From: a virus
Strand: one strand, 5' to 3'
IMG/VR virus record: IMGVR_UViG_3300045256_000282
Span: 85,069-149,068 of that record
DNA length: 64,000 nt
Shown here piece by piece: positions 1 to 64,000 of the stretch. The stretch's first letter is position 1; every line of letters starts with the position of its first letter. A program made the position numbers and the translations under genes. Below the pieces are notes generated by a model. The model had not been told where the DNA came from. It saw only the letters and a program-made list of their open reading frames with translations, and searched no databases.

Positions 1-1
1 C

Positions 2-2263
2 GCCTCTGATAGGAACAAGCTAGATCAGGCCGACGCAAAAGCTAGGCGAGATACCGACCAGTTTATAAAGCAACAGGTCAGAGATCAGGAAAAACTCGCT
101 AAGACCATTAACTCTCAGGTCGAGGAGATGAAGAAGCTCCAAAAGATTCAAAAAGAACTTGCGAAAGATTCTGAAGAATACTTTAAAACGCAACAAAAAC
201 TTTCTCAGCTAGAAAAGCAGACCTCCATGAACCGCGCCCAAATGCAGGCAAAAGATTCAGCGATATCAAACGCGCTGGATCAGCGGGAAGGAATGGGGAT
301 TGGTGGATTGGGCCGTTTAAGACAGGCGTACCAAAACGGAGGTATTGGCGGAGCAATGACCGCTGGCGGACGGATGGGCTCGCAATACCTGCGAGGCCTA
401 GGACCCGGAGCACTTGCCGGGACTGTCTTGGGGGCGGCTGGATCTGCTCTTGCAATTCATTCTCAAATAGGCCTAGATATTGGAATGGCTCCTTCTGTTG
501 CTTCTCAAAATAGGGGTCAGGCAGCTTCTACCTACAACGAAAACCTTCAAAACATTTTTTCTGGAAATGGTTATGAGGACGTATTCTATGCAAAAGAAAA
601 CAAAAAAGCCAGGGAAGATGCAAAAAAGGCAGTCGATGCTAAGCGAAAAAGCGATAAGGAAGGCATCTTTTCCCAATTTTTACAGGGCGCTGGAGGAGGC
701 GCGGTTGCGGGCGGTGCGGCAGGATCTTTTTTTGGTGGCATTGGGGCTGGACCGGGGGCGATAATTGGAGGAATAATTGGAGGAATAGCCTCTCTTTTCA
801 AAAATAGGGAAACCATCCTTGGAAATATGGGTGTAGGCCCCTACAAAGATACCCTAGAGTCTAAGTATGACGTTTTTGAATCTGATACGTTTAAAAGAAA
901 CAAAGAAGCAAATAAACAATTAGATCCCATCAAGAAGCTTGCTTTTGAAGATTTTCAAAAAAACATGATGCAAAATCTTAACTTCCAAAGAAGCACCGGG
1001 ATAAACGATCAGCAGATGTTTGATTTTAATGACCAGATAACTAGGTCTGGCTTTACTCGAAGCATGGGTAGGGAGGCCTCGCAAGGAATTCTTGCCGCTG
1101 GTGGATCTACCAGAGGAGCGCTAGGAAACGCGAGCCTATCTCTTCAGATGCAAAGGGATTACAACCTCACAAACGCAAATCAGGTACTCGGACGATTAAG
1201 CGGCACGATGGGCTCTGCCGCAGCTTCTGAAAAATCTTTGATATCCGTATTAGCCGCTGGTATGAAGGAAGGGTTAGACAAGTCTGAGTTTGCTGAAGAA
1301 AATAGGAAATTTACACAGGCCATAAGCGAGACCATATATAGGACAGGCGCAAACGATCCGGCCACCGCTGCCATGATAGCAAACAGGGAGGCCAGCTTCT
1401 TAGCAAGCAAGACGACTAGGGGTATTGAGGCTGCTCAGTCGGCGTCTCAATTTGTTTCTGGCATCGAAAAACAAGGATCTGGCATAGGATCAGTTCTTGA
1501 AATGGGTGGCATGCTTAGCAATAAGAACCTAAGCAAGCTAAATCCAGTGTCTATGTCGGCTATTCAAAATATGGACATGAACCAGATCATGTCTCTAAGC
1601 CCAGCAGAGAAAAGTTCTCTCACTAGACAGGCTGGTTTTAATAGCTTTGACGAGTTTATTCAGGCCGTAGCACCTAACAAAGAGATGAAGCTTGCCGGAC
1701 AGCTACCTCAGCTTTACGAGTCTGTTCAAAAATCTAAGAAATTTAACGAAGCAAACAAGATGGGTCCTTTGACTAAGGAGCAGCAAGCTGAAGGCGAAGA
1801 CGCAGAGGCTGGAGTGAAACTTGCACTTAAGGCCGGTTTTGGTTTAGATAATGCCTCCGCAGATTCGGTTTACAAAGAGATGATGGATACTGGAAAGTTT
1901 GACATAGCATCCATCAAGAAGATGAGTGAAAAGGTTCAAAGTTCTGCAGGAGCACCCACCGGAAGAGCCGCAGATACGGTGATCGGATCTGCTGCCTCAA
2001 ACGAAGCTGCCGTTAACACGCTTCAAAAAAACTTCATACCACAAATCGATAGCGCGGCCAGCTCCGTAGGTAAGTTTGCTGATGAGATCAACAAGTCACT
2101 AGAAACTATCCGAAAATTAGGAGAAGCTGGTAAGCAGGGGGATATGGTGGAAGAACTTAAGAAGCTCAACTCGAACATATCGTCTCGTTTTGCAGATCAA
2201 CTCGGTAAGGATTCGAACGGGAAGCCCTTGGTTCAAGACCAGGGTTCTCCTCGAAGGGAATAG
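2..2263 (+). CDS. Tail tape measure protein, C-terminal part (5' end outside window)
   Basis: The reading frame is open from the first bases of the window, so the true start lies to the left; the first internal ATG is at 128. The start of the visible part is charged and helical, rich in Lys, Gln and Glu, as in a coiled coil. It is followed by two Gly/Ala-rich hydrophobic stretches (about residues 80-110 and 185-225 counted from the ATG at 128) and then a long Ser/Ala/Gln-rich helical region. This composition and the position just before the hub and spike genes are typical of tape measure proteins, which set tail length and occupy the tail tube until DNA ejection. The hydrophobic stretches could enter the host inner membrane. 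No peptidoglycan hydrolase domain is visible in this part. The family call rests on composition and gene order, not on a catalytic motif. Confidence 0.72.
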   Translation, partial: ASDRNKLDQADAKARRDTDQFIKQQVRDQEKLAKTINSQVEEMKKLQKIQKELAKDSEEYFKTQQKLSQLEKQTSMNRAQMQAKDSAISNALDQREGMGIGGLGRLRQAYQNGGIGGAMTAGGRMGSQYLRGLGPGALAGTVLGAAGSALAIHSQIGLDIGMAPSVASQNRGQAASTYNENLQNIFSGNGYEDVFYAKENKKAREDAKKAVDAKRKSDKEGIFSQFLQGAGGGAVAGGAAGSFFGGIGAGPGAIIGGIIGGIASLFKNRETILGNMGVGPYKDTLESKYDVFESDTFKRNKEANKQLDPIKKLAFEDFQKNMMQNLNFQRSTGINDQQMFDFNDQITRSGFTRSMGREASQGILAAGGSTRGALGNASLSLQMQRDYNLTNANQVLGRLSGTMGSAAASEKSLISVLAAGMKEGLDKSEFAEENRKFTQAISETIYRTGANDPATAAMIANREASFLASKTTRGIEAAQSASQFVSGIEKQGSGIGSVLEMGGMLSNKNLSKLNPVSMSAIQNMDMNQIMSLSPAEKSSLTRQAGFNSFDEFIQAVAPNKEMKLAGQLPQLYESVQKSKKFNEANKMGPLTKEQQAEGEDAEAGVKLALKAGFGLDNASADSVYKEMMDTGKFDIASIKKMSEKVQSSAGAPTGRAADTVIGSAASNEAAVNTLQKNFIPQIDSAASSVGKFADEINKSLETIRKLGEAGKQGDMVEELKKLNSNISSRFADQLGKDSNGKPLVQDQGSPRRE

Positions 2264-2266
2264 TAA

Positions 2267-4147
2267 ATGAGTCAAGCTTTCGTTTATGACGTAGCAAAAA
2301 ACTCAGAAGATTCTCACCAGACAAGCCCCGCCTGGATGCTGACCTTTGTGCGTTGGGCAAACCGAGATCCTAATAACCACACAAACCCACAGGCCGCTGG
2401 TGGAGACCTTGCTGTAACAGACCCGCTTGTTGTTATCAACGACTGCGTATCCGTATCCGTCAACGTTTCAAAATCTTCTCACACACCCTCGATGTCGGCC
2501 ATCTTAAGGGCTGGGGATATCAACTACCTAACATCCATAGCTCCCGGCGATTTCGTGTTCGTTAACATGGCGGACTGGGAAAAAGACATAGACGATGTTT
2601 ACGAGAGAGCAAAGGCTTCTAAACCTATTAACCAGTTTAAAGACGGTTTTAAAGGCTATTTTAAGGTTCAATCTGTCAGACGAATACTTACAGTTAATCC
2701 AGCTTCTGGATCTAAAGAGGTCATGTTTCAAGTAGAGGGCTTTGGCTTTACTGAATTTAATAACATGATTTACTTTAATCCTCACCTTATTCCACCCGGA
2801 TCTGACAACAATCAGGCTCTTTTCTTGACCAACTTAAGCAGGTATTGGCATAGTTTGTTTTCAACTAACGGACTCCCTACGGTGCAAGAGGTCATCAGGT
2901 TTTTCATTAAATCTTTTTTGGGAGAAGGTCAACTAGCAGCAGGGATTAATAGGACGGTAAGGCAGTCTGGGGCAAACGCGGACTTCACTTCAAACACTCA
3001 ATTTTATGTTCCCCAAGGCGTCGGCTCTTTGTTAGGTCAAGATAAGGCTAAGGCGGCAAAAGATCTCTATATCTACCTTATGGGGATACAACAGTATTCT
3101 TCGGGTAATACCAATACACCAGAACTTAGCCTACTTCCTTCAAACCTAAACCCTGTACCTAAAGATGGAAGGTTTTTTTACACCAAACAGACATGTCAAG
3201 GAAGAGCTTTCGTAAAACCTGACTACTGGAATCAAGTCCCTGTTTGGAGCGTAATGGAACAGTACTTAAATTCACCGATAAATGAGATGTACGTTTCTTA
3301 TCGACCAGCCCCTAATGGTCTTGTGATGCCCACCTTTACCATGAGACAGATGCCGTTTTCTAGCGAGAAGTATAAGGGTGTAGGAACAAAGTTTCTTAAC
3401 CTACCACGCTGGAGGATTGATCCAGGCCTTATCTATGACGTGAACATTGGAAGGGATGAGGCCGCAAGGATAAACTTTGTGCAAGTTTTTGGTATGATGA
3501 CAGGTTCTGCTAGACCGGACCTTAGCATCGCGTACCCGATAGCAAAAGGCAATTACGTTTCTGACAATAAAGATATTAAAAGAAGTGGACTAAGACCGTA
3601 CGTCATTACTTCCAACTTTGATCTCCCAGCACTTCAATCGCAAACTAGCAATAAACAATATACCCGAGCCCTAGAATGGAAAAATCTTCTTGGGGATGCT
3701 CTTATTGGTGGCCATCTTAAGTTAAACGGCACGATAACCACGGTAGGCATCGTTGACCCCATATCTCCAGGTGATAACCTAGAGTTGGGGGATACCGTGT
3801 ATCACATCGAATCAGTTTCTCACTCAGCCACCTTAGCTCCAGGTGGTCAAAAGACTTTCCGCACTACCCTAGAACTTTCTCATGGCATCAGTAAGTTTTC
3901 TAATACTGAGAAAAAAGTTTATTCTCAGATGGTAAATAGTAAGATGGAGATTGAGTCGCGAGAAGATTACAATAACGGCGACGGTATGCTACCGGGAATT
4001 GTAGACTCTGAGACCGTATACCCAGATCCTTTCTTTGATATGGACGCTGCTTCAAAAAACAAAAGTTTTGATCTGCCACCCAAGTCTTTTGGTAAGCCGA
4101 AGAAACAGGGTAAGCTTAAGAAAAGATCTAAGAAGGTTGCAAAATGA
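2267..4147 (+). CDS. Baseplate hub protein (gp27/gpD-like)
   Basis: A 626-residue protein starting 3 nt after the tape measure stop. It is rich in beta strands, with a segment around residues 75-165 describing a barrel (GDFVFVNM, then a strand pair around VQSVRRIL). A C-terminal segment near residues 490-540 reads like the last barrel of hub proteins (VGIVDPISPGDNLELGD, then VYHIESVSHSATLAPGG). The last 25 residues are very Lys-rich. Hub proteins of the gp27, gpD and XkdQ type form the ring under the tail tube that holds the spike. The order tape measure, hub, spike is standard for myoviruses and supports the call. No lysozyme domain is seen. The assignment is structural inference without a diagnostic motif. 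Confidence 0.62.
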   Translation: MSQAFVYDVAKNSEDSHQTSPAWMLTFVRWANRDPNNHTNPQAAGGDLAVTDPLVVINDCVSVSVNVSKSSHTPSMSAILRAGDINYLTSIAPGDFVFVNMADWEKDIDDVYERAKASKPINQFKDGFKGYFKVQSVRRILTVNPASGSKEVMFQVEGFGFTEFNNMIYFNPHLIPPGSDNNQALFLTNLSRYWHSLFSTNGLPTVQEVIRFFIKSFLGEGQLAAGINRTVRQSGANADFTSNTQFYVPQGVGSLLGQDKAKAAKDLYIYLMGIQQYSSGNTNTPELSLLPSNLNPVPKDGRFFYTKQTCQGRAFVKPDYWNQVPVWSVMEQYLNSPINEMYVSYRPAPNGLVMPTFTMRQMPFSSEKYKGVGTKFLNLPRWRIDPGLIYDVNIGRDEAARINFVQVFGMMTGSARPDLSIAYPIAKGNYVSDNKDIKRSGLRPYVITSNFDLPALQSQTSNKQYTRALEWKNLLGDALIGGHLKLNGTITTVGIVDPISPGDNLELGDTVYHIESVSHSATLAPGGQKTFRTTLELSHGISKFSNTEKKVYSQMVNSKMEIESREDYNNGDGMLPGIVDSETVYPDPFFDMDAASKNKSFDLPPKSFGKPKKQGKLKKRSKKVAK

Positions 4148-5199
4148 AGCTAAGGAACGGCACAGTATTGCCATCAGGCTTACTAGGAACAACCTCCTCA
4201 AGTCGAGTTACGGCTTTCAATAAGACGTATCAAAACCACGCGATCAGGGCTGGCATCGTGGTTAAGCGGTACGAGATAGAAGACAAGTCAAACGTATCAA
4301 AGCTTGCAATCGAATACGACGTGATGGTTATCGAGCAGGATGCTAACATGGGTTCCACACCCATCTTGTACAAGAATTGTCTTTCAGCAGACGGCTTGGG
4401 TGCCATCGCAGACTTCTTTGAAAAGAAGTTTAGGAAGCAGAAAAAAGCCGACAAGAAGACCAGAGGAATGGATTTCGTAGGCCAAGATGGCGCTATCGTG
4501 CTTTTGATGTGCCTAGACGGAGCCGGAGAAAAGGCGTTGATAGTTGGTGGACTAAAGCATCCAGAGAGAAAGACTAAGTTAGTAGGCAAGGAAGAGATTC
4601 TTGCTGGTGAGTACAACGGTGTAGCAATTACGGTTGGAGAAGATGGCTCTTGCAACCTTACCTTTAAGGGCGCAACCAATAATGACGGAACACCAAAGGA
4701 TTCGTCTCAAGGCAACACTACGGTAGACATTGAGAAAGACGGAAGTTTTCAGGTTAAGAATAAGGGCGTTACCCAGCGCATGGAGAAGGCTGGAAAATAT
4801 TCTCTTACCACGGAAGATTCTACAACCGTAACCGCCAAAAAAGAGATCTCTTTAAACACCGAAGATAAGTTTTCCTTAAAAGCAAAGTCTGACGCAAGCA
4901 TCGAATGTGTTAAGATGGCTCTAAAAGCATCGGGTTCTGCAAACCTAGAGATGCAAAGCCTTGACCTAATGTCGCAGGGTGAGGCAAACCTAAAGGCTCA
5001 GATGTTCAGCATCGAGGCTCAGAGCTTAGCAAAAGTTAAGGCTAGCACGATCGTACTTGACGGTTTTGTTAGCCTTGGGTCTGCTGGGGGTACTCCAGCA
5101 CTAACCCTAAACACGCAGTTCCTAGGTGTCGGAAATCTCGGCATACCAGTAATCAGCACCGCGATAGGTCCGTTTTCAACGAAAGTGACTATAATATGA
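4144..5199 (+). CDS. Baseplate spike / tail-tip puncturing protein (gpV-like)
   Basis: A 351-residue protein whose ATG overlaps the hub stop by 4 nt, suggesting translational coupling. An N-terminal half with an OB-fold look (about residues 100-160, GQDGAIVLLMCLDGAGEKAL) is followed by a long run of short, regularly spaced beta strands (about 190-310) with alternating Ser/Thr/Lys and small hydrophobics, as in the beta-helix of spike proteins. The end is hydrophobic and glycine-rich. This architecture matches gpV/gp5-type spikes that pierce the outer membrane. The C-terminal HxH iron-binding tip seen in P2 gpV is not evident, so a separate tip protein may exist. Confidence 0.66.
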   Translation: MKLRNGTVLPSGLLGTTSSSRVTAFNKTYQNHAIRAGIVVKRYEIEDKSNVSKLAIEYDVMVIEQDANMGSTPILYKNCLSADGLGAIADFFEKKFRKQKKADKKTRGMDFVGQDGAIVLLMCLDGAGEKALIVGGLKHPERKTKLVGKEEILAGEYNGVAITVGEDGSCNLTFKGATNNDGTPKDSSQGNTTVDIEKDGSFQVKNKGVTQRMEKAGKYSLTTEDSTTVTAKKEISLNTEDKFSLKAKSDASIECVKMALKASGSANLEMQSLDLMSQGEANLKAQMFSIEAQSLAKVKASTIVLDGFVSLGSAGGTPALTLNTQFLGVGNLGIPVISTAIGPFSTKVTII

Positions 5200-5699
5200 T
5201 GTTCCCGATCTTGTGGGCCTTGGCCGCAGTTTTTATCTTAGTTTCATCTCTCGAGTTTCCTGGGATCTGTAAGATTACCAAGAGCAAGGTCTTTGAGTTT
5301 GTAAGGTTCATGGCCTGGGTGACTCTTATTAGGGTAGGAGTCGCCTACCTTTCTGGAGCACATTATAAAGATCCAGACCCAAACTCCCCCATGAATACGA
5401 TCAACCTCTTGTTCACCTTAGGGGTTTTTTGGGAGGATGTCTTTTTTACTCTACCCATACTTATAGCGGAGAAGATGGGCGCATCAAAAGTTACTAAGGG
5501 CATGATGATAGCGCTAAGCTCAATGGCGTTCGCTTCTGGCCACATAGCGTACGGTTTTCCGTGGTCCTTGATTACATTGGCCTATGTACCATTTGTCTCA
5601 TACAAGTACGGAAGAAAACACGGTTTAGGAACAGTGATGATTTGTCACATCCTTTATGACGTCATCACCTTGGCAAGCGTAAGATATCTGATGCCATGA
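5196..5699 (+). CDS. CPBP-family intramembrane protease homologue
   Basis: A 167-residue membrane protein with several hydrophobic segments. It has three motifs spaced as in CPBP (CAAX/Abi) glutamic-type membrane proteases: an acidic pair at E80-D81 (WEDVFF), F112 to H116 (FASGH), and H151 to D155 (HILYD). In this family the first motif is usually EExxxR; here the second acidic residue is Asp and the downstream Arg is not obvious, so activity is uncertain. In bacteria these proteins cleave membrane substrates or process peptides and immunity factors. The gene sits between spike and small structural genes, with 4-nt overlaps on both sides, so it is expressed with the late genes. A role in the host envelope is inference. 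Confidence 0.68.
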   Translation: MMFPILWALAAVFILVSSLEFPGICKITKSKVFEFVRFMAWVTLIRVGVAYLSGAHYKDPDPNSPMNTINLLFTLGVFWEDVFFTLPILIAEKMGASKVTKGMMIALSSMAFASGHIAYGFPWSLITLAYVPFVSYKYGRKHGLGTVMICHILYDVITLASVRYLMP

Positions 5700-5968
5700 C
5701 AAAGAGAAGAGGACTTCGCATTTCTAACAAGGCTGAGATGGACGCTTTGATGGCCATGGAATCTTCCTTGTTTTATGTTACTTTTTTAGGAGACGCGGTG
5801 GTTTTAAAAAATCAGATTACCTTTAACAAGTCTCAAGCGGAAAAGTGTTACGTGATGGCGCTTAACCAGGCTGTTGCGATGATGAACTCAGCCAAGAGCT
5901 TAAGGCAAAAGATAGAAGCCTCCACTGCTTTTATGAGTGTACAAATACTTCAGCTTAGGATACATTGA
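5696..5968 (+). CDS. Small protein of unknown function in baseplate operon
   Basis: A 90-residue, Met- and Ala-rich protein, mostly helical by composition, with a basic N terminus (MTKRRGLRIS). Its start overlaps the stop of the CPBP-like gene by 4 nt, so it is translated in the same operon. I do not recognise a family. Its place between membrane and virion genes suggests a structural or assembly accessory. Confidence 0.6.
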   Translation: MTKRRGLRISNKAEMDALMAMESSLFYVTFLGDAVVLKNQITFNKSQAEKCYVMALNQAVAMMNSAKSLRQKIEASTAFMSVQILQLRIH

Positions 5969-5975
5969 GGATAGT

Positions 5976-7361
5976 ATGCCGTTAAATCAAGATGACAGGA
6001 TAGCATTTTCAAAGAAGATAGTTGAAGCGCCCTTCTTAATCGCCGCTATCAACAAGTCTAAGGAGACTATCCTTACCGAAAAAGAGAAGGCTCAGAAGCT
6101 TGACGACGGCCATAAGAACCTGGTCGACTCCAAGACAGTTCTGGTAAACGCATACCAGGGTGAGCTTATAAAGCTTGACGGTATTACAAGATCAACTCTT
6201 ACGGAACAAGATCAGCAGGACGCCGCAAACTTCGTTCTTGGAAACAACCTTTATCCTAATAATCCACAAAATCCTCCGCCAAGCACCGCGCCATCGGTAT
6301 GGACAAAAACTAAGCCTTACGCAAGAAACTTAGCGGTTGGCAAATTTTACAACGAAGCTTACGGTGCAACTGTTACGAAAGAAAGTGATGTCATCGCACT
6401 TGCCACAGCGGACGTTACAACTATACAGTCCACATATGCTTTGATCGAGCAGGTTACCGGGCAAACCTGTACAACTCCAGGTGGAACATGCTCTATTCCA
6501 ATGTACGTTACTCAACCTACGTGCGTGATGAACGGAGGAGTTTGGACTCCTGGAGTCGACACCATCGCAACATATCCGGCTGTTCAAACAGCGCTTACCA
6601 ATCTTATATCCAAGGTAAATGACATCAGAGCTTTCTTGGTATCGGAGGCGGCTACGATCTACACATCAGACTCTGACAATACCAGAAAGACCGAGAGCTT
6701 GGCGGCCCTAAACAATATAAACAACGTCACGATACCCGCCATCGACGCATGGCTCGCACTTCCAAACTTTAACACAGCCCATGGACAGACAACCTGCTCA
6801 GGCTTTTTTGGATACAATCCTACCCTCTTAGCTCCTACCAAGTTAAGTACGGCCAACATAAACGCACTGCTAACCGCTCTTTCGAACAGGGGTACGTTTG
6901 CTACCACAAGATCAGGGCAGCTATCTGGATATCTTGGTTCCATAACCCAAAACCTTTCTTCTGGGGACGTAACTGGTTCCGGTCTATATTTTGAGAGGTT
7001 CTCTTTTATCCAGCTTAGGCTGAACCTGTTGGGCGGATCTCTTATAACCTTAAAGGGTTATGAGCGTGCGAACAATGCTCAGGATGATCAAATTTCAAAC
7101 ATCAACGCCGCAAAAGCAACCTACGAACTTATCCTAAGATGCTCTGCGTTCTCAGCACCCGCGACAGGAACCAAGTTTCTTAGCGTGAAAAGCACGACCG
7201 GACTATCTGCTGGGGACAACGTTTACGTTATAGCTGACGGTCAACCTGAGCTTACTAGGACCATCGAATCTGTTTCTGGGAATAGGATAGTCTTTGGCCA
7301 ACCCATACCAGCAAACTACAAAGACAGCTCGTTTGGGCGAGTTTATAAGGATCTCACATGA
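5976..7361 (+). CDS. Putative tail/baseplate-associated structural protein
   Basis: A 461-residue protein if started at the ATG at 5976, which has GAGG five bases upstream. An in-frame ATG at 5937 would overlap the previous gene and lacks such a site. The N-terminal 50-60 residues are a charged helix. The middle holds four Cys in a short segment (TCTTPGGTCSIP and nearby), unusual for a cytoplasmic virion protein. The last 70 residues form a small beta domain (SVKSTTGLSAGDNVYVI) of a kind found in baseplate and fibre proteins. The position between the spike and the gp25/J genes suggests a baseplate or tail-associated part. No specific homologue is recognised. Confidence 0.6.
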   Translation: MPLNQDDRIAFSKKIVEAPFLIAAINKSKETILTEKEKAQKLDDGHKNLVDSKTVLVNAYQGELIKLDGITRSTLTEQDQQDAANFVLGNNLYPNNPQNPPPSTAPSVWTKTKPYARNLAVGKFYNEAYGATVTKESDVIALATADVTTIQSTYALIEQVTGQTCTTPGGTCSIPMYVTQPTCVMNGGVWTPGVDTIATYPAVQTALTNLISKVNDIRAFLVSEAATIYTSDSDNTRKTESLAALNNINNVTIPAIDAWLALPNFNTAHGQTTCSGFFGYNPTLLAPTKLSTANINALLTALSNRGTFATTRSGQLSGYLGSITQNLSSGDVTGSGLYFERFSFIQLRLNLLGGSLITLKGYERANNAQDDQISNINAAKATYELILRCSAFSAPATGTKFLSVKSTTGLSAGDNVYVIADGQPELTRTIESVSGNRIVFGQPIPANYKDSSFGRVYKDLT

Positions 7362-7474
7362 ATTTAGTTGACCTTTTTGTTCAATCTATGAAGATAGTTC
7401 TTGCTATGACCGTAGTTTCGGCGTTAGCTGGAATCGTATTAGGTTTTGTTTTGATACACTTCACTCAAGACTAA
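7358..7474 (+). CDS. Single-pass membrane microprotein (38 aa)
   Basis: ATG at 7358 overlaps the previous stop by 4 nt and is preceded by AAGGA about 7 nt upstream. The 38-residue product has a short polar start, one hydrophobic segment of about 22 residues and a short C-terminal tail (HFTQD). It ends 14 nt inside the convergent metallopeptidase gene. Candidate roles include holin-like, envelope or regulatory functions, but nothing in the sequence decides between them. Confidence 0.6.
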   Translation: MNLVDLFVQSMKIVLAMTVVSALAGIVLGFVLIHFTQD

Positions 7475-8048
7475 GTTCGCAGCCGTCTAGCATCTCTTGC
7501 AGGTAATGGTCCAGATACTTCTTGATGCAGTACTCGCTTGGCATCCTTGAGTGCATGATAGATCTTGGGCATTTGTCTTCAAAGTAGCCGTTTTCTAAAA
7601 GATCCTTAGCACCCCATTTTGAATTGGGCATCTCTAGGCCTTCTTTGGATTCTGGGTAGGTGCCCTTGTCGTAAGTATGGTCCCTGTTACATATGCAGTG
7701 ACCTGCTTCGTGAAAAACCAGAATTTCTCTGACCAAGTCGCTAGAGTGTTCCCAATATAGGGTGTCTACCTCTATCTCAGTACCGCTATCCTCTAGTTTT
7801 GAGCACAAACCCACGATGCTGCCTTCTTTGCCAATCTCCGATTTCCCGGCGGTCAACCCCTCAAATAGGTTTGGGTACTTTTTGTCAAAATGTTCTTCGA
7901 CCCTTTTCTTGTAATCTAACAGATAAAAATGGATATCCTTATCTATGTTATTGAATTTCTTAGATGTTTTGTTAAAATTTGAAGTAACACAGGAAGATAC
8001 TGCCGATACAAAAAGGATAAAACTCAATAAGATCTTATACTTAGTCAT
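7461..8048 (-). CDS. Predicted lipoprotein zinc metallopeptidase (HExxH, metzincin-like)
   Basis: A 195-residue protein on the strand opposite to its neighbours. Residues 1-20 are a lipoprotein signal peptide with lipid-modifiable C20 (lipobox VSSC), so the mature protein should be membrane-anchored on the periplasmic side. The zinc motif is H113-E-A-G-H117 with a likely third ligand H124. A candidate Met-turn lies at S163-I-M165. The spacing to the third His is one residue longer than in classical metzincins; I recall the same HExGHC...RxH plus SIM pattern in small bacterial metallopeptidases. Several extra Cys (81, 118, 120, 160, 174, 190) could form disulfides. Function in phage biology is unknown; superinfection exclusion or envelope remodelling are possibilities. 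Confidence 0.72.
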   Translation of the reverse strand: MTKYKILLSFILFVSAVSSCVTSNFNKTSKKFNNIDKDIHFYLLDYKKRVEEHFDKKYPNLFEGLTAGKSEIGKEGSIVGLCSKLEDSGTEIEVDTLYWEHSSDLVREILVFHEAGHCICNRDHTYDKGTYPESKEGLEMPNSKWGAKDLLENGYFEDKCPRSIMHSRMPSEYCIKKYLDHYLQEMLDGCELSLE

Positions 8049-8079
8049 TTTCTTACCAGTTTCAGGTTATGTCTACCCT

Positions 8080-8190
8080 TTAGGTTTCCCTTAAAGGCTT
8101 TTTCCTAAATCCTAGGATATGACCCACAAGGAGGCCAGCTAGGAAAGAAAACACTGATATTATGATCATTAGTTGGCTTGCTTCTTTCAT
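8080..8190 (-). CDS. Membrane microprotein (36 aa) upstream of metallopeptidase
   Basis: An ORF from ATG at 8190 to a TAA at 8080-8082 encodes 36 residues: a short polar start, one hydrophobic segment of about 20 residues and a basic tail (FRKKPLRET). It lies 31 nt upstream of the metallopeptidase on the same strand, so the two would form a small divergent operon. No strong ribosome site is visible (GGTG about 8 nt upstream). It may be a partner of the lipoprotein protease or a small phage membrane effector. The call rests on the membrane segment and gene spacing. Confidence 0.5.
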   Translation of the reverse strand: MKEASQLMIIISVFSFLAGLLVGHILGFRKKPLRET

Positions 8191-8203
8191 TTTGACACCA
8201 GCA

Positions 8204-8212
8204 CAATCTTGA
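8204..8212 (+). promoter_or_regulatory. Recurrent motif, copy 1 (candidate late promoter element)
   Basis: CAATCTTGA lies 31 nt before the ATG at 8235, preceded by GCA and followed by a GTAGGAT string. Similar copies occur before three other plus-strand genes (10903, 19971, 29796) at a fixed distance of 28 or 31 nt. The role as promoter is inference. Confidence 0.35.
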
Positions 8213-8234
8213 AGGTAGGATATCACGGAGTTAT

Positions 8235-10856
8235 ATGGCATTTAATTCATCGGACCCCTTCGGGCTAGGCAAACAGATTGAAGACGTAGGCAGGTCCATA
8301 TCCGATGGCCTTAAGCAGCTTACCCAAGAAATTCAGGCCGGTAGCGGCTCGGCTTCCCCTGGACCATGGACAGAGTTTAAGGCCTCAAAAGAGGGTATGT
8401 TCCCATCCGTCCAGATCGACGGCGATCGTTGGAACCAACTTTACCCTTACCGGCTCGTTGTGTGGGACGCCGAACTAAAAAAGATCGTAGGCGCTGGTTT
8501 TGGTCAGTCTTTAAAAGAAAAGTATCAAAAGATAAGCCCAGACTCTTACAGGATAAGCTTTGAGCCTATGGCTAGCGCCTGGGAGTTTAGGCTTCCAATA
8601 ACACCTCAGCAATATTCCGTCTCTACTCCATTCACAGCCGTTACAACTGCTACTCAGCGCGGAATAGTTGAAGAGCACGGCGGTATCAAGTTTAAGATGA
8701 TCAACTGCTCTGGGAGCCTTGGTGTTTGGGCTAACAGAAAAAGCCTAAACGGTAAACCCGAAAATCCCTCGATCCTCACGACCCTTTTTTCTGGAACCAT
8801 CGAAGCGTTTCAGGGGGTAACTAATCAGATCGATAGGACCATCAGATCCATCACATCGAATCACCCAGCTCCCAAGCCAACAGAAAAAAACCCAGAAGGA
8901 TCAGACCTCGAGTCAACAGGGTATTACCAGATGCTTCTTCTGGATCAGTTTTTGGAGCAATACTCTGAGTTTAAGAAACAACCTTTTGCAAAAGATTGGA
9001 GACTTGTTCTTGATATCCCAAAAGAGAACCAGTCTTTCATTGTCACTCCTGTTCAGTTTACGTACAGCAAGTCTGCCGACTCTCCAAACGAAACCAAGTT
9101 TAACTTTCAGCTAAAAGCTTGGCGACGGATTGACTTAGCTGAAAAGGTTGCTCCTGCTACCTTTGACGACCTCACGCTTACCCCAGACCTTCTTAGAAAA
9201 GTAATAACTGCTGTTGAAGAAGCTCGAAGAACTATCGGCGCTTCCTATAACCTGATCAAGGCTGTTAGGTCAGATTTTCAAACTCCTTTCAACATCCTTA
9301 GAGAGATCTCATTATTTGCAAAAGATGCTGCAGGACTACCGGCAGCAGTTATTGATCTGCCAAGACAGATAATTCAAGATGCAAAATCGTCTTTAAAAGA
9401 TTCGATGAACAATCTTGATGATGCCTCTATTCAGCTTAATACGGGAACTTCAAAATCCTTAAAAAGCAGCCTTGCTACGGTAAAATCAACCTTTTCTTCA
9501 AGAGAAGGTATCTCCGACGCAGCGGTAACCTCCGGCCAAGTGGGCCTTTCTGCTAAGACAGCTCTCGATACTGATCCGTCTATCGATATCTTTAATAACC
9601 CAGAACAAAACTTTGACCTGTTTAATCTTTTAAGCGTTACAGACGTAAACTTCAACTTTGCTCAACAAGAAAGAATAGACAGTGATCTTGAGACGATACG
9701 AAACACTACGGTGGACGATCTTATAACTAAGCGAACTCAACTTTTAGAGCTTGCTCTTCAAATATCCAACGCTTTTGGTGCAGGAAGTCAGGATTACTCT
9801 GACATCTACGATACTCCGACTCCGTACAAAAGAATTCAACAGATGACGATTGATGAGTTTAGTATTCTAAAAAGCATCTACGATTCTATACAAGCGCTAG
9901 ATTCTATAACGTCAACCAACGAGCTTGATCAGGGTAAGAACGACAGCGCTTTTGAGTATGTAGGAAGCTTGGCTTCAGATTCTAACATACCCTTTGAAAA
10001 CAGCTTATCTAAGATACGAGTTCCAGTTCCGTTTGGGTTAAACATGGAACAAATGGCCGCAAGGTTTCTTGGCAATCCTGAGAGATGGATCGAGATAGCA
10101 ACTCTTAACGCCATGAGAAGCCCGTACATTGACGAAGATGGTTTCTTTTACAACTTACTTTCAAATGCAGACGGAAGACAGTTTAACGTAGAAACTAATC
10201 AAAACCTTTATGTTGGACAAAAGATCGTTCTATCAAGTCTAACCCAACCTCAGACTACTCGAAGAATCATCAACATTGAGCAGATCAGTCCGACCAACTT
10301 TCTTATCACCGCCGATGGCCTTGACAACCTCGATGTCTTCACGACCAATGATAAGGCCAAGATGAGGGCTTACTTGCCAGGTACGGTTAACAGTCAGGAT
10401 CAGATCTACATCCCTTCTGAACAAGATGTGACCGAGACGTTTTTAAGCAGACCCGTCCCCGCAACCAAGGGTGACCCCCTTGTAGGGTTATCAAAGATTG
10501 ACTGGCTTTTGACCGAATCCGGCGACATTGCTACGGACGCTTACGGGGATTTTAGGTTAGCCTTTGGTATCTCAAATCTTATCCAGGCACTTAAGATGAA
10601 GTTTTCAACCCCACCAAACAGGTTGCTAACCCACCCTGGATATGGTGCCGGGTTAACCCCAGGCATATCCACTGCCGATCTTAGAGATTCTGATGTGATT
10701 CGTCAGATAATCAAGTCTATTCAAAATGATCCAAGGTACGGTGATATCATAAGCTTAAATATCGATAGGGTTGGACCTAAGTACTCCATATCCTTATCGG
10801 TTACGTTGGCTGATGGAAGCGGCGTCTTTCCGATCAACTTCGTACTAAACGGATAG
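8235..10856 (+). CDS. Baseplate protein with LysM-like and gp25/gpW-like domains
   Basis: An 873-residue protein. Residues 1-50 are a helical head rich in Gly and Gln. About 50-330 is a beta-rich region. About 330-590 is largely helical. About 595-655 resembles the LysM-like segment found in tail proteins (MAARFLGNPERWIEIATLN). The last ~120 residues resemble the gp25/gpW baseplate wedge family (DAYGDFRLAFG, later NDPRYGDI), which starts sheath assembly in T4. Fusion of LysM-type and gp25-type domains in one chain is longer than the usual 110-150 residue gp25 protein. It directly precedes baseplate J, as gp25 does in many contractile systems. GGAG lies just before the start. Confidence 0.72.
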   Translation: MAFNSSDPFGLGKQIEDVGRSISDGLKQLTQEIQAGSGSASPGPWTEFKASKEGMFPSVQIDGDRWNQLYPYRLVVWDAELKKIVGAGFGQSLKEKYQKISPDSYRISFEPMASAWEFRLPITPQQYSVSTPFTAVTTATQRGIVEEHGGIKFKMINCSGSLGVWANRKSLNGKPENPSILTTLFSGTIEAFQGVTNQIDRTIRSITSNHPAPKPTEKNPEGSDLESTGYYQMLLLDQFLEQYSEFKKQPFAKDWRLVLDIPKENQSFIVTPVQFTYSKSADSPNETKFNFQLKAWRRIDLAEKVAPATFDDLTLTPDLLRKVITAVEEARRTIGASYNLIKAVRSDFQTPFNILREISLFAKDAAGLPAAVIDLPRQIIQDAKSSLKDSMNNLDDASIQLNTGTSKSLKSSLATVKSTFSSREGISDAAVTSGQVGLSAKTALDTDPSIDIFNNPEQNFDLFNLLSVTDVNFNFAQQERIDSDLETIRNTTVDDLITKRTQLLELALQISNAFGAGSQDYSDIYDTPTPYKRIQQMTIDEFSILKSIYDSIQALDSITSTNELDQGKNDSAFEYVGSLASDSNIPFENSLSKIRVPVPFGLNMEQMAARFLGNPERWIEIATLNAMRSPYIDEDGFFYNLLSNADGRQFNVETNQNLYVGQKIVLSSLTQPQTTRRIINIEQISPTNFLITADGLDNLDVFTTNDKAKMRAYLPGTVNSQDQIYIPSEQDVTETFLSRPVPATKGDPLVGLSKIDWLLTESGDIATDAYGDFRLAFGISNLIQALKMKFSTPPNRLLTHPGYGAGLTPGISTADLRDSDVIRQIIKSIQNDPRYGDIISLNIDRVGPKYSISLSVTLADGSGVFPINFVLNG

Positions 10857-10902
10857 GTAAAGACTGATGTTTTTAGTAGGATATGGCAAAGTAGGCAGAA
10901 CC

Positions 10903-10911
10903 GAATCTTTA
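10903..10911 (+). promoter_or_regulatory. Recurrent motif, copy 2 (candidate late promoter element)
   Basis: GAATCTTTA, preceded by ACC, lies 28 nt before the ATG of the baseplate J gene. It matches the copy before 19999 over 12 bases (ACC plus the nine-base core) and at the same distance from the start. The 74-nt gap that contains it has no other feature apart from a ribosome site (GCAGG). Confidence 0.4.
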
Positions 10912-10930
10912 AAGAAGAGCAGGTAAAAAG

Positions 10931-13900
10931 ATGGCAACTCCGCAACCAAAGTCATACGAACAGTTTCTTGGCGACATGCTGAGAGCCTATATCGCAAAAA
11001 CGGGCATTAACGACCTGAACACCGGGTCGGCTGTTACCGCATTCTATGAGGCCGTAGCCCTTGAGATCGCACGTACAAGCGGGGATGTGTTCCAGCTACT
11101 TAGGGACCTTTCGGTTGATCGAGCTAAGGGTGATGCTCTTAGAAAGATCGCTAAGGACGAAGGTTTACAAGAACTCCCAGCTCGGGTTGCCTCTGGACAG
11201 GTTACGGTTACCGACACGTCCTTTTCAAAGATCTCAACTAAGATCTACGCCGGAGCAAATCCCCCTAACATCGGATCAAACACCATCCTGGTGTCTGATG
11301 CGACAGATTTTCCTGCAGTTGGCAGTGTTTATATCGGCAGAGGAAGCCCTAACGTTGAAGGACCTATAGCTTACTCAGCCAAGACCCCTATCGGCGGTTA
11401 TTGGGCCATCGTCCTTACCAGCCCTACTACAAAGTTTCATAACATAAACGAATCCGTTATCTTGGCTCAAGGTGGTGTTCGAAACATCCAGGCAGGAACC
11501 GTAGTACGCGCCCCCGCGTCCGGCTCTAGTCCAGATATCAACTTCTCTGTCACTAAGCCAGCGGTTATTCTTGACGGGGAAACGACGGTTGATGGCGTCC
11601 AAGTATCGGCTCAAGAGCCAGGTACGGGTGGGAACGTCCCTATCGGTGCTATCCGAGAATTTAGCGCAGACCCTTTTTCTGGCGCTTCCGTAACAAACGC
11701 ACTCCCCTTTAAGACTGGGCGCGACGTTGAAACAGATGAAGAACTTCAGATTCGAATCAAAAGAGCAAGACTATCAAAAGGACTTGGTACGGTTCTTGCG
11801 GTTAAAAACTCCGTTATCGGAGCAACTCCTTCTGATGAAAATGCCACAATCGTAAGTTCAGAGATCTTAACTAGTTCTGATGGGCTGACAACCCTGTTCG
11901 TGGATGACGGAACCGGGTACGAGTCAAAAACTAATGGCGTTGGGATCGAAGTTTTAGTCGATGCAGCCATCGGCGGTGAAGATCATTTCCAACTTAAAAC
12001 GGGTGGAAGACAGACAAGCATCGCAAAAGCTTTTATCGTTAGTAACCTGAAGGCCCCGTTTGACGTTGCCGGTACCGACAAGCTTTCTATCTCTATCGGC
12101 GGCACCGTAACCGAGCACACCTTTTCTGATTCAGACTTCGTAAGCCCAGGTGGCGCTACCGGGTATGAGATCGTTGCATCTATCAATGCAAATACCGCAC
12201 TAGGTTTTAGCGCTGCTACGGTAAACGGTGGAACTCAGATTATCCTCTTTGGTAAGGTAGAATCAAACGAAGCAATTCAGGCGCAAGAAGTCACCTCTGG
12301 AAGAAACGTTGCTACCTTGATCGGTCTTCCTTCAAACAAGGTCGAAACTGCTCGTCTGTTTAAGAATAAGGTACCTCTAAGTAAGGATGGAGCAAAAGCA
12401 ACTATAAGCTCCGCAAAGCAAGTTGATTGGTCAGCATCGATCGCTTCTGGAGACACCCTCATTCTTTCTGTTGATGGAACGGCCTCAATTACTTATTCTA
12501 TCTTAGACGCAGATTTTATCGCTCAAGGAACTTACACTACGGTTTCTGCTGGAAACAGTCTTGAAAGCTGGGTTGCAGTACTCAACAATAAGCTGACAGG
12601 AGTTACGGCAGCAATCGTTGGCGAGAGAATCACGATCACCTCGAATCTTGGCCAATCTAATCGCGCTAAGGTGTCAATTGATGCATCCTCCACTTTAGTT
12701 ACCAAGGGTATGTTCAGCACAGCCGAAGGCTTGACGTCTTCTGGTAAGGCTGCAGACTATCAACTTTCTAGAAATACGGCGCAAGTCAGACTAAACACGC
12801 CGCTATCTGCCGGAGACAGCCTTACTGCAGGTACTCAAGATACTGAAGCTAGGATTCAATCCTCTCGGATCTTAGGAGGAACGGTCACCCTCTCCTCAGA
12901 CGCCTATTTTTGGCTAATGGTCGACGACGAGTTGGCTTCTTTGGTATCGACTGCGGTCGTAGCTAATACCATCATCAACGTCACAAAACCTTCTGCAAAT
13001 ATCGTAAGATACAGCTCAACTTCTCCTAGCGCCTTCTCCAACGTACAAGTTGGCGACTACGTTATCGTGTGGAGTCAAGAGCTTAGTGCAGCCAACCGAC
13101 TTGAAGGCAGAGTACATGCAGTATCGGCCCTTAACTTGGATATAAAAGTAGCCTCCGCCGAATATGCCGCCGCTGTTGTCGAAGGTCCTATTGTTTTTCA
13201 AGACGGTTTTGTAGTTTTAAGAAGCAAAAAAGTTCCTCAAAAATTTAAAGTTGGAGCTGGCACTAAGAGCTTAAGTGAGATAGCTGATGAGCTAAATCTT
13301 CAATCAACCAACTGTAAGTTCTCAGTTTTTGATGACGAGATTCTTGTACTTAATACACTTACAAAAACCGATAGCGGAGCTATCCTGGTTGTTACCGCAG
13401 ACACGAACGCTAAGCCGATATCTTTGCCTGTCGGAACCTCTAATACCAGCAACGAATCACTATATGCTTTTTACGAGAGCGGTTTTATTGAGGGTGGATT
13501 TCCTCTTTTTGTTCATTCTGACTTTGCTAGTGACTCAAGCGGAGTTCCTCCAGATTCTTACATCTCGTCAATCGGGACTGGAATTAACTTGTCTGCCGCT
13601 GGACTTGATCCCAACTTCATAGTTGGTTACTTGCAGCCGTACGGGAATATTTTGGACGCGCTTTCGCCATCAGAAAATACTCCCCTCGATAGCTATTCTG
13701 GATCTAACATCTCTATCGAGCAAGATAAGTTTGTTAAACGTCTCCGAGTAGGAGATCGCTGGTACGCAGCAAACCCTCTTGATTTTGGACAAGAAGAAGA
13801 GATGATCGTCGTTCTTGATGGGGATGCGTCAAACAAAACGTTTACGGTTCCTTTTTATCGTAGAACGAAGACCAACTCCACCCTTGCAGTAAATCCTAAC

Positions 13901-16900
13901 TCGTTTAACGCGTACGATCTTGACGCAGGACTTACCGCGCCTTTTACCACCTATTTCAGCTCTTCTTACAAGTTTGATAATTACAAGGTCTTAATGAGAG
14001 CAAGAAACGTACTGGACCCATCTGGGATTCAGAACGCCTTGCTCTACAGGTCCACCCAATGGGGTAGGTCTGGTGAGAAGGTTAATATTGGGTACATCTA
14101 CCCAACGTCGGCCAATTCTCCGATCAGCAGCGTAGTTACGGTTGATAAGAACGTAAACATCTCCATCTCGCTAAAATCTGGCGCAACGATTCCGACCACT
14201 ATTGACGGAAGCACCGAGTGGGATGTTACGATTACCCCAAACACCCCTTCTGCAGGGATAGATCAGGTGACCTATTCTTGGACTGGTACGGGAAGCGCTC
14301 CTGGGCTTACCGGATTAGCTGGAGGAGAGTATGTAAACATACTTTCCGGTTCTCAACTTGATCCAGCAAACACGGGCACGTTCAGGATCAGCACCGAGGC
14401 AGGCTTTGCACCAACCTCAACCAGCTTTACGGTAGCAAGACAGAATGGTTCCGCTGTTGCAGAATCAAACAAGGCAACTCTGGTGGCTAACGTGTTTAGC
14501 TTCTATGCCTCCTCTGCAACTACGGGGTCCGAAATACAGTCTTATGTTGCGTCTAGTCTTTCAAACTTCTTAGAAGCCACTATCGTTAACGACACCGGAC
14601 TTAGCGGCGGTGGAACTATAGTATTGAGTACCTTTGAAGATAGCGGTTTTACCTATAGCAGCATCTTCTTGAAGGACGGCTTAAACTGGATCGCAAGCAC
14701 TAACTTGGCGGGATCGCCTCAGTTTACATTCAAAAAATCCTTAGATCTTCCAACAGCTCAAGGGTACGCTTTTACTGACGGGGAAGAGATCAGACTTGTA
14801 CCAACCAATCTGGAGCAACTAGTTTCATTCTTAAACGTACTGGCCGTGACCGGATACACGACTCTTGGTAGGATCAATACTACCCGAAGAGACGGAAGAC
14901 TAGAATTGTCTACTAAAACGCTCGGTGGAGATGGGTCTGTTCAGGTGGTAGGCGGTCAAGCAAATGCCTCCGAAACTCCAGTGCTAGGCACTTCTCTTGT
15001 TTCGGAAAACAAGTACGTATTAACAAACGTGAACAAGTCTGGATTAGACGGACTTCATAGCGATCAGTGGGTTAGACTTGAATCTGCGAACAAGCAAAAG
15101 AAGGAAACTCTTTTCAAGTCTTCCATGAGTGTCCGTATCGAATCAAACGTCCCTACCTCCAACCAATCTACGATAACTTTAGGGAACAGGACACTAGCCG
15201 ATCGACACTTTGGGAAGCCAAGACACCACGTCCGTACTCGTTCGCGCAACTTTAAGGTTGAGCGTCAGGGTAACCTCACATGCTTTAGCTGGGACGGAAC
15301 TGGAACCCAGCCCTTTTTTGAAAAGCTAGTAAACTTAGACGACGCCTCTGGCGGAACTCTTAACGTTCAAAGGGTAACCGGAACAAGCGAAACACAGTAC
15401 ATCATCTTGACCGGCAACACCAACTTTACTGAGGTTTCTATCGGCGATCTGATCTCCGTACAGAACATGCTAAAATCAGCAAACAACGGCACGTTTCTGG
15501 TTACCGGCGTAAGTTCTGATGGTAAGATCTTAAGAGTGCTTAATGCTAACGGACAAGATCAGTTCTCAACCGGAACTTTTACGATCACGGACAACACAGA
15601 TATCTCAGGAGACTCCTTCATAGTTAACGGAAACGTTCTTATCGCAGGAGTTGACTTTGTCGTTGGCGGATCTGCGTCTGTTTCTGCTCAAAACCTAGCG
15701 TCAACGATCTCAGCACTTCCTGGAGTTAGCGCTACCTCATTCGGTAACGTTGTGACCATCCTTGCTGACAACGCTTCGGCAAATATCACGATCTCCTACG
15801 TCAATACCGTAGGTTCTCCGGGTGCCGTAGCATCTGGACCCTCTCTTGCCGGGGACACCTTTTCTTCTGGAGACTTCTCTTGCACTACAGAGGTTGCAGA
15901 AAACGATACCATCATCATTGGATCGCCTTTCAACATCCTGAACCAAGGAAAGTACAGGATTGTTAGACGTTACAATAACTCCTTCTATGTTGAAAATCTA
16001 AACTCGGTAGAAGAACTAGTTTCCATACCTTACAACCCAGTATCTTTGGGTTTTGACGGAACAACCGGGTTTGACATCGTAGCTTCTGATAATAAGATCG
16101 TCCTGTCTTGGGACGGATCTGGAACAGAGCCACAACTAGGAAACGCTAAGGTTGGCGATGAGATTACCTTCGGATCAGACTTCGCAGCTTCTAACCAAGG
16201 CACTTGGATGGTTAGTAAGTCTCAAGGTAAGTTAAAAGAAGTTACAAAGATCACAACGCCGCAAGGAAGCTTGATCGGTGCTGGTCAGTATTTCTATCTA
16301 AACGCAGCAGAAGATTCCACCCTTTACTATGTTTGGTATAAGGTGAACGGTATTGGTGTAGACCCTGCCGTCGTGGGCAGAACCGGAATCCTAGTAAATA
16401 TCGCTTCTACAGACACTTCTTCTCAGGTGGCTTCTTTAACTGCGGCAGCCATCGATGTGTTGGCAGACTTTGTTGCCACTTCGTCGGGAAGTTCTGTTAG
16501 GGTCACTAACGCAGCCTTTGGACCTTCTACGGATGCAGCAAATATCAACGTGGGTGGCGGCATAGTTATCCAGGTTGTTCAACAAGGACAAAGAACCTCT
16601 CTTGAAGCGATTAACGCTGCGGCAGTAAGCGAATCTGGAATTGTCGTAACTGACGTTCTTGAGATTCACAGACCTCCTTTCTTAACTTACGAGTATGAGG
16701 CCACGGTTGCAGACGATACGTTCATGATAACAAGTGACTTCTTAGGATCTTCAAATCAGGGTAACTGGAAAGTTCTTTCTGTTCTTGATCAAGACCGCAT
16801 CGTGGTTAGCGGCGCTATGTCGGATCTTGACCCGACCGGAGTACTTGGAAATCAAGGAAATCTTATCTTAGAAGAGCGCACTCCTTTTACTGGATACAAG

Positions 16901-17482
16901 CATATCCGCATGATAACCGTAGACCCAGCAAATACTCTTCAACGAGGTATCGTTGTTTTTGATACACGATACCAGTCAAACAGAATCAACGAGGCGTCTG
17001 GAACTCAAATTTCTGCGGTAGGCAAGATGGAGTTTAGTGAAGTTCTAAGAAAAGGTCTTGATAGTTACAGGTACGACATCGGTCTTATCGGAGAAGCAAA
17101 CAGGATCGTTTATGGAGAACCTAGAGACAACACCACCTACCCAGGTGTTGCTGCTGCGGGCGCGGAGATCTTCATCAGACCTCCTCTTATCAGGAGAGTT
17201 AAGGTTGGAGTGGCTGTAAGACTTGAAACAGGTATTCCGTTTTCTCAGATCGTTGAGCAAGTTCGTACCAACGTCTCGGCTTTGATCAACGGTAATCCGA
17301 TCGGAGTGCCGATCGCTATCTCCGACATCGTTGCGGCGGTCAATGCGATCCCCGGCGTTCGCGCTATGGTCATAACCTCTCCGCTGTACAACATATCAAA
17401 CGATACGATCAACATCGGTCCTAGCGAAAAGGCTAAGGTCATTGACCCAGTCAATGATATCTCTACTACGCAGATCAACTGA
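10931..17482 (+). CDS. Giant baseplate wedge protein J (gp6/gp47-like)
   Basis: A 2183-residue protein. The N-terminal ~90 residues (QFLGDMLRAY, NTGSAVTAFYEAVALEIA) and the region around 225-290 (EPGTGGNVPIGAI, VETDEELQIRIKRARL) are hallmarks of the baseplate J family. The C-terminal ~110 residues (VKVGVAVRLETGIPFSQI) form the usual J end domain. Between them is a very large insertion made of repeated beta modules. Several begin with a SWDGTGT/SWTGTG string, followed by a VGDxI strand and an SNQGxW or xNxGTF string (near nt 14,270, 15,280, 15,890, 16,105, 16,690). Typical J proteins are 300-500 residues. J proteins form the wedge ring linking hub and fibres. The insertion may decorate the baseplate or bind the cell surface. 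Confidence 0.85.
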   Translation: MATPQPKSYEQFLGDMLRAYIAKTGINDLNTGSAVTAFYEAVALEIARTSGDVFQLLRDLSVDRAKGDALRKIAKDEGLQELPARVASGQVTVTDTSFSKISTKIYAGANPPNIGSNTILVSDATDFPAVGSVYIGRGSPNVEGPIAYSAKTPIGGYWAIVLTSPTTKFHNINESVILAQGGVRNIQAGTVVRAPASGSSPDINFSVTKPAVILDGETTVDGVQVSAQEPGTGGNVPIGAIREFSADPFSGASVTNALPFKTGRDVETDEELQIRIKRARLSKGLGTVLAVKNSVIGATPSDENATIVSSEILTSSDGLTTLFVDDGTGYESKTNGVGIEVLVDAAIGGEDHFQLKTGGRQTSIAKAFIVSNLKAPFDVAGTDKLSISIGGTVTEHTFSDSDFVSPGGATGYEIVASINANTALGFSAATVNGGTQIILFGKVESNEAIQAQEVTSGRNVATLIGLPSNKVETARLFKNKVPLSKDGAKATISSAKQVDWSASIASGDTLILSVDGTASITYSILDADFIAQGTYTTVSAGNSLESWVAVLNNKLTGVTAAIVGERITITSNLGQSNRAKVSIDASSTLVTKGMFSTAEGLTSSGKAADYQLSRNTAQVRLNTPLSAGDSLTAGTQDTEARIQSSRILGGTVTLSSDAYFWLMVDDELASLVSTAVVANTIINVTKPSANIVRYSSTSPSAFSNVQVGDYVIVWSQELSAANRLEGRVHAVSALNLDIKVASAEYAAAVVEGPIVFQDGFVVLRSKKVPQKFKVGAGTKSLSEIADELNLQSTNCKFSVFDDEILVLNTLTKTDSGAILVVTADTNAKPISLPVGTSNTSNESLYAFYESGFIEGGFPLFVHSDFASDSSGVPPDSYISSIGTGINLSAAGLDPNFIVGYLQPYGNILDALSPSENTPLDSYSGSNISIEQDKFVKRLRVGDRWYAANPLDFGQEEEMIVVLDGDASNKTFTVPFYRRTKTNSTLAVNPNSFNAYDLDAGLTAPFTTYFSSSYKFDNYKVLMRARNVLDPSGIQNALLYRSTQWGRSGEKVNIGYIYPTSANSPISSVVTVDKNVNISISLKSGATIPTTIDGSTEWDVTITPNTPSAGIDQVTYSWTGTGSAPGLTGLAGGEYVNILSGSQLDPANTGTFRISTEAGFAPTSTSFTVARQNGSAVAESNKATLVANVFSFYASSATTGSEIQSYVASSLSNFLEATIVNDTGLSGGGTIVLSTFEDSGFTYSSIFLKDGLNWIASTNLAGSPQFTFKKSLDLPTAQGYAFTDGEEIRLVPTNLEQLVSFLNVLAVTGYTTLGRINTTRRDGRLELSTKTLGGDGSVQVVGGQANASETPVLGTSLVSENKYVLTNVNKSGLDGLHSDQWVRLESANKQKKETLFKSSMSVRIESNVPTSNQSTITLGNRTLADRHFGKPRHHVRTRSRNFKVERQGNLTCFSWDGTGTQPFFEKLVNLDDASGGTLNVQRVTGTSETQYIILTGNTNFTEVSIGDLISVQNMLKSANNGTFLVTGVSSDGKILRVLNANGQDQFSTGTFTITDNTDISGDSFIVNGNVLIAGVDFVVGGSASVSAQNLASTISALPGVSATSFGNVVTILADNASANITISYVNTVGSPGAVASGPSLAGDTFSSGDFSCTTEVAENDTIIIGSPFNILNQGKYRIVRRYNNSFYVENLNSVEELVSIPYNPVSLGFDGTTGFDIVASDNKIVLSWDGSGTEPQLGNAKVGDEITFGSDFAASNQGTWMVSKSQGKLKEVTKITTPQGSLIGAGQYFYLNAAEDSTLYYVWYKVNGIGVDPAVVGRTGILVNIASTDTSSQVASLTAAAIDVLADFVATSSGSSVRVTNAAFGPSTDAANINVGGGIVIQVVQQGQRTSLEAINAAAVSESGIVVTDVLEIHRPPFLTYEYEATVADDTFMITSDFLGSSNQGNWKVLSVLDQDRIVVSGAMSDLDPTGVLGNQGNLILEERTPFTGYKHIRMITVDPANTLQRGIVVFDTRYQSNRINEASGTQISAVGKMEFSEVLRKGLDSYRYDIGLIGEANRIVYGEPRDNTTYPGVAAAGAEIFIRPPLIRRVKVGVAVRLETGIPFSQIVEQVRTNVSALINGNPIGVPIAISDIVAAVNAIPGVRAMVITSPLYNISNDTINIGPSEKAKVIDPVNDISTTQIN

Positions 17483-17489
17483 GGTTTGA

Positions 17490-19094
17490 ATGGCCGATAA
17501 CGAAGAAAAAGAGTATAAGCGGTTAAGGGAGTTCTTAAATCCAGCAATTAAGGGTAAGAACACCGAGGCCGTCTTGCGCTCATTGGCAAAAGGTGCTGGA
17601 TACCTAGTAGATCAGGTTGAAGCTGTAAATGAGCAACTTTACATAGCAACCGCCTCTGAACGATACTTGGATCAACGTCTTGCCGACTATAACCTTGTTC
17701 GCCCACCAAACGTTGGTCTGTCTGACGACGTGTTCAGAGAGATCGGTATTGCTGTAATTAACAGGAAGCAAGTTAGGGACCTAATCGAGCAGCTACTTTT
17801 GGCGATGTTCGGCGACGAATCTACTAACGCAACTTCAAGAAGTTCAGTATTAGAACCCTACAACCTAGACGACGGCGACACGATTCAAATCTCTTTTGAT
17901 GGTCAGGATACCGTTACCGTTCCTTTTACAACAGACCAGTTTGCCAGCATAAGCAGCGCAAGTGCAGAGGAAGTTGCGGACGCCATAACGAGAGGTTTGA
18001 GAAAACAGGGTAAGACCGGAAGAGCTTTCGCAAAAGACGATGGCGCTGGTGGCTATGTGGTATTGATCTCAGATACTGTAGGTCCTTCGTCTTCTGTCAC
18101 TGTTCAAGGCGGTAGAGCGCAGAACGTACTCAAGTTTGATAAGATCAGACCAACGATCGCAGGCCCCTCAACAACCTGGACTGTTAGTCAGATCTCTGGC
18201 GGATCTCTTCGTTTTACTTGGACCTCTGGGGCGAATCCGGGGATCGGAAAAGTAAGAGAAGGTGATTATGTTAACATTTATGGTACTGCTTTTAATCTCG
18301 AAAATCGTGGCACGTATACGATCACGTCGGTCAAAGGTGGAACTGTAGGAAATGCCTACTTTGAGATCGACAATCCAAACGGCACTCCTCAGGTCACTAA
18401 TCAAGGGACCGTAGACGCCATACTTTTCTTTAACCCTTTCGTCAACAACATCAGCACCAAGAGACGGTTTGCTGCAGCGTATCAGGTTGAGTCAAGGCTT
18501 CTTGAAGTTTTTATTCCTGCCACCACTAAGGTTGTTCGTCGCGAACGAATCGGATCGGCACATCTGCACGATGACGGTCTGCCGAGCCAACCTGGAGTTG
18601 AAGGTCCTTACATTTATGATCTCGAACAACCGTTCGTTATCTCTAACGTTGGGACGACATCAAACACGCAGTATGATCCAGACACTGGTCGGGTTATCTT
18701 CGTAAATGATGCGTCGACTTTTCCTGACGAGCAAGGATTTCTTATCTTAGGGTATGGCACCTCTCACCAGGAAGGTCCCATTCCTTATCTTGCTAGACCA
18801 AGCAATGGCTCGCTGCTATTAAATCCTTCTTACAGGATAAAAAATATCCATCCTGCAGGAACTGACGTAGCTCTTGTTGCACAAACTGGACCTGTTGTCA
18901 TCTCAAAAGATGGAACAGATTTTCCTTTTTACATCACCGATGTTGTGGCGGGGCGCTTGTACGCTCAAGACCTCATCAATACGGTGGCCGCTACTGGTAT
19001 AAACGTTTTGATCACGATCGTTTACCCTGGAGATGAGGGATTGTCTAAGTGGGGAACTGACAACAGCGAAAAAGTATCGGTATGGGGTGAATAA
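17490..19094 (+). CDS. Second baseplate wedge / tail protein
   Basis: A 534-residue protein starting 7 nt after the J gene. Residues 1-110 are helical with a stretch around ASERYLDQRLADYNL and QVRDLIEQLLLAMFG, reminiscent of wedge proteins that follow J in contractile tails. The middle and end are beta-rich and carry one copy of the same module repeated in J (LRFTWTSGANPGIG, then VREGDYVNIYG, near nt 18,205). Sharing of that module with J suggests the two proteins contact each other or the same partner. The stop overlaps the next ATG (TAATG-type junction). The family call is based on gene order and the shared module. Confidence 0.6.
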   Translation: MADNEEKEYKRLREFLNPAIKGKNTEAVLRSLAKGAGYLVDQVEAVNEQLYIATASERYLDQRLADYNLVRPPNVGLSDDVFREIGIAVINRKQVRDLIEQLLLAMFGDESTNATSRSSVLEPYNLDDGDTIQISFDGQDTVTVPFTTDQFASISSASAEEVADAITRGLRKQGKTGRAFAKDDGAGGYVVLISDTVGPSSSVTVQGGRAQNVLKFDKIRPTIAGPSTTWTVSQISGGSLRFTWTSGANPGIGKVREGDYVNIYGTAFNLENRGTYTITSVKGGTVGNAYFEIDNPNGTPQVTNQGTVDAILFFNPFVNNISTKRRFAAAYQVESRLLEVFIPATTKVVRRERIGSAHLHDDGLPSQPGVEGPYIYDLEQPFVISNVGTTSNTQYDPDTGRVIFVNDASTFPDEQGFLILGYGTSHQEGPIPYLARPSNGSLLLNPSYRIKNIHPAGTDVALVAQTGPVVISKDGTDFPFYITDVVAGRLYAQDLINTVAATGINVLITIVYPGDEGLSKWGTDNSEKVSVWGE

Positions 19095-19516
19095 TGAAGA
19101 GTTTAATCTTAACAGGCCCATGCGTAAAGCTTTTTATAAACAATAAGCTTTATAAAGAAGTTCAGCAAGTTTCCTACTCGATCGACTACGGCGAGTACGA
19201 GATCTTTGGCATCGATTCGTCTTTTCCTCAAGAGATAGCGCCAGGAAGGTCTATGGTCAGAGGATCTATAACCGGCATCAGGATCAAGTACTCCGGGGGT
19301 ATTCAGGCCTACGATGCAAGGCCCCTTATAAGAAACCTTATCGCAGCTCCGTACATAAGCATACGCTTAAACGACAGGGCTAGTGGGGAAGATGTGTTGT
19401 TTGTTCAGAATGCGAAGATAACGAATCAAAAGGTCAGCATTGGTGCAAAAGGCACCGTAAAGCTGAGCTTTGATTTTTCAGGGCTGATAGCTTACGAACC
19501 CCTGGATAGGGCCTAA
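19094..19516 (+). CDS. Small tube-like virion protein (putative)
   Basis: A 140-residue beta-rich protein with strands around VQQVSYSIDYGEYEIFGI, a PGRSMVRGSITG turn and a C-terminal strand KLSFDFSGLIAY. The size and pattern resemble small tail tube or baseplate tube-cap proteins of myoviruses, which share a split-barrel fold, but no diagnostic motif is seen. It is coupled to the preceding wedge gene and overlaps the end of the convergent zinc-ribbon gene by 4 nt. Confidence 0.45.
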   Translation: MKSLILTGPCVKLFINNKLYKEVQQVSYSIDYGEYEIFGIDSSFPQEIAPGRSMVRGSITGIRIKYSGGIQAYDARPLIRNLIAAPYISIRLNDRASGEDVLFVQNAKITNQKVSIGAKGTVKLSFDFSGLIAYEPLDRA

Positions 19517-19884
19517 TCTTGTACGTCTGGAGTAAACTTCTTACCGCGAGTTCTATGGGGGCAAGAGTCACATTTCCTGTAATACCAGGTTTCTGCGATC
19601 TTGTAGTACTTAACCATGCGTAACTTACCTTCTTTACACTTAAAGCAAGTCCGATCTTTCCCGACTGGTTTGGTCAAGCATGGCTCTGGAAGGGTCATCT
19701 TTTCGTCTTTTGAATCGTACCGATCCAAACAACCTGGACACCAACCAGACTCAAGTCTGTTTAAGTTCTTGCGAATTCGTGATATTTCGGTCTTCAGCTT
19801 CTTGTTCTCGTGCGCTAACTTCTGGATTTTACTGAATTCTTTATCACCGCGACTGCCTTTTCCACCGTTCCAGCTCTTTGACAT
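19513..19884 (-). CDS. Zinc-ribbon protein on the opposite strand
   Basis: A 123-residue protein. The first ~45 residues are basic and coiled-coil-like (KLAHENKKLKTEISRI). The rest holds CPGC (about 49-52), C69, CFKC (about 80-83) and CDSC (about 105-108), enough for one or two zinc sites. The last part (YYKIAETWYYRKCDSC) resembles zinc ribbons of transcription or replication accessory proteins. The start has GAGG about 11 nt upstream. It is convergent with the preceding late gene and divergent from the next, like the metallopeptidase island at 7,461-8,190. I do not recognise the family; a nucleic-acid-binding or regulatory role is inference. Confidence 0.65.
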   Translation of the reverse strand: MSKSWNGGKGSRGDKEFSKIQKLAHENKKLKTEISRIRKNLNRLESGWCPGCLDRYDSKDEKMTLPEPCLTKPVGKDRTCFKCKEGKLRMVKYYKIAETWYYRKCDSCPHRTRGKKFTPDVQD

Positions 19885-19970
19885 ATCTTTTTGTACCTCA
19901 AGTACCCTAAGTTCAAGATTGCGCTGTCGTGATAATGATATCGTAATAATGGGTCGTTTTCAACAGGACC

Positions 19971-19979
19971 GAATCTTTA
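19971..19979 (+). promoter_or_regulatory. Recurrent motif, copy 3 (candidate late promoter element)
   Basis: GAATCTTTA, preceded by GACC, lies 28 nt before the ATG at 19999 in a 114-nt divergent gap. TAGGTAGAAGG follows it and includes the ribosome site. The match in sequence and distance to the copy at 10903 is the main support. Confidence 0.4.
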
Positions 19980-19998
19980 TAGGTAGAAGGACTCTATC

Positions 19999-22752
19999 AT
20001 GGCAGTAAGGCGTAGACAGAATTGGGTATCCCAGCAACGAGTTGACGTTCCGCATATTCGGTCGTTAGAGTCTGCCGCGTCCAATGACTTTGACGAACTT
20101 TTAAAGGGTTTCGTCACCGGCTCTAGCGGTCTGATCCTCAGAGGGTTTGAGATCAACATGACGGGCGCTATCGGGGGCGCAGCCGCTGGATTACAGCTCA
20201 TCGTAGCCGATGGATGCATTTTTCATACCACATCAAACGAATCCGGTACGTTTTACGTAGTCCCATCCTCAACCTCACCTGAGGTGATGAACTCGACTAT
20301 CAACACCAGGGTTTCGGGGGCCTTTACTCCAAACGCTGTCAACTATGTGGGTATCGAGTATGAGCGCATAATCGACGACACGACTTCTGACCAGATCTAT
20401 ATCTGGGACCCAACCAATAAGAACGAGGTGACCAAGACCGTACCTCTAGCAAAGATCCTTCGCTATAAGATCGTAATCACGACAAGCGTTTGGGCTGCAA
20501 ACGTTCTTCCTATCGCAAAAGTTACAACCGATGTCGCTGGCAACGTCGTCGACGTTACTGACCAAAGAGCTATGCTCTTCAGGCTCGGAAGCGCCGGATA
20601 CTCGAACCCAAACCCAGCATACGTTTATCCTTGGACAAATCAATCTGAGGGCCGATCTGAGAATCCACCAACCTCCACCTCTAATTCTTTAAATCCTTTC
20701 CACGGTGGGGATAAGATGATCTTCAACTTGAAGGAGTGGATGGACGCCATCATGTCCTCCTTCAAAGAGATCAAGGGAACCACCTACTGGTACTCCGAAA
20801 ACTCTGGTGGGTCGCTAGTAGGATTAAGAGCAGACCTCGGGAACCTGGTATTTACTGGTAAGGGTAACATCTCTCACGATGCTACGACGGCTGGTAAGAT
20901 TAACTGGTCTCAGGACATCTACCTTAAATTTATCGGAAGCAGACTTTCCTACAAGATCGCTGCTAACACTTCTAGCTCAGACATCGTACTAGCTGATGAT
21001 CAGGTTGCTTACTTCAAGCTTATTCGCGAGCAAACTATCATACCAAACCTCATCTGGACCAACGCTTCGGCTATCGTAGCCTCTGTTGGCGCTGTTGCTT
21101 GGACAGGGCCACTCGTTGCCGGTGACTGGTTAAAGCTTGCAACAGACGACACTACCCAATATTACCAGATTCAATCAGTTGATTCTTTGAGCCAAATCAC
21201 ACTAACAGTTCCGTTTGGCGGATCTTCAACAGGACCATCTGGCGCTAAGTCTCAATATGCTTTTGGTGTTTATCAAACCGATCCAGCACCTTCTACCGAT
21301 CGCCACATCAAGATCGCAGCTAGAAAAGATGTTCCTTTTGATCAGAATAATTTCTGGATCATGGTTCGTGCAGATAACGGCGGAAGCACAGCTCGAGTTT
21401 ACGCACGGTTCATGGCTGCTGAGCTTGAACAAGGTGAGCGCCGCCAGATCAGCGACAACCAAACCGATAACATCTTAGACTACATAGGTTCTCCAGACGA
21501 AGTGTCGTATGAGCCGCTGTATTCAACTCTTTTAGGACCCCTAGTTTCCGAGTCTACCGATATCGTGGTACCGAACGCCGTTTCTATCACAAGCGGCCAG
21601 TATTTTACTATCAATTCTGCAAACGACGCGACCAGTTATTACGTTTGGTTTAACCGTGATGGAGCTGGTGGCGACCCCCTTGTTGTCGGAAAAACCCCTA
21701 TTTCTGTAGCTATTTCTACTGGAGATTCGGCAAGTACGGTTGCTTCCGCTCTTGCGTCTTCACTTAACGCTCTTTCTGATTTTAGTGCATCTGCAGTAGG
21801 AAGCACCGTAACAGTTACCAATACGACCGTTGGACCATGTACTGATGCAGCTAACTTTAACGTTGGCGGAGCTTTCTCTATCACAGTAACCACCCAAGGT
21901 ACTGGTCAGGCAAATCATTACATTATAGATACGGAAAACCTGACTCTTTCCATCAAGAGACTTGATCGAGCAATTTTTGCAAATGCTGCAGATACAGATC
22001 CTAAAGCTTACGAAGAAGCCTACGATGTAATTGCCCCTATAACTGCAGGGACCAACATCACTATCCCCGTAGACTCTCGTTCAGGCGGATCAGTTAAGAC
22101 CTATACGGTTGGCAAGGGACAACTTGCTGTTTTCTTAAACGGCCAATACCTTAGGTTGAACGACGACTTCTCTGAAGTTGGTTCTTCTGGCACCCAAAGC
22201 AACACGATACAAACATTAATAAATCTTGTTGCTGGAGATGTGCTTGAATTTAGGCTGATCAAGAACGGTTCTGGTGGAAGCGGCGGTGGAGGTGGTAGCG
22301 GAGAATCCAACACTGCTTCTAACCTTGGTAGCGGGGCAAGTGTATTTAAACAAAAAGTCGGTGTAGATCTTCAGTTCAGACGCATCAACGCCGGAGCTGG
22401 CGTTGTGGTTACTCAGAACGCAAACGATATCACGATCACTTCAACTCCGGTTGCGGCTAGCGATAACGTTGTTGTTGTAAGTGGAACCAACTATACAGCT
22501 ACCGTTGCGAACGACGCAATCTTGATCTCTGCTTCTGGAAGTAACAGAAACGTTGTGCTCCCAAGCGCTATTGGGAACTCTGGTAAGAGGATCAAGATCA
22601 AGATGCTTGATTCTGGTTTCCAGATTCTTATTAAGACCGTACTGAACCAGACGATTGACGGAGTTGACTGTACCGTATCGTCACTGAACATCGCTACTCA
22701 GTACGAGGTTGTTGAAGTGATCAGCGATGGCGCAAATTGGTGGATCGTATAA
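19999..22752 (+). CDS. Large baseplate/tail fibre base protein
   Basis: A 917-residue beta-rich protein. The N terminus ([20 protein letters not shown]) looks like the baseplate-attachment part of a fibre or wedge protein. Around residues 531-636 is a domain ([20 protein letters not shown]) also present in the J protein (near nt 16,264-16,596). Around 680-760 is a small beta domain ([14 protein letters not shown]) that also occurs in at least three downstream fibre genes. A Gly/Ser linker near 760 precedes the C-terminal ~150 residues, which include a strand-rich end with a Trp-Trp pair. It probably connects the baseplate to the fibres. The start is supported by AGAAGGA upstream. Confidence 0.6.
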
Positions 22753-22753
22753 T

Positions 22754-23203
22754 ATGAGCTATAGACCATACGCAGCAATCATCGCAGAAGCATCTTCCTC
22801 AGCGTCGGGAATCAAGTTTGATCTTAAGAACGACAGCGGCTCGGCCATCTCTGCCCTTCAACCAGTATCAACCGACGTTTTTGGTAAGGCAAAGGCCGTA
22901 GACGTTTCCGTAGAGTCAGATGCTTTGAAGGTCGTAGGCATAGCTGGTTCCAGCATCCCCAACGGTAGTTATGGCAGCATCTATAGCCATGGCAAGGTAG
23001 AGAACATCACCACTTCCTATGATTTTGGGGATTATATATACGTGTCAAAAACAGGCGGACTGACCAACATCCTACCTTCCGAAGGCGTAGACGGGTTTGT
23101 GTCTGGTGATTTTATAATCAGGGTAGGGATAATCGTTAGAAATCGAGTTACCCCTAGCCAAAAAGATTTAGTGATCAACATAGGCATAATCGGACAGGTG
23201 TAA
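22754..23203 (+). CDS. Small virion protein, beta-barrel type (putative)
   Basis: A 149-residue protein. The ATG at 22754 lies one base after the previous stop, with GGTGGA upstream, and is preferred over an in-frame ATG at 22727 inside the previous gene. It is beta-rich, with a segment (GSYGSIYSHGKVENI, then GDYIYVSKTGGLT) resembling small head-decoration or fibre-tip proteins such as the DUF2190 group. A role as a capsid or fibre accessory is inference. Confidence 0.55.
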   Translation: MSYRPYAAIIAEASSSASGIKFDLKNDSGSAISALQPVSTDVFGKAKAVDVSVESDALKVVGIAGSSIPNGSYGSIYSHGKVENITTSYDFGDYIYVSKTGGLTNILPSEGVDGFVSGDFIIRVGIIVRNRVTPSQKDLVINIGIIGQV

Positions 23204-23206
23204 GTT

Positions 23207-23404
23207 ATGGAAAGAATTAGGAAAGTTGACGTAGAAAAGCTTTCAGATCAAGACCTCAAGAACGTTGAGGACATGATTTCTAAGAAGATGAAAGAGATCA
23301 CAGAGAAAGCGATTGTTGAAGCAAATCGCTATCTTAACGTGTACGGCTATGAGGCGATCATGGCAATTCAGTTCAAACCCAAAGAAGAGGAATCTTTAGA
23401 GTAA
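23207..23404 (+). CDS. Small helical protein of unknown function
   Basis: A 65-residue, highly charged protein, helical by composition, with a Lys/Glu-rich start (KVDVEKLSDQDLKNVEDM) and an acidic end (KPKEEESLE). It starts 3 nt after the previous stop. No family recognised. Its place between virion genes suggests an assembly accessory. Confidence 0.6.
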   Translation: MERIRKVDVEKLSDQDLKNVEDMISKKMKEITEKAIVEANRYLNVYGYEAIMAIQFKPKEEESLE

Positions 23405-23429
23405 GGTCCAAAGGACATAGGAGATAAAA

Positions 23430-25145
23430 ATGGCCGACATTAGCAAACTATCAAGATTATTTAACGGGGTCGCAAGGCAGGTTGACCTGTCCCTTAACAC
23501 CCTGGTTGTGGACAACCTCAAGGTAAAGCTGGGCGGTTCAAGCCAGTTTACCTTCTCGGGATCGCTTACGGCTGGCCGTACGATCACGATGCCTGACGCC
23601 GACGTTAATCTAGGCTATATTGCAGCTCTAGTCACCCTGTCCGGGGTTTCTGGCGGGGCAACGGATCTTGGTACCTTTACCGGAACTACGATCTCTGACA
23701 ACCGTACGATCAAGCAAGCTCTTCAAGACCTTGAAACCTATGTCGAAACCGTAAGTGCTAATAACGAGTTTCTTGATAGCCTTTTCAGGATCAAGGACAA
23801 CTCTGACCCATCTAAGAAGATCGCCTTCGAAGCTTCCGGCATCTCCACCGGAACTGTTCGTACAATCACGATGCCTGATGCTGACGTTAACTTGGCAGAT
23901 GCTAATAATGCCATCTTAAAGAACGGCACTCGCTCGTTTACTGCCGACCAGTCGATGGGCGGAAACAAGCTGACCAACTTGGCAGATCCTATCTCCTCTC
24001 AAGATGCTGTCACCTTGGCCTACATGAATGCTCGCTTGAACGGCCTCACTCCTAAGGCACCTGTTCGAGCTGCAACTACCGCAAACATCACGCTAAGCGG
24101 CGCTCAAACGATCGACACCGTGTCTATTGTTGCTGGTAACCGCGTTCTCGTTAAGAACCAGACGTTGCCAGAACAAAACGGTATCTACGTGGCTGCAGCC
24201 GGAGCATGGTCTCGCGCTGCCGATATGGACTCCCTTACCCCGTTTGATGAGTTCAACGGAGCGTGGACGGCTGTTCAAGAAGGTAGCCAGGCTGGCCAAG
24301 TTTATGTTCAGTACGGAACCGTTGCTACGGTTGGAACAGACCCCGTAACCTGGGCGTTCTACAATCCGATCGCAGGCCTTATCGGCGGTGATATGATCAC
24401 CTTCGCAGGATCGACCTTCTCGGTTGACCTTGCTACTGTTTCAGGTCTCGAGTCTAGCAACCCAGGAAACGTTGCGGGTCAGCTCCGAGTTAAGCTCGAA
24501 GCCTCTAACCCAAGCTTGCGCATCACCGGCTCTAACGAGCTTGCTGCGAAGCTTGACGCGGCTGGTGCTATCACTAGCGGATCTGGTGGATTGATCGTCG
24601 GAACCGATGGCTCTACTACCGAGATCGCTTCTAACCAAGTCCGAGTAAAAGACGCGGGTATTACGGCTGCTAAGCTCAACACGAACGTTGCTGACCAATC
24701 AACCATCACTGGCGGCGCTGGATCTGCTCTTGCAGTTCAAAATGCTCCGTTGGTTCGCAAGAGCATGGTTGCTGGCGAAGCTTTTGCTGCCAACACCTCG
24801 TTCCTCGTTCGTATGGCGGTCAGCGGTGAAACTGCTGGACGCGTTTACAAGGCTGATAAGGACGCCTCTGTTACTGATAAGTTTTACGTTGTCGGAGTTG
24901 CCCTTTCAACCTCAGCAGTATCGGCTGGACAAAGCATCACTGTTGTCAGCTTGGGTACCAGCGTGCTAGGATCTAGTGACACCCCGTTCGTGTCAGGAGA
25001 TGTTGGCAAGGCAGTATTCTTGACTAGTTCGGGCGCTTTTTCGACGACCGCTCCTTCGGCAGCCAACGAAGCTGTTGCGCGAGTTGGTATCGTTGAAAAC
25101 ACGGATCGTATCTGGGTACAACCTGGGGTGGTCGGAGTTAATTAA
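23430..25145 (+). CDS. Tail fibre protein with short repeats
   Basis: A 571-residue protein preceded by GGAG. The string RTITMPDADVNL occurs twice, near residues 50 and 150; it marks the repeat type seen in fibre shafts of many phages. A segment near 170-200 (GGNKLTNLADPISSQDAV) is another common phage fibre motif. Residues ~205-300 contain a beta domain (VLVKNQTLPEQNGIYVAA) frequent in fibres and virion surface proteins. The last ~120 residues form a beta-rich tip. It likely forms a trimeric fibre or a fibre connector. The stop is TAA, overlapping the next ATG by one base. Confidence 0.72.
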   Translation: MADISKLSRLFNGVARQVDLSLNTLVVDNLKVKLGGSSQFTFSGSLTAGRTITMPDADVNLGYIAALVTLSGVSGGATDLGTFTGTTISDNRTIKQALQDLETYVETVSANNEFLDSLFRIKDNSDPSKKIAFEASGISTGTVRTITMPDADVNLADANNAILKNGTRSFTADQSMGGNKLTNLADPISSQDAVTLAYMNARLNGLTPKAPVRAATTANITLSGAQTIDTVSIVAGNRVLVKNQTLPEQNGIYVAAAGAWSRAADMDSLTPFDEFNGAWTAVQEGSQAGQVYVQYGTVATVGTDPVTWAFYNPIAGLIGGDMITFAGSTFSVDLATVSGLESSNPGNVAGQLRVKLEASNPSLRITGSNELAAKLDAAGAITSGSGGLIVGTDGSTTEIASNQVRVKDAGITAAKLNTNVADQSTITGGAGSALAVQNAPLVRKSMVAGEAFAANTSFLVRMAVSGETAGRVYKADKDASVTDKFYVVGVALSTSAVSAGQSITVVSLGTSVLGSSDTPFVSGDVGKAVFLTSSGAFSTTAPSAANEAVARVGIVENTDRIWVQPGVVGVN

Positions 25146-25471
25146 TGGCTAAGTTCACGAGGATCGTTAATGGAGTTTTGAGGTCTTTTGACGAGTCGGG
25201 TACCCCGACCGTCTACCTCCAACCTATTGACATCGTATCGTCAGGGGCTGGTGCAAACCAGCTCAACGGTCCCGTGACGGCTGGTACTAACGTTACCTTG
25301 CCATCAAGCGGAACGTATAGCGGAGACGAGTTGATCGTAACGCTCAACGGCTCGTACTTAGACCCTGTTTTTGACTACAACTACGTGGGATCGGGAACCA
25401 GAACGCAAGTTTCTTTCACCTTTGACTTGGTAGTTGGTGATAGAATAGACTTCAAGAAGTATAGGAACTAA
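25145..25471 (+). CDS. Small fibre-connector protein
   Basis: A 108-residue protein. Residues ~40-108 form a small beta domain (ELIVTLNGSYLDPVFDYNYV) that is also found inside the 917-residue protein and in two of the long fibres (25474 and 32099 genes). Here it stands alone after a ~35-residue head. The gene overlaps the previous stop by one base. It may join fibre segments or cap a trimer. Function is inferred from the shared domain and gene order. Confidence 0.6.
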   Translation: MAKFTRIVNGVLRSFDESGTPTVYLQPIDIVSSGAGANQLNGPVTAGTNVTLPSSGTYSGDELIVTLNGSYLDPVFDYNYVGSGTRTQVSFTFDLVVGDRIDFKKYRN

Positions 25472-25473
25472 TC

Positions 25474-28400
25474 ATGCCGAATATCTTTGACTTACGTCAG
25501 ACACAGCAACGCTCAAGCCTCCCCTTCATCACTGGAGCTGCAAACAGCCTCGGTAATGCGATCGTTTCGGCAATTGACGCTGAGTTGGCGAAACTTTTTG
25601 AAGATCGTAACGTTCTTTTGACCCAAGGTGGTTTGATCACCTACACGGGTACCCAGATCCAGTTTGGTGAAGCGCTTAAGCTTGAGATCAATTCTAAGGT
25701 GGCTGGCGGCTCTCCCGTAATCATCGACCTTGGATCGACCACTCGTACGGTCTCTGCTTCTGGCCGAATGGTTTATGCTGTTATTAATCGTACCGCTGGA
25801 ACCGCTACGGTTACGGACGATGCAACAACCCTCCCTGCAGTAACTAACGCTAACCAAGAGGTGTTCTTGATCGCTAAGCGACAAGATGCTGCCGATGGTA
25901 CTAAGCGCGTTTATTTCCGAACCGGAGCTGCTTTCAACGAAGGCCAAACCGCTCGATTGGGCTCGGCTGGTAGCGGCTCGGGAACTGGTGGTGCTGGTGA
26001 CGACATTAACACTCTCCGCTTCAAAGCTTCTTTCTCAGACGATTTCTCTGACAGCCCAACCTCTTCGACCAGCGCAGTCAACAACACCCTTACTACGGGT
26101 GTTTATAGCGCTGCAGGTGCCGCTTACCGCTTAAGCTACGATGCTTCTAAGACCGTAACTGGTACCGGAACTAGCATGACCTTGTCTGCCACTCCAACCT
26201 ACACGGTAGCCCCAGGGGATATCCTTGTGGTTGGTACGGAAGCTCGCCGAATTACTGTGGTAGCAACACAAACTTCTTACACGATTGAAGCCGCTTTTAG
26301 CGCTAACCCTTCGGCTGCTGCGGCTTGCGTTTCTCAGGCTGTTCACACTAACGACATCAGAGCGCATACCGAGAACAGTACTGGCCTTGCGATGAACGCA
26401 CTCATCTCAGACGCAGTAAGCACCTTCATGCTACGCTACAGAGATAGCGCCGCTAACAACGACTTTGTTTGGGATTATCCAGGCGCAGCCCTTATCGCCG
26501 CAAGCTCTTCCGCTGATAACGCTAACTGGAGCGCTCCCTACACTCGCACCACTACTCTTGGAACTACTGAGCCAATTCGTTCAGTACCAGTTTCTGGTTC
26601 ACAGTTCCGTACGCGATTCTTCGCAAACGCTACGAGCGGAAGTGGCGCTGTAAACATCCTCGATTATAAGGCCTATCTTCACGAAGATTCTGGCACGACT
26701 TCAGGCACCACGATGGATCAGGCTTACGGCCTCACCTCTGGAGCCGGAACTCCGATCAACTGCTCGATCAGCTCCTCGACTGGAAAAACTCGTATCACGA
26801 CCACATGGGCGTACGCTACAGGCGTAAACCCAGGAACTCAGCAAGGTCAACTTGACGTTTACCTAGACGGAAAACTCCTCCCAAGATTTATCAACGCAAC
26901 CCAAACCCCAGATGCTTACTATACGGAGATCTCAGCTCAAGTTATCGAGCTTGATCAGGACTATAGTGGCGCAGGTATTGAAATTGATATCAAGAAACGC
27001 GTAAGCGCGGTAGATACGACCTCACAGAACAGCACGAACCTTGGCTACCTGCAAGACATGTCTAAGGTTGGTTTTCAAGGCTTCGTTGATGAAAGCTCTT
27101 TGCTTTCTCCGATCACTGGTGCTCCTTCCTCATCTCAGTTCAGAACATTTGGTATCGTAAACAGAGCCTCTATCCCCAATCTTTCAAATGACCTCCGTGC
27201 CCGTATGGGTATCGATCGTATTCAAGTTCAGCAAGCGGTTGAGCTTCAAAACGAAGTTGGCCCCAACGGCGAGAAAATCTTTGGAGCTTTGAACGACGAT
27301 AGAAACTTGATTCGTTTTGTCGGAAATTGGAAAAACTTAACAAATACTTTTGGTAGCGTCGTAAACCCTTCTGCTGTAGGTGATTACATCGAAGTAGTTT
27401 TCTATGGCACAGGCTTGAACATGCTTGTGGGTTTTGTAAATGAAACACAAGATATCAGAGTCATAGTAGATGGCGGATCTGAAGGATCAAACATCTGGCC
27501 AAATGGGTCTACTCTTTTAAACGGTAGAAATTATAGCCAGAATGCTGTTCTTTCGATTGCTTCAGGATTGTCTCAAGGATTGCATACCGTGAGGATCAGG
27601 CAGGCAAACTTAGGAAGTTCCGGCGTTTACCTGACTGGTTTTGAGATTCTAAACGAATCTTCAACCATCAACGTCCGCCCTGGTACGTCTTATCAAAACG
27701 GCAAAAAGCTTGTTCTCTCTTCTGCTCAAAGTCTTGCATACAACTCAAGTTTTGAATCAATCCTTAGAGACGGCTCTTTGGTTGGATCACTTTCGACCAG
27801 GGGTGCTCACGTTGTTGTTTATCAGAAATCGGACGGTACGGTAGCTAAAGCAGCTATCGAAACCAACAGTTCTGCTGCGTATATAACCTCTGCTGATCAT
27901 ACAAACGAAGAAGTTGCTAGAACCTATTATCCTAGAGAATTTGGCGCAGGAAGATCTGATGACTTTAGCACCCTTTTAAGCTCAGGGAGCACCAGAGCGT
28001 TTACTCTGGACGATGGTACTACAGCTCTTGCTTGCCAAAACTACGCCTTAAACAACGTTGGCGGTTTGGGAGACGGATTGATTGTGGGCTCTGGTGCGGG
28101 TGACTTTGTTACCTTCACGTTTGTTGGAACTGGTTTAGACATCACTAACGTGAGAAACGCTACCTCAAACTCTTCTTATACGATTACAGTTGATGGAACA
28201 AACGTACTGACAGCCTCCGTTTTTGGTGGTTCTGGTTTTAATAACGTCCTAAAGATAGCTTCGGGACTTCCTTACGGCACACACACTGTCAAGATCAACA
28301 TGACCACCAACGGCGGTGTTGCTCTTGCTATTGGTAAGTTCATTGTTTATCAACCCAAGAAACCTTCCATTCCTGCAGGTGCAGTTGAACTAGCAGATTA

Positions 28401-29388
28401 CAACGTCATGGCTGATTTTATAGCTAACACTACGGTCGGCGTTGACACGATCTCTACGGGAATATTAAGAAAAAACTGTACGAGAGAGGGTGTTTATTTT
28501 GGAACTGGATGGACCCTCGGACTTGGACCAATCAACAACTCCGGCGGTTTTTCTTCTGGCGGAACTACTGTAACATCTGGCGCATACATCGAGTACACCT
28601 TCTTCGGAACTGGTTTTGATTTCAGAGGTTTCGGTGGCGTTGGATATACTACAAATACTCAAGTTACGCTTAACGGTTTGAATGCGACAACCACCAACTT
28701 CCCAAGCTTGGTCTCTAGCGCGATCTCTCCGTTTACTTTCACAGCATCTACGGGTGTTTTAACACAAAACGGAGCCAACACGGCTGGAGCTGGTTTCAGG
28801 ATCTCTGGGCTGCCTTTGGCAAAATACACTGTTAGATTTACGAACAACGCTAACGCAACGTACCTGGATATGTCAAACATTGACGTTATTACTCCTATCC
28901 ACTCGGTTAAGTCTAACTTCCAAGCTGACCTTCAGAACACTCTTCCTGTCGGAAGCTGTGCTTTGAGCGATAACCGTAGGTTGAGCGCTGTGAAGAGCGA
29001 AGATCCTGCAAAAGCGACCATACAGGCAATCGGTATCAGCTCTGTCTCAACAACTTCAACGGTCCCGGTACCTATTCCAGACGCAACCTGCGTAGTCAGG
29101 ACTACAAAACCACTCTCGTACATAGAAGTGTGGTTTACTGGATCTGCTACGAACACTTCGAACGGGAACTTTGTTCAAGGCGTAATATACGTGGACAATT
29201 TACCAGTAGCTGTTCCAAGTACAGCCTATCCATTGAGCGGAAACGGGGATGCGATAGTTTGTCACGCTATTGTACCTGTTGGTGCGGGAACACACACCAT
29301 AACGACCTATTGGAAAGTTAGTGCGGGAACCGGAAGTTTTCAATCAAATTCTGGTGAAAACCGCATCTTAACGGTACGAGAGCTATAA
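25474..29388 (+). CDS. Long tail fibre / receptor-binding protein, paralogue 1
   Basis: A 1304-residue protein. The N-terminal ~430 residues are unique: a helical head, a Gly-rich linker near 165-175 and beta domains. A small LDVYLDGKLLP-type domain (about 450-520) is shared with neighbours. From ~530 to the end it belongs to a three-copy family. That part contains several jelly-roll-like modules, each with a string such as FYGTGLN, FVGTGLD or FFGTGFD and a later HTVRI/HTVKI strand. These modules look like carbohydrate-binding beta sandwiches. Conserved strings PKKPSIPAGAVELADYNVM and FQADLQNTLPVGS mark the last third. It probably forms a trimeric fibre. The C terminus is Arg-Glu-Leu. Confidence 0.75.
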   Translation: MPNIFDLRQTQQRSSLPFITGAANSLGNAIVSAIDAELAKLFEDRNVLLTQGGLITYTGTQIQFGEALKLEINSKVAGGSPVIIDLGSTTRTVSASGRMVYAVINRTAGTATVTDDATTLPAVTNANQEVFLIAKRQDAADGTKRVYFRTGAAFNEGQTARLGSAGSGSGTGGAGDDINTLRFKASFSDDFSDSPTSSTSAVNNTLTTGVYSAAGAAYRLSYDASKTVTGTGTSMTLSATPTYTVAPGDILVVGTEARRITVVATQTSYTIEAAFSANPSAAAACVSQAVHTNDIRAHTENSTGLAMNALISDAVSTFMLRYRDSAANNDFVWDYPGAALIAASSSADNANWSAPYTRTTTLGTTEPIRSVPVSGSQFRTRFFANATSGSGAVNILDYKAYLHEDSGTTSGTTMDQAYGLTSGAGTPINCSISSSTGKTRITTTWAYATGVNPGTQQGQLDVYLDGKLLPRFINATQTPDAYYTEISAQVIELDQDYSGAGIEIDIKKRVSAVDTTSQNSTNLGYLQDMSKVGFQGFVDESSLLSPITGAPSSSQFRTFGIVNRASIPNLSNDLRARMGIDRIQVQQAVELQNEVGPNGEKIFGALNDDRNLIRFVGNWKNLTNTFGSVVNPSAVGDYIEVVFYGTGLNMLVGFVNETQDIRVIVDGGSEGSNIWPNGSTLLNGRNYSQNAVLSIASGLSQGLHTVRIRQANLGSSGVYLTGFEILNESSTINVRPGTSYQNGKKLVLSSAQSLAYNSSFESILRDGSLVGSLSTRGAHVVVYQKSDGTVAKAAIETNSSAAYITSADHTNEEVARTYYPREFGAGRSDDFSTLLSSGSTRAFTLDDGTTALACQNYALNNVGGLGDGLIVGSGAGDFVTFTFVGTGLDITNVRNATSNSSYTITVDGTNVLTASVFGGSGFNNVLKIASGLPYGTHTVKINMTTNGGVALAIGKFIVYQPKKPSIPAGAVELADYNVMADFIANTTVGVDTISTGILRKNCTREGVYFGTGWTLGLGPINNSGGFSSGGTTVTSGAYIEYTFFGTGFDFRGFGGVGYTTNTQVTLNGLNATTTNFPSLVSSAISPFTFTASTGVLTQNGANTAGAGFRISGLPLAKYTVRFTNNANATYLDMSNIDVITPIHSVKSNFQADLQNTLPVGSCALSDNRRLSAVKSEDPAKATIQAIGISSVSTTSTVPVPIPDATCVVRTTKPLSYIEVWFTGSATNTSNGNFVQGVIYVDNLPVAVPSTAYPLSGNGDAIVCHAIVPVGAGTHTITTYWKVSAGTGSFQSNSGENRILTVREL

Positions 29389-29456
29389 TTGATGATAAGT
29401 TCTGTTGTAAGATGTTTATAAGTTCCCATAAAAGGGATTAACAAGGAGAAACGAAG

Positions 29457-29792
29457 ATGGTAAAGTACACAAAAGAATTAGAATGGAAACAGCATATGGT
29501 CGATCTCGAAGCTTTTGAAGCTTGGGCTAAGGCTAACTGCGGCGCAGACTACTGCGGCAACTCTGCCGACGCCAAGCTGCGTTTGCACTTTCTTGAGCAA
29601 CCTAGTCAAGCAATTGAGGACGCTATCGACTCTAAGTGGGAAGACTTAGACGACGAAGAACATCCTATGTGCGTATCTTATAAGTCTGAAGAAGAACGTA
29701 AGGTAGAGGCTCAAGCTAAAAAAGCCAGTGCTATTAGCAAGTTGGCCGCTTTAGGTCTATCGCAAGACGAACTTAAGGCTATTTTAGGGTAA
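29457..29792 (+). CDS. Small acidic protein between fibre genes (putative fibre accessory)
   Basis: A 111-residue acidic protein preceded by AAGGAG. It has a helical N-terminal part, a middle segment with Cys residues and a Glu/Asp-rich stretch (SKWEDLDDEEHPM), and a helical end (ISKLAALGLSQDELKAILG). The ending resembles small proteins linked to phage fibre genes, some of which are fibre assembly chaperones. Its position between the first and second long fibre supports such a role, but no motif proves it. The 68-nt gap before it shows only a weak TCCC/GGGA hairpin. Confidence 0.55.
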   Translation: MVKYTKELEWKQHMVDLEAFEAWAKANCGADYCGNSADAKLRLHFLEQPSQAIEDAIDSKWEDLDDEEHPMCVSYKSEEERKVEAQAKKASAISKLAALGLSQDELKAILG

Positions 29793-29795
29793 GCA

Positions 29796-29804
29796 CAATC
29801 TTTA
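29796..29804 (+). promoter_or_regulatory. Recurrent motif, copy 4 (candidate late promoter element)
   Basis: CAATCTTTA lies 31 nt before the ATG at 29827, in a gap of only 34 nt. It is preceded by GCA and followed by GATGATAGGATAG, close to the copy at 8204 in sequence and identical in distance to the start codon. Confidence 0.38.
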
Positions 29805-29826
29805 GATGATAGGATAGAGATACACG

Positions 29827-32097
29827 ATGCCAAAACTATTACCATTTTCTCAGCTTGGACACCCAGACATCTCGTTTGTTAACTCAAGCTTGATCTCTGT
29901 CCCTAACACTCAGGTCGTTAACAGGGCTTCTGTCCGCAACCTTGCTGCGGACATGGGCGCTCGCATGGGCATCGAACGAGTCATTATCCAGCAATTGTTT
30001 GAGATACAAACAGAATCTGGTCCTAATGGCGAGAGGGTTCAAAAACCTTTAAACGATGATAAGGATCTTGTTCGTTTCGTAGGCAACTGGGCTAACTCGG
30101 TCGGATCTTCTGGGGTGTTTCCTTTCACATCTGTGAGCGGAGATTTTGCAGAGTTCACCTTCTTTGGTACTGGTTTGAACTTGCTTGTTCTTCTGGATGG
30201 AACTTCCAGGAGCTTTTCCTACACCGTTGATGGTGGATCTTTAACGGCATATTCCTATCCAGCTTCAGGAAGCAATACCCTTACTACCAGAAACTATTCG
30301 CCAAACCAGGTGGCTCCGATCGTATCCGGTCTATCCGCTGGGATTCACACCGTTCGAATCCAGTCTACAAGTTCAAATACTTTCGTCATCTACGGTTTTG
30401 AAGTTTTAAACGAAACATCTACGGTTAGAGTAAACTCAGGTACTATCGTTAAGGATCAGCGCCAGTTTTCTCTTGAGGCCGTACAAGCTTTGTCTGCTAA
30501 ACCCTCAACATTGACAGGATCTCGCGGCGGACGCGTTATCGTTTACAATCAGGGCGGAGTTATCGGTACGGCTGTCCAAGCGGTCAATGCTTCTCAGCAA
30601 AACGTAAACTCAGCAGATCACTCTAACGAAGAGATTGTTCGTGTTTATCAACCAAGAGAGTTTGGTGCAAACAGATCGGATGATTTCTCAACGATCACAA
30701 CCTCTGGTTCTGATAGGGCTTTTGTGTTAGATGACGGAACTACCGCCCTTGCCGGATCAAGCGTTTTATTAAGTACAGTCTCAGGACTTCCAGAGGGGAT
30801 AGCGCTGTCAGCGGTGAGCAATAGCATTCAGTTCACCTTCGTCGGAACTGGTTTGGACGTAGAGTATAGGGGTCTTAACGGAGCTGCTGCTACTAACCAT
30901 GTTTGGTCTATCGATGGCACAGATATTGGTTTTCCTCAAACAGATGTTTTGTCCAATACGAAAGTTATTCGAAGAAAAGTTGTATCAGGACTTCCTTACG
31001 GAACTCACGTTTTTAGATACACAGTAACTGGCGCTACCCCAGAAGGTCAAGTGTTCAGCAAGTTCATCGTTTATCAACCTAAGAAACCTGCGGTTCCTTC
31101 TGGAGCTATCGAGCTAGCCGATTATAACGTCATGGCAGATTTTTCTCCAGTAACCACAACCGGCGTATACACGGTGGGTACTGGTGTTCTTAAGAAATAT
31201 ATTCAAAACAGAGAGGGCACCCTTGTTGGGACCTGGAACGTAAGTAGCCCCATCGCTCCCGGAAACTACACCTCTGGCCAATGGGCTCAAGGAACAACTA
31301 ATGGTGGCTACATCGAGTACACCTTCTTCGGAACTGGTTTTGAGTGGCGTTTCTATACAGACCCCTCTTACACAAGCTCTGCAACACTTTCTATTGACGG
31401 GTTAACTGCAACAAGTACAAACTTTCCTGCAGCAACGTTCTCTGTGACCTCACCAGCTACCTACAACACAAGTACTGGGGTTTTAGCTGAAAACGTTACC
31501 AACGGATCAGGAAGAGCGCTTAGGGTTTCTGGCTTGACGTTAGCTAAACACACGGTACGTCTTACCAATAATACCACCTCGTCTTTAGATATCGCGTCTT
31601 TTGACGTTATAACGCCTATCCACGCCCCAAGATCAAACTTTCAGGCGGACTTACAAAACACGCTTCCTGTTGGAAGCTGTTCTTTGTCAGACTCAAGACA
31701 GTATTTGCCAGCAAACTTAAGCCCTCAAAAAGCTTGGGCACAGGCGGTTGGTGTTACTAGTAACCCTACGACCACCTCTACTACCCTTGTTGCTATGCCT
31801 GATATGTCCTTGACTATTAAAACTCAAGGAGGAAAATGCTTAATACATTATAGCTTGTCTTCCTCGTTAAGCGCTGGAAGTAATACTTATGGAGTGCAGC
31901 TTTTTGTGGACGGAGTTCCTGTGGGTACTCAAAAACAAATTATGCCATTTACAGCAGGGGCCGTTGTTAGTGTAAGCGACCAGTTTCTGGTAAATTTGAG
32001 TCCTGGTACTCATAAGGTCGACTTGTATTGGTACGCTTCTGCAGGTACTTTTACTGCTATTACAACACTTCGTAATTTGTCTGTAGAGGAATTATAA
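29827..32097 (+). CDS. Long tail fibre / receptor-binding protein, paralogue 2
   Basis: A 756-residue protein, the shortest of the three long fibres. It lacks the N-terminal ~500 residues of paralogue 1 and starts almost directly with the shared region (VNRASVRNLAADMGARMGI). It has the same modules (FFGTGLN, FVGTGLD, FFGTGFE) and the strings ELADYNVMADF and FQADLQNTLPVGS. The last ~140 residues differ from the other copies and probably form a distinct tip. Without its own shaft or base domain it may assemble on another fibre. The C terminus is Glu-Glu-Leu. The next gene starts one base after its stop. Confidence 0.75.
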   Translation: MPKLLPFSQLGHPDISFVNSSLISVPNTQVVNRASVRNLAADMGARMGIERVIIQQLFEIQTESGPNGERVQKPLNDDKDLVRFVGNWANSVGSSGVFPFTSVSGDFAEFTFFGTGLNLLVLLDGTSRSFSYTVDGGSLTAYSYPASGSNTLTTRNYSPNQVAPIVSGLSAGIHTVRIQSTSSNTFVIYGFEVLNETSTVRVNSGTIVKDQRQFSLEAVQALSAKPSTLTGSRGGRVIVYNQGGVIGTAVQAVNASQQNVNSADHSNEEIVRVYQPREFGANRSDDFSTITTSGSDRAFVLDDGTTALAGSSVLLSTVSGLPEGIALSAVSNSIQFTFVGTGLDVEYRGLNGAAATNHVWSIDGTDIGFPQTDVLSNTKVIRRKVVSGLPYGTHVFRYTVTGATPEGQVFSKFIVYQPKKPAVPSGAIELADYNVMADFSPVTTTGVYTVGTGVLKKYIQNREGTLVGTWNVSSPIAPGNYTSGQWAQGTTNGGYIEYTFFGTGFEWRFYTDPSYTSSATLSIDGLTATSTNFPAATFSVTSPATYNTSTGVLAENVTNGSGRALRVSGLTLAKHTVRLTNNTTSSLDIASFDVITPIHAPRSNFQADLQNTLPVGSCSLSDSRQYLPANLSPQKAWAQAVGVTSNPTTTSTTLVAMPDMSLTIKTQGGKCLIHYSLSSSLSAGSNTYGVQLFVDGVPVGTQKQIMPFTAGAVVSVSDQFLVNLSPGTHKVDLYWYASAGTFTAITTLRNLSVEEL

Positions 32098-32098
32098 C

Positions 32099-34777
32099 AT
32101 GGGCGCAACTATCGATATTAATAAGAAGTCTAACGTAAAGCAAAACACCGCAGGAGATCTGATCAACAGTCAGCTCAATCAGCCGGTCATTGCTAGGTAC
32201 GAAGCCACATCTTCTTTAGGACAAACGACCATCAACCTCCCGTTCTTGGTTGATCAGTCTAACACTGACGCTTTTGACCTTTTCGTAGACGGACGCCTTC
32301 TTCGTATCGGCGCTTCAAACGACTTTACCTTTTCTGCTATCGACGGAACCAACTCCTCTTCTACCATCTCTTTAGGTGCCCCTCTTTCGGCCAACCTCAA
32401 CATCATCGCTATTAAAAGAGGCTTGAAGAAAGAGCTTGAGTTTCAAACGGACTCTCGCTTTCAGCAAGGGTATGATCTATACGCCTCCACTTTCCAAGGA
32501 TTCGTAGATGAGTCTGCTAGGCTCACTGCTATCAGCGGAGCGCCTTCTTCATCTCAGTTCAGAACATTTGGTATCGTGAACAGGGCCTCTATTCCCGATA
32601 TCGCCAACGATCTTCGTGCTCGAATGGGTATCGATCGTATTCCTGTTCAACAGATTATTCAGCTTCAGACCGAGTTTGGACCTAACGGAGAACAAGTGTT
32701 TGGAGCCTTAAACGATGATAGGAACTTGATTCGTTTTGTAGGGAACTTCTCAAGCTCGGTTACTGGAAACGGTACCTTTATCCTCGGCGGAGCAAATACC
32801 ACCGATTACGTAGAAGTTGTTTTCTATGGAACTGGGCTAAATATCCTTCAAAACCTAGGTGGTTCCGGTTACGATCTTAGAGTCACAGTTGACGGCGGAT
32901 CTGAGGGCGGAAACGTTACCGCTGGCACATATTCTACCGTTCTTCAGGCTAGGAATTATAACACAAACCAACCCATCAACGTAGCCTCAAACCTTTCACT
33001 TGGTATTCATACTGTCCGAATCAGACAAGCTGCCTCAAGCTCTCTTTTCGTTTATGGTTTTGAGGTTTTAAACGAATCTGCTTCCGTTAATCTTCGTCCT
33101 GGAACAGCTTATCAGAACGGCAAGAAGCTTGTTCTAAGTAGTGCTTCTAACATTGCTCCAGCAAGCGGACCCTTTGATTCCGTACTTCAATCTGGCTCCA
33201 CGACATCTTTCTCTTCAACGAGAGGGGCTCGAGTTGTAGAATACATTAAATCTGACGGTACCAGAGGTAAGTCCGCATATCTTACTAATAGTACTCAGGG
33301 AAACCTTGCTTCTGCTGATCATACTTATGAAGAAGTGGTTCGTCGCTATAGTTTTCGAGAGTTTGGAGCTGGTCGTTCAGATGATTTCAGCAGTCTACCT
33401 GCTTCTGGCAACAATACTGCCGCCTTCACATTAGAAGACGGAACCACAACTTTAGTGGGCAGCGTAATAAATTCCTCAAATGATGCTATTAACTTTAACG
33501 GCGTTAACGCTTTTTTTACCCTAACTTTCGTGGGCACTGGCCTAGACATCATTTCCTTTATATCTGGGGGAAGTGAGAGTTTCACAACCTCTATCGACGG
33601 CAGTGCATCAGTTGGAACTACCACGGTCACCAATACCACGCCAATTACTAGAAAAATAGTATCCGGCTTGCCGTATGGTACGCACACCGTTAAAATAGCC
33701 GTTGTTGGTACGCCAGGAACCAACCTTAGGTTTACCAATTTCATTGTTTATCAACCTAAGAAACCATCGATCCCTGCAGGTGCAGTTGAACTAGCTGATT
33801 ACAACGTCATGGCTGATTTTAGTGCCAATGCGGTTGCGACGTACTTAAACGTTTCTACGGGAGTGCTTAGAAAGCAGGCAATCAGAGAAGCTGCTTACAT
33901 AGGGACTTTTTTACTTGGAGGGGTAGACCCAGCCGATTCTGCTGGTAATTATACCTACTCGTCAACTAACGGCGATAGCGTAAGGTACACATTTTTTGGT
34001 ACCGGGTTTGATTATAGGTTTTATGCGGCTACTGCCAATTATAACTTTACTATTGCGGTAGACGGATCTACAAACTTGTCTGGATTTACCACGGGCTCTA
34101 CGTTAGCGTCAGGAATGTCTTTTACGGCATCTACTGGAACGGTTTCTGGAACCCCAGCATCACCTACTTACGGAAACAGTGTCAGGGTTCAAGGATTGAC
34201 CTTGGGCTTACACACAGTGGTTGTTACTCGTGGAACTCAAGCTGCGACGTTCTTTCAGCAGGGCGCTATAGACATTATAACTCCAATTCACTCGCCTAAG
34301 TCTAGCTTTCAAGCAGATCTTCAGAACACTCTTCCTGTAGGGTCTCAAGGTCTTAGTGACTCGCGTCGCTTAAGTGCAGTTAAGTCTGAAGACCCTAAGA
34401 AGTTTAGGGCGGTCGCTGTTGGCATTTCCAACAGCACTAACACCTCAGGAACTTTTGTTCCTATGGCCGATATGTCCTTGACCGTAACGTCTCCTGGTGC
34501 ATGGTTTTCCGTTGACTTCGATACCGGATTATCAGGAAGTGGCGGCGGTACGGCTGGACAGATTGGTCTTTATGTTAACGGTCAACTTTACGGTGCTGCA
34601 AACCAACACCAGGTTGCTGTTGCAGGGTATCAAAGCGTTCTTTCTTTTAGTAGGAAGGTGTACCTAGCTAGAGGTACGCACAAATTAGACATATATTGGC
34701 AAGGAAGCGGCGGCACTTTAACCGTTTACGGTAACTCTGGCAATCTAGGAAGACAACTTAGCGTTGTGGAATTGTAA
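32099..34777 (+). CDS. Long tail fibre / receptor-binding protein, paralogue 3
   Basis: An 892-residue protein. Residues ~30-115 contain the small beta domain shared with other tail genes (FDLFVDGRLLRIGASNDF). From ~130 onward it follows the three-copy fibre pattern with modules FYGTGLN, FVGTGLD and FFGTGFD. It has the conserved strings PKKPSIPAGAVELADYNVM and FQADLQNTLPVGS. The tip (~700-892) resembles paralogue 1 in its first part (LSAVKSEDP) and diverges later. The C terminus is Val-Glu-Leu. Three such genes in a row suggest several receptor-binding proteins on one particle or alternative fibres. Confidence 0.75.
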   Translation: MGATIDINKKSNVKQNTAGDLINSQLNQPVIARYEATSSLGQTTINLPFLVDQSNTDAFDLFVDGRLLRIGASNDFTFSAIDGTNSSSTISLGAPLSANLNIIAIKRGLKKELEFQTDSRFQQGYDLYASTFQGFVDESARLTAISGAPSSSQFRTFGIVNRASIPDIANDLRARMGIDRIPVQQIIQLQTEFGPNGEQVFGALNDDRNLIRFVGNFSSSVTGNGTFILGGANTTDYVEVVFYGTGLNILQNLGGSGYDLRVTVDGGSEGGNVTAGTYSTVLQARNYNTNQPINVASNLSLGIHTVRIRQAASSSLFVYGFEVLNESASVNLRPGTAYQNGKKLVLSSASNIAPASGPFDSVLQSGSTTSFSSTRGARVVEYIKSDGTRGKSAYLTNSTQGNLASADHTYEEVVRRYSFREFGAGRSDDFSSLPASGNNTAAFTLEDGTTTLVGSVINSSNDAINFNGVNAFFTLTFVGTGLDIISFISGGSESFTTSIDGSASVGTTTVTNTTPITRKIVSGLPYGTHTVKIAVVGTPGTNLRFTNFIVYQPKKPSIPAGAVELADYNVMADFSANAVATYLNVSTGVLRKQAIREAAYIGTFLLGGVDPADSAGNYTYSSTNGDSVRYTFFGTGFDYRFYAATANYNFTIAVDGSTNLSGFTTGSTLASGMSFTASTGTVSGTPASPTYGNSVRVQGLTLGLHTVVVTRGTQAATFFQQGAIDIITPIHSPKSSFQADLQNTLPVGSQGLSDSRRLSAVKSEDPKKFRAVAVGISNSTNTSGTFVPMADMSLTVTSPGAWFSVDFDTGLSGSGGGTAGQIGLYVNGQLYGAANQHQVAVAGYQSVLSFSRKVYLARGTHKLDIYWQGSGGTLTVYGNSGNLGRQLSVVEL

Positions 34778-34789
34778 TAAGGAAGTATT

Positions 34790-35779
34790 ATGCCAAGAAC
34801 TCGTATAGATTCAAGCAAAAGAAACATGATCTACAACCCTGAGGGCTTGCTCTTCCAAAGAACGGCTCCAGAAACTCCTACGAACATCGCTAACGACAAC
34901 TTTGGTCCAGACCGCTGGAACGTCCTATGCTCAGCAAACAACGTAGCAATTTCTCGCTCCACCGATGCTCCTGCGGGTTCTAGACATTCCATGCAGCTAG
35001 CTAAGGCCACGGCAAGCGGATTTTTTGGCATTCATCAGATGTTTGAAGCCTCTGAAAGCATACCGCTTCAAAATCAATACGTAACCTTTTCTGTTTGGGT
35101 TAAAACGCAAAGCTCTCAGGTTTCTCAGGCCCGCATCTCTGTTTTAGGATGGACTGGTACCGCAGATTCGATCACCTCGTCGATAGTTTCTAGCTGGGCT
35201 TCAACTCCAACCTACATCGCAAACGTTACAGAATACGCTGCTCAAACCGTAAGCTTGACCTCTTCTTGGCAGCAAGTTCAAGTAACCGCGTTAGTAAACG
35301 GAGCATGCAACAACCTCATGGTTCTTGTTCACACGACAAATTCCCAGCTTTCTGGCGACACCATGTTTGTTAGTCAGGCTCAACTGATAAACTCATCCGA
35401 TTCCCAACCATACGTAAGGGTTGAAGACGAGGTTGAAGTATCTCGTTGTCAGCGCTACTACGAAAAAACCTATGACCTTGACACCGCTCCAGGTACAGCT
35501 ACAACTACGGGGTCTTTTCATTCGTCCATCAGCATCACCGCATCTGGACAACCTGTTGTTCTATGGTTCAAGTACTCGGTACAAAAAAGAGCTACGGCCT
35601 CAGGGACCCTTTACAATTCAACAACAGGTGCATCTGGAACATGGAACGACAACGGCGGAGCTACGATCGGTTTCGTCTTAGGTTTTGGAAGCCAATCCGG
35701 TGTCCGCATCTCAACTCCTAACGCTGTTACGAACGGTCGCGTCTTTTCTGGACACGTAGTAGCTGACGCGGAGTTGTAA
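34790..35779 (+). CDS. Tail protein with carbohydrate-binding-like domain
   Basis: A 329-residue protein preceded by AAGGAAG. Residues ~10-215 form a beta-sandwich-like region (NPEGLLFQRTAP, DRWNVLCSANNVAISR, QMFEASESIPL). I know this pattern from a common phage virion protein family with a CBM-like fold, in which QRYYEKTYD-type strings mark the end of the domain. The C-terminal ~110 residues are a beta-rich tip. It ends in Glu-Leu like the three fibres upstream. It probably forms a short fibre or fibre tip binding surface sugars. Confidence 0.65.
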   Translation: MPRTRIDSSKRNMIYNPEGLLFQRTAPETPTNIANDNFGPDRWNVLCSANNVAISRSTDAPAGSRHSMQLAKATASGFFGIHQMFEASESIPLQNQYVTFSVWVKTQSSQVSQARISVLGWTGTADSITSSIVSSWASTPTYIANVTEYAAQTVSLTSSWQQVQVTALVNGACNNLMVLVHTTNSQLSGDTMFVSQAQLINSSDSQPYVRVEDEVEVSRCQRYYEKTYDLDTAPGTATTTGSFHSSISITASGQPVVLWFKYSVQKRATASGTLYNSTTGASGTWNDNGGATIGFVLGFGSQSGVRISTPNAVTNGRVFSGHVVADAEL

Positions 35780-35780
35780 G

Positions 35781-35972
35781 ATGAAGATCTACGTTATAGA
35801 CAAAGATACAGGACAAAAAGTTCACGAGTACGAAGCAGATGCCCCCGAACAGCACAAGTTTGGCGGACGTTGGGGTGACTCAGCTCATTGCGATCACGTA
35901 CCTGCCTCTTCTGACGCGCCAAAGAAACCGGCTAAGAAGAAAGCTAAGAAGTCCGACTCTTCGTCCTCATGA
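35781..35972 (+). CDS. Small protein with basic tail
   Basis: A 63-residue protein starting one base after the previous stop. The N-terminal half is a mixed segment with a beta start (MKIYVIDKDTGQKVHEYE) and the end is Lys/Ala/Ser-rich (KKPAKKKAKKSDSSSS), probably disordered. The HKFGGRWGDSAHCDH segment contains four His and one Cys. Function unknown. Confidence 0.6.
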   Translation: MKIYVIDKDTGQKVHEYEADAPEQHKFGGRWGDSAHCDHVPASSDAPKKPAKKKAKKSDSSSS

Positions 35973-36082
35973 AAAACGACCTTAAGATGTTAGCAGGGAC
36001 TCTGCTTATTCTTACTTTTATGTATACTGTAGGGTACGGCATCATGGAGCTAGTCAGAGCCGTATCAGATCTTGCAAGATGA
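35969..36082 (+). CDS. Single-pass membrane microprotein (37 aa)
   Basis: The ATG at 35969 overlaps the previous stop, and its own TGA overlaps the ATG of the HNH gene, so it is coupled on both sides. The product has a Lys/Asp start, one hydrophobic segment of about 20 residues and a short amphipathic tail (ELVRAVSDLAR). No ribosome site is evident, consistent with coupling. Function unknown; a small holin or envelope protein is possible. Confidence 0.55.
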   Translation: MKNDLKMLAGTLLILTFMYTVGYGIMELVRAVSDLAR

Positions 36083-36423
36083 GAATCATAAAACACATAA
36101 AAGATATAATTCAAAATAAGGCCCCAGCAGGAGCACTAAGATCTCCTAGGTGGCCCAAGGTTAGAGCTGAGCACTTATCAGCTAACCCTAAATGTGCAGT
36201 TTGCGAAAGTACGTCAGTTCTTGAAGTACATCACATACGACCCTTTCACCAAGACCCTTCGTTAGAACTTGATCCTAAGAACCTCATAACGCTATGTGAG
36301 TCCAAGTCTAAGGGCGTAACTTGCCACCAATTCTTTGGTCACCTAGGCGATTATAAGAACGAGAATCCTAACGTGGTCAAAGACGCCAAATCTTGGAATA
36401 AGAAGCTTAAGAAAACTACTTGA
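36079..36423 (+). CDS. HNH endonuclease
   Basis: A 114-residue protein with a classic small HNH domain: CAVC (about 39-42), VHHIRPFHQDP (catalytic His pair near 51-52), an Asn in PKNLITLC (about 68-73) and a downstream Cys-His (TCHQFFGH). Such proteins are free-standing phage nucleases; some assist terminase in packaging and others act as homing enzymes. It is the last plus-strand gene and its stop overlaps the convergent aminotransferase by 8 nt. No terminase lies beside it in this window, so neither role is favoured. Confidence 0.82.
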   Translation: MRIIKHIKDIIQNKAPAGALRSPRWPKVRAEHLSANPKCAVCESTSVLEVHHIRPFHQDPSLELDPKNLITLCESKSKGVTCHQFFGHLGDYKNENPNVVKDAKSWNKKLKKTT

Positions 36424-37411
36424 TCTTATCGTTTTTAAGGACGGTTTTCACCATAGCTCGAGTTGCAGCGTTGGTGTGAGCAAGGTTTATCCTGACGCTA
36501 TCTCGATCATCTCCGCACACCTGTCCTGGCGTGGTTACGACCATGGAGCGATCAAGTAACTCCTTTAGCTTAGAATCAACCTCAAACAAGGCAAACATGC
36601 CCTTGTCAGGTATCGTCTGGTCTCCGAAGATCTTTGAAAGCTTCTCAACCTCAGTTCTGTTGCTATCTATGACCAGCTTTGACTTATCCCAGAAGGCTTC
36701 CATATCGACGCTGGTGAGGATCTCTTTAGCCAACCACTGCGAAGGTAGGGAGATGCCGCAAGTGTCTAAGGTAGCCCATCTGGCAGCCCTGTCGTAGAGC
36801 CCCTGATCGTTAGTCGCAAGCCAACCGATCCTGATCCCGTTGATCCCGGTGAGTTTGCTCAAGCTTCCGGCCATAGCCTCATGCGGAGGGTATGGCGTGC
36901 AAAACTCCCTCGTACCTACGGTCCTAACTCCGTAAGTCGGAGAGTAGTATGCGGCATCCCAAACCCTTCTGCCGTCTGAAAAGCTAGAAGATACGACACC
37001 CTCAGGGTTACTAGGTGAATCTAGGATCTCAAGGTCATATGGAAAGTTCACCTTACTAGGGGTGTTAGAGGGAGAGTGAATTAGGCCGTGGTTCTGAGCG
37101 ATACCGGGGTAAAAGGGAAAGTAAAGCTTTCTAGTGCTTACTCGGACAGTCTTTTCTTCTTTTTGAGCTGCTACGTACGCATTCAGCGCGTGAGTACACC
37201 CTTGAGTGATCAGGATGTGCTCGTAGTTCTTACCAGTCAGTCTTCGTACGAGTGACCTAACTAAGATTACTAGTTCTTCTTCGCCTTCGTGCTTAGGATA
37301 CCCGAAAGAGTCGATTGGCATCGGCTTAAGAAGGAGAGAAGGTGCTGTTTGAATAAGGGCTTCTCTGACTCCGTACGTGTCTCCCCATCCAAACTGGTGC
37401 TTTTTTTGCAT
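36416..37411 (-). CDS. PLP-dependent aminotransferase, class I/II fold
   Basis: A 331-residue enzyme with the fold-type I landmarks in order: a GWGDTYGVREAL start, a Gly-Cys-Thr loop (TQGCTHALNAY, ~69-79), N135 in SNPEG, D152 in WDAAYYSP (pyridine nitrogen), K186 in GSLSKLTG (Schiff base), R194 in GIRIGW and R307 in SVRINLAHT (substrate carboxylate). All key residues are present, so it is probably active. Substrate cannot be told; a modified nucleobase, an amino acid or a sugar nucleotide route is possible. The start has a strong GGAGG upstream even though it lies 142 nt inside the previous gene. Aminotransferases of this class are rare in phages. Confidence 0.85.
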   Translation of the reverse strand: MQKKHQFGWGDTYGVREALIQTAPSLLLKPMPIDSFGYPKHEGEEELVILVRSLVRRLTGKNYEHILITQGCTHALNAYVAAQKEEKTVRVSTRKLYFPFYPGIAQNHGLIHSPSNTPSKVNFPYDLEILDSPSNPEGVVSSSFSDGRRVWDAAYYSPTYGVRTVGTREFCTPYPPHEAMAGSLSKLTGINGIRIGWLATNDQGLYDRAARWATLDTCGISLPSQWLAKEILTSVDMEAFWDKSKLVIDSNRTEVEKLSKIFGDQTIPDKGMFALFEVDSKLKELLDRSMVVTTPGQVCGDDRDSVRINLAHTNAATRAMVKTVLKNDKIK

Positions 37412-37779
37412 GCTTCCTCCTCTATCTTCTTTCTTTCTGCTCGTCTAACGTCTACGCTCTTAGCAAACCTTGCCGCGATCTGCTCAAGATCTTTTGCTTG
37501 GTTGGCTAAAATTATCTTATCATTATCGGAAGCGTCTGACTCCATGATCTTCTTGTACATACCAGTAATCCCGTGGGCAAGGTACGCGCAAAGAGCAAAC
37601 ATGTCTGTTCCGGGGTCTAGGTTGATCCTAGATTCAAGGGTTACCTCGTTCCTGATCCTAGCAGAAACTGATGGAGTCTTTTGACCGTAAGCATTTCGAT
37701 CTTGTCTGGATAGGCGATCTACCGCATCTGAGTAAGATTCTCCATCCAACAAGTTATAAAGCCTATGCTCGTTACTCAT
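37270..37779 (-). CDS. Protein of unknown function overlapping the aminotransferase
   Basis: A 169-residue, charged, mostly helical protein. Its start overlaps the stop of the CYTH-HNH gene by 4 nt. Residues ~40-125 are a helical core (MFALCAYLAHGITGMYKKIM, then a Lys/Arg/Glu-rich helix). The last ~47 residues share DNA with the aminotransferase start in another frame. The family is not recognised. Its place between the CYTH-HNH fusion and the aminotransferase suggests linked expression. Confidence 0.62.
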   Translation of the reverse strand: MSNEHRLYNLLDGESYSDAVDRLSRQDRNAYGQKTPSVSARIRNEVTLESRINLDPGTDMFALCAYLAHGITGMYKKIMESDASDNDKIILANQAKDLEQIAARFAKSVDVRRAERKKIEEEACKKSTSLDGETRTESEKPLFKQHLLSFLSRCQSTLSGILSTKAKKN

Positions 37780-38996
37780 TTCTTGACCCTCTTATCCTTA
37801 TCGTGCCTGTAAAGCTGCCTTTCCTTGATACTCTTCTGTAAATGCTCATCAAACCATAGCGGTCTAATGTTTTCTGCTCTTGCAGCTAGGGCCAACTCGT
37901 CGGGGTTCTTAAGATTAAAGGACGCAAGAGGTATTACATGATCTAACTGCCACTTGCCCCTGCCGTTTCCCCAATTCTCCCATGTCATCTTTTGACCGGA
38001 TATGGGGTCGTCGTAAAACTTAGACTCTATATAGGTCTTAAAATCTTCGTAGGACATACCGATCAATTTTTTAGTGGTACTGTTTTTTTGAGCTTTCTTA
38101 GACTTTAAAGCCGAGCTTAGTCTGCTTCTGAGCAATAGGCTGATCTTGTAAACAAGATCTTCTTTATACCTTTCAGCCTGTCTTATGGATGCCTGCTTTT
38201 TAAGCTTATCTTTATTCTTTTTACGGTACTCTAACATGTAGGAGGCCCTAGCCTCCACTGTCTTTTCTCTCCAAAGCTTCTTTTCGGCCTTTCTCTTGCT
38301 TGATTTGTTTCTAATAGATGTACAATCTCTACAAACATCCCCCGGCTTAACCTTACCGTTTTTTCTTTCGCAGAAGAATTTCAATGGCAATATTCTAGCG
38401 CAAGATCCGCAAAACGTCTCGCTATCAGGAATAGGCGTCATCTTCCCGCTATAGATCTCGTACAGACTCTTGGTGACACGTTTATTTATGTGTAAGCCTA
38501 ATCGAGATTCCCAAAGCCTGACGAGCTTTTTAGACAACTTGTAGTCTTGACCTTTTTCGGCCTCGATCTCAATGAACCGCTTGTTCTTAAAATTTTTACA
38601 GAATACGTCGTAGATTACAACAGAAACGGACCCCTCTTTGTCGGAAAGCCAAAAGATCTGGCAATCTTTATAAAGCCGAAAAGCTTTGTGATACCCCATC
38701 ATGCGGATACCCTTAAGCACTCCCTTGATCGGAGTCCCTGTCAAATCCCAGTCGATCTCGTTTCTAAGGAACGCACTTCTGAGACCTAATCGTGTTTTGA
38801 ACGTGATCTCTTCCTTGTCGGCGCTATGTCTCCACCTAAGTACGGATGGGACGGCTTTATGTTCATAATAAGTATCTGGACCCATGATCCGCAGCTTTTT
38901 CTTGGGTTTAAAAGAAGATACAAGTTCGCAAAAACGATCCCAGTCAACGTGGTCTGCCTTGTACTTTTGCTCAATTTCGAGGTAACGGGTGTCCAT
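37776..38996 (-). CDS. CYTH domain - zinc finger - HNH nuclease fusion
   Basis: A 406-residue protein. Residues 1-182 match the CYTH / triphosphate tunnel fold: E7-x-E9-x-K11, R54-x-R56, K67-x-R69, E80, R107, D130 and E143-x-E145 in the expected order, and a basic end (INKRVTKSLY). CYTH enzymes bind triphosphates or polyphosphates with metal ions. Residues 196-225 hold C196/C199 and C222/C225, a zinc-finger pattern. After a very basic helical stretch (227-310), residues ~310-390 form an HNH domain: WQLDHVIPL (D352-H353), N376 in ENIRPL and K388 in HLQKS. I do not know another protein with this domain order. Activity as triphosphatase, cyclase-like enzyme or nucleotide sensor is open. Confidence 0.8.
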   Translation of the reverse strand: MDTRYLEIEQKYKADHVDWDRFCELVSSFKPKKKLRIMGPDTYYEHKAVPSVLRWRHSADKEEITFKTRLGLRSAFLRNEIDWDLTGTPIKGVLKGIRMMGYHKAFRLYKDCQIFWLSDKEGSVSVVIYDVFCKNFKNKRFIEIEAEKGQDYKLSKKLVRLWESRLGLHINKRVTKSLYEIYSGKMTPIPDSETFCGSCARILPLKFFCERKNGKVKPGDVCRDCTSIRNKSSKRKAEKKLWREKTVEARASYMLEYRKKNKDKLKKQASIRQAERYKEDLVYKISLLLRSRLSSALKSKKAQKNSTTKKLIGMSYEDFKTYIESKFYDDPISGQKMTWENWGNGRGKWQLDHVIPLASFNLKNPDELALAARAENIRPLWFDEHLQKSIKERQLYRHDKDKRVKK

Positions 38997-39041
38997 GGGT
39001 ACTAGCCCTCCCTCGACAAAAATTCTGATATTTTTGCTTCT

Positions 39042-39173
39042 TCAGACATTCGAAACCTTCAGCTCTCTTTTGAGCCTCTTCCTGTCATAATCGCGCACGC
39101 TCTTGTGCCGACTTCTAGGAGGAGCTACGGGAATGCGCGGTTTAATCTTCTTCAATTTCTTTTTCTTCGCCAT
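39042..39173 (-). CDS. Very basic microprotein (43 aa) overlapping clpP
   Basis: From ATG at 39173, inside the last ten codons of the ClpP gene, to TGA at 39042. It encodes 43 residues starting MAKKKKLKKIKPRIPVAPP, with many Lys and Arg, like a nucleic-acid-binding or ribosome-like peptide. No clear ribosome site is seen, so coupling to ClpP translation is likely. It fills most of the gap between the ClpP and CYTH-HNH genes. Support is moderate. Confidence 0.42.
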   Translation of the reverse strand: MAKKKKLKKIKPRIPVAPPRSRHKSVRDYDRKRLKRELKVSNV

Positions 39174-39759
39174 ATATACCGTCTGCCAAACCCAAATCTA
39201 CCGCCTCTTGAGCTAGAAGAAGAGTGTCAAAATCCAAAAGCTTATCTAGCTTCTTCTGCGAAAATCCGGGATCTTTTTCCTGAATCTTTTGAAGATAGAT
39301 CTTGTTTAAAATAGAATCGTACCGTTTTCCAAACTCTACCCAGCTACGGATCTTCTTAACATGACCTTCTTGCGCATCTGATCCGTGATGAATCATGACT
39401 ACGGAGTACGGAGAAAGTAACCTTTCATCCCCTGCTTGCAAGATCAAGGAAGCCATGCTCATGACATACCCCGTAGCCTTAACCGTGACCTCGGATCGGC
39501 AAGAACGGATAGCGTCATAGATAGCCATTCCATGAAAAACGTCTCCTCCGGGGTTGTTCAAGATGATCGTAATAGGCTCTTGAGATGCTGCGTCTAAAAG
39601 GTACAAGTTTTTAATCGCTCTCTCGGCCATCAAAAAATCCACGCCATTCTCACCATTCTCGTCACTACCTTCAGAGCCAATGTAGATCGTACGAGTAGGA
39701 ACATGGATGCCGTAATCGTGCAACCTGTCGACTTCATCCCTGGTAAATCTTTTGCTCAT
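39142..39759 (-). CDS. clpP: ClpP-like serine protease (cytoplasmic)
   Basis: A 205-residue protein close to the normal ClpP length. The triad is S101 (GYVMSMAS), H124 (VMIHHGSD) and D178 (FDTLLLAQEA), in the same relative positions as in bacterial ClpP. NNPGGDV near 68-74 is the conserved Gly loop. No signal peptide is present. The C terminus is acidic. Phage ClpP-like proteins can be prohead proteases or act with host ClpX/ClpA. Here the gene lies in the replication block and not next to capsid genes, so a regulatory role is as likely as a head-maturation role. The start overlaps the primase stop by 4 nt. Confidence 0.85.
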   Translation of the reverse strand: MSKRFTRDEVDRLHDYGIHVPTRTIYIGSEGSDENGENGVDFLMAERAIKNLYLLDAASQEPITIILNNPGGDVFHGMAIYDAIRSCRSEVTVKATGYVMSMASLILQAGDERLLSPYSVVMIHHGSDAQEGHVKKIRSWVEFGKRYDSILNKIYLQKIQEKDPGFSQKKLDKLLDFDTLLLAQEAVDLGLADGIYGEEKEIEED

Positions 39760-40646
39760 TCAAGTCCTGCCTTTTTTCGTCCGTTCTTTATACCGCTCTT
39801 GATAGCAACTATCCATTCGCTTCTCTTAAAATCATACTCGCTTACGAAGTAAGCATCTAAAAACTCGATAGCGTCTTCAGCATAGTATCCGACCTTGCCA
39901 AACTCTGACCCTATCTTGAACCATTCTAGGTTACGACCCTTACTCTTGTCAACCCCGCCTACCACCTTCTCCATAACCCACCCAGGTAGCTGTTTTGGCA
40001 TAAGATTTCGATCTGCAATAAGCGCCCTCTTCTCGGAAGAATCACCGAAGCCCGTGGGCTTAAGGCCCTCGTATTGGCTTAGCCAGGCCGTAAGCTCTGC
40101 TACAGTAATCCTTGGTCTTAGGCTTACTAATTTCTGCTCCTTGCCGTTTCTTATAGCTCCTGGAAACCTGATGGATCTGGTAGGGTTTTTAGTTTTTTGG
40201 TCGGCCTTCTGCATCACGTTGAGTATCCAGTTTGCATAATAGTAGTACGTGTTATAGGAAGGTAGGGAGTCTTCAAGGCAGATGGCAAAGTGCAGGGACT
40301 TGTTACCAGAAAAAACGCAGGCCGAGTAGGGGAGGTTCATGACGCCCACGTAGGTCAACTGATCCTGCAAAGGCATGTCATCAACCTCTACCAGGAAGTT
40401 TCTAAAAGACGTGACGTTCTCATCTCTTCGAAAACCCTTAGTAGGGTTCAACGCCACAAGCTTAATCTCGGATGTGGATATGATCTTGTTCTCAACCTTG
40501 TCACTTGGAGAAACAAGCTCGATCGTTTCGTAGTCAAGATGGGTTAGCGGTACGCTGTGGTAGCCAAACTCATCGTGACTTACGCAGATCTCCTCACCTT
40601 CCCTAAACAACAGGTCGAGAAGCTGCCTTCCCGACTGTGCTATCAT
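39756..40646 (-). CDS. Archaeo-eukaryotic-type primase (AEP / prim-pol)
   Basis: A 296-residue protein with AEP motifs in order: motif I E87-V-D89-D90 (FLVEVDDMP), motif II S113-G-N-K-S-L-H119, and motif III region around D149 with R160-F-P-G (SIRFPGAIR). The motif order and spacing fit a primase-polymerase catalytic core. The C-terminal ~100 residues are a helical domain resembling primase accessory parts. It stands two genes downstream of the replicative helicase, consistent with a primosome. No DnaG-type primase is visible in the window. Confidence 0.72.
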   Translation of the reverse strand: MIAQSGRQLLDLLFREGEEICVSHDEFGYHSVPLTHLDYETIELVSPSDKVENKIISTSEIKLVALNPTKGFRRDENVTSFRNFLVEVDDMPLQDQLTYVGVMNLPYSACVFSGNKSLHFAICLEDSLPSYNTYYYYANWILNVMQKADQKTKNPTRSIRFPGAIRNGKEQKLVSLRPRITVAELTAWLSQYEGLKPTGFGDSSEKRALIADRNLMPKQLPGWVMEKVVGGVDKSKGRNLEWFKIGSEFGKVGYYAEDAIEFLDAYFVSEYDFKRSEWIVAIKSGIKNGRKKAGLE

Positions 40647-41014
40647 ACGCTACCCTGATGACTCCCGCTAGCTTCTTGAGCGGCTCGCATAACTTCTTGT
40701 TCTCGTCTACGAGCTTCGATCTGAGCCTCTCGTTGTTTCTTTGCGTTCCTGAGCTGCTCGAGTAGTACGATAGGGTTGACCCGCTTATTCTCCATAAGAT
40801 ATAGGGGCTTCTTCACATCGTCATTAAGCATGACTGGCTTACCGTCTTCTCCGGTTACAGGATAAAGATGACCCTTATTGACAAGCTTCTGCCACTTAGA
40901 AGAGCTTCCAAGAAAAAGCTTGCTAAGCTCTTTAATCTCCTGACGCTCAGCGTAAGTGAGAGGTCTTTCAAGATCTACGATTTCAGACTCAACGGACTTG
41001 TTTTCATTTTCCAT
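40643..41014 (-). CDS. Small protein between primase and helicase
   Basis: A 123-residue protein. The middle (LTYAERQEIKELSKLFLG, then KLVNKGHLYPVTG) is mixed and the last ~40 residues are a basic/acidic helix likely to form a coiled coil (KKQREAQIEARRREQEV). It overlaps the primase start by 4 nt and the helicase end by 11 nt. A replication accessory role is inferred from position. No family recognised. Confidence 0.6.
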   Translation of the reverse strand: MENENKSVESEIVDLERPLTYAERQEIKELSKLFLGSSSKWQKLVNKGHLYPVTGEDGKPVMLNDDVKKPLYLMENKRVNPIVLLEQLRNAKKQREAQIEARRREQEVMRAAQEASGSHQGSV

Positions 41015-42086
41015 TTATTGCATTCTCCACTTTTTTTGCGATACGATCCGCTTCTTTTTGTTTAGTCCATGCTACATATGGTGCGTGATCTAATTCCACA
41101 TATAGCCCCTTATACCACCCTACCACAACTTCCTGGCTTGTCATATCCCCGCTACTCCAACGATTTTTATGGATGATGAATTTGGTCTGGTAAGTTTTCT
41201 TATCTGCGACCATCTCCATCGCACAAGTTACTGGAGTTATGATTCCTTTGAAACCTCTTAACCTATCCTCAAAAGACCTGTCCTCATCCCCGTTACTGTT
41301 GTGCAGTTGAGCCATCACGGTTATGGGGGAGCTTAGGTACCTGTTCTTAAAACCGTCCAGATACTGCATAACACTGCTAAGAATTTCCCAGGTTTTTGCG
41401 TTTGGGTTAAGCTTTGAAAAGGATATCTTTTGAACATAGTCGATGATGATCTGATCGTACTTCTGATTGTTCCTGATAACGCTCTCTAGCACGTTTTGGA
41501 TACCTTCGACCGTTGTTGTTGTTCCCGACGTGGCGTAGCTTGAGTCCGATATTACGTTGATAAACTTGCTTAACTTTTCGATTCCTTCGTTTAGTACTCT
41601 TTTTTGCTCGTCAGTAAACTCGTTGTGGTTGGCATATGGCCAGCCTTTGATAAGGCAGGTTATCCTGTTGTAGACATCAGCGACTGCTTCTTCGTTTGTT
41701 ATGATCAGGGTTTTTCCCCCTACCATTGCAGTATGAAAGGCTATGTTAGAAACAAGTGTCGATTTACCGCCGTTGGTGTTTGCGGCTATCAGATTAATGT
41801 TTTTTCCAAAATTCGGTACGATCCCGTTAAAAGATTTTGTGATAAACTTCTTGCAGCTTTTAGCTGCTTCCATGTACTCTTCGTTTTCTTTGATGATCTT
41901 TCTTACGTACTCTTCCCGGTCGGACTCGATGTTGATGTTTTGTAGAGCTTCAACTTCTTCTTTGGACTTAACGTACCTCTGATAGTCTGCCTCTGTACGG
42001 AACCGATCAACAGCCTTCTTCTTTAAAAGAAGCTTACTTGTTTCTTCTGCTTCCTTTTGAAGGTTTAGTACGTCTTTGTTACTCAC
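41004..42086 (-). CDS. Replicative DNA helicase, DnaB / gp41-type
   Basis: A 360-residue RecA-fold ATPase. Walker A is ANTNGGKST (102-110), Walker B is DQIIIDYVQ (about 214-222), and VMAQLHN (about 261-267) matches the helicase H3/H4 region. The N-terminal ~75 residues are helical linker, without the large N-terminal domain of bacterial DnaB. The start codon is GTG at 42086 with GAGG about 6 nt upstream. It sits between the primase group and a small helicase-associated gene, as expected for a hexameric fork helicase. T4 gp41 is the closest functional analogue by gene context. Confidence 0.78.
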   Translation of the reverse strand: MSNKDVLNLQKEAEETSKLLLKKKAVDRFRTEADYQRYVKSKEEVEALQNINIESDREEYVRKIIKENEEYMEAAKSCKKFITKSFNGIVPNFGKNINLIAANTNGGKSTLVSNIAFHTAMVGGKTLIITNEEAVADVYNRITCLIKGWPYANHNEFTDEQKRVLNEGIEKLSKFINVISDSSYATSGTTTTVEGIQNVLESVIRNNQKYDQIIIDYVQKISFSKLNPNAKTWEILSSVMQYLDGFKNRYLSSPITVMAQLHNSNGDEDRSFEDRLRGFKGIITPVTCAMEMVADKKTYQTKFIIHKNRWSSGDMTSQEVVVGWYKGLYVELDHAPYVAWTKQKEADRIAKKVENAINGK

Positions 42087-42531
42087 AAAAATCCTCGGGT
42101 ACGCCTAGTAGTTTTACAAAATCTTTATCTACTTCTGTTTCAATGATCATCGATTTGTTGATGAGGTCCGGGTTGACAGGATTCTTAATAAAATCGTCTT
42201 TTTCCTCCTTAGGCTTAGACTCTACCCTAACAGCTATCGTAGAAGGAAAAACTTCTGCCGATGCCTTATTCCATGCAATTTCTATCTGATCTAGCCACCA
42301 TTCCTTCTTCTTAGGATTCGCGCTAGATTGCCATTTACAAAGCCTCTTTATCTTGTTTGCGTAAACGATCCCGATATCTTCAAAAGTATATCCGGCGTCT
42401 TTAATAGAGGTGAACAGCGCGGCAAGTTTAAGATCTAAGTCTTCCAGCCCGACGTTATTGTACTTAGGATTTATGTTCATCCTAAACCACTCGTCGATTA
42501 GAAAATCTATAGAAGGTATTTCTCTGTTCAT
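42079..42531 (-). CDS. Unknown protein next to helicase (possible loader)
   Basis: A 150-residue protein. The first ~90 residues are helical with conserved-looking aromatic and basic positions (WFRMNINPKYNNVGLEDL, later WQSSANPKKKEWWLDQIEI); the rest is charged and probably flexible. It overlaps the helicase GTG by 8 nt and the next gene by 4 nt. A helicase loader or adaptor is a reasonable guess from position. I see no gp59 or DnaC motif. Confidence 0.55.
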   Translation of the reverse strand: MNREIPSIDFLIDEWFRMNINPKYNNVGLEDLDLKLAALFTSIKDAGYTFEDIGIVYANKIKRLCKWQSSANPKKKEWWLDQIEIAWNKASAEVFPSTIAVRVESKPKEEKDDFIKNPVNPDLINKSMIIETEVDKDFVKLLGVPEDFCE

Positions 42532-43520
42532 AGCTCTTGACTTGAGTTTAGCTTACCAAGTATGCGTCTGGCAAGTTCCAATTCCTTGTTCATTCCTTTG
42601 CTAGATAGGATCTTCTCCACCCTTTTTAGCATCTTGATCTTGAGCTTCTTAGGGGCTTTCTCATACCTGTCAAGAAGCCTTTCCATCCTATACCTCTTTA
42701 AAAGCTCAAACTGCTCCTCCTGCGGGGGCACCTTATCTATCTGATTAAATACGGATAAGCTCTCATAGTTTTCGTAATCCTCAATCCAAACTGGGGCTGT
42801 TTGGCTGCTGACATATCGATACTTGATGTCGCCAACTGAAAACTTGCCTTTTTCTGGATACCGACCTAACTTTCTCTTAATCTCATTGTACTGAGATGGC
42901 GGTACCCTTCGGTATCCGTACCTATGAGGAGATTTTAAAAGATCTTCGTCTGAGCAGGGAATTTCTACGTCGATAAGCTGATAAAGAACGGCGACGTGCT
43001 TTTCGCCCATGATGTTCCTGTTCTTCTGCTTAAATACTCTTACAAGGTCTTTCATTCTTTGCTGAATAAAGACTATCATGTTTGAAAGGTCTTTTCTTTT
43101 AACCTCTTCCTCTGAGTACTCTTCTTTCGCCCTTTTGTTGGCAACCTTCTTTTTTCCTATATCTGAAAACTGCAGACTGTAGCAGCCTAAGTAGCTGACC
43201 AGGTGAACTAAGGATATGTTCATAACATCCTCTAGCTCTAAGCCAGAATACAGCATGGTGTCTTGGTTTTGTCGATAGGCGTCTCTTGCTACCATGTAGG
43301 CAGCTTTCTCGTACTGCTTAACGAGTTCTTCTGGCGGATTTTCTACCCGCATGAAGTATCGCCATCGCAGATACGCTAGCTCGAACTGCTCTCGAGTGCT
43401 TATCATCTTGTCGGGATCGATAGGAACGCGTATATGCCTTATTACTTTTTTCTTAAGTTTTGGGTCATAAACAAGCCCCTCGACCTCCACGGTAGGGAGA
43501 TCTCGAAGAAACTTATTCAT
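42528..43520 (-). CDS. Possible divergent sigma-factor-like protein
   Basis: A 330-residue charged, helical protein. Residues ~70-115 (YEKAAYMVARDAY, then SGLELEDVMNISLVHLVSYLG) resemble sigma-70 region 2.1-2.2, where an acidic LxDL-x-Q-type helix binds RNA polymerase. The last ~70 residues are basic and helical (PKKLKIKMLKRVEKILSSK), which could be DNA-binding. T4 uses the small sigma gp55 for late genes and encodes it among replication genes, so the position fits. The similarity is weak and the protein could be another replication factor. Confidence 0.4.
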   Translation of the reverse strand: MNKFLRDLPTVEVEGLVYDPKLKKKVIRHIRVPIDPDKMISTREQFELAYLRWRYFMRVENPPEELVKQYEKAAYMVARDAYRQNQDTMLYSGLELEDVMNISLVHLVSYLGCYSLQFSDIGKKKVANKRAKEEYSEEEVKRKDLSNMIVFIQQRMKDLVRVFKQKNRNIMGEKHVAVLYQLIDVEIPCSDEDLLKSPHRYGYRRVPPSQYNEIKRKLGRYPEKGKFSVGDIKYRYVSSQTAPVWIEDYENYESLSVFNQIDKVPPQEEQFELLKRYRMERLLDRYEKAPKKLKIKMLKRVEKILSSKGMNKELELARRILGKLNSSQEL

Positions 43521-43529
43521 GTTTTGTCC

Positions 43530-44585
43530 TTACTTTGTGTCTAAAGCCTGGATGTCGGCAAGAATCTTGGCGGCAGTTTCTGGATTATCCTTAATTCGAG
43601 CTGCAACCTCAGCCTTACCCCGAATCTTCTCACCGTAAAGCTCGTAAGAGCCAGCATTAAGATTCTTGATGATTCCAGTATTCTTGCCTAGGTCAAAGAT
43701 CTCTTCGTGAACGTTAATTATGCCTTCTTTATAATCAATCGTTAGCACACCAGCCCGACCAGCGGTTCCAAGGCTTGATTGCTCCATCTTAAAATAGATC
43801 TTGTGACCAGTCTGATCCTTATTGCCACGAGCATCTTTGACTGCGTCGTTTTCAAACTTATTTCCTGCAATGTCTACCTTATCGTCTGCAGCGTTTGCTC
43901 GACGAATACTGATAAAGTACTCAAAAGCATGCTTGGTTGAGAAAACCCCGGCCATCTTTTCTTTTGGAGCGTGAGGGTTTGAGGCATCCACGTTCTTTCT
44001 CATCTGCTCAACGCCGATGTAAGGGATCTTGTGTCGCTTAAAGATGGGAATGACTTTCTCCCAACCCTTGGTGATTGTTAGAGCTTTGTCTCCGATAAGG
44101 TGATCATTGACAGATCGATCGGCTGCCATCGATTTCGTACCGCCGATGCTTGTAATCGAATCGAAAGCAACTAGACCAAGGGGCATCCCCTCCTGGATCA
44201 TAGGCTGAATATCTCGCTCGAGACGATCAAAGATATCCTCTGGTCGATTGGTGTCGTATACGATAAGGCGGTCTCTATCGATGTCCTTAAAAAGACCTTG
44301 CTGAAAAGCTCCCCGCATCTCTGAGTTAAAGATGATGGCGATAGCCTGCGGATCGCGCTTATGCAACTCGCCAACGATTGCCTGGATAAGAAGAGACTTA
44401 CCGGCTTTTGGCTCAGAAAAAAGAAGGGTTCCAGTGCCTTTTGGGATTCCCTGACTCTTGTTTGCAAAGATCCAATTTACGTAAGGGCTGGGTGTGTAGA
44501 TACAGTTTTCGGGCGCAAAAGCGTCATAATCATACTTAACAATATCCTCATAAGCTTGAAGCTGCTTGGTCCACTTGTTCGACAT
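43530..44585 (-). CDS. RecA/UvsX-like recombinase
   Basis: A 351-residue protein with Walker A SEPKAGKS (57-64) in a RecA-type core, a Walker-B-like LGLVAFDSITSIGG strand and a Gln near EQMRKNV where RecA proteins place a coupling residue. The C-terminal ~60 residues are charged. Length and motif order fit UvsX/RecA recombinases that form filaments on single-stranded DNA and promote recombination-dependent replication. AAGGAG lies upstream of the start. It is beside UvsY-like and gp32-like genes, matching a T4-type recombination set. Confidence 0.82.
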   Translation of the reverse strand: MSNKWTKQLQAYEDIVKYDYDAFAPENCIYTPSPYVNWIFANKSQGIPKGTGTLLFSEPKAGKSLLIQAIVGELHKRDPQAIAIIFNSEMRGAFQQGLFKDIDRDRLIVYDTNRPEDIFDRLERDIQPMIQEGMPLGLVAFDSITSIGGTKSMAADRSVNDHLIGDKALTITKGWEKVIPIFKRHKIPYIGVEQMRKNVDASNPHAPKEKMAGVFSTKHAFEYFISIRRANAADDKVDIAGNKFENDAVKDARGNKDQTGHKIYFKMEQSSLGTAGRAGVLTIDYKEGIINVHEEIFDLGKNTGIIKNLNAGSYELYGEKIRGKAEVAARIKDNPETAAKILADIQALDTK

Positions 44586-44594
44586 GCTATCTCC

Positions 44595-45104
44595 TTATCG
44601 CGTTATTCCGGCTCGAATCAAAAGGTCCATTCGCTTACGCATGTATCTACACACGTTCTCCATGACCTTGATCCTGCCATCTAAAAAAATCTCTAAAGCT
44701 TTCAATGAGTCTAATCTATCTTTAGCTTCTTGAACGTCTTTATCCTGAGTAATATAAGCCTTACGAAACTCAGCCGTATCGAGCCTTGCTGGCTTGTCTT
44801 TCATGAATTCCTGGTACTTGTCCAGCAAAACGATCGACTTGCTCTTCTCGTATTCGTTTTCTACCTTAGTAATCTGGTAACCTACCGTCGCAAGGTGCAT
44901 CTTAAGCTCCCTGTAGGCTTCCCCAAAACAGTTCTCTAGGTTCGTATAGGTAGAGGGGTTTACGTGTTGAGCTTCAACGAGTCTTTTCTCAGCTTCCTGC
45001 AGTCTTGATACGTTTAACTTTAAAGAGGGCAAGCCCCGGAACTCTGGGAGTTCCAGGGCCAGACCGTCGTTAAACGCATTTACTGGTAGCTGATTACTAC
45101 TCAT
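44595..45104 (-). CDS. Putative recombination mediator (UvsY-like)
   Basis: A 169-residue, highly helical protein. The C-terminal half (AEFRKAYITQDKDVQEAKDR, then a helix ending in RYMRKRMDLL) resembles the T4 UvsY pattern, in which a Lys/Asp string before a long helix is followed by an MR pair. It lies directly between the gp32-like and UvsX-like genes, exactly where a loader of recombinase on SSB-covered DNA would be useful. Similarity is recalled by eye only. Confidence 0.45.
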   Translation of the reverse strand: MSSNQLPVNAFNDGLALELPEFRGLPSLKLNVSRLQEAEKRLVEAQHVNPSTYTNLENCFGEAYRELKMHLATVGYQITKVENEYEKSKSIVLLDKYQEFMKDKPARLDTAEFRKAYITQDKDVQEAKDRLDSLKALEIFLDGRIKVMENVCRYMRKRMDLLIRAGITR

Positions 45105-45107
45105 TTA

Positions 45108-46187
45108 TCAATTAACTCCCATGCCCAAGCTCTTCAGAAACTCTTCTGGAGAGACCGTTGTGCCTGAGGATGCGACAGAAGCAACTGCTGGAGTGCTAGT
45201 TGTACCTCCGCCAATCTTAAGTCCGCCAACAGTTTGTTGAACTGGAGTGGCAGGGGCTGCCTGCGTAGCCGCTGGAGTTGGTGTACTTGCAAGAGGAGCG
45301 GTCGGCGTAAGGGTTTCCTTAGACTGAGAAGCTCCAGACAAAGCCGAATCAACATCGCTACTATCGTCTTCCTCTTCTTGTCCGCTTTGACCCAAGATCT
45401 CTTCTACTGCCTTAGCACCTTCGTTGACCATACGCGCAACCTGCTCTGCGGTAGGGCGTGCGTACTGGACTAGGAGGTTGTGTCCTTCACGGTCAAAAAC
45501 CATTTCGCCAGTTTGAGGGTTCACTACGGTGCCAAGCTTAGCGATGAGGTCTGGGCTAAGCACATGTGCCACATCCTTCTCAACAACGCCAAGTCCGGGG
45601 ACTTCGATCTTTTGCTTATATACAGAAACTGAGTACTGTGTCTCCAAGCCTTCGCCAGAGCGTTTGAAGGAGAAGTATCGGCCATTCTCAACGCTAAGAG
45701 GATCTACACCTTCTTGGCGCAAGCGGGTGATTTCTGCCTCTAGAGACTTGTAAGCCTTGTGAGGGATCTTTAGCATGCCGATCTCGCCTTGCAGATTGAC
45801 AGCATTTACGTGCCATTTAGAGTCAAGGTTGTAGGTCTTAAGAAGATTGACAAGCTCGCCAGACGCAGCTTTGTCGCCACGTTTTTGTGCTGCTGCCAAA
45901 GCTTCTTTAAGGTTACGGATACGCTCGTTAGCAGGGTCTGCTACATCGATCATTCCGGTCTTGTAGTTCTTGACTTCTGGGCTCAAGAAAACACGCATGT
46001 AGGCTTTTCCGGTCTTAGGGTTAGGCAAACCTTTGTATCCGTAATGCACCTTATAAAACACCGCCCAGGTGTCCGTGTCGGCCATTGGCCCGAAAGGAGG
46101 AAGGATGCGGTATACGGTCTCACCCTTCTCTAGTTTGAAGTATTTTTTCTTGGCGCTTGAGCCGATCTTACCTGTTCCGAATTTCAT
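45108..46187 (-). CDS. Single-stranded DNA-binding protein, gp32-like
   Basis: A 359-residue protein. Residues 1-30 (KYFKLEKGETVYRILPP) and ~40-70 (WAVFYKVHYGYKGL, then NPKTGKAYMRVFLSP) match the start of the gp32 core. The rest of the core (~70-260) is followed by an acidic patch (GQEEEDDSSDVD, ~272-283), then a long Ala/Thr/Pro-rich linker and a short end (PEEFLKSLGMGVN). In gp32 the acidic tail is terminal; here it is internal and the last residues form a separate short motif. The Cys-rich zinc site of T4 gp32 is not seen. It is next to UvsY/UvsX-like genes. Confidence 0.7.
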   Translation of the reverse strand: MKFGTGKIGSSAKKKYFKLEKGETVYRILPPFGPMADTDTWAVFYKVHYGYKGLPNPKTGKAYMRVFLSPEVKNYKTGMIDVADPANERIRNLKEALAAAQKRGDKAASGELVNLLKTYNLDSKWHVNAVNLQGEIGMLKIPHKAYKSLEAEITRLRQEGVDPLSVENGRYFSFKRSGEGLETQYSVSVYKQKIEVPGLGVVEKDVAHVLSPDLIAKLGTVVNPQTGEMVFDREGHNLLVQYARPTAEQVARMVNEGAKAVEEILGQSGQEEEDDSSDVDSALSGASQSKETLTPTAPLASTPTPAATQAAPATPVQQTVGGLKIGGGTTSTPAVASVASSGTTVSPEEFLKSLGMGVN

Positions 46188-46981
46188 TTGTTTCTCCCTT
46201 TTTTCTTCATATTACTTTTAACGGTCTTTAATGCGTTCGAGACGCTTGTTTTGTTTACTTCCTCGACGGCAACCATTGCCTTCGTAGTTACTTTACCGTC
46301 AATCAAACCTGAAGTCAACAGGTAAGATGAGTCAGTAAATTCTTTCATCCCTTCGATAATCTGATCTACGATGGAAGTATCCTTAACCACAACCAGAACT
46401 GGCAGTTGTGACTTTTCTCCGTCGTATTCGTTTTCGATTCCATAATCCGCAATCTCATCGAGATTGAAGACTAGCGTCATGGCTGCGCCCACCTGATCGT
46501 TGATGACTCTCTTGATCATCTTGTCGAGATCGGCAGCATTATTTACAGCAAAGGTCTTAGAGTGTCGATAATTAATAGGGTTATATTCGTTCACACCCTT
46601 ATCGATAGCGATATCAAAAAAATGTTTAGATACAAGATCTACCACGGTTTTTGGGGCCATCTTTCCCTTAGAAGCCTGCTCTGGAAGGCGCGAAGCAATG
46701 TTCTTGTAAAGAGCCTCTCCATCAAGTGCCAAGATTCCGGTTTCTTCGGATGCAACCTTAGCAAACTCTTCTGAAGAATCTCCTGTAACAATGATAGGTA
46801 CGATCAATCGACTGTTTACTAGAGCAATCTTATAGTCTCGCTTAACTTCTGGAAGTCTAAGCTCGGCTGATCGTTTTCTTGAGATGTGAGACTGTACGGT
46901 ATTAACGTTACTTTTAGGGATCTTAATCTCTGCTCTAAGTTTTAGCTTGCTAATCTCAGCAAGCATGTGTTTTAGTTCCAT
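46184..46981 (-). CDS. Protein of unknown function next to SSB
   Basis: A 265-residue protein overlapping the gp32-like gene by 4 nt. The N-terminal ~55 residues are basic and helical; the rest is alpha/beta with strands such as YKIALVNSRLIVPIIVTG and AAMTLVFNLDEIADYG, and a basic end (KTVKSNMKKKGRNK). No motif or family recognised. The basic ends and position suggest a DNA-associated replication or recombination accessory. Confidence 0.6.
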   Translation of the reverse strand: MELKHMLAEISKLKLRAEIKIPKSNVNTVQSHISRKRSAELRLPEVKRDYKIALVNSRLIVPIIVTGDSSEEFAKVASEETGILALDGEALYKNIASRLPEQASKGKMAPKTVVDLVSKHFFDIAIDKGVNEYNPINYRHSKTFAVNNAADLDKMIKRVINDQVGAAMTLVFNLDEIADYGIENEYDGEKSQLPVLVVVKDTSIVDQIIEGMKEFTDSSYLLTSGLIDGKVTTKAMVAVEEVNKTSVSNALKTVKSNMKKKGRNK

Positions 46982-46982
46982 T

Positions 46983-47771
46983 TTAGTTTCTCTCCTTGAT
47001 AAGATTTCTTACTAATTTTCCGGTGTGTACCGCTGTCGCCTGACTTGTTCCGGTCATGTATGTGCCGCCTGATAATACCATGGTTCCAACTTCCCAAACA
47101 TCCACTCGGCTTCCCCAATTTGAACTCGGGTTTCTGATCATAGTAGGCATTAAATTACCAACTACGATGACCTTATTATTGTAATCACCAGGATATATTA
47201 GGGATGGTTCTTTTTCAAGAGTAGAAATTCTTCGAATAAATCTTGTAAACTTGCTTTCATTGTTATATGACTCTGATACGATTTCGTCGCCATTATTTCC
47301 AGCAGCAGATACTATCACAGTTCCAGAGTTTAAAAGTCTTTGGATCACTTCGCGCTCTTCTGGGTCAGGGTGCGCACCAAACGAGCTGTAGTTTATAAAA
47401 TTTACACCCATATTTTCAGCTCTCTTTAGAGCATTAACGGTGTTTTTAATTGATACTTGCTCGGTAATTCCATCGGTCCAATATTTCAATATAACCAAGC
47501 AATACGAGGATCGTGGTAGGCCGGACAACATGTTACTGATCGTATACGTAATGTGGGTCCCGTGCCCGTTATTATCTAACGGGACGGTGTTGGTCTTATG
47601 GTCTGCTGAGGTAAGGTCTGCGTGTCCAAACTTACACAGGTTAGGCTGTGTGTAACCCTCATTTTGAGTAAAACCCGTGTCGATTACGGCTATTACTATG
47701 GGTTTCTGGGAAGCCGTAGAGGATGTTCCCATACCTAGTAAGAGTAGAGATGATAATAACAAATATCTCAT
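46983..47771 (-). CDS. Exported subtilisin-like serine protease (S8 family)
   Basis: A 262-residue protein. Residues 1-20 are a signal peptide (MRYLLLSSLLLLGMGTSSTA). The S8 triad is complete: D31 (AVIDTGF), H70 (NGHGTH) and S243 (TGTSQATA), with oxyanion N159 (SAAGNNG). The mature enzyme begins almost directly after the signal sequence, so no inhibitor-type propeptide is visible, unlike most secreted subtilisins. Cys46 and Cys91 could pair. It lies between the polymerase and an unknown gene in the replication operon, 7 nt after the polymerase start. A phage-encoded periplasmic or secreted subtilisin is unusual; possible uses are envelope remodelling, receptor removal or inactivation of host defence proteins. 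Confidence 0.88.
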   Translation of the reverse strand: MRYLLLSSLLLLGMGTSSTASQKPIVIAVIDTGFTQNEGYTQPNLCKFGHADLTSADHKTNTVPLDNNGHGTHITYTISNMLSGLPRSSYCLVILKYWTDGITEQVSIKNTVNALKRAENMGVNFINYSSFGAHPDPEEREVIQRLLNSGTVIVSAAGNNGDEIVSESYNNESKFTRFIRRISTLEKEPSLIYPGDYNNKVIVVGNLMPTMIRNPSSNWGSRVDVWEVGTMVLSGGTYMTGTSQATAVHTGKLVRNLIKERN

Positions 47772-47778
47772 TCTTTTA

Positions 47779-50700
47779 TCATGCCTTATTTTTTTGATCT
47801 TGTAAAGGAGAATAAATTATGACCACATCCGATACCTTGGTGGTTTCCTTGTTTGCTCTTTTTGTCAAGAAAAATAAGCCAACAGCTCCCTTTGTAAGTC
47901 CTGGATATTCTGCAAGTTTCTCGGTTTCGTAGTCGGGCCAGATTACCCTTTCTGTTTGATACCCGTCAGAATCTATGACCATCTTAAGGGCTTTTTTAGT
48001 ATTTTTTGAAAAAGAAAACTCTTCACAGCTAACAACGTAACCAGCACAGCAAAACTCAAGGTCCTTGTTGGTGGGCTCTAAAGAATCCAACATCGCAGAC
48101 TCTTTCCCACTAACAAACCTGACGGGTTGGTGCCTAGAGTTGCTTACTATGGCCCTGTAATCCGAACCCTCTTGCACTCTTTTGCAATGCTTTATCATAA
48201 CCTCATAAAGGCTTCCGGGCATCGTTGGGTAGATAGACTTCTTCTCAACAAAATCTACGATGGGGTGCATGCTGAGGTAATAGGGGTCGATATCTCCCCG
48301 CTTAGGCTCCTTAGCCTTTACTCCCCTGGCTAATTTCTCCTCGTATTCCACCTGCTTTACGGCGTCTTCATAGTCCTGCATCTTATGCAGAAGATCGTGT
48401 TTTGCAGGAAAGAGACTATCCATAACGCCTACGTGGATCAGCTTCTTTGTCAAGGATGGTCCGGCTACTCTTTTTCTTACAAAGTCTTTTATGTTCAAGT
48501 AAGGACGACCCGACACTATGGCGTCTACGGCCTTTTCCCCAAGTCCTTTAAGAACCGTAAGTTTTGCCCTGACGGTATTGTTTTTGTAATCTATGATCAT
48601 CTCGTTCGTAGATAAGTTAATGTCGGGAGGAGAAACGATATCCTTTACGTACTTGTAAAGTTCATTAGAGATCTCTTCTTCATCCGCGTTAGATAGGACC
48701 GCTGCCCACCACTCTAAGGGGTAATAGTATTTTAGGTACATGCAGGCGTAAGTTATCATGGCATACGATACCGAGTGCGACTTGTTAAACCCGTACCTAG
48801 AAAACGTTTCCATCATAGACCACAGGGTTTCTGCTTTTTCTTGACCAACCTTTTTTACCGCACCTTCCATGAACAAGGGTTTCATTTCTAAGGACTTCTT
48901 CTTATCTTTCTTAGAAAAAACCCTTCGAAGCTCTTCGGCATCCCCTGCTTTCATGTCCCCTAAGATTCGTGAAACCTTAGATACCTGCTCCTGGTAAACC
49001 ATGATCCCATAAGTTTCTGGAAGAAGCTCGGCCAACTCTTTCATGTCTGGCTTACTGTTTCCTCTTCGTCTTTCGATGTACTCTTCGGCCATGTTCCTAT
49101 TCGTTGTTGGGTCGATAAAGTCCAAAGGGCCTGGTCGTACTAGCGCCAATATGCTTGAAAGGTCTTCAATAGACTTAGGTAAGATGCGCTGGACAAACGG
49201 TACCATACTTCGAGTATTGATTTGAAAAAGGGTCGATGTTTCGCCTTCCCATATGCTTGCGAAAACGTCTGGGTCTTCGGGAAGATCCCAGATAAAAAGA
49301 TCTGCTCCTTTGTGAACAAACTTACCGGGCTCTAGCTTCTGCTCGTTCTTTTTGTTAATCAGCTCAATACATTTTTGTATGTCTTTTAACTGATTAACTA
49401 CTAGAAAATCGTACTTGATGAGCTTTGCCTTCTCCACAGCTTTGGCTTCGTACTGGGTTATGTTCCCCATAAACATGGGTACGATAGACGATACAGGCTT
49501 ATTAGCTATAACAAATGCGGATGCGTGTTTTGAGTGTTGACGCGCAATTCCCAGACACCTAACGACAAGGTCCCATTCTTCAGGTCTTTCTTGTGCGTAT
49601 TTTTTAAGATCCGCATTTACCTCAATAAGGCCTGCGTTACGGTTACCGTCATCGTCCTCAAACCCAAACACAAAATCCTTGTCGCTAACACCCTGAGGAG
49701 GAGGCGGAAGTGATTTTGACAACTTCTCTATCTCAGGCTCTACGGCACCCTTAAAATATCTGTTAACGTCTTTTATAGAGCTTTTTAACCTGAGCATGAT
49801 CCTTGTAGAGATCTGCGCTGCTTTTGAACCCCAGCGCCCATATAGGTAGCCAGACCTGCCGTCTTCTCCGACAAGAAGGGTCCTATCTACCAAGTCAACG
49901 TCAACGTCTGGCCAGTTGCCTGTCAAGATACGGTCAAGAGATAGGAATCGCTCAAAGCTAAGGCCATACTTAATCGGGTCTACTTGGGTAATCCCCATCA
50001 GGTACATGAACAGCGAACCGGCGGCAGAGCCTCGAGCAGGACCCGTTAGCTGGTTGTTTTCTTTATAAAAATTTAAAACATCTCTGATAGGAAAAAAATA
50101 AGGCAAAAGATCTACCTTGCCATTCTTAGCAAGAATCTCAAGCTCGTATCTTAACCGATCTACGTAAGCTGGATTGTCCCAACGCATCCTGCCATTAGAG
50201 GCAATTATCTCCATCGCCCACCTTATAGCATCCCTGTTGCCCTCTATTTCTGGTACGCTATAGTCATAACTGAAAGAGAAGTTATCAAAATTAGAAGCCC
50301 ATCTTACGTTATTTTTAAGTATCTGTTCCGAAAATGAGCTGTTTAGCTTTAGAACATCCGTAAGGTATTCAAAAGCTTCTTCTCGTGTTTGCATGTGCCT
50401 AGGAGAATACTCTTTAATACCATCTTGAGATAGACGAACGTCTTGGACGCCTTTATCTTTTGGGCTTGAATAGTAGGCGTAGTCTGAATAGATGATAGGA
50501 ATCGAGTGTCGATTTGCAAGGCCCACCATCAATAGGTTTGCTTTAAGTTGAGGGTCTCCTTGTGGAAGTCTAAGATTTCCTTCGTGAATCTTAGTATTAG
50601 ATACAACCTTATTTACTGAGGTGTAGATCCCTGACTTAATCACAGAGCTTACAAAGGAATGCCTCAAAGAATTTTGAGCAACTTCCTTAGGACTGATCCC

Positions 50701-51348
50701 CATCCTAAGGCTTGGGGTTCTCACCCGGTCACTAGAGGAAAGAATCATCTTAGAGCCGTCCTGGAAAGTAAATTCCACAAAAGAGGCCCAAGTCTTATCC
50801 ATCTTGTTTCCGACAACTGCGACGTAGTATTTGTTTCCAAACATCGCTTTTAGCTTAAGTATGATCTGCTCAGCAAGGTCGGGTCTTCCGGTAAAGAGGT
50901 GTTTTGCTGCGATATCGTTTGCATCACTTGAGCATGCTAAGATGTTAAAATCTAAGCACTCTTCCAGGTCTTTCCAGTTCCAAGGAGAAAACTCTGACCC
51001 GTAAGAAACTATCTTTTCAGATCGTTCTTTTGAAGAAAGTTCGCACAGTTTTTGATACGCCGCCTGATCCGTTGCGTGTAAGGTTAGCTTAAAATACTTA
51101 GCTTGCTCACTCCGGGTGCCTTTCGTAATCGTGCAATTTGGGTCTTTAAAAAAGATCTCTACCCCTGGAATAAACTTTAGCTTCTTCTTTTTTGCCTTCT
51201 CATAAGCTGATAAACAGCTTGTCATGTATGCGGGGTCGGTATATGAAAAATGAGTTCTGCCCAGCTCAACTGCACGCTCAATCATTGAATCTACGGAAGA
51301 TCCGGTTATCGGGCTTTCTACGTGAGTGTGTGGACTTGCTACGAACAT
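47779..51348 (-). CDS. DNA polymerase III alpha subunit (DnaE-like, family C)
   Basis: A 1189-residue polymerase. The N-terminal PHP-type domain starts HTHVESPITGSS (7-18), but YTDPA replaces the usual TDH, so its metal site looks degraded. Core motifs: GPARGSAAGS (436-445), PDVDVDL with catalytic Asp residues (480-486), LVRPGP, and the YQEQV-type fingers motif with FSRYGFNKSHSVSYA later. The end (after ~900) is an HhH-like and OB-like tail region (LKGLGEKAVDAIV). Family C polymerases are usual in bacteria and known in some large phages. A separate exonuclease gene overlaps its start by one base (TAATG), giving a two-gene core polymerase. Confidence 0.88.
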   Translation of the reverse strand: MFVASPHTHVESPITGSSVDSMIERAVELGRTHFSYTDPAYMTSCLSAYEKAKKKKLKFIPGVEIFFKDPNCTITKGTRSEQAKYFKLTLHATDQAAYQKLCELSSKERSEKIVSYGSEFSPWNWKDLEECLDFNILACSSDANDIAAKHLFTGRPDLAEQIILKLKAMFGNKYYVAVVGNKMDKTWASFVEFTFQDGSKMILSSSDRVRTPSLRMGISPKEVAQNSLRHSFVSSVIKSGIYTSVNKVVSNTKIHEGNLRLPQGDPQLKANLLMVGLANRHSIPIIYSDYAYYSSPKDKGVQDVRLSQDGIKEYSPRHMQTREEAFEYLTDVLKLNSSFSEQILKNNVRWASNFDNFSFSYDYSVPEIEGNRDAIRWAMEIIASNGRMRWDNPAYVDRLRYELEILAKNGKVDLLPYFFPIRDVLNFYKENNQLTGPARGSAAGSLFMYLMGITQVDPIKYGLSFERFLSLDRILTGNWPDVDVDLVDRTLLVGEDGRSGYLYGRWGSKAAQISTRIMLRLKSSIKDVNRYFKGAVEPEIEKLSKSLPPPPQGVSDKDFVFGFEDDDGNRNAGLIEVNADLKKYAQERPEEWDLVVRCLGIARQHSKHASAFVIANKPVSSIVPMFMGNITQYEAKAVEKAKLIKYDFLVVNQLKDIQKCIELINKKNEQKLEPGKFVHKGADLFIWDLPEDPDVFASIWEGETSTLFQINTRSMVPFVQRILPKSIEDLSSILALVRPGPLDFIDPTTNRNMAEEYIERRRGNSKPDMKELAELLPETYGIMVYQEQVSKVSRILGDMKAGDAEELRRVFSKKDKKKSLEMKPLFMEGAVKKVGQEKAETLWSMMETFSRYGFNKSHSVSYAMITYACMYLKYYYPLEWWAAVLSNADEEEISNELYKYVKDIVSPPDINLSTNEMIIDYKNNTVRAKLTVLKGLGEKAVDAIVSGRPYLNIKDFVRKRVAGPSLTKKLIHVGVMDSLFPAKHDLLHKMQDYEDAVKQVEYEEKLARGVKAKEPKRGDIDPYYLSMHPIVDFVEKKSIYPTMPGSLYEVMIKHCKRVQEGSDYRAIVSNSRHQPVRFVSGKESAMLDSLEPTNKDLEFCCAGYVVSCEEFSFSKNTKKALKMVIDSDGYQTERVIWPDYETEKLAEYPGLTKGAVGLFFLTKRANKETTKVSDVVIIYSPLQDQKNKA

Positions 51349-51977
51349 TACTTCTCCAACAATGACAAGATATCAAGCGGGTTTTCGTTATTGCTATTCT
51401 TCTTGCTAGAGAGAGTATCTATCAGTTTCTTATAAACTTCAACCATCATCAGGGTGTCGTTCTTAGCTTCGTGAGCGCCAAGCTGGGCTATGTTAAAATG
51501 ACTAACTAGGCTACCAAGAGTCCCGATTTCAGGCGGAAGCCATCCAGCCTCTTTCAACAGATCTCCCGCCATCTTGGTATCAATCTTGCCGTAATGAACA
51601 AGCTCTTCCCACTCAGCGTGGGGAAGTATTTGAGCTTTAACCATACCGATATCAAAATCTACGTTGTGCCCTAGAGGCTTAACCTTGGCACCTTTTGGCT
51701 TGTTACTCTTTAAGAAGGCCTTAAGCTTAACCTTGGCAGCGTCCCTTGTAATGGCGTCTGGACGCTCGACATGTTTAGCAAGATCAATCTTGTTAACTTC
51801 CATCGCTTTTGCTTCGATCTGGTCAAATGGGGATTCTGGTTTTATGAACATGTAAAGCTCATCTAAGATCCCATAATCTTCACCAACTATGGCAAAATAT
51901 GCCGTAAGTATTGGATTTTTAAAAGGATCAAGACCGGCGGTCTCCGTGTCAAAAGCTAAAAATTTCGGTTTGCTCAT
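51348..51977 (-). CDS. DnaQ-like 3'-5' exonuclease (proofreading subunit)
   Basis: A 209-residue DEDD exonuclease. ExoI is DTETAG (10-15), ExoII is GHNVDFDI (about 103-110), and ExoIII is HEAKNDTLM (about 168-176), the HxAxxD form of DnaQ. The C-terminal tail (NPLDILSLLEK) could bind a polymerase or a sliding clamp. Its stop overlaps the start of the family C polymerase by one base, strongly suggesting the two act together as proofreading and synthesis subunits. The degraded PHP domain of the polymerase fits this. Confidence 0.85.
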   Translation of the reverse strand: MSKPKFLAFDTETAGLDPFKNPILTAYFAIVGEDYGILDELYMFIKPESPFDQIEAKAMEVNKIDLAKHVERPDAITRDAAKVKLKAFLKSNKPKGAKVKPLGHNVDFDIGMVKAQILPHAEWEELVHYGKIDTKMAGDLLKEAGWLPPEIGTLGSLVSHFNIAQLGAHEAKNDTLMMVEVYKKLIDTLSSKKNSNNENPLDILSLLEK

Positions 51978-52606
51978 TTTTCACCTGTATTTAAACCTAG
52001 GTAACTAGACCTTTGGCCGTGTGCATCAATATCATAATCCTCTACGAGGTTTGAGTCAAGGTCAATAACTTTAAGCGTATTGTTGTACCATAAGCAGACG
52101 GTGCCCTTTTTCTTAGTTCCTATCATAGTTTTGATAGAGTTTGGCTTGTTTTTTGTAATCTTTCCTTTTCTTGCGTTCCTGGCCAGCTTATCGCATCGTA
52201 TGTTGTGGGTGTCGGTGCCGTGACCTTTAACCCATTTCATTATGACGTTCATGTCTGAAACTAGCTGCCTAAGCATCTTTGCCTTCTCAAGCTTGGCCTG
52301 CTGCTTAACCTTAAACTTACCGCTCGCCCAACCCAAAACGATCTGGCTGTCGCTCACTAGGTAGATATCCTCTTGTTTAGGATCTCTTCCCGCATTGTCA
52401 TATTTTTCTTTTAAAAATTTGAGTCCCTGAACCGCCGCCTCAAGCTCGGCGTCGTTGTTCGTAGCCTTTTCCATCTGACCAGAAGACTCGAAGATAGGCT
52501 GACCGTTTCCAACTATTCTAAAAGCCCATCCGCCCGGATGTTCTGCCGTGGTAGCGCTTCCGTCGGTATATACCTCTATCAAACTCCTAGTCGACATCTT
52601 CTTCAT
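51974..52606 (-). CDS. Ribonuclease HI with C-terminal extension
   Basis: About 210 residues. The core has the RNase HI residues: D in VYTDGSATT, E in NNDAELEAA, D in VSDSQIVLGW, and WVKGH with a final Asp in CDKLAR. The core covers ~150 residues; the last ~60 (KKKGTVCLWYNNTLKVIDLD onward) are an unusual extension. It would remove RNA primers from Okazaki fragments. Start choice is uncertain: TTG at 52609, ATG at 52606 and ATG at 52597 are in frame; GGGAG best fits the 52597 start by distance. It overlaps the exonuclease start by 4 nt. Confidence 0.85.
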   Translation of the reverse strand: MKKMSTRSLIEVYTDGSATTAEHPGGWAFRIVGNGQPIFESSGQMEKATNNDAELEAAVQGLKFLKEKYDNAGRDPKQEDIYLVSDSQIVLGWASGKFKVKQQAKLEKAKMLRQLVSDMNVIMKWVKGHGTDTHNIRCDKLARNARKGKITKNKPNSIKTMIGTKKKGTVCLWYNNTLKVIDLDSNLVEDYDIDAHGQRSSYLGLNTGEK

Positions 52607-52817
52607 CAACTCCCATATCTCTCTTGATCATCTCTACGGCTTCATCGTAGTATGTCTGGATTTTATCGGGAGTAGTTAGAAGTACTTGCGCAGCTTTGTC
52701 ATTATTCACTCCGTCTGGATGTTTTCTTAAAAAGACTTCTAGCGAGTTTTGAGTGCTTGGGCAGTAAATGTAATCTGGGTCTGTTTCTATCTTTTTCTTT
52801 TCTTCTTCTTTATTCAT
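52587..52817 (-). CDS. Small acidic protein
   Basis: A 76-residue acidic protein with GGAG about 6 nt before its ATG. The middle (SLEVFLRKHPDGVNNDKAAQ) looks like a small helix-turn-helix-like or UBA-like bundle; the end is Asp/Glu-rich (GVDEEDVD). It overlaps the RNase H start by about 20 nt. Family not recognised. Confidence 0.6.
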   Translation of the reverse strand: MNKEEEKKKIETDPDYIYCPSTQNSLEVFLRKHPDGVNNDKAAQVLLTTPDKIQTYYDEAVEMIKRDMGVDEEDVD

Positions 52818-53188
52818 TGTTTTCTCCTAAAAGGAATAACCTTGTTAGCCGCAAGTCTTTGCGCCTCAAAAAGCTCTTCCTGCTTCTTGTTTATCGTTTC
52901 AACCTGAGTGTTGATATTTTTTTCAAACTTCTTAATATCTTCCTCTGCATTTTTTAAGAAGATCTTAAGGCGCCTCATCTGATTCGAGATGTTCTTGACG
53001 TAGTCGATTGCAACTATTCCGCAGTGTACTTGCAGGTAACGAAAATTATCCTGATTGTACTCAAGGGTATATCTAATCTTCGCTCTATCTTGTTGCATCT
53101 TGTTCAGATAGTACTTTGCCTGCTCGAGTTCGCTTTTCATCTTCTCGATCAAGAACAGAAGTTCTTCTGGTGTTAGGTTCTGAGACAA
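52814..53188 (-). CDS. Coiled-coil protein with TTG start
   Basis: A 124-residue helical protein likely to form a long coiled coil (about 15-110), with a basic end (IPFRRKQ). The start is TTG at 53188, preceded by AGGAGG at 5 nt, the strongest ribosome site in this part of the operon, so the rare start is convincing. Function unknown; it precedes the RNase H and polymerase genes. Confidence 0.65.
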   Translation of the reverse strand: MSQNLTPEELLFLIEKMKSELEQAKYYLNKMQQDRAKIRYTLEYNQDNFRYLQVHCGIVAIDYVKNISNQMRRLKIFLKNAEEDIKKFEKNINTQVETINKKQEELFEAQRLAANKVIPFRRKQ

Positions 53189-53200
53189 CTGAACCTCCTG

Positions 53201-54784
53201 CTAGTCTAGCTTCCATTTGCCCTTAATCACGTTAATCAGTTGTCTAGTGCCGTCCTCATACTGGATAATTTGAGAGTTGTCCCAGGAGCTTGATCCTCGG
53301 TTATAGCCTAGACGCATGTAACTTGAGGTTCCAGCAGACATGGCTCCGTGCCAAATCTCACCATAATGGCAGTGGCCGTAGTTTACCTTGCCATAGGCCT
53401 TATACATGCCCTTTGCACCAGGGTTTCGTCTCCCGTTAGACCCTAAGTCTCCGTGAGCGCCAGACTCTACTCCGGCTATCCGAAAATCTTGGTCTCGCTT
53501 AAGCCAGATCAGATCAGGGCCGGGTTTTAAACCAAAGTAGGTTTCGAGTCCATCCTTAAATGGATCTTTACCTTCCATAGCTAAGATCTGTAGCTTTGAC
53601 GAGATCATCCTGTTGTGATCATCGAATGTACCCTCTGCCAAGTATCGATCTAAAAATTCATCGTGATTAGATTTAACAAATACCAGGTGCTTAGCTGTTT
53701 TTTGTTTTCGCTTTTTCTCGATAACCTCGGCATTCAATCTCATCTCTTCCGATAAGGAGATCTTATTTTCCATAGCCAAACGGGCTCTTAGAACCTTGTT
53801 CCTGATCTCGTGATGGTTGATGGATACACCGGAGAAGAAGTCGTGAAAAACCCTGTATTTTGGCTTCCCGATCTTGCACATCTCATCTACGGCGGCGTCT
53901 ACGGTAGGATCAGTTTCTGTCGTGTGGTAATCACCCTGAATGATTGCTTCACAACCTGCAAACTTCTTACCGTCCTCACTATAGTTGTAGAAAAGATCGT
54001 TAAAAGAACCATCCCTCTTCATCTGGACGATTCGAAAATGATAAAGCTTATCATCTACGATCTCAACAACAACACCGCCCATTACGTGATGCTCTTCAGC
54101 CAAAACGTCTCGCCTTTTGGGTATACCGTCATTCGGTATATACCTTGGCCTAGTGACGGCTCCGGTTGCCTGAATGATACGAGCCAACTTCTCGTTAGAA
54201 TTTGCGATGGGAACACGTCTTTGTTTAGGGCTCCCAATAATGATTGTACCTTCAGTTTTTCCTATGGCATCTAAACCTACAACCGGATCTACCTGTTTGG
54301 GGTCGATCTTGATTGGATTAAGATGCAAATTTGAGTTTAGATGAAGCTTCTTAAAAACTATGTTAATTTCCGAATCTGAAACCAGGTCGTGGTCCATATC
54401 GTAAAGTGCATAGTTTGCTGGAAACATCAAGATCATCGCTTTATTGATCTCAGCATATTTCTTTATAGAAGCCAAAAACGCTTCGTGAACAGGAGCCCCC
54501 GCAACCGCCGTTGTGATTATAAATCGTTTATGATTCTTAACCTTTGACTGAAGCTCTTTGTGAACTTGAGGATCAAAATTTTCAGGATCAATCAACTTCT
54601 CAAAATACTTAGGGGCTAGCTCTTTAGAGAACTCCTTAAGAGGCTCCATGCCTCCAAAGTGATCTCTAACCATGTCTCGGGAGATTCCTACTTTTTTAAG
54701 ATCTGACCTAGAAGGGTACGCTTTTAACTTCTTGGCCAGCTTAGCGTAGGAAAGGGCAATCTCCTCTTTCCTACGGCTACTCAT
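53201..54784 (-). CDS. T5 A1-like metallophosphatase-type protein
   Basis: A 527-residue protein. Residues ~1-65 look like a helix-turn-helix (SYAKLAKKLKAYPSRSDLK, then RDMVRDHFGG). The rest carries calcineurin-type phosphoesterase motifs: QGDYH (about 290), HDFFSG, SNHDEFLDR (about 373-381), AHGDLGSNGRRN and GHCHYG (about 470). The whole pattern, including ATGAVT, EEHHVMGG and an SSSWDNSQIIQYEDGTRQL end, matches what I recall of the A1 family of phage T5, which is needed for second-step DNA transfer and host DNA breakdown. In T5 the molecular activity of A1 is not fully settled. A host-takeover or nuclease role here is likely. Confidence 0.75.
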   Translation of the reverse strand: MSSRRKEEIALSYAKLAKKLKAYPSRSDLKKVGISRDMVRDHFGGMEPLKEFSKELAPKYFEKLIDPENFDPQVHKELQSKVKNHKRFIITTAVAGAPVHEAFLASIKKYAEINKAMILMFPANYALYDMDHDLVSDSEINIVFKKLHLNSNLHLNPIKIDPKQVDPVVGLDAIGKTEGTIIIGSPKQRRVPIANSNEKLARIIQATGAVTRPRYIPNDGIPKRRDVLAEEHHVMGGVVVEIVDDKLYHFRIVQMKRDGSFNDLFYNYSEDGKKFAGCEAIIQGDYHTTETDPTVDAAVDEMCKIGKPKYRVFHDFFSGVSINHHEIRNKVLRARLAMENKISLSEEMRLNAEVIEKKRKQKTAKHLVFVKSNHDEFLDRYLAEGTFDDHNRMISSKLQILAMEGKDPFKDGLETYFGLKPGPDLIWLKRDQDFRIAGVESGAHGDLGSNGRRNPGAKGMYKAYGKVNYGHCHYGEIWHGAMSAGTSSYMRLGYNRGSSSWDNSQIIQYEDGTRQLINVIKGKWKLD

Positions 54785-55377
54785 GAAGAGCTACCTTCCG
54801 TACTTGGCTCTGAAGATTCCTGAGCTGCAGCAGTTTCACCGCTTGATGCCTCTGCTGGAGCTTGCGACTGAGCAGGAGCTGATGGAACGATAAGGTTATA
54901 AACTTCTACGATCTCAAGAAGATTTCGTCCGGCTTCCAACTGAAACACGTCTCCAGGCTTTTTGCCTAGGAGTTGATCTTTTGTTTCTTTCTTAAAGCCA
55001 AAGATTGGGTATTGAACTCGTCGATTCCGAACTTCTTTTGTTTCAGGATCAAGCTCTCGAGCTACGAAAAAGGAGTTTTCTTGAATAGTTTCACCGGCTT
55101 CCATAACACCCTTAGACTTAAGGTCTTCAACCTTTTGTTCAAGCTCTTCTTCGTTCATCAAAGAGATCTCTTCAGCTACATTTGCCGAACTGATCTGCTT
55201 ACCAGCATTTCCAATTCGAACAACAGCTTCTAGCTTCTTACTGATAAGTGTCAAGGCGTTGATTGACTGCTGAAGATTCATCGTCAAGTTGCCAATGGTC
55301 TGGTCGGTTAAAGCAAAAGCTTGCTCTAATCCTTCAAGACGTTGTGCTGCGGTCAGTGTTTTATTATTCTTTTCCAT
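54781..55377 (-). CDS. Coiled coil plus Gre-like (FKBP-type) domain protein
   Basis: A 198-residue protein. Residues ~8-90 are helical and likely a coiled coil with an acidic turn region (LMNEEELEQKVEDL near 73-86). Residues ~95-162 resemble the C-terminal domain of GreA/GreB (QLLGKKPGDVFQLEAG, then LLEIVEVYNLI), which in bacteria anchors the factor at the RNA polymerase secondary channel. The last ~35 residues are disordered Ala/Ser/Glu. A phage secondary-channel factor that alters host RNA polymerase is the attractive reading; an unrelated FKBP-like scaffold is possible. It overlaps the A1-like start by 4 nt. Confidence 0.5.
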   Translation of the reverse strand: MEKNNKTLTAAQRLEGLEQAFALTDQTIGNLTMNLQQSINALTLISKKLEAVVRIGNAGKQISSANVAEEISLMNEEELEQKVEDLKSKGVMEAGETIQENSFFVARELDPETKEVRNRRVQYPIFGFKKETKDQLLGKKPGDVFQLEAGRNLLEIVEVYNLIVPSAPAQSQAPAEASSGETAAAQESSEPSTEGSSS

Positions 55378-55394
55378 TTGTTTCGTTTCTCCTG

Positions 55395-56342
55395 TTATTC
55401 TGCCTTGTCCTGAATGGACTTGGCTATTGCTAATTTAAGCATGTTTGTTGCACCACCACCTGCTGTTTGTAAGCTTTCGTTTCTGCTTACGACGTGTTGC
55501 ATCATGATCATTGCTTCCTGCTCCCCATTTGGAGCTGGGATATGATTGGGTCCTACGGCCTTTCGAGAAGCCTGTCTCTGAGCGATGCGTCTGTTTCTTT
55601 CAATAATCTCAGATCGCTTAAGCTTAGATGCGGGCTTTCCAAGCGGCATTTCGTTTTCCCCAAACTCTTCTTCTAAGATCTTCTTAAGATCTTTCGGTGC
55701 CTTAATCTGCGATGATGGCTCTGTTCTAACACTTGGTTTGTTAGGCGATACCCTCACCGCCGAAGGCTTGGGCGCTATTGGCCCAGACGATAAGGGTCGG
55801 ATGCTTTCAGACCTAGGCTTAGAGACTGGCGTAGGAGCCTGTTCTTGCGCGGGTTGAGAAACTTGCTCAGTAGCCCCTTTAGACATCTTGGATAAAAATC
55901 TTTTTAAAAGATCCACCTCTAGAGTGCTGAAAGGAGACTCGACCTTAGTACCAGCTTGAGGTGCTTGTACCGGGCTTAATCGTGGGTCTGGCTTAAGACC
56001 TAACAAGATCTCAAGCCTGTCCTTGATAAAATTTCTAATCTCACGCTGAACGTTTGCTATCGCTTTAGGGTCTGCGTCTACCGAACCAAAAAGGTCGTGC
56101 TTTAGCAGCATCTCATAGAGCTTACCCTGCTCTAATCGCAACCGGGCGTTTGTTATAAGCTCTGAATCATTTTCAAGATCTTCATCTTGAAATTGTTCAT
56201 AACCTGATTCTGCCATAGCGTCCGCGACTCTTTCTTCGTTTAGCTGGTAAGCATCAGTCTCTTCATCGTTTTCCTGATGCGCAACTTCTTCGGCAGAAAG
56301 TTCTGCGTCTTCTTCATTTTCATTCCAAAATTCGTTGTTCAT
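55395..56342 (-). CDS. Acidic, partly disordered protein of unknown function
   Basis: A 315-residue protein. Residues 1-65 are very acidic (NENEEDAELSAEEVAHQEND). About 65-125 is a helical domain. About 160-215 is a Pro/Ser/Lys linker (SVRTEPSSQIKAPKDLK). About 220-315 is basic then helical (RSEIIERNRRIAQRQASRKA). Acidic-linker-basic layout occurs in scaffolds and transcription modulators. Position upstream of the Gre-like gene may point to transcription, but this is weak. The start follows a 53-nt gap, the largest in this operon. Confidence 0.6.
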   Translation of the reverse strand: MNNEFWNENEEDAELSAEEVAHQENDEETDAYQLNEERVADAMAESGYEQFQDEDLENDSELITNARLRLEQGKLYEMLLKHDLFGSVDADPKAIANVQREIRNFIKDRLEILLGLKPDPRLSPVQAPQAGTKVESPFSTLEVDLLKRFLSKMSKGATEQVSQPAQEQAPTPVSKPRSESIRPLSSGPIAPKPSAVRVSPNKPSVRTEPSSQIKAPKDLKKILEEEFGENEMPLGKPASKLKRSEIIERNRRIAQRQASRKAVGPNHIPAPNGEQEAMIMMQHVVSRNESLQTAGGGATNMLKLAIAKSIQDKAE

Positions 56343-56395
56343 TACCTAACCCACCTTACTTTACATCGCATTGCGTGTCAATGGATACTATCATG
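56343..56395 (-). promoter_or_regulatory. 53-nt gap with a possible promoter (weak)
   Basis: The gap before the acidic-protein gene is the longest in the right-hand operon. On the minus strand it contains TTGACA, and 17 nt later TAAGGT, a poor -10. AAGTAAGG and GGTGGG may include the ribosome site. The match is weak, so this is only a candidate internal promoter. Confidence 0.22.
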
Positions 56396-59215
56396 CTACT
56401 TTATCGGACAAACACCAGAAGCGCATTCTAAATCCAAATCGCTTGAACTTCCAGAGTCAGTTCCTTCCATCTTAATCGGCCTGATCTTCTTAGATAGCTC
56501 TTCAAACTTCTCCTTAGAAATAGCTTCTTTTGGAGCTTGTTTAAATCCGTGATCATTATGGCACAAGAAGCTGATTGTTTTCAAGCTCTTTAAATTCTCA
56601 GACAACCATTCCTTTAGTTTTGGAAGATCCTCTCGCTTATAATACACAGTAACAGAGCATGCCTGGTCTGCCCAGTGCTTTTGTGCCATCAGAAGAACGT
56701 CTAGTTGCTTCCAAGTATCAAAATTTTCGTCAGCACACGGCATGCCTTCTGGAGCTTCAAGGTAGAAGTCTACTACCATAGTGTTTTGGTCAAGAGTTCC
56801 GTCAAACCTAACTACTGGTTCCATGTAATGGCCAGCTTCTTTTAAGGCTGGAAGAAGCTTGTCGTTAGAGGCAAACCTGACTCTTTGAATCATATATCGC
56901 GAGTATGCTGGGTGAATTCCCTCACCTCGCTGATCAAGAAGCTTAGAGACAGTTCCAGAAGGCTTTACTACGGTAGTTCTGATGCTTTCTGGGATACCAA
57001 GTTCTTTTGAGTATTTTAAATTTTCTTTTTGAATAGCCTCATAAACCTTATCAAGAGTGTTTGGATTAAACAACGGGCTTTCTAAGCAACCCGTAATCCC
57101 AGTTCCGACTCTTCGGTTCTTTTTGATGATCTTTTCAATCTCAGGGTGGTGGTACTTCTCCATTGTTACCCTTTTTCCATAACGATGCATGAGTACCGCA
57201 GCCTCTACGAACTCACCTTCGTTGTCTAGGTTAGCTAGGGCAAGCTCTTGAAGGTTGCACGGCTCATAGGGTTCCAAGGTAGCTTCGGCGCACTGCCCAG
57301 TGACGATTCCGTTAAAGCAACCAAGATTTCTTTTAGGTTCTGTAAAACAATAAACTACGTCTGCTACCCCAGCCGGTTCTACTGAAACAACCGTAGTAAA
57401 CCTACCAGCATCTCTCTGCGGGGATGCTTCAAAATCTACCCGTTCTGTTTGCATACCAAGATCCAATAAGTCTTGTATCTGCGTAGAGCCAATAACCAGG
57501 CGCTTACTTTCCTGGCAATAGTAGTCGGCCATTCCGCCCTTACCATCGGGAAGCTGCTTGTAACCTGCTTCGTGCGAAGAGCAAATTTTAGAGTGTACCC
57601 CTAGCTTGGTCAACAATCTTTGAACCTTTGATAGGAATTTGTGATCTACCGAAGTTATTTGACAACCTCCCTCTATTGTTCTAGTGCCGTCTGAATCAAT
57701 AAGGCCAGCAAGCCAATCAAGCGAGGATTGTACCGACCAGTTTTCTGGGACAAAAGACTTGGGCTTTGCATCAAAACGGATAGAAACATATGTCCTATCC
57801 TGCTCTTGGGAATAAGAGCCCACCTCTACATCCAGCCTAGGTATGCACTTAATCTTATCTCCGTATACTGTAAAACCCGGATAATCGTCCGTACCATCTC
57901 CAGACAGAAATCCTTGGCTATAGGCCCAACTAACGGTATCTCCGCCATGAATGACGGGGTACTTATGTTTAATAAGCTTTTCGCCTGGTTCTAGGTATTG
58001 TGCTTCTTTGCGCTCAGTGCCACCCCTATAATCGGTAGAAAGTACAAACTTGTGAGCAAGCGTGCAGGTTAGCGACCGACCATCGCTTAAGGTGACCTTC
58101 ACCATCTCTTGGTTGTGTCCGGTTACTTTAGGCGTAACTTCTGACCATTCAAATCCATTCCAAACATTGACTGTCTTTCCAACTAGATTTTGAATTTCTT
58201 GGTATCCGGTGTCAGTAAGAATTTCAGTCCCAGCGGGTACGCAGGGATTGACTATAACAGCTCCATCTTTCTTTTTTTCTCCCATGCGTGCGTAGGTCTG
58301 CATGTTCTTACGATTTACGATGCCAAAAGGTTCTCCCGACTCATACGTTTTCCAGAATAAAGGGTGCAAATCTTCTACGTCATCGACACATACCGAGAGG
58401 TTGGCAAACGCTCTATAGGTAGGAATAGAGCCCAAATCCCAACGTTTAGATCTTAGGTATTCTTTATCAAATGGATCTCCTAAGATAAGAATGGCGGATC
58501 TTCGAACGTTACCAGCAACTACCATCTCGCCAGTTGCACAGATCAGGTCCATAGCATCGATTGGTCTAATAGCCTTACCTTCACGCCTATCAAGTATCTC
58601 ACAAACGTTTTCAACAAACCTAATTAGTGGAGCTGGTCCAGAGGCTGTTCCACCAAATCCTTTGATCGCCTCTCCGTAACCTCTTACGCAAACCGTAGAG
58701 TAGCTAAAACTTTTTCCAGTTCTAAAGTAGGAATCTAGCACCCTTTCAAATAACTCACACCAACCTTCACGGCTGTCTGGAACTATAAAATCTGCATCTT
58801 TTGTTCCTTTGTGCGTGATGTTAACACCGTTCTTGATCGTAGGGAGTTTTGAAACATACCGATGCTCAACAGACAGACCAACTCCGCCTCCCAACATCAA
58901 AAGATCCATGGCTACGACAAAAGATCTAGGCTTATCGGCAACTAATCCCCAGCAATTATTTAAGGCAATTCCGCCCAAAGCTGCGTGAGAAGGAGCACCC
59001 GAGTACCACAATCCTCGACCTGCGGGGATAGCTTTTCTTGAAAGCATAAACTTTTCAAGCTTCTTGATTTCTTTCTCAGAAATGTTGTGATCTTTTATGT
59101 TGCCTCGAATAACGCGTTCTACCGTCTTCTCCCAGCTCTCTTTTACTCCGCTATCCGTTCTAGCGTACGTCCTGCTGTATACTACCTGGGCGAGGTTTGA
59201 CCAATTTTTGGGCAT
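56396..59215 (-). CDS. Monomeric class II ribonucleotide reductase (RTPR) with intein
   Basis: A 939-residue precursor: extein 622 residues, intein 317 (residues 325-641). The extein matches adenosylcobalamin-dependent ribonucleoside triphosphate reductase: YSRTYAR, SGPAPLIRF, VVAGNVRRSA, VKPSGTVSKL and an end of CASGVCPIK. All five catalytic Cys are present: C88 (NNCWG), C642 (radical Cys after splicing), C653 (EPCNL), C931 and C936. The extein is shorter than the 739-residue Lactobacillus enzyme. The enzyme makes dNTPs and needs B12. It would not depend on oxygen or a second subunit, which suits a phage with a variable host environment. A DNA patch upstream encodes an HNH gene overlapping by one base. 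Confidence 0.9.
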   Translation of the reverse strand: MPKNWSNLAQVVYSRTYARTDSGVKESWEKTVERVIRGNIKDHNISEKEIKKLEKFMLSRKAIPAGRGLWYSGAPSHAALGGIALNNCWGLVADKPRSFVVAMDLLMLGGGVGLSVEHRYVSKLPTIKNGVNITHKGTKDADFIVPDSREGWCELFERVLDSYFRTGKSFSYSTVCVRGYGEAIKGFGGTASGPAPLIRFVENVCEILDRREGKAIRPIDAMDLICATGEMVVAGNVRRSAILILGDPFDKEYLRSKRWDLGSIPTYRAFANLSVCVDDVEDLHPLFWKTYESGEPFGIVNRKNMQTYARMGEKKKDGAVIVNPCVPAGTEILTDTGYQEIQNLVGKTVNVWNGFEWSEVTPKVTGHNQEMVKVTLSDGRSLTCTLAHKFVLSTDYRGGTERKEAQYLEPGEKLIKHKYPVIHGGDTVSWAYSQGFLSGDGTDDYPGFTVYGDKIKCIPRLDVEVGSYSQEQDRTYVSIRFDAKPKSFVPENWSVQSSLDWLAGLIDSDGTRTIEGGCQITSVDHKFLSKVQRLLTKLGVHSKICSSHEAGYKQLPDGKGGMADYYCQESKRLVIGSTQIQDLLDLGMQTERVDFEASPQRDAGRFTTVVSVEPAGVADVVYCFTEPKRNLGCFNGIVTGQCAEATLEPYEPCNLQELALANLDNEGEFVEAAVLMHRYGKRVTMEKYHHPEIEKIIKKNRRVGTGITGCLESPLFNPNTLDKVYEAIQKENLKYSKELGIPESIRTTVVKPSGTVSKLLDQRGEGIHPAYSRYMIQRVRFASNDKLLPALKEAGHYMEPVVRFDGTLDQNTMVVDFYLEAPEGMPCADENFDTWKQLDVLLMAQKHWADQACSVTVYYKREDLPKLKEWLSENLKSLKTISFLCHNDHGFKQAPKEAISKEKFEELSKKIRPIKMEGTDSGSSSDLDLECASGVCPIK
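57293..58243 (-). mobile_element. Intein with LAGLIDADG homing endonuclease in the RNR gene
   Basis: Encodes residues 325-641 of the reductase precursor. The N-terminal splice block is CVPAGTEILTDTGYQ; block B has CTLAHKF with the conserved His. Two LAGLIDADG-type motifs, GFLSGDGTD (435-443) and WLAGLIDSDG (501-510), keep an acidic residue each, so the endonuclease may be active. TKLGVHSKI (536-544) is a typical later block. The end reads CFNGIVTGQ, followed by extein C642. The last residue is Gln instead of Asn and the usual penultimate His is Gly, so splicing chemistry is non-standard. It sits just before the radical Cys of the NPC motif, which serves as the +1 nucleophile. Confidence 0.88.
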
Positions 59216-59778
59216 TAGGGCGTCTCCTTCTTTGACAACTTTTTTTGCTGTTTTTCTATTTTTCTACGTGCTTTTGCTTCTTTTTCTGCTTCTTTTAACC
59301 TAACATAAGAGTCATATTGTAAGCGCCAGCTCTCTACAGATCCGCCACTTTGAGCTATCCCTCTTCTTATAAAGTTCTCTTCCGCAGTTTTTAATGCGTG
59401 ACAGGACTTCTTTGAACCCTTAGGCAAAGATTTGATCGGAGTACTACACAGCACCTGGAGATTGCTTTGTGAACAAAATATCCCAGATACCATATCATCC
59501 ATGCTCATGTCTTCTTCTTTAACGTCCAAAGGAACGGCTGGGTTTTTATGGTCAACCTGTACAAACTTTTGAGGGAACAAACCCTCACAAACAGCACAAG
59601 CATACCTTACTTGGTTTTTCTTACCGGGTGTTCCGTCCTTCTTAAGGGCCGGGGGCAATTCTACCCTGGCCCTTTGAAGAACCTCTCTCATTCTTGGAGA
59701 TTGTCTGAAAGCCCGTCTGAGTGCGCCTTTGATAGCCCTGCGTTCTTCTGGGGTTAGATCAGGCTTTTGATCCTTCAC
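59215..59778 (-). CDS. HNH endonuclease-like protein (GTG start)
   Basis: A 187-residue protein. Residues ~60-130 form an HNH-type domain: CAVC (61-64), VDHKNPAVPLD (about 74-84, central Asp-His), NLQVLC (about 106-111) and SCHALK (about 125-130). Both ends are basic. The start is GTG at 59778, inside the end of the upstream gene (20-nt overlap). The gene directly precedes the reductase, and free-standing HNH genes beside RNR genes are common homing elements in T4-like phages. It may alternatively be a resident nuclease. Confidence 0.75.
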   Translation of the reverse strand: MKDQKPDLTPEERRAIKGALRRAFRQSPRMREVLQRARVELPPALKKDGTPGKKNQVRYACAVCEGLFPQKFVQVDHKNPAVPLDVKEEDMSMDDMVSGIFCSQSNLQVLCSTPIKSLPKGSKKSCHALKTAEENFIRRGIAQSGGSVESWRLQYDSYVRLKEAEKEAKARRKIEKQQKKLSKKETP

Positions 59779-60052
59779 CGTCGCCGCCTTTTTCTTTAAT
59801 CAAAGCAATGATGTAGCGACTTTTAAGCTCAATAGCTTTTGTAGAGTCTTTATAGGGACCCTCAAGCTCTGTCTTTGCCTCAAGAACCCGTTGAAGCTGC
59901 TCGTCGGCTTCTTTTGCAGCTCGAACGTTTTCTCGCTCTTTTGCGTAATTCAATAGGCGATTCTCAAGATCGCTTACCGAAAGGCCGTCAACAGCCTCGA
60001 CAAAATCTGGGTACTTCTTTTGAACATCTTGCTTAATATCTTTCTTTGCCAT
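59759..60052 (-). CDS. Small charged helical protein
   Basis: A 97-residue, highly charged, helical protein (AKEADEQLQRVLEAKTELEG) with a basic start and a Gly/Lys end. It resembles short helical proteins found beside recombination genes in some phages, but I see no firm match. It overlaps the HNH gene and starts 1 nt after the next upstream stop. Confidence 0.6.
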   Translation of the reverse strand: MAKKDIKQDVQKKYPDFVEAVDGLSVSDLENRLLNYAKERENVRAAKEADEQLQRVLEAKTELEGPYKDSTKAIELKSRYIIALIKEKGGDGEGSKA

Positions 60053-60053
60053 A

Positions 60054-60386
60054 CTATCTCCTATCGAATTTAGGGAGCCTGTTTAGAGCACCCTTGTTGT
60101 TTAAAACCGTAATCGCACCTTCTATGATCAACAGATTCCTAGCCTCAGACTGGTCAATAGCTTTATTTCCTATGGACTGAGGCACGGCTTGTGTTGAAAA
60201 GTTTTGCTTTGCAGCGCTAATCATCATATCAAAATCATACTTCGTAAGCACTAGTTCCGACTTAGTGATAACTAGATGTTTGCGTAGCATCGTGATTAAA
60301 AGTTCTTTCCTGTCAGAATGTCTTAGCTCATCTATTTTCGTTAAGAAAAGGCCAATATCCTGCAAAAGGTCGTCTGATAATTCCAT
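60054..60386 (-). CDS. Small protein of unknown function
   Basis: A 110-residue helical protein (LLQDIGLFLTKIDELRHSDR, later DFDMMISAAKQNF), with a basic C-terminal end (LNRLPKFDRR). It lies 8 nt downstream of the gp46-like gene. No motif recognised. The position suggests a recombination or repair accessory. Confidence 0.6.
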   Translation of the reverse strand: MELSDDLLQDIGLFLTKIDELRHSDRKELLITMLRKHLVITKSELVLTKYDFDMMISAAKQNFSTQAVPQSIGNKAIDQSEARNLLIIEGAITVLNNKGALNRLPKFDRR

Positions 60387-60394
60387 ATGTTCTC

Positions 60395-62446
60395 CTATAT
60401 GCTATCACTAATTCTACTGGTTTGACCTTCGCGGACAACTAAGATCTTGTCTCTAACCATCTCCTTGGTTTCCGTGGAGTGATCAACTATAACAATTTTT
60501 CTATCTGACGCATGATTTTTTAAAACTTCAAGACAATTTTCCCTGCAGATGGCGTCAAACCCATCAAAAGGCTCATCGAGTACGAATAAATCTAGTCCAT
60601 TTCCAGTCCTATTTTCGATCATCTCGATCACGGCCAGATCAACTGCCAAGTCAATCGCGGCTCTTTCGCCTCCACTCATAGACTTTACAGGAACATTAAT
60701 CTCATCGTCAATAGATAAAATAGCTACGACTTCTTCTTTTAATCCGCCTGCTTTTGTTTCTTTGTAGGCGTCAAAGGTTATAGTCCCAGTACTCATGTTT
60801 GGTATTCTTGACAGGATTCTGGTGGCAGTTTCGGCCACTATCGCTAAAGACTCTTGAAAAAGTTGGTTTGCGTAACTCTTGAGTAGCTTTACAGATCCAG
60901 AGGCTAGGGAGATTTCTTTTGAAATATCCAACGTTTCGTTTTGTAGCTTTAAGATACCCTCTCTTAATCCGGTAAGTCTTGATTCAGCTAATTGCTTTTG
61001 CTCTTCATACTTCTTGACAGACTCTTGAAACGCCTTGAGGTTAGCCTGCCCCTTATAAAAGGCCTGATTGTAGGCCTCCATCTGAGATTCAATAGAGGAA
61101 ATGATCGGAGCATAGTGGTCGTTAAGATCCCTCTTATCTTTTTCAAAAGCCTCAGTTACCGTTCTATAGTGGCTTAAAGCACCGTTCTTTGCTTCTTCAC
61201 GAGCCTTTAGATATAAAGACAGGTTGTCTTTTGCTTTCTGTAAAGTTTGAGAAAGCTCATTTTTTAAATTCTCAGTATGGCTCAAAATCTCTTTATTTTT
61301 TTCTATAGCCGCAGATATGATTGGAAGCTTTTCTTCCATGATTATTATGGCTTCTAATTCTGATTTTTTCTTTTGACCCTTTTCAACCAGGGGTGAAGCT
61401 ATTGAATGGCTTACCTGGTCTGAACCCAAACCTTGCTTACAGGTCGGGCAAATCTTCGTTAAAGCTTCGGATATTTGACGTCCGATATCTTCTAGGTCTT
61501 TTTGGATTAAAGATTTTTTCTGGATCGCTTGTTGGTGTATTGAGACATGATTCTCATCAACCTTAATCGTTGAAATTAGATGTGCAGAATGATTATGAGC
61601 CTCCATCAATTTCTGTGTCAACAAATTGATCTCGGATTCTTGTGACCTAATAACCTCGGCTAGTCTGGGATCTTCTTGGTATGAGAAGGACGGTGCGGAA
61701 CCTAAAGAAGAGAGCTTGGTTGAGAGTTCTCCGACCACCTGTTCCTTTTGTGCTTTAAAAAAGTTGATCTTATCTATTAGGCGGAGTAGTACGTCCTCGT
61801 CAACGTCACATTTTGGGGGTTGCATCGACGATATGAAAGATTCTGTGGACTCTAGGCTCGATGTATAGGAGGACAGTTCTGGTGTTTTTACAGATAAAGA
61901 CTGCTCTAATGCCTTAAGACGAGCCTCTGCTTTTGAGATCTTTTGCTCGATCAGGTTCATACCAAGGCATTCCATCAAAAAATCATGGGATTGTTTGGGA
62001 GTTTTTGATAAAAAGAACCCGCCCTCTCCTTGTCTTTTGTGGAACATGGGCCTGAGGAGACTTCGTGGAATTCCTAAGATCCTATCTAGTGTATCCTCGG
62101 CCTCTTTTGTACTACCGGATACGCTTACTCCTGGCCCATTTATAGAAAGGCCTTCAGTTCTATGTCTAGAGATAGTAAAAGTTTCGTTATTTTTTTCTAA
62201 CTCAATCTCAACAAAAAGAGGAGATTTGGTTAGCCTGGACTGAAGGACTGTTGACGGCACATCGTTTATGCCCATGGCGTATTCTAAGGCTAGGAAGATG
62301 GAGCTTTTTCCACCGCCGCTTGAACCTCCCGTGTTCATGTTTTCGGCGTCAATCTGGATGAAGTTCGATTTTGATTCAAAATCAATGGTGTTGGTCCCAA
62401 CAAACCTGCCCAGATTTTCGAACTTCAACCTCTTCAGCTTAAGCAT
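60395..62446 (-). CDS. SbcC/Rad50-type ATPase (gp46-like)
   Basis: A 683-residue SMC-like ATPase. Walker A is GSSGGGKSS (41-49), two coiled-coil arms flank a zinc hook CPTC (333-336), the signature is MSGGERAA (about 590), and Walker B is LFVLDEPFDGFD (about 625-640). The layout is that of Rad50/SbcC/gp46, which works with the nuclease SbcD/Mre11/gp47 to resect DNA ends for recombination. No SbcD-like gene is adjacent in this window; the A1-like phosphoesterase at 53201 is a different family. The length is within the range for phage gp46 proteins. Confidence 0.85.
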   Translation of the reverse strand: MLKLKRLKFENLGRFVGTNTIDFESKSNFIQIDAENMNTGGSSGGGKSSIFLALEYAMGINDVPSTVLQSRLTKSPLFVEIELEKNNETFTISRHRTEGLSINGPGVSVSGSTKEAEDTLDRILGIPRSLLRPMFHKRQGEGGFFLSKTPKQSHDFLMECLGMNLIEQKISKAEARLKALEQSLSVKTPELSSYTSSLESTESFISSMQPPKCDVDEDVLLRLIDKINFFKAQKEQVVGELSTKLSSLGSAPSFSYQEDPRLAEVIRSQESEINLLTQKLMEAHNHSAHLISTIKVDENHVSIHQQAIQKKSLIQKDLEDIGRQISEALTKICPTCKQGLGSDQVSHSIASPLVEKGQKKKSELEAIIIMEEKLPIISAAIEKNKEILSHTENLKNELSQTLQKAKDNLSLYLKAREEAKNGALSHYRTVTEAFEKDKRDLNDHYAPIISSIESQMEAYNQAFYKGQANLKAFQESVKKYEEQKQLAESRLTGLREGILKLQNETLDISKEISLASGSVKLLKSYANQLFQESLAIVAETATRILSRIPNMSTGTITFDAYKETKAGGLKEEVVAILSIDDEINVPVKSMSGGERAAIDLAVDLAVIEMIENRTGNGLDLFVLDEPFDGFDAICRENCLEVLKNHASDRKIVIVDHSTETKEMVRDKILVVREGQTSRISDSI

Positions 62447-62706
62447 CAGTCTCCCCTGTCGGTAGGTTTTCTAGCACGCTCTGAGTTGATCTCCATTATG
62501 TTTGGATTAATCTCAACAGCCCGTGCTTGAACTCCATTGTCTATAACTATCTTAGACGAAGAAGCGGGAGAAGACAAGGTTCTTCTTGCCTTACCCCCGC
62601 ATTCTTTACACTGGATCTCTTGTTCGACCTGATTACCAGACCGAAATAGTTTGGAGTTACTTTTGCCACACTGATCGTTTGTACATAAGTACCTGATCAT
62701 TGGCAT
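62446..62706 (-). CDS. Small zinc-ribbon protein (FmdB-like)
   Basis: An 86-residue protein. Cys8 (YLCTNDQC) and C13 with a second pair C33 and C36 (CKECGG) form a zinc ribbon like FmdB-type regulatory proteins; the following GKARRTLSSPAS string also fits that type. The rest is polar and probably flexible. It overlaps the gp46-like gene by one base, so the two are coupled. Function unknown. Confidence 0.65.
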   Translation of the reverse strand: MPMIRYLCTNDQCGKSNSKLFRSGNQVEQEIQCKECGGKARRTLSSPASSSKIVIDNGVQARAVEINPNIMEINSERARKPTDRGD

Positions 62707-62711
62707 AAGAA

Positions 62712-63698
62712 CTACCAGGTGTAGCCGATTTGCTCTTTAAGACCTTCGATGGTGTAGCTATGTACGATCTTCTTGCGTTCCGTATCAAGCTTTTCTCGAG
62801 TCAAAGAACCATCGATTGCACAAAGAACTTGCCCATTACTGTTGACAAGACGGCTTTGAGCAATCGTGCAGTCCACGCCCAAAATACCACCTTCTGCGGC
62901 AAACTTTTCTGGGGTCATCTGACCTTGGTTTGTTTTAATCTTCATCTCGATAGACTCTGGTGCCGTTTGAAGCGGACATTTGTTAAACTTTACCGTAATG
63001 CTAAGTCCCATAAACTCGATCTTTTGGTCATCGGTTCCCTTTAAGCTTTCGGAACAACGGATAGATACAACCTTGTCAGCATATCCGCCAGCAACAGACG
63101 TGGGGCCTGTCAGCCAAAGCTCATTTTCGTAAGAGTCTTGGTATGACTTTAATGTTTGTTTTCCAGCAGTTCGAGCAACGGTCTTGTTGTCCATCTCGAG
63201 AAGGCGAGACTTCCAAAAATTCAAGCGCTTATCAAGCTGAGAATCGCTGTTTGGACTAAACTCACCCTCAGCCCCTCCACGAGCTTTGTGGCTCATTAGG
63301 GTACCACCATTAAGAATAAGTCGGTCGTCAAAGTTTTGGACTAACTGAAATCCCATGCTTGCTGCAAAGATCGTAATCGTCTTAACTGGTCGTCGCATTC
63401 CCTTAACAGCCTCAATAAGTTCGATCCCAGCCTGAATGCTTCCACCTGGTGTGTAAAGAACCAGATAGATGGGGTCTCCTACTTCTTTGTCCGTATCCAA
63501 ACTTCTGAGGGTTTTGATAAGCTCGCTTACCGAACCATCATCCACTGGACCTCTAAGCGATACAGTGTTCTTGTTCGTTAGAACAACGTCTGCATCTTTC
63601 CGGTTCGCGTCCGAAGATCTGATCTTCAAAGAAGCGGCTGCCGTCGTAAAGAGAACCACCCCTACGGCGATCATTGTTGTTGCTAAATTTTTTGTCAT
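62712..63698 (-). CDS. Exported ClpP/SppA-like serine protease
   Basis: A 328-residue protein from ATG at 63698, with AGGAG at about 7 nt; an in-frame ATG at 63713 would place that site inside the gene, so it is less likely. Residues ~5-22 are hydrophobic (MTKNLATTMIAVGVVLFTTA), a signal peptide or anchor. The protease core has a TPGGS loop (83-87), S114 (FAASMGF), H137 (MSHKAR) and E193 (NELWLT) where ClpP has Asp. The region after 215 is an extra beta-rich domain with Cys residues, not found in ClpP. It would act outside the cytoplasm, unlike the clpP gene at 39142. Function in the phage is unknown. Confidence 0.72.
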   Translation of the reverse strand: MTKNLATTMIAVGVVLFTTAAASLKIRSSDANRKDADVVLTNKNTVSLRGPVDDGSVSELIKTLRSLDTDKEVGDPIYLVLYTPGGSIQAGIELIEAVKGMRRPVKTITIFAASMGFQLVQNFDDRLILNGGTLMSHKARGGAEGEFSPNSDSQLDKRLNFWKSRLLEMDNKTVARTAGKQTLKSYQDSYENELWLTGPTSVAGGYADKVVSIRCSESLKGTDDQKIEFMGLSITVKFNKCPLQTAPESIEMKIKTNQGQMTPEKFAAEGGILGVDCTIAQSRLVNSNGQVLCAIDGSLTREKLDTERKKIVHSYTIEGLKEQIGYTW

Positions 63699-63709
63699 TG
63701 AATTACTCC

Positions 63710-64000
63710 TCATTTTTTATCTTTGACCCTATCCAAGTCAGCGATAGCTTTTAAAATCGATCCTAGGTCGTCGGTTTCAGGAACCCGTCCCTCACCTACG
63801 TTTAGGTTGCCCTGCACATTGACTAATGTCTGGCTAGGCCCCTTGCCCGAATCCTCTCCCTTACCCTTGCCATTATTGGTAAGGGTCTCAAAACACTTCA
63901 AATAAAGATTCATCAACTTTGGGTCAATAGAAGCTAAAACTGAAGGATCTCTAGTACTCAGGAAACGAAATACCGTATCTGAGTAATGCTGTTTAATACT
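63710..64000 (-). CDS. Protein of unknown function, 3' part (start outside window)
   Basis: The frame is open to the right window edge, so only the C-terminal 96 residues are visible; an ATG at 63913 is internal. The visible start (YSDTVFRFLSTRDPSVLASI) is helical and the rest is polar with GKGKGEDSGKG and a short VNVQGNLNV strand. The TGA at 63710-63712 lies just before the start region of the exported ClpP-like gene. No family recognised. Confidence 0.55.
   Translation of the reverse strand, partial: SIKQHYSDTVFRFLSTRDPSVLASIDPKLMNLYLKCFETLTNNGKGKGEDSGKGPSQTLVNVQGNLNVGEGRVPETDDLGSILKAIADLDRVKDKK

Follow-up and report, generated by a model that had tools for sequence, protein, structure and literature searches.

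A glutamine-terminated, probably splicing-competent intein before the radical cysteine of a phage class II reductase and its reductase-specific family

The class II reductase gene of the phage analyzed here is interrupted by what appears to be a splicing-competent class 1 intein, a member of a Gln-terminated family specific to reductases, with a LAGLIDADG endonuclease that is probably still active; judging from its sequence, we put the probability of this reading at about 0.85. The gene lies in the window, by which we mean the whole 64-kb stretch of DNA that was analyzed, namely the final part of a 149-kb phage record (record positions 85069-149068) that derives from a metagenomic assembly. 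Genes for a DNA polymerase and for SbcC-like, UvsX-like and DnaB-like proteins surround the reductase in the window, and the enzyme is the one copy of class II type in the whole 149-kb record. Its reading frame has no internal stop and runs from an N-extein ending in AVIVNP through the intein (CVPAGTEILT...CFNGIVTGQ) into CAEATLEPYEPCNLQ (table 1).

Table 1. Coordinates of the reductase precursor, its exteins and the parts of its intein (positions in the window)
Feature	Position	Strand	Remarks
Precursor ORF, adenosylcobalamin-dependent class II monomeric ribonucleoside-triphosphate reductase plus intein	56396..59215	-	939 aa, open frame
N-extein	58244..59215	-	324 aa, end ...AVIVNP; Cys88 (C119 equivalent) at 58952-58954
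Intein	57293..58243	-	317 aa, C1...TGQ317; 317 codons, no stop
Block A CVPAGTEILTDTG (starts CVPAGTEILT), Cys1 nucleophile	58205..58243	-	TIGR01445; Cys1 in 106/106 relatives
Block B GRSLTCTLAHKFVL (LTCTLAHKF), T61 and H64 (TxxH)	58040..58081	-	H64 in 106/106, T61 in 104/106 relatives
LAGLIDADG homing endonuclease region, about intein residues 96-285	57389..57958	-	PF14528, purifying selection, Foldseek
LAGLIDADG motif 1, YSQGFLSGDGT, catalytic acid D116	57890..57922	-	Acid kept in 96/98 full-length relatives
LAGLIDADG motif 2, LAGLIDSDG, catalytic acid D185	57686..57712	-	Acid kept in 96/98 full-length relatives
Blocks F and G VVYCFTEPKRNLGCFNGIVTGQ	57293..57358	-	Cys299 (F:4), Asn306 (F:13), Thr315 (G:5), Gly316 (G:6), Gln317 (G:7)
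+1 Cys of C-extein, radical Cys (C408 equivalent)	57290..57292	-	1L1L alignment
C-extein	56396..57292	-	298 aa plus stop; C419 equivalent at 57257-57259

The nature of the host protein, given as a class II reductase in the original prediction, is borne out by the TIGR02505 model, which matches the precursor with the intein in place (E 2e-100; 337 bits, slightly below the cut-off of 340 bits), and by the monomeric reductase (RTPR) of L. leichmannii, whose structure 1L1L aligns across the length of the spliced protein with an E value of 5e-83. In this alignment the Cys at position +1 corresponds to C408, the thiyl-radical Cys, so that the residue required for splicing is also the catalytic one, as had been proposed, while Cys336 (numbering of the spliced protein) and Cys88 correspond to C419 and C119, respectively. 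The match to the RTPR family and the integrity of all three equivalents of active-site Cys place the enzyme in the monomeric RTPR/NrdJ class. Removal of the 317 codons at 57293-58243 regenerates the class II motif NPCAEATLEPYEPCNL, and relatives often have empty alleles with the same junction; the boundaries of the intein, predicted to lie within NP|C, are therefore exact to the base. The GC content of the intein (45.4%) compared with that of its exteins (42.9-44.4%) gives no signal of recent acquisition. Directly upstream, a gene at 59215-59778 on the minus strand overlaps the reductase gene start by 1 base and encodes an HNH endonuclease-like protein (phrog_1985, E 6e-12), possibly a free-standing homing endonuclease.

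The insert has the features of class 1 inteins: it is in frame, begins with Cys1, is followed by Cys at +1, contains the splicing blocks A, B, F and G and is predicted to adopt a HINT fold. It scores above the cut-off of TIGR01445, matches PF14528 (LAGLIDADG_3) at residues 177-259 with an E value of 1.6e-10 and matches PF14890 with an E value of 2e-6, which is under the gathering score. A confident AlphaFold2 model, built with 43 aligned relatives and five extein residues on each side (mean pLDDT 93.8, pTM 0.91), combines HINT and LAGLIDADG domains, and Foldseek matches its LAGLIDADG region to PI-SceI, PI-PfuI and I-DmoI. The two LAGLIDADG motifs had been noted before together with their acidic residues, and each indeed retains its catalytic acid (D116 in YSQGFLSGDG and D185 in LAGLIDSDG). 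Block F reads VYCFTEPKRNLGCF and block G reads NGIVTGQ, followed by Cys. The intein thus ends in TGQ|C, with Gln where Asn is usual, which defines it as Gln-type and agrees with the reported Gly-Gln end in place of His-Asn; in addition, position F:13 is occupied by Asn rather than His, and with Gly at G:6 both of the His that usually assist splicing are absent.

Relatives were collected by pattern scans of IMG/VR and GTDB genomes and by tblastn on phage and plasmid records, which produced a set of 106 distinct inteins including that of the window. The family is large, mostly phage-borne and present in both class I and class II reductases. Its hosts include Vibrio phage ICP1, phages of Salicola, Aeromonas, Staphylococcus, Rheinheimera, Bacteroides, Burkholderia and others, as well as a Nostoc plasmid, Hydrococcus, a TM6 bacterium and a Zixiibacteriota bacterium. 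Gln is the last residue (G:7) in 79 members and Asn in the other 27. The penultimate residue (G:6) is Gly in 87, Ala in nine, Ser in five, Tyr in two and His, Met or Leu in one each, the complete GQ end being found in 66/106. Consequently, the rarity implied for this combination of features does not hold, Gln next to the radical Cys being normal in a large phage family, and the intein of the window is a further case of a known kind, not a one-off oddity. In a literature search outside subscription journals, we came across no account of the Gln-ended radical-Cys family in its entirety, of its mixture of Gln and Asn or of its loss of the penultimate His.

The comparison with inteins at the same site, suggested in the original prediction, shows that nearly all of the 106 lie directly before the radical Cys: 51 at NP|C, 38 at NL|C, 11 at NA|C and one at QL|C. 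Of the remainder, three are at the second active-site Cys (the C419 equivalent), one follows HN and one is shifted by one residue. The share of Gln is similar at NP|C (36/51), at NL-type sites, that is NL|C or QL|C (29/39), and at NA|C (9/11), which rules out that the terminal residue depends on the host site. Family members at the second active-site Cys (L048, L049, L050, L051 and L052, inserted in EF|CNL or GF|CNL) end in Tyr-Gln or His-Gln. The shifted intein (L192, 2501-3487) has the arrangement NLC|C...GQ|SEI, which puts the radical Cys at position -1 and makes Ser the nucleophile at +1. Among near-relative reductases, 66 of the 75 scored alleles are empty at the exact NP|C junction and nine are occupied, five by members of the family, one by an intein of the HNH type with a QQ end and three by inteins ending in Asn, indicating that the NP|C codons have been invaded by several kinds of intein. 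The HNH-type intein (L129, about 1000-2375) also has a Gln end (ICINNQQ|C), apparently as an independent case. Moreover, the reductase containing the allele that pairs with the window intein in the tree (L003, 2147-5566) has a second intein at its C119 equivalent (LNN|C...VTGN|C), and an insert ending in SN|CW is present at the same Cys in L119; two active-site Cys of one enzyme can thus carry inteins.

The most likely course of splicing would follow the four standard steps, with cyclization of Gln as the third. An N-S acyl shift at Cys1, probably aided by T61 and H64 to judge from the family, would be followed by transfer of the N-extein to the radical Cys at +1, forming a branched thioester; Gln317 would then cyclize to aminoglutarimide and free the intein, after which an S-N shift would produce the continuous sequence ...NP-C(radical)AE.... 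Release of aminoglutarimide by Gln-ended inteins has been described (PMC8175363). The insert breaks the loop that surrounds the radical Cys in the active site, so the precursor would be unable to reduce nucleotides, and the proposal that it is inactive until spliced is well supported on this basis. Since both His assisting the last step are absent, splicing may be slow; the Gln-ended Pol II inteins of P. abyssi and M. marisnigri splice slowly and are improved by Asn, and about 5% of functional inteins do not have the penultimate His (PMC4031507).

The last step is probably organized by Cys299 of block F together with Thr315, which are conserved where the two assisting His are not and thus would be the obvious candidates to compensate for their absence. 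Thr at G:5 is found in 94/106 members and Cys at F:4 in all 106, even if its invariance arises in part from selection, because most relatives were retrieved with patterns containing block-F or WNG motifs; in the unbiased subset of 13 members retrieved by tblastn alone, Cys at F:4 is present in 13/13 and the Gln end in 9/13. By comparison, His occupies F:13 in 72 of the 106 inteins, the others having Asn (19), Gly (14) or Ser (1), and G:6 in a single one. This pattern would also fit a different ending, in which splicing occurs but Cys299 and Thr315 take over from plain cyclization of Gln, for example by means of a second branched intermediate. Cys299 and Thr315 are two of the three residues of the Trp-Cys-Thr motif of class 3 inteins, which use the block-F Cys as a nucleophile (PMC7664689). 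We nevertheless consider such an ending unlikely, given that Gln or Asn is terminal in all 106 inteins, which favors cyclization of the side chain, and that all of them have Cys1, which is absent from class 3, with B:12 being Phe in 90 members and Trp in 15. The same invariant Cys1 and the motif Phe66-Cys299-Thr315 rule out that the intein of the window belongs to class 3 itself.

Evolutionary relationships were evaluated with a quick maximum-likelihood tree, from which the last two intein residues were left out and in which many forks are open and some branches are long. The intein of the window pairs with the L003 allele (support 100), which is 79% identical and located at the same site, inside a clade of 18 members that all end in Gln (SH-aLRT 98). 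Mapping of the terminal residue on the tree requires 19 changes between Gln and Asn, at least three of which are forced by well-supported branches, versus 26.4 with shuffled labels; the trait therefore clusters and yet has switched repeatedly, in a direction that change counts do not reveal. Within the clade of the window, the mean identity is 52.9% for inteins versus 37.0% for C-exteins (r = 0.18, 153 pairs), and in 118 of the 153 pairs intein identity exceeds C-extein identity by more than 10 points, as exemplified by L011, which shares 55% of the intein with the window and 30-36% of the exteins. The higher identity of the inteins indicates that the element has moved horizontally between reductase lineages.

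Substitutions are reported here as pN and pS instead of dN/dS, synonymous sites being saturated. Between the window and L003, pS reaches 0.885 (saturated). The two splicing parts have pN values of 0.09 and 0.06, compared with 0.20 for the endonuclease part and 0.22 for the C-extein; the endonuclease is therefore as constrained as the host protein. Intein-free alleles are 67-69% identical to the N-extein (pS 0.80-0.90, pN 0.23-0.27) and 67-73% identical to the C-extein. The splicing blocks, the endonuclease part and the exteins are all under purifying selection by this measure. Such constraint (pN 0.06-0.27, pS being high or saturated) is difficult to reconcile with an intein in decay that has lost the ability to splice and leaves a dead reductase, an idea to which the atypical residues at G:6 and G:7 and the absence of His at F:13 could give rise; as the GQ end recurs in the majority of the relatives and every active-site Cys of the reductase is intact, we regard it as very improbable.

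The view that the homing endonuclease in the intein of the window has probably stayed active is well supported by the preservation of both catalytic acids in 96 of the 98 full-length members, combined with the purifying selection on this part of the protein. After excision, it would cut intein-free reductase genes at their conserved NPC codons, and repair would then copy the intein into them; imprecise removal, on the other hand, would destroy the catalytic Cys, which would protect the intein from loss. Intein-free alleles that may offer such a target are L084 and L109, in which 35/48 bases agree with the rejoined site of the window. It is conceivable that splicing has been co-opted as a redox switch, in which a disulfide among Cys1, the +1 Cys and Cys299 would let the reductase mature in a reduced cell or after host takeover. 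A disulfide between Cys1 and the +1 Cys does block the Gln-ended Pol II intein of P. abyssi until it is reduced (PMC8175363), and nearly all members of the family have the three Cys (the +1 residue is Ser in 1/106). However, the Cys at these positions are required for splicing in any case, the predominance of near-relative reductases without an intein at NP|C indicates that no such switch is needed, and the retained endonuclease and the incongruent phylogeny suit a selfish element, so that we consider a regulatory role quite improbable. The same phage contains a second LAGLIDADG-type intein, outside the window (L002 178-2124, record about 12370-13551), with the sequence HPH|CFTGDT...NGIVTG-N|CRCT in a MuF-like protein with an HPHC...RCT motif; its last residue is Asn, and it is distantly related to the intein of the reductase (E 4e-8). 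Within the window, an ORF at 37776-38996 on the minus strand resembles endonuclease VII in its C-terminal half (phrog_1035); the roughly 190 residues in front of this half are of a different kind (starting IEQKYKAD and CYTH-like by eye).

Previous work regarded inteins ending in Gln as variants that are recovering, to differing degrees, from loss of a catalytic residue (PMC4031507). With the present survey, Gln-type splicing can be tested as a trait of a lineage, since Gln is in the majority in a mainly phage family that spans class I and class II reductases and has Asn-ended sisters at the same codon. We tentatively suggest, at somewhat less than even odds, that Gln is the settled and probably ancestral end of a lineage that is specialized on the radical-Cys codon across reductase classes, has switched repeatedly between Gln and Asn and has a catalytic set of its own (Cys1, TxxH, Cys at F:4, Thr at G:5, Gly at G:6 and Gln at G:7) that replaces the two His. 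If true, this would amount to a chemical subtype of class 1 splicing and not to a series of damaged intermediates. Near-matched natural sets (Gln-ended L182 with Asn-ended L186 and L198; Gln-ended L046 with Asn-ended L190) allow direct tests of Gln versus Asn, including the cost and chemistry of their release and the roles of His at F:13, Cys at F:4 and Thr at G:5. The family also includes mini-inteins of 131-147 aa (L005, L056, L057, L058, L061, L063, L064 and L083), which could serve as tools.

A Gln-type intein of a reductase has been known since 1998 from Chilo iridescent virus (CIV). The CIV intein was named Gln-type (PMC549080) and is reported to splice with higher efficiency when it ends in Gln rather than Asn (PMC4031507). 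Allelic RIR1-l inteins have been reported from bacteria, phages and iridescent viruses (PMC1635734), and judging from family members in phages at NL|C, the insertion site in the window may be the RIR1-l one. From its description, the CIV RIR1 intein resembles that of the window in its position in a reductase large subunit, its C-terminal Gln and its full length, but resides in an insect virus rather than a phage. Three sources consulted for its insertion codon (PMC2814812, PMC5874633 and PMC7090010) were of no help. The nearest viral models to the window intein are reductase large subunits, one from a marseillevirus-like virus (40% identity, TM 0.89) and the others from the phages phiTE of Pectobacterium and SP-3 of Salmonella; the fold match with the marseillevirus reductase intein, together with the 39 NL-type members of the family, makes common descent with the CIV intein likely. 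Closer at hand, the NrdA intein of Vibrio phage ICP1 and its relatives in phages of Rheinheimera, Staphylococcus, Aeromonas and Salicola belong to the same family, with about 40-42% identity to the intein of the window. They share with it the radical-Cys site (NL|C), the TGQ|C end and the LAGLIDADG endonuclease, but differ in having a class I reductase as host and Gly or His at F:13; a putative intein in ICP1 has been recorded, with no comment on its end in the part of the source available to us (PMC9040626).

The class II reductase of Thermus phage G20c, in which a 'likely intein' was mentioned and set aside (PMC6459318), has the same NP|C site, but its intein (L007) ends in SGN|C, is distant and falls outside the family in the tree. 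In another Thermus phage, TSP4 (L006 1441-4290, a record marked UNVERIFIED), the reductase is annotated as two ORFs because its intein contains a stop directly behind block B, the usual break point of split inteins; this intein is possibly split, and nrdJ of phiYS40 is similarly split (PMC3653736). The RIR2 intein of Aquifex aeolicus, for which splicing in the absence of the penultimate His is reported (Chen et al. 2000, ref. 23 in PMC8772380), differs from that of the window in that it interrupts the R2 subunit, between iron ligands. Among solved structures, the nearest are the TliVMA intein and PI-SceI, followed further down by PI-PfuI, all with HINT and LAGLIDADG domains (Foldseek E 1e-14 to 2e-8), and PI-PfuI is also the best profile match (E 6e-12). 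All three are longer than the intein of the window and only 12-20% identical to it, and two of them have VMA hosts.
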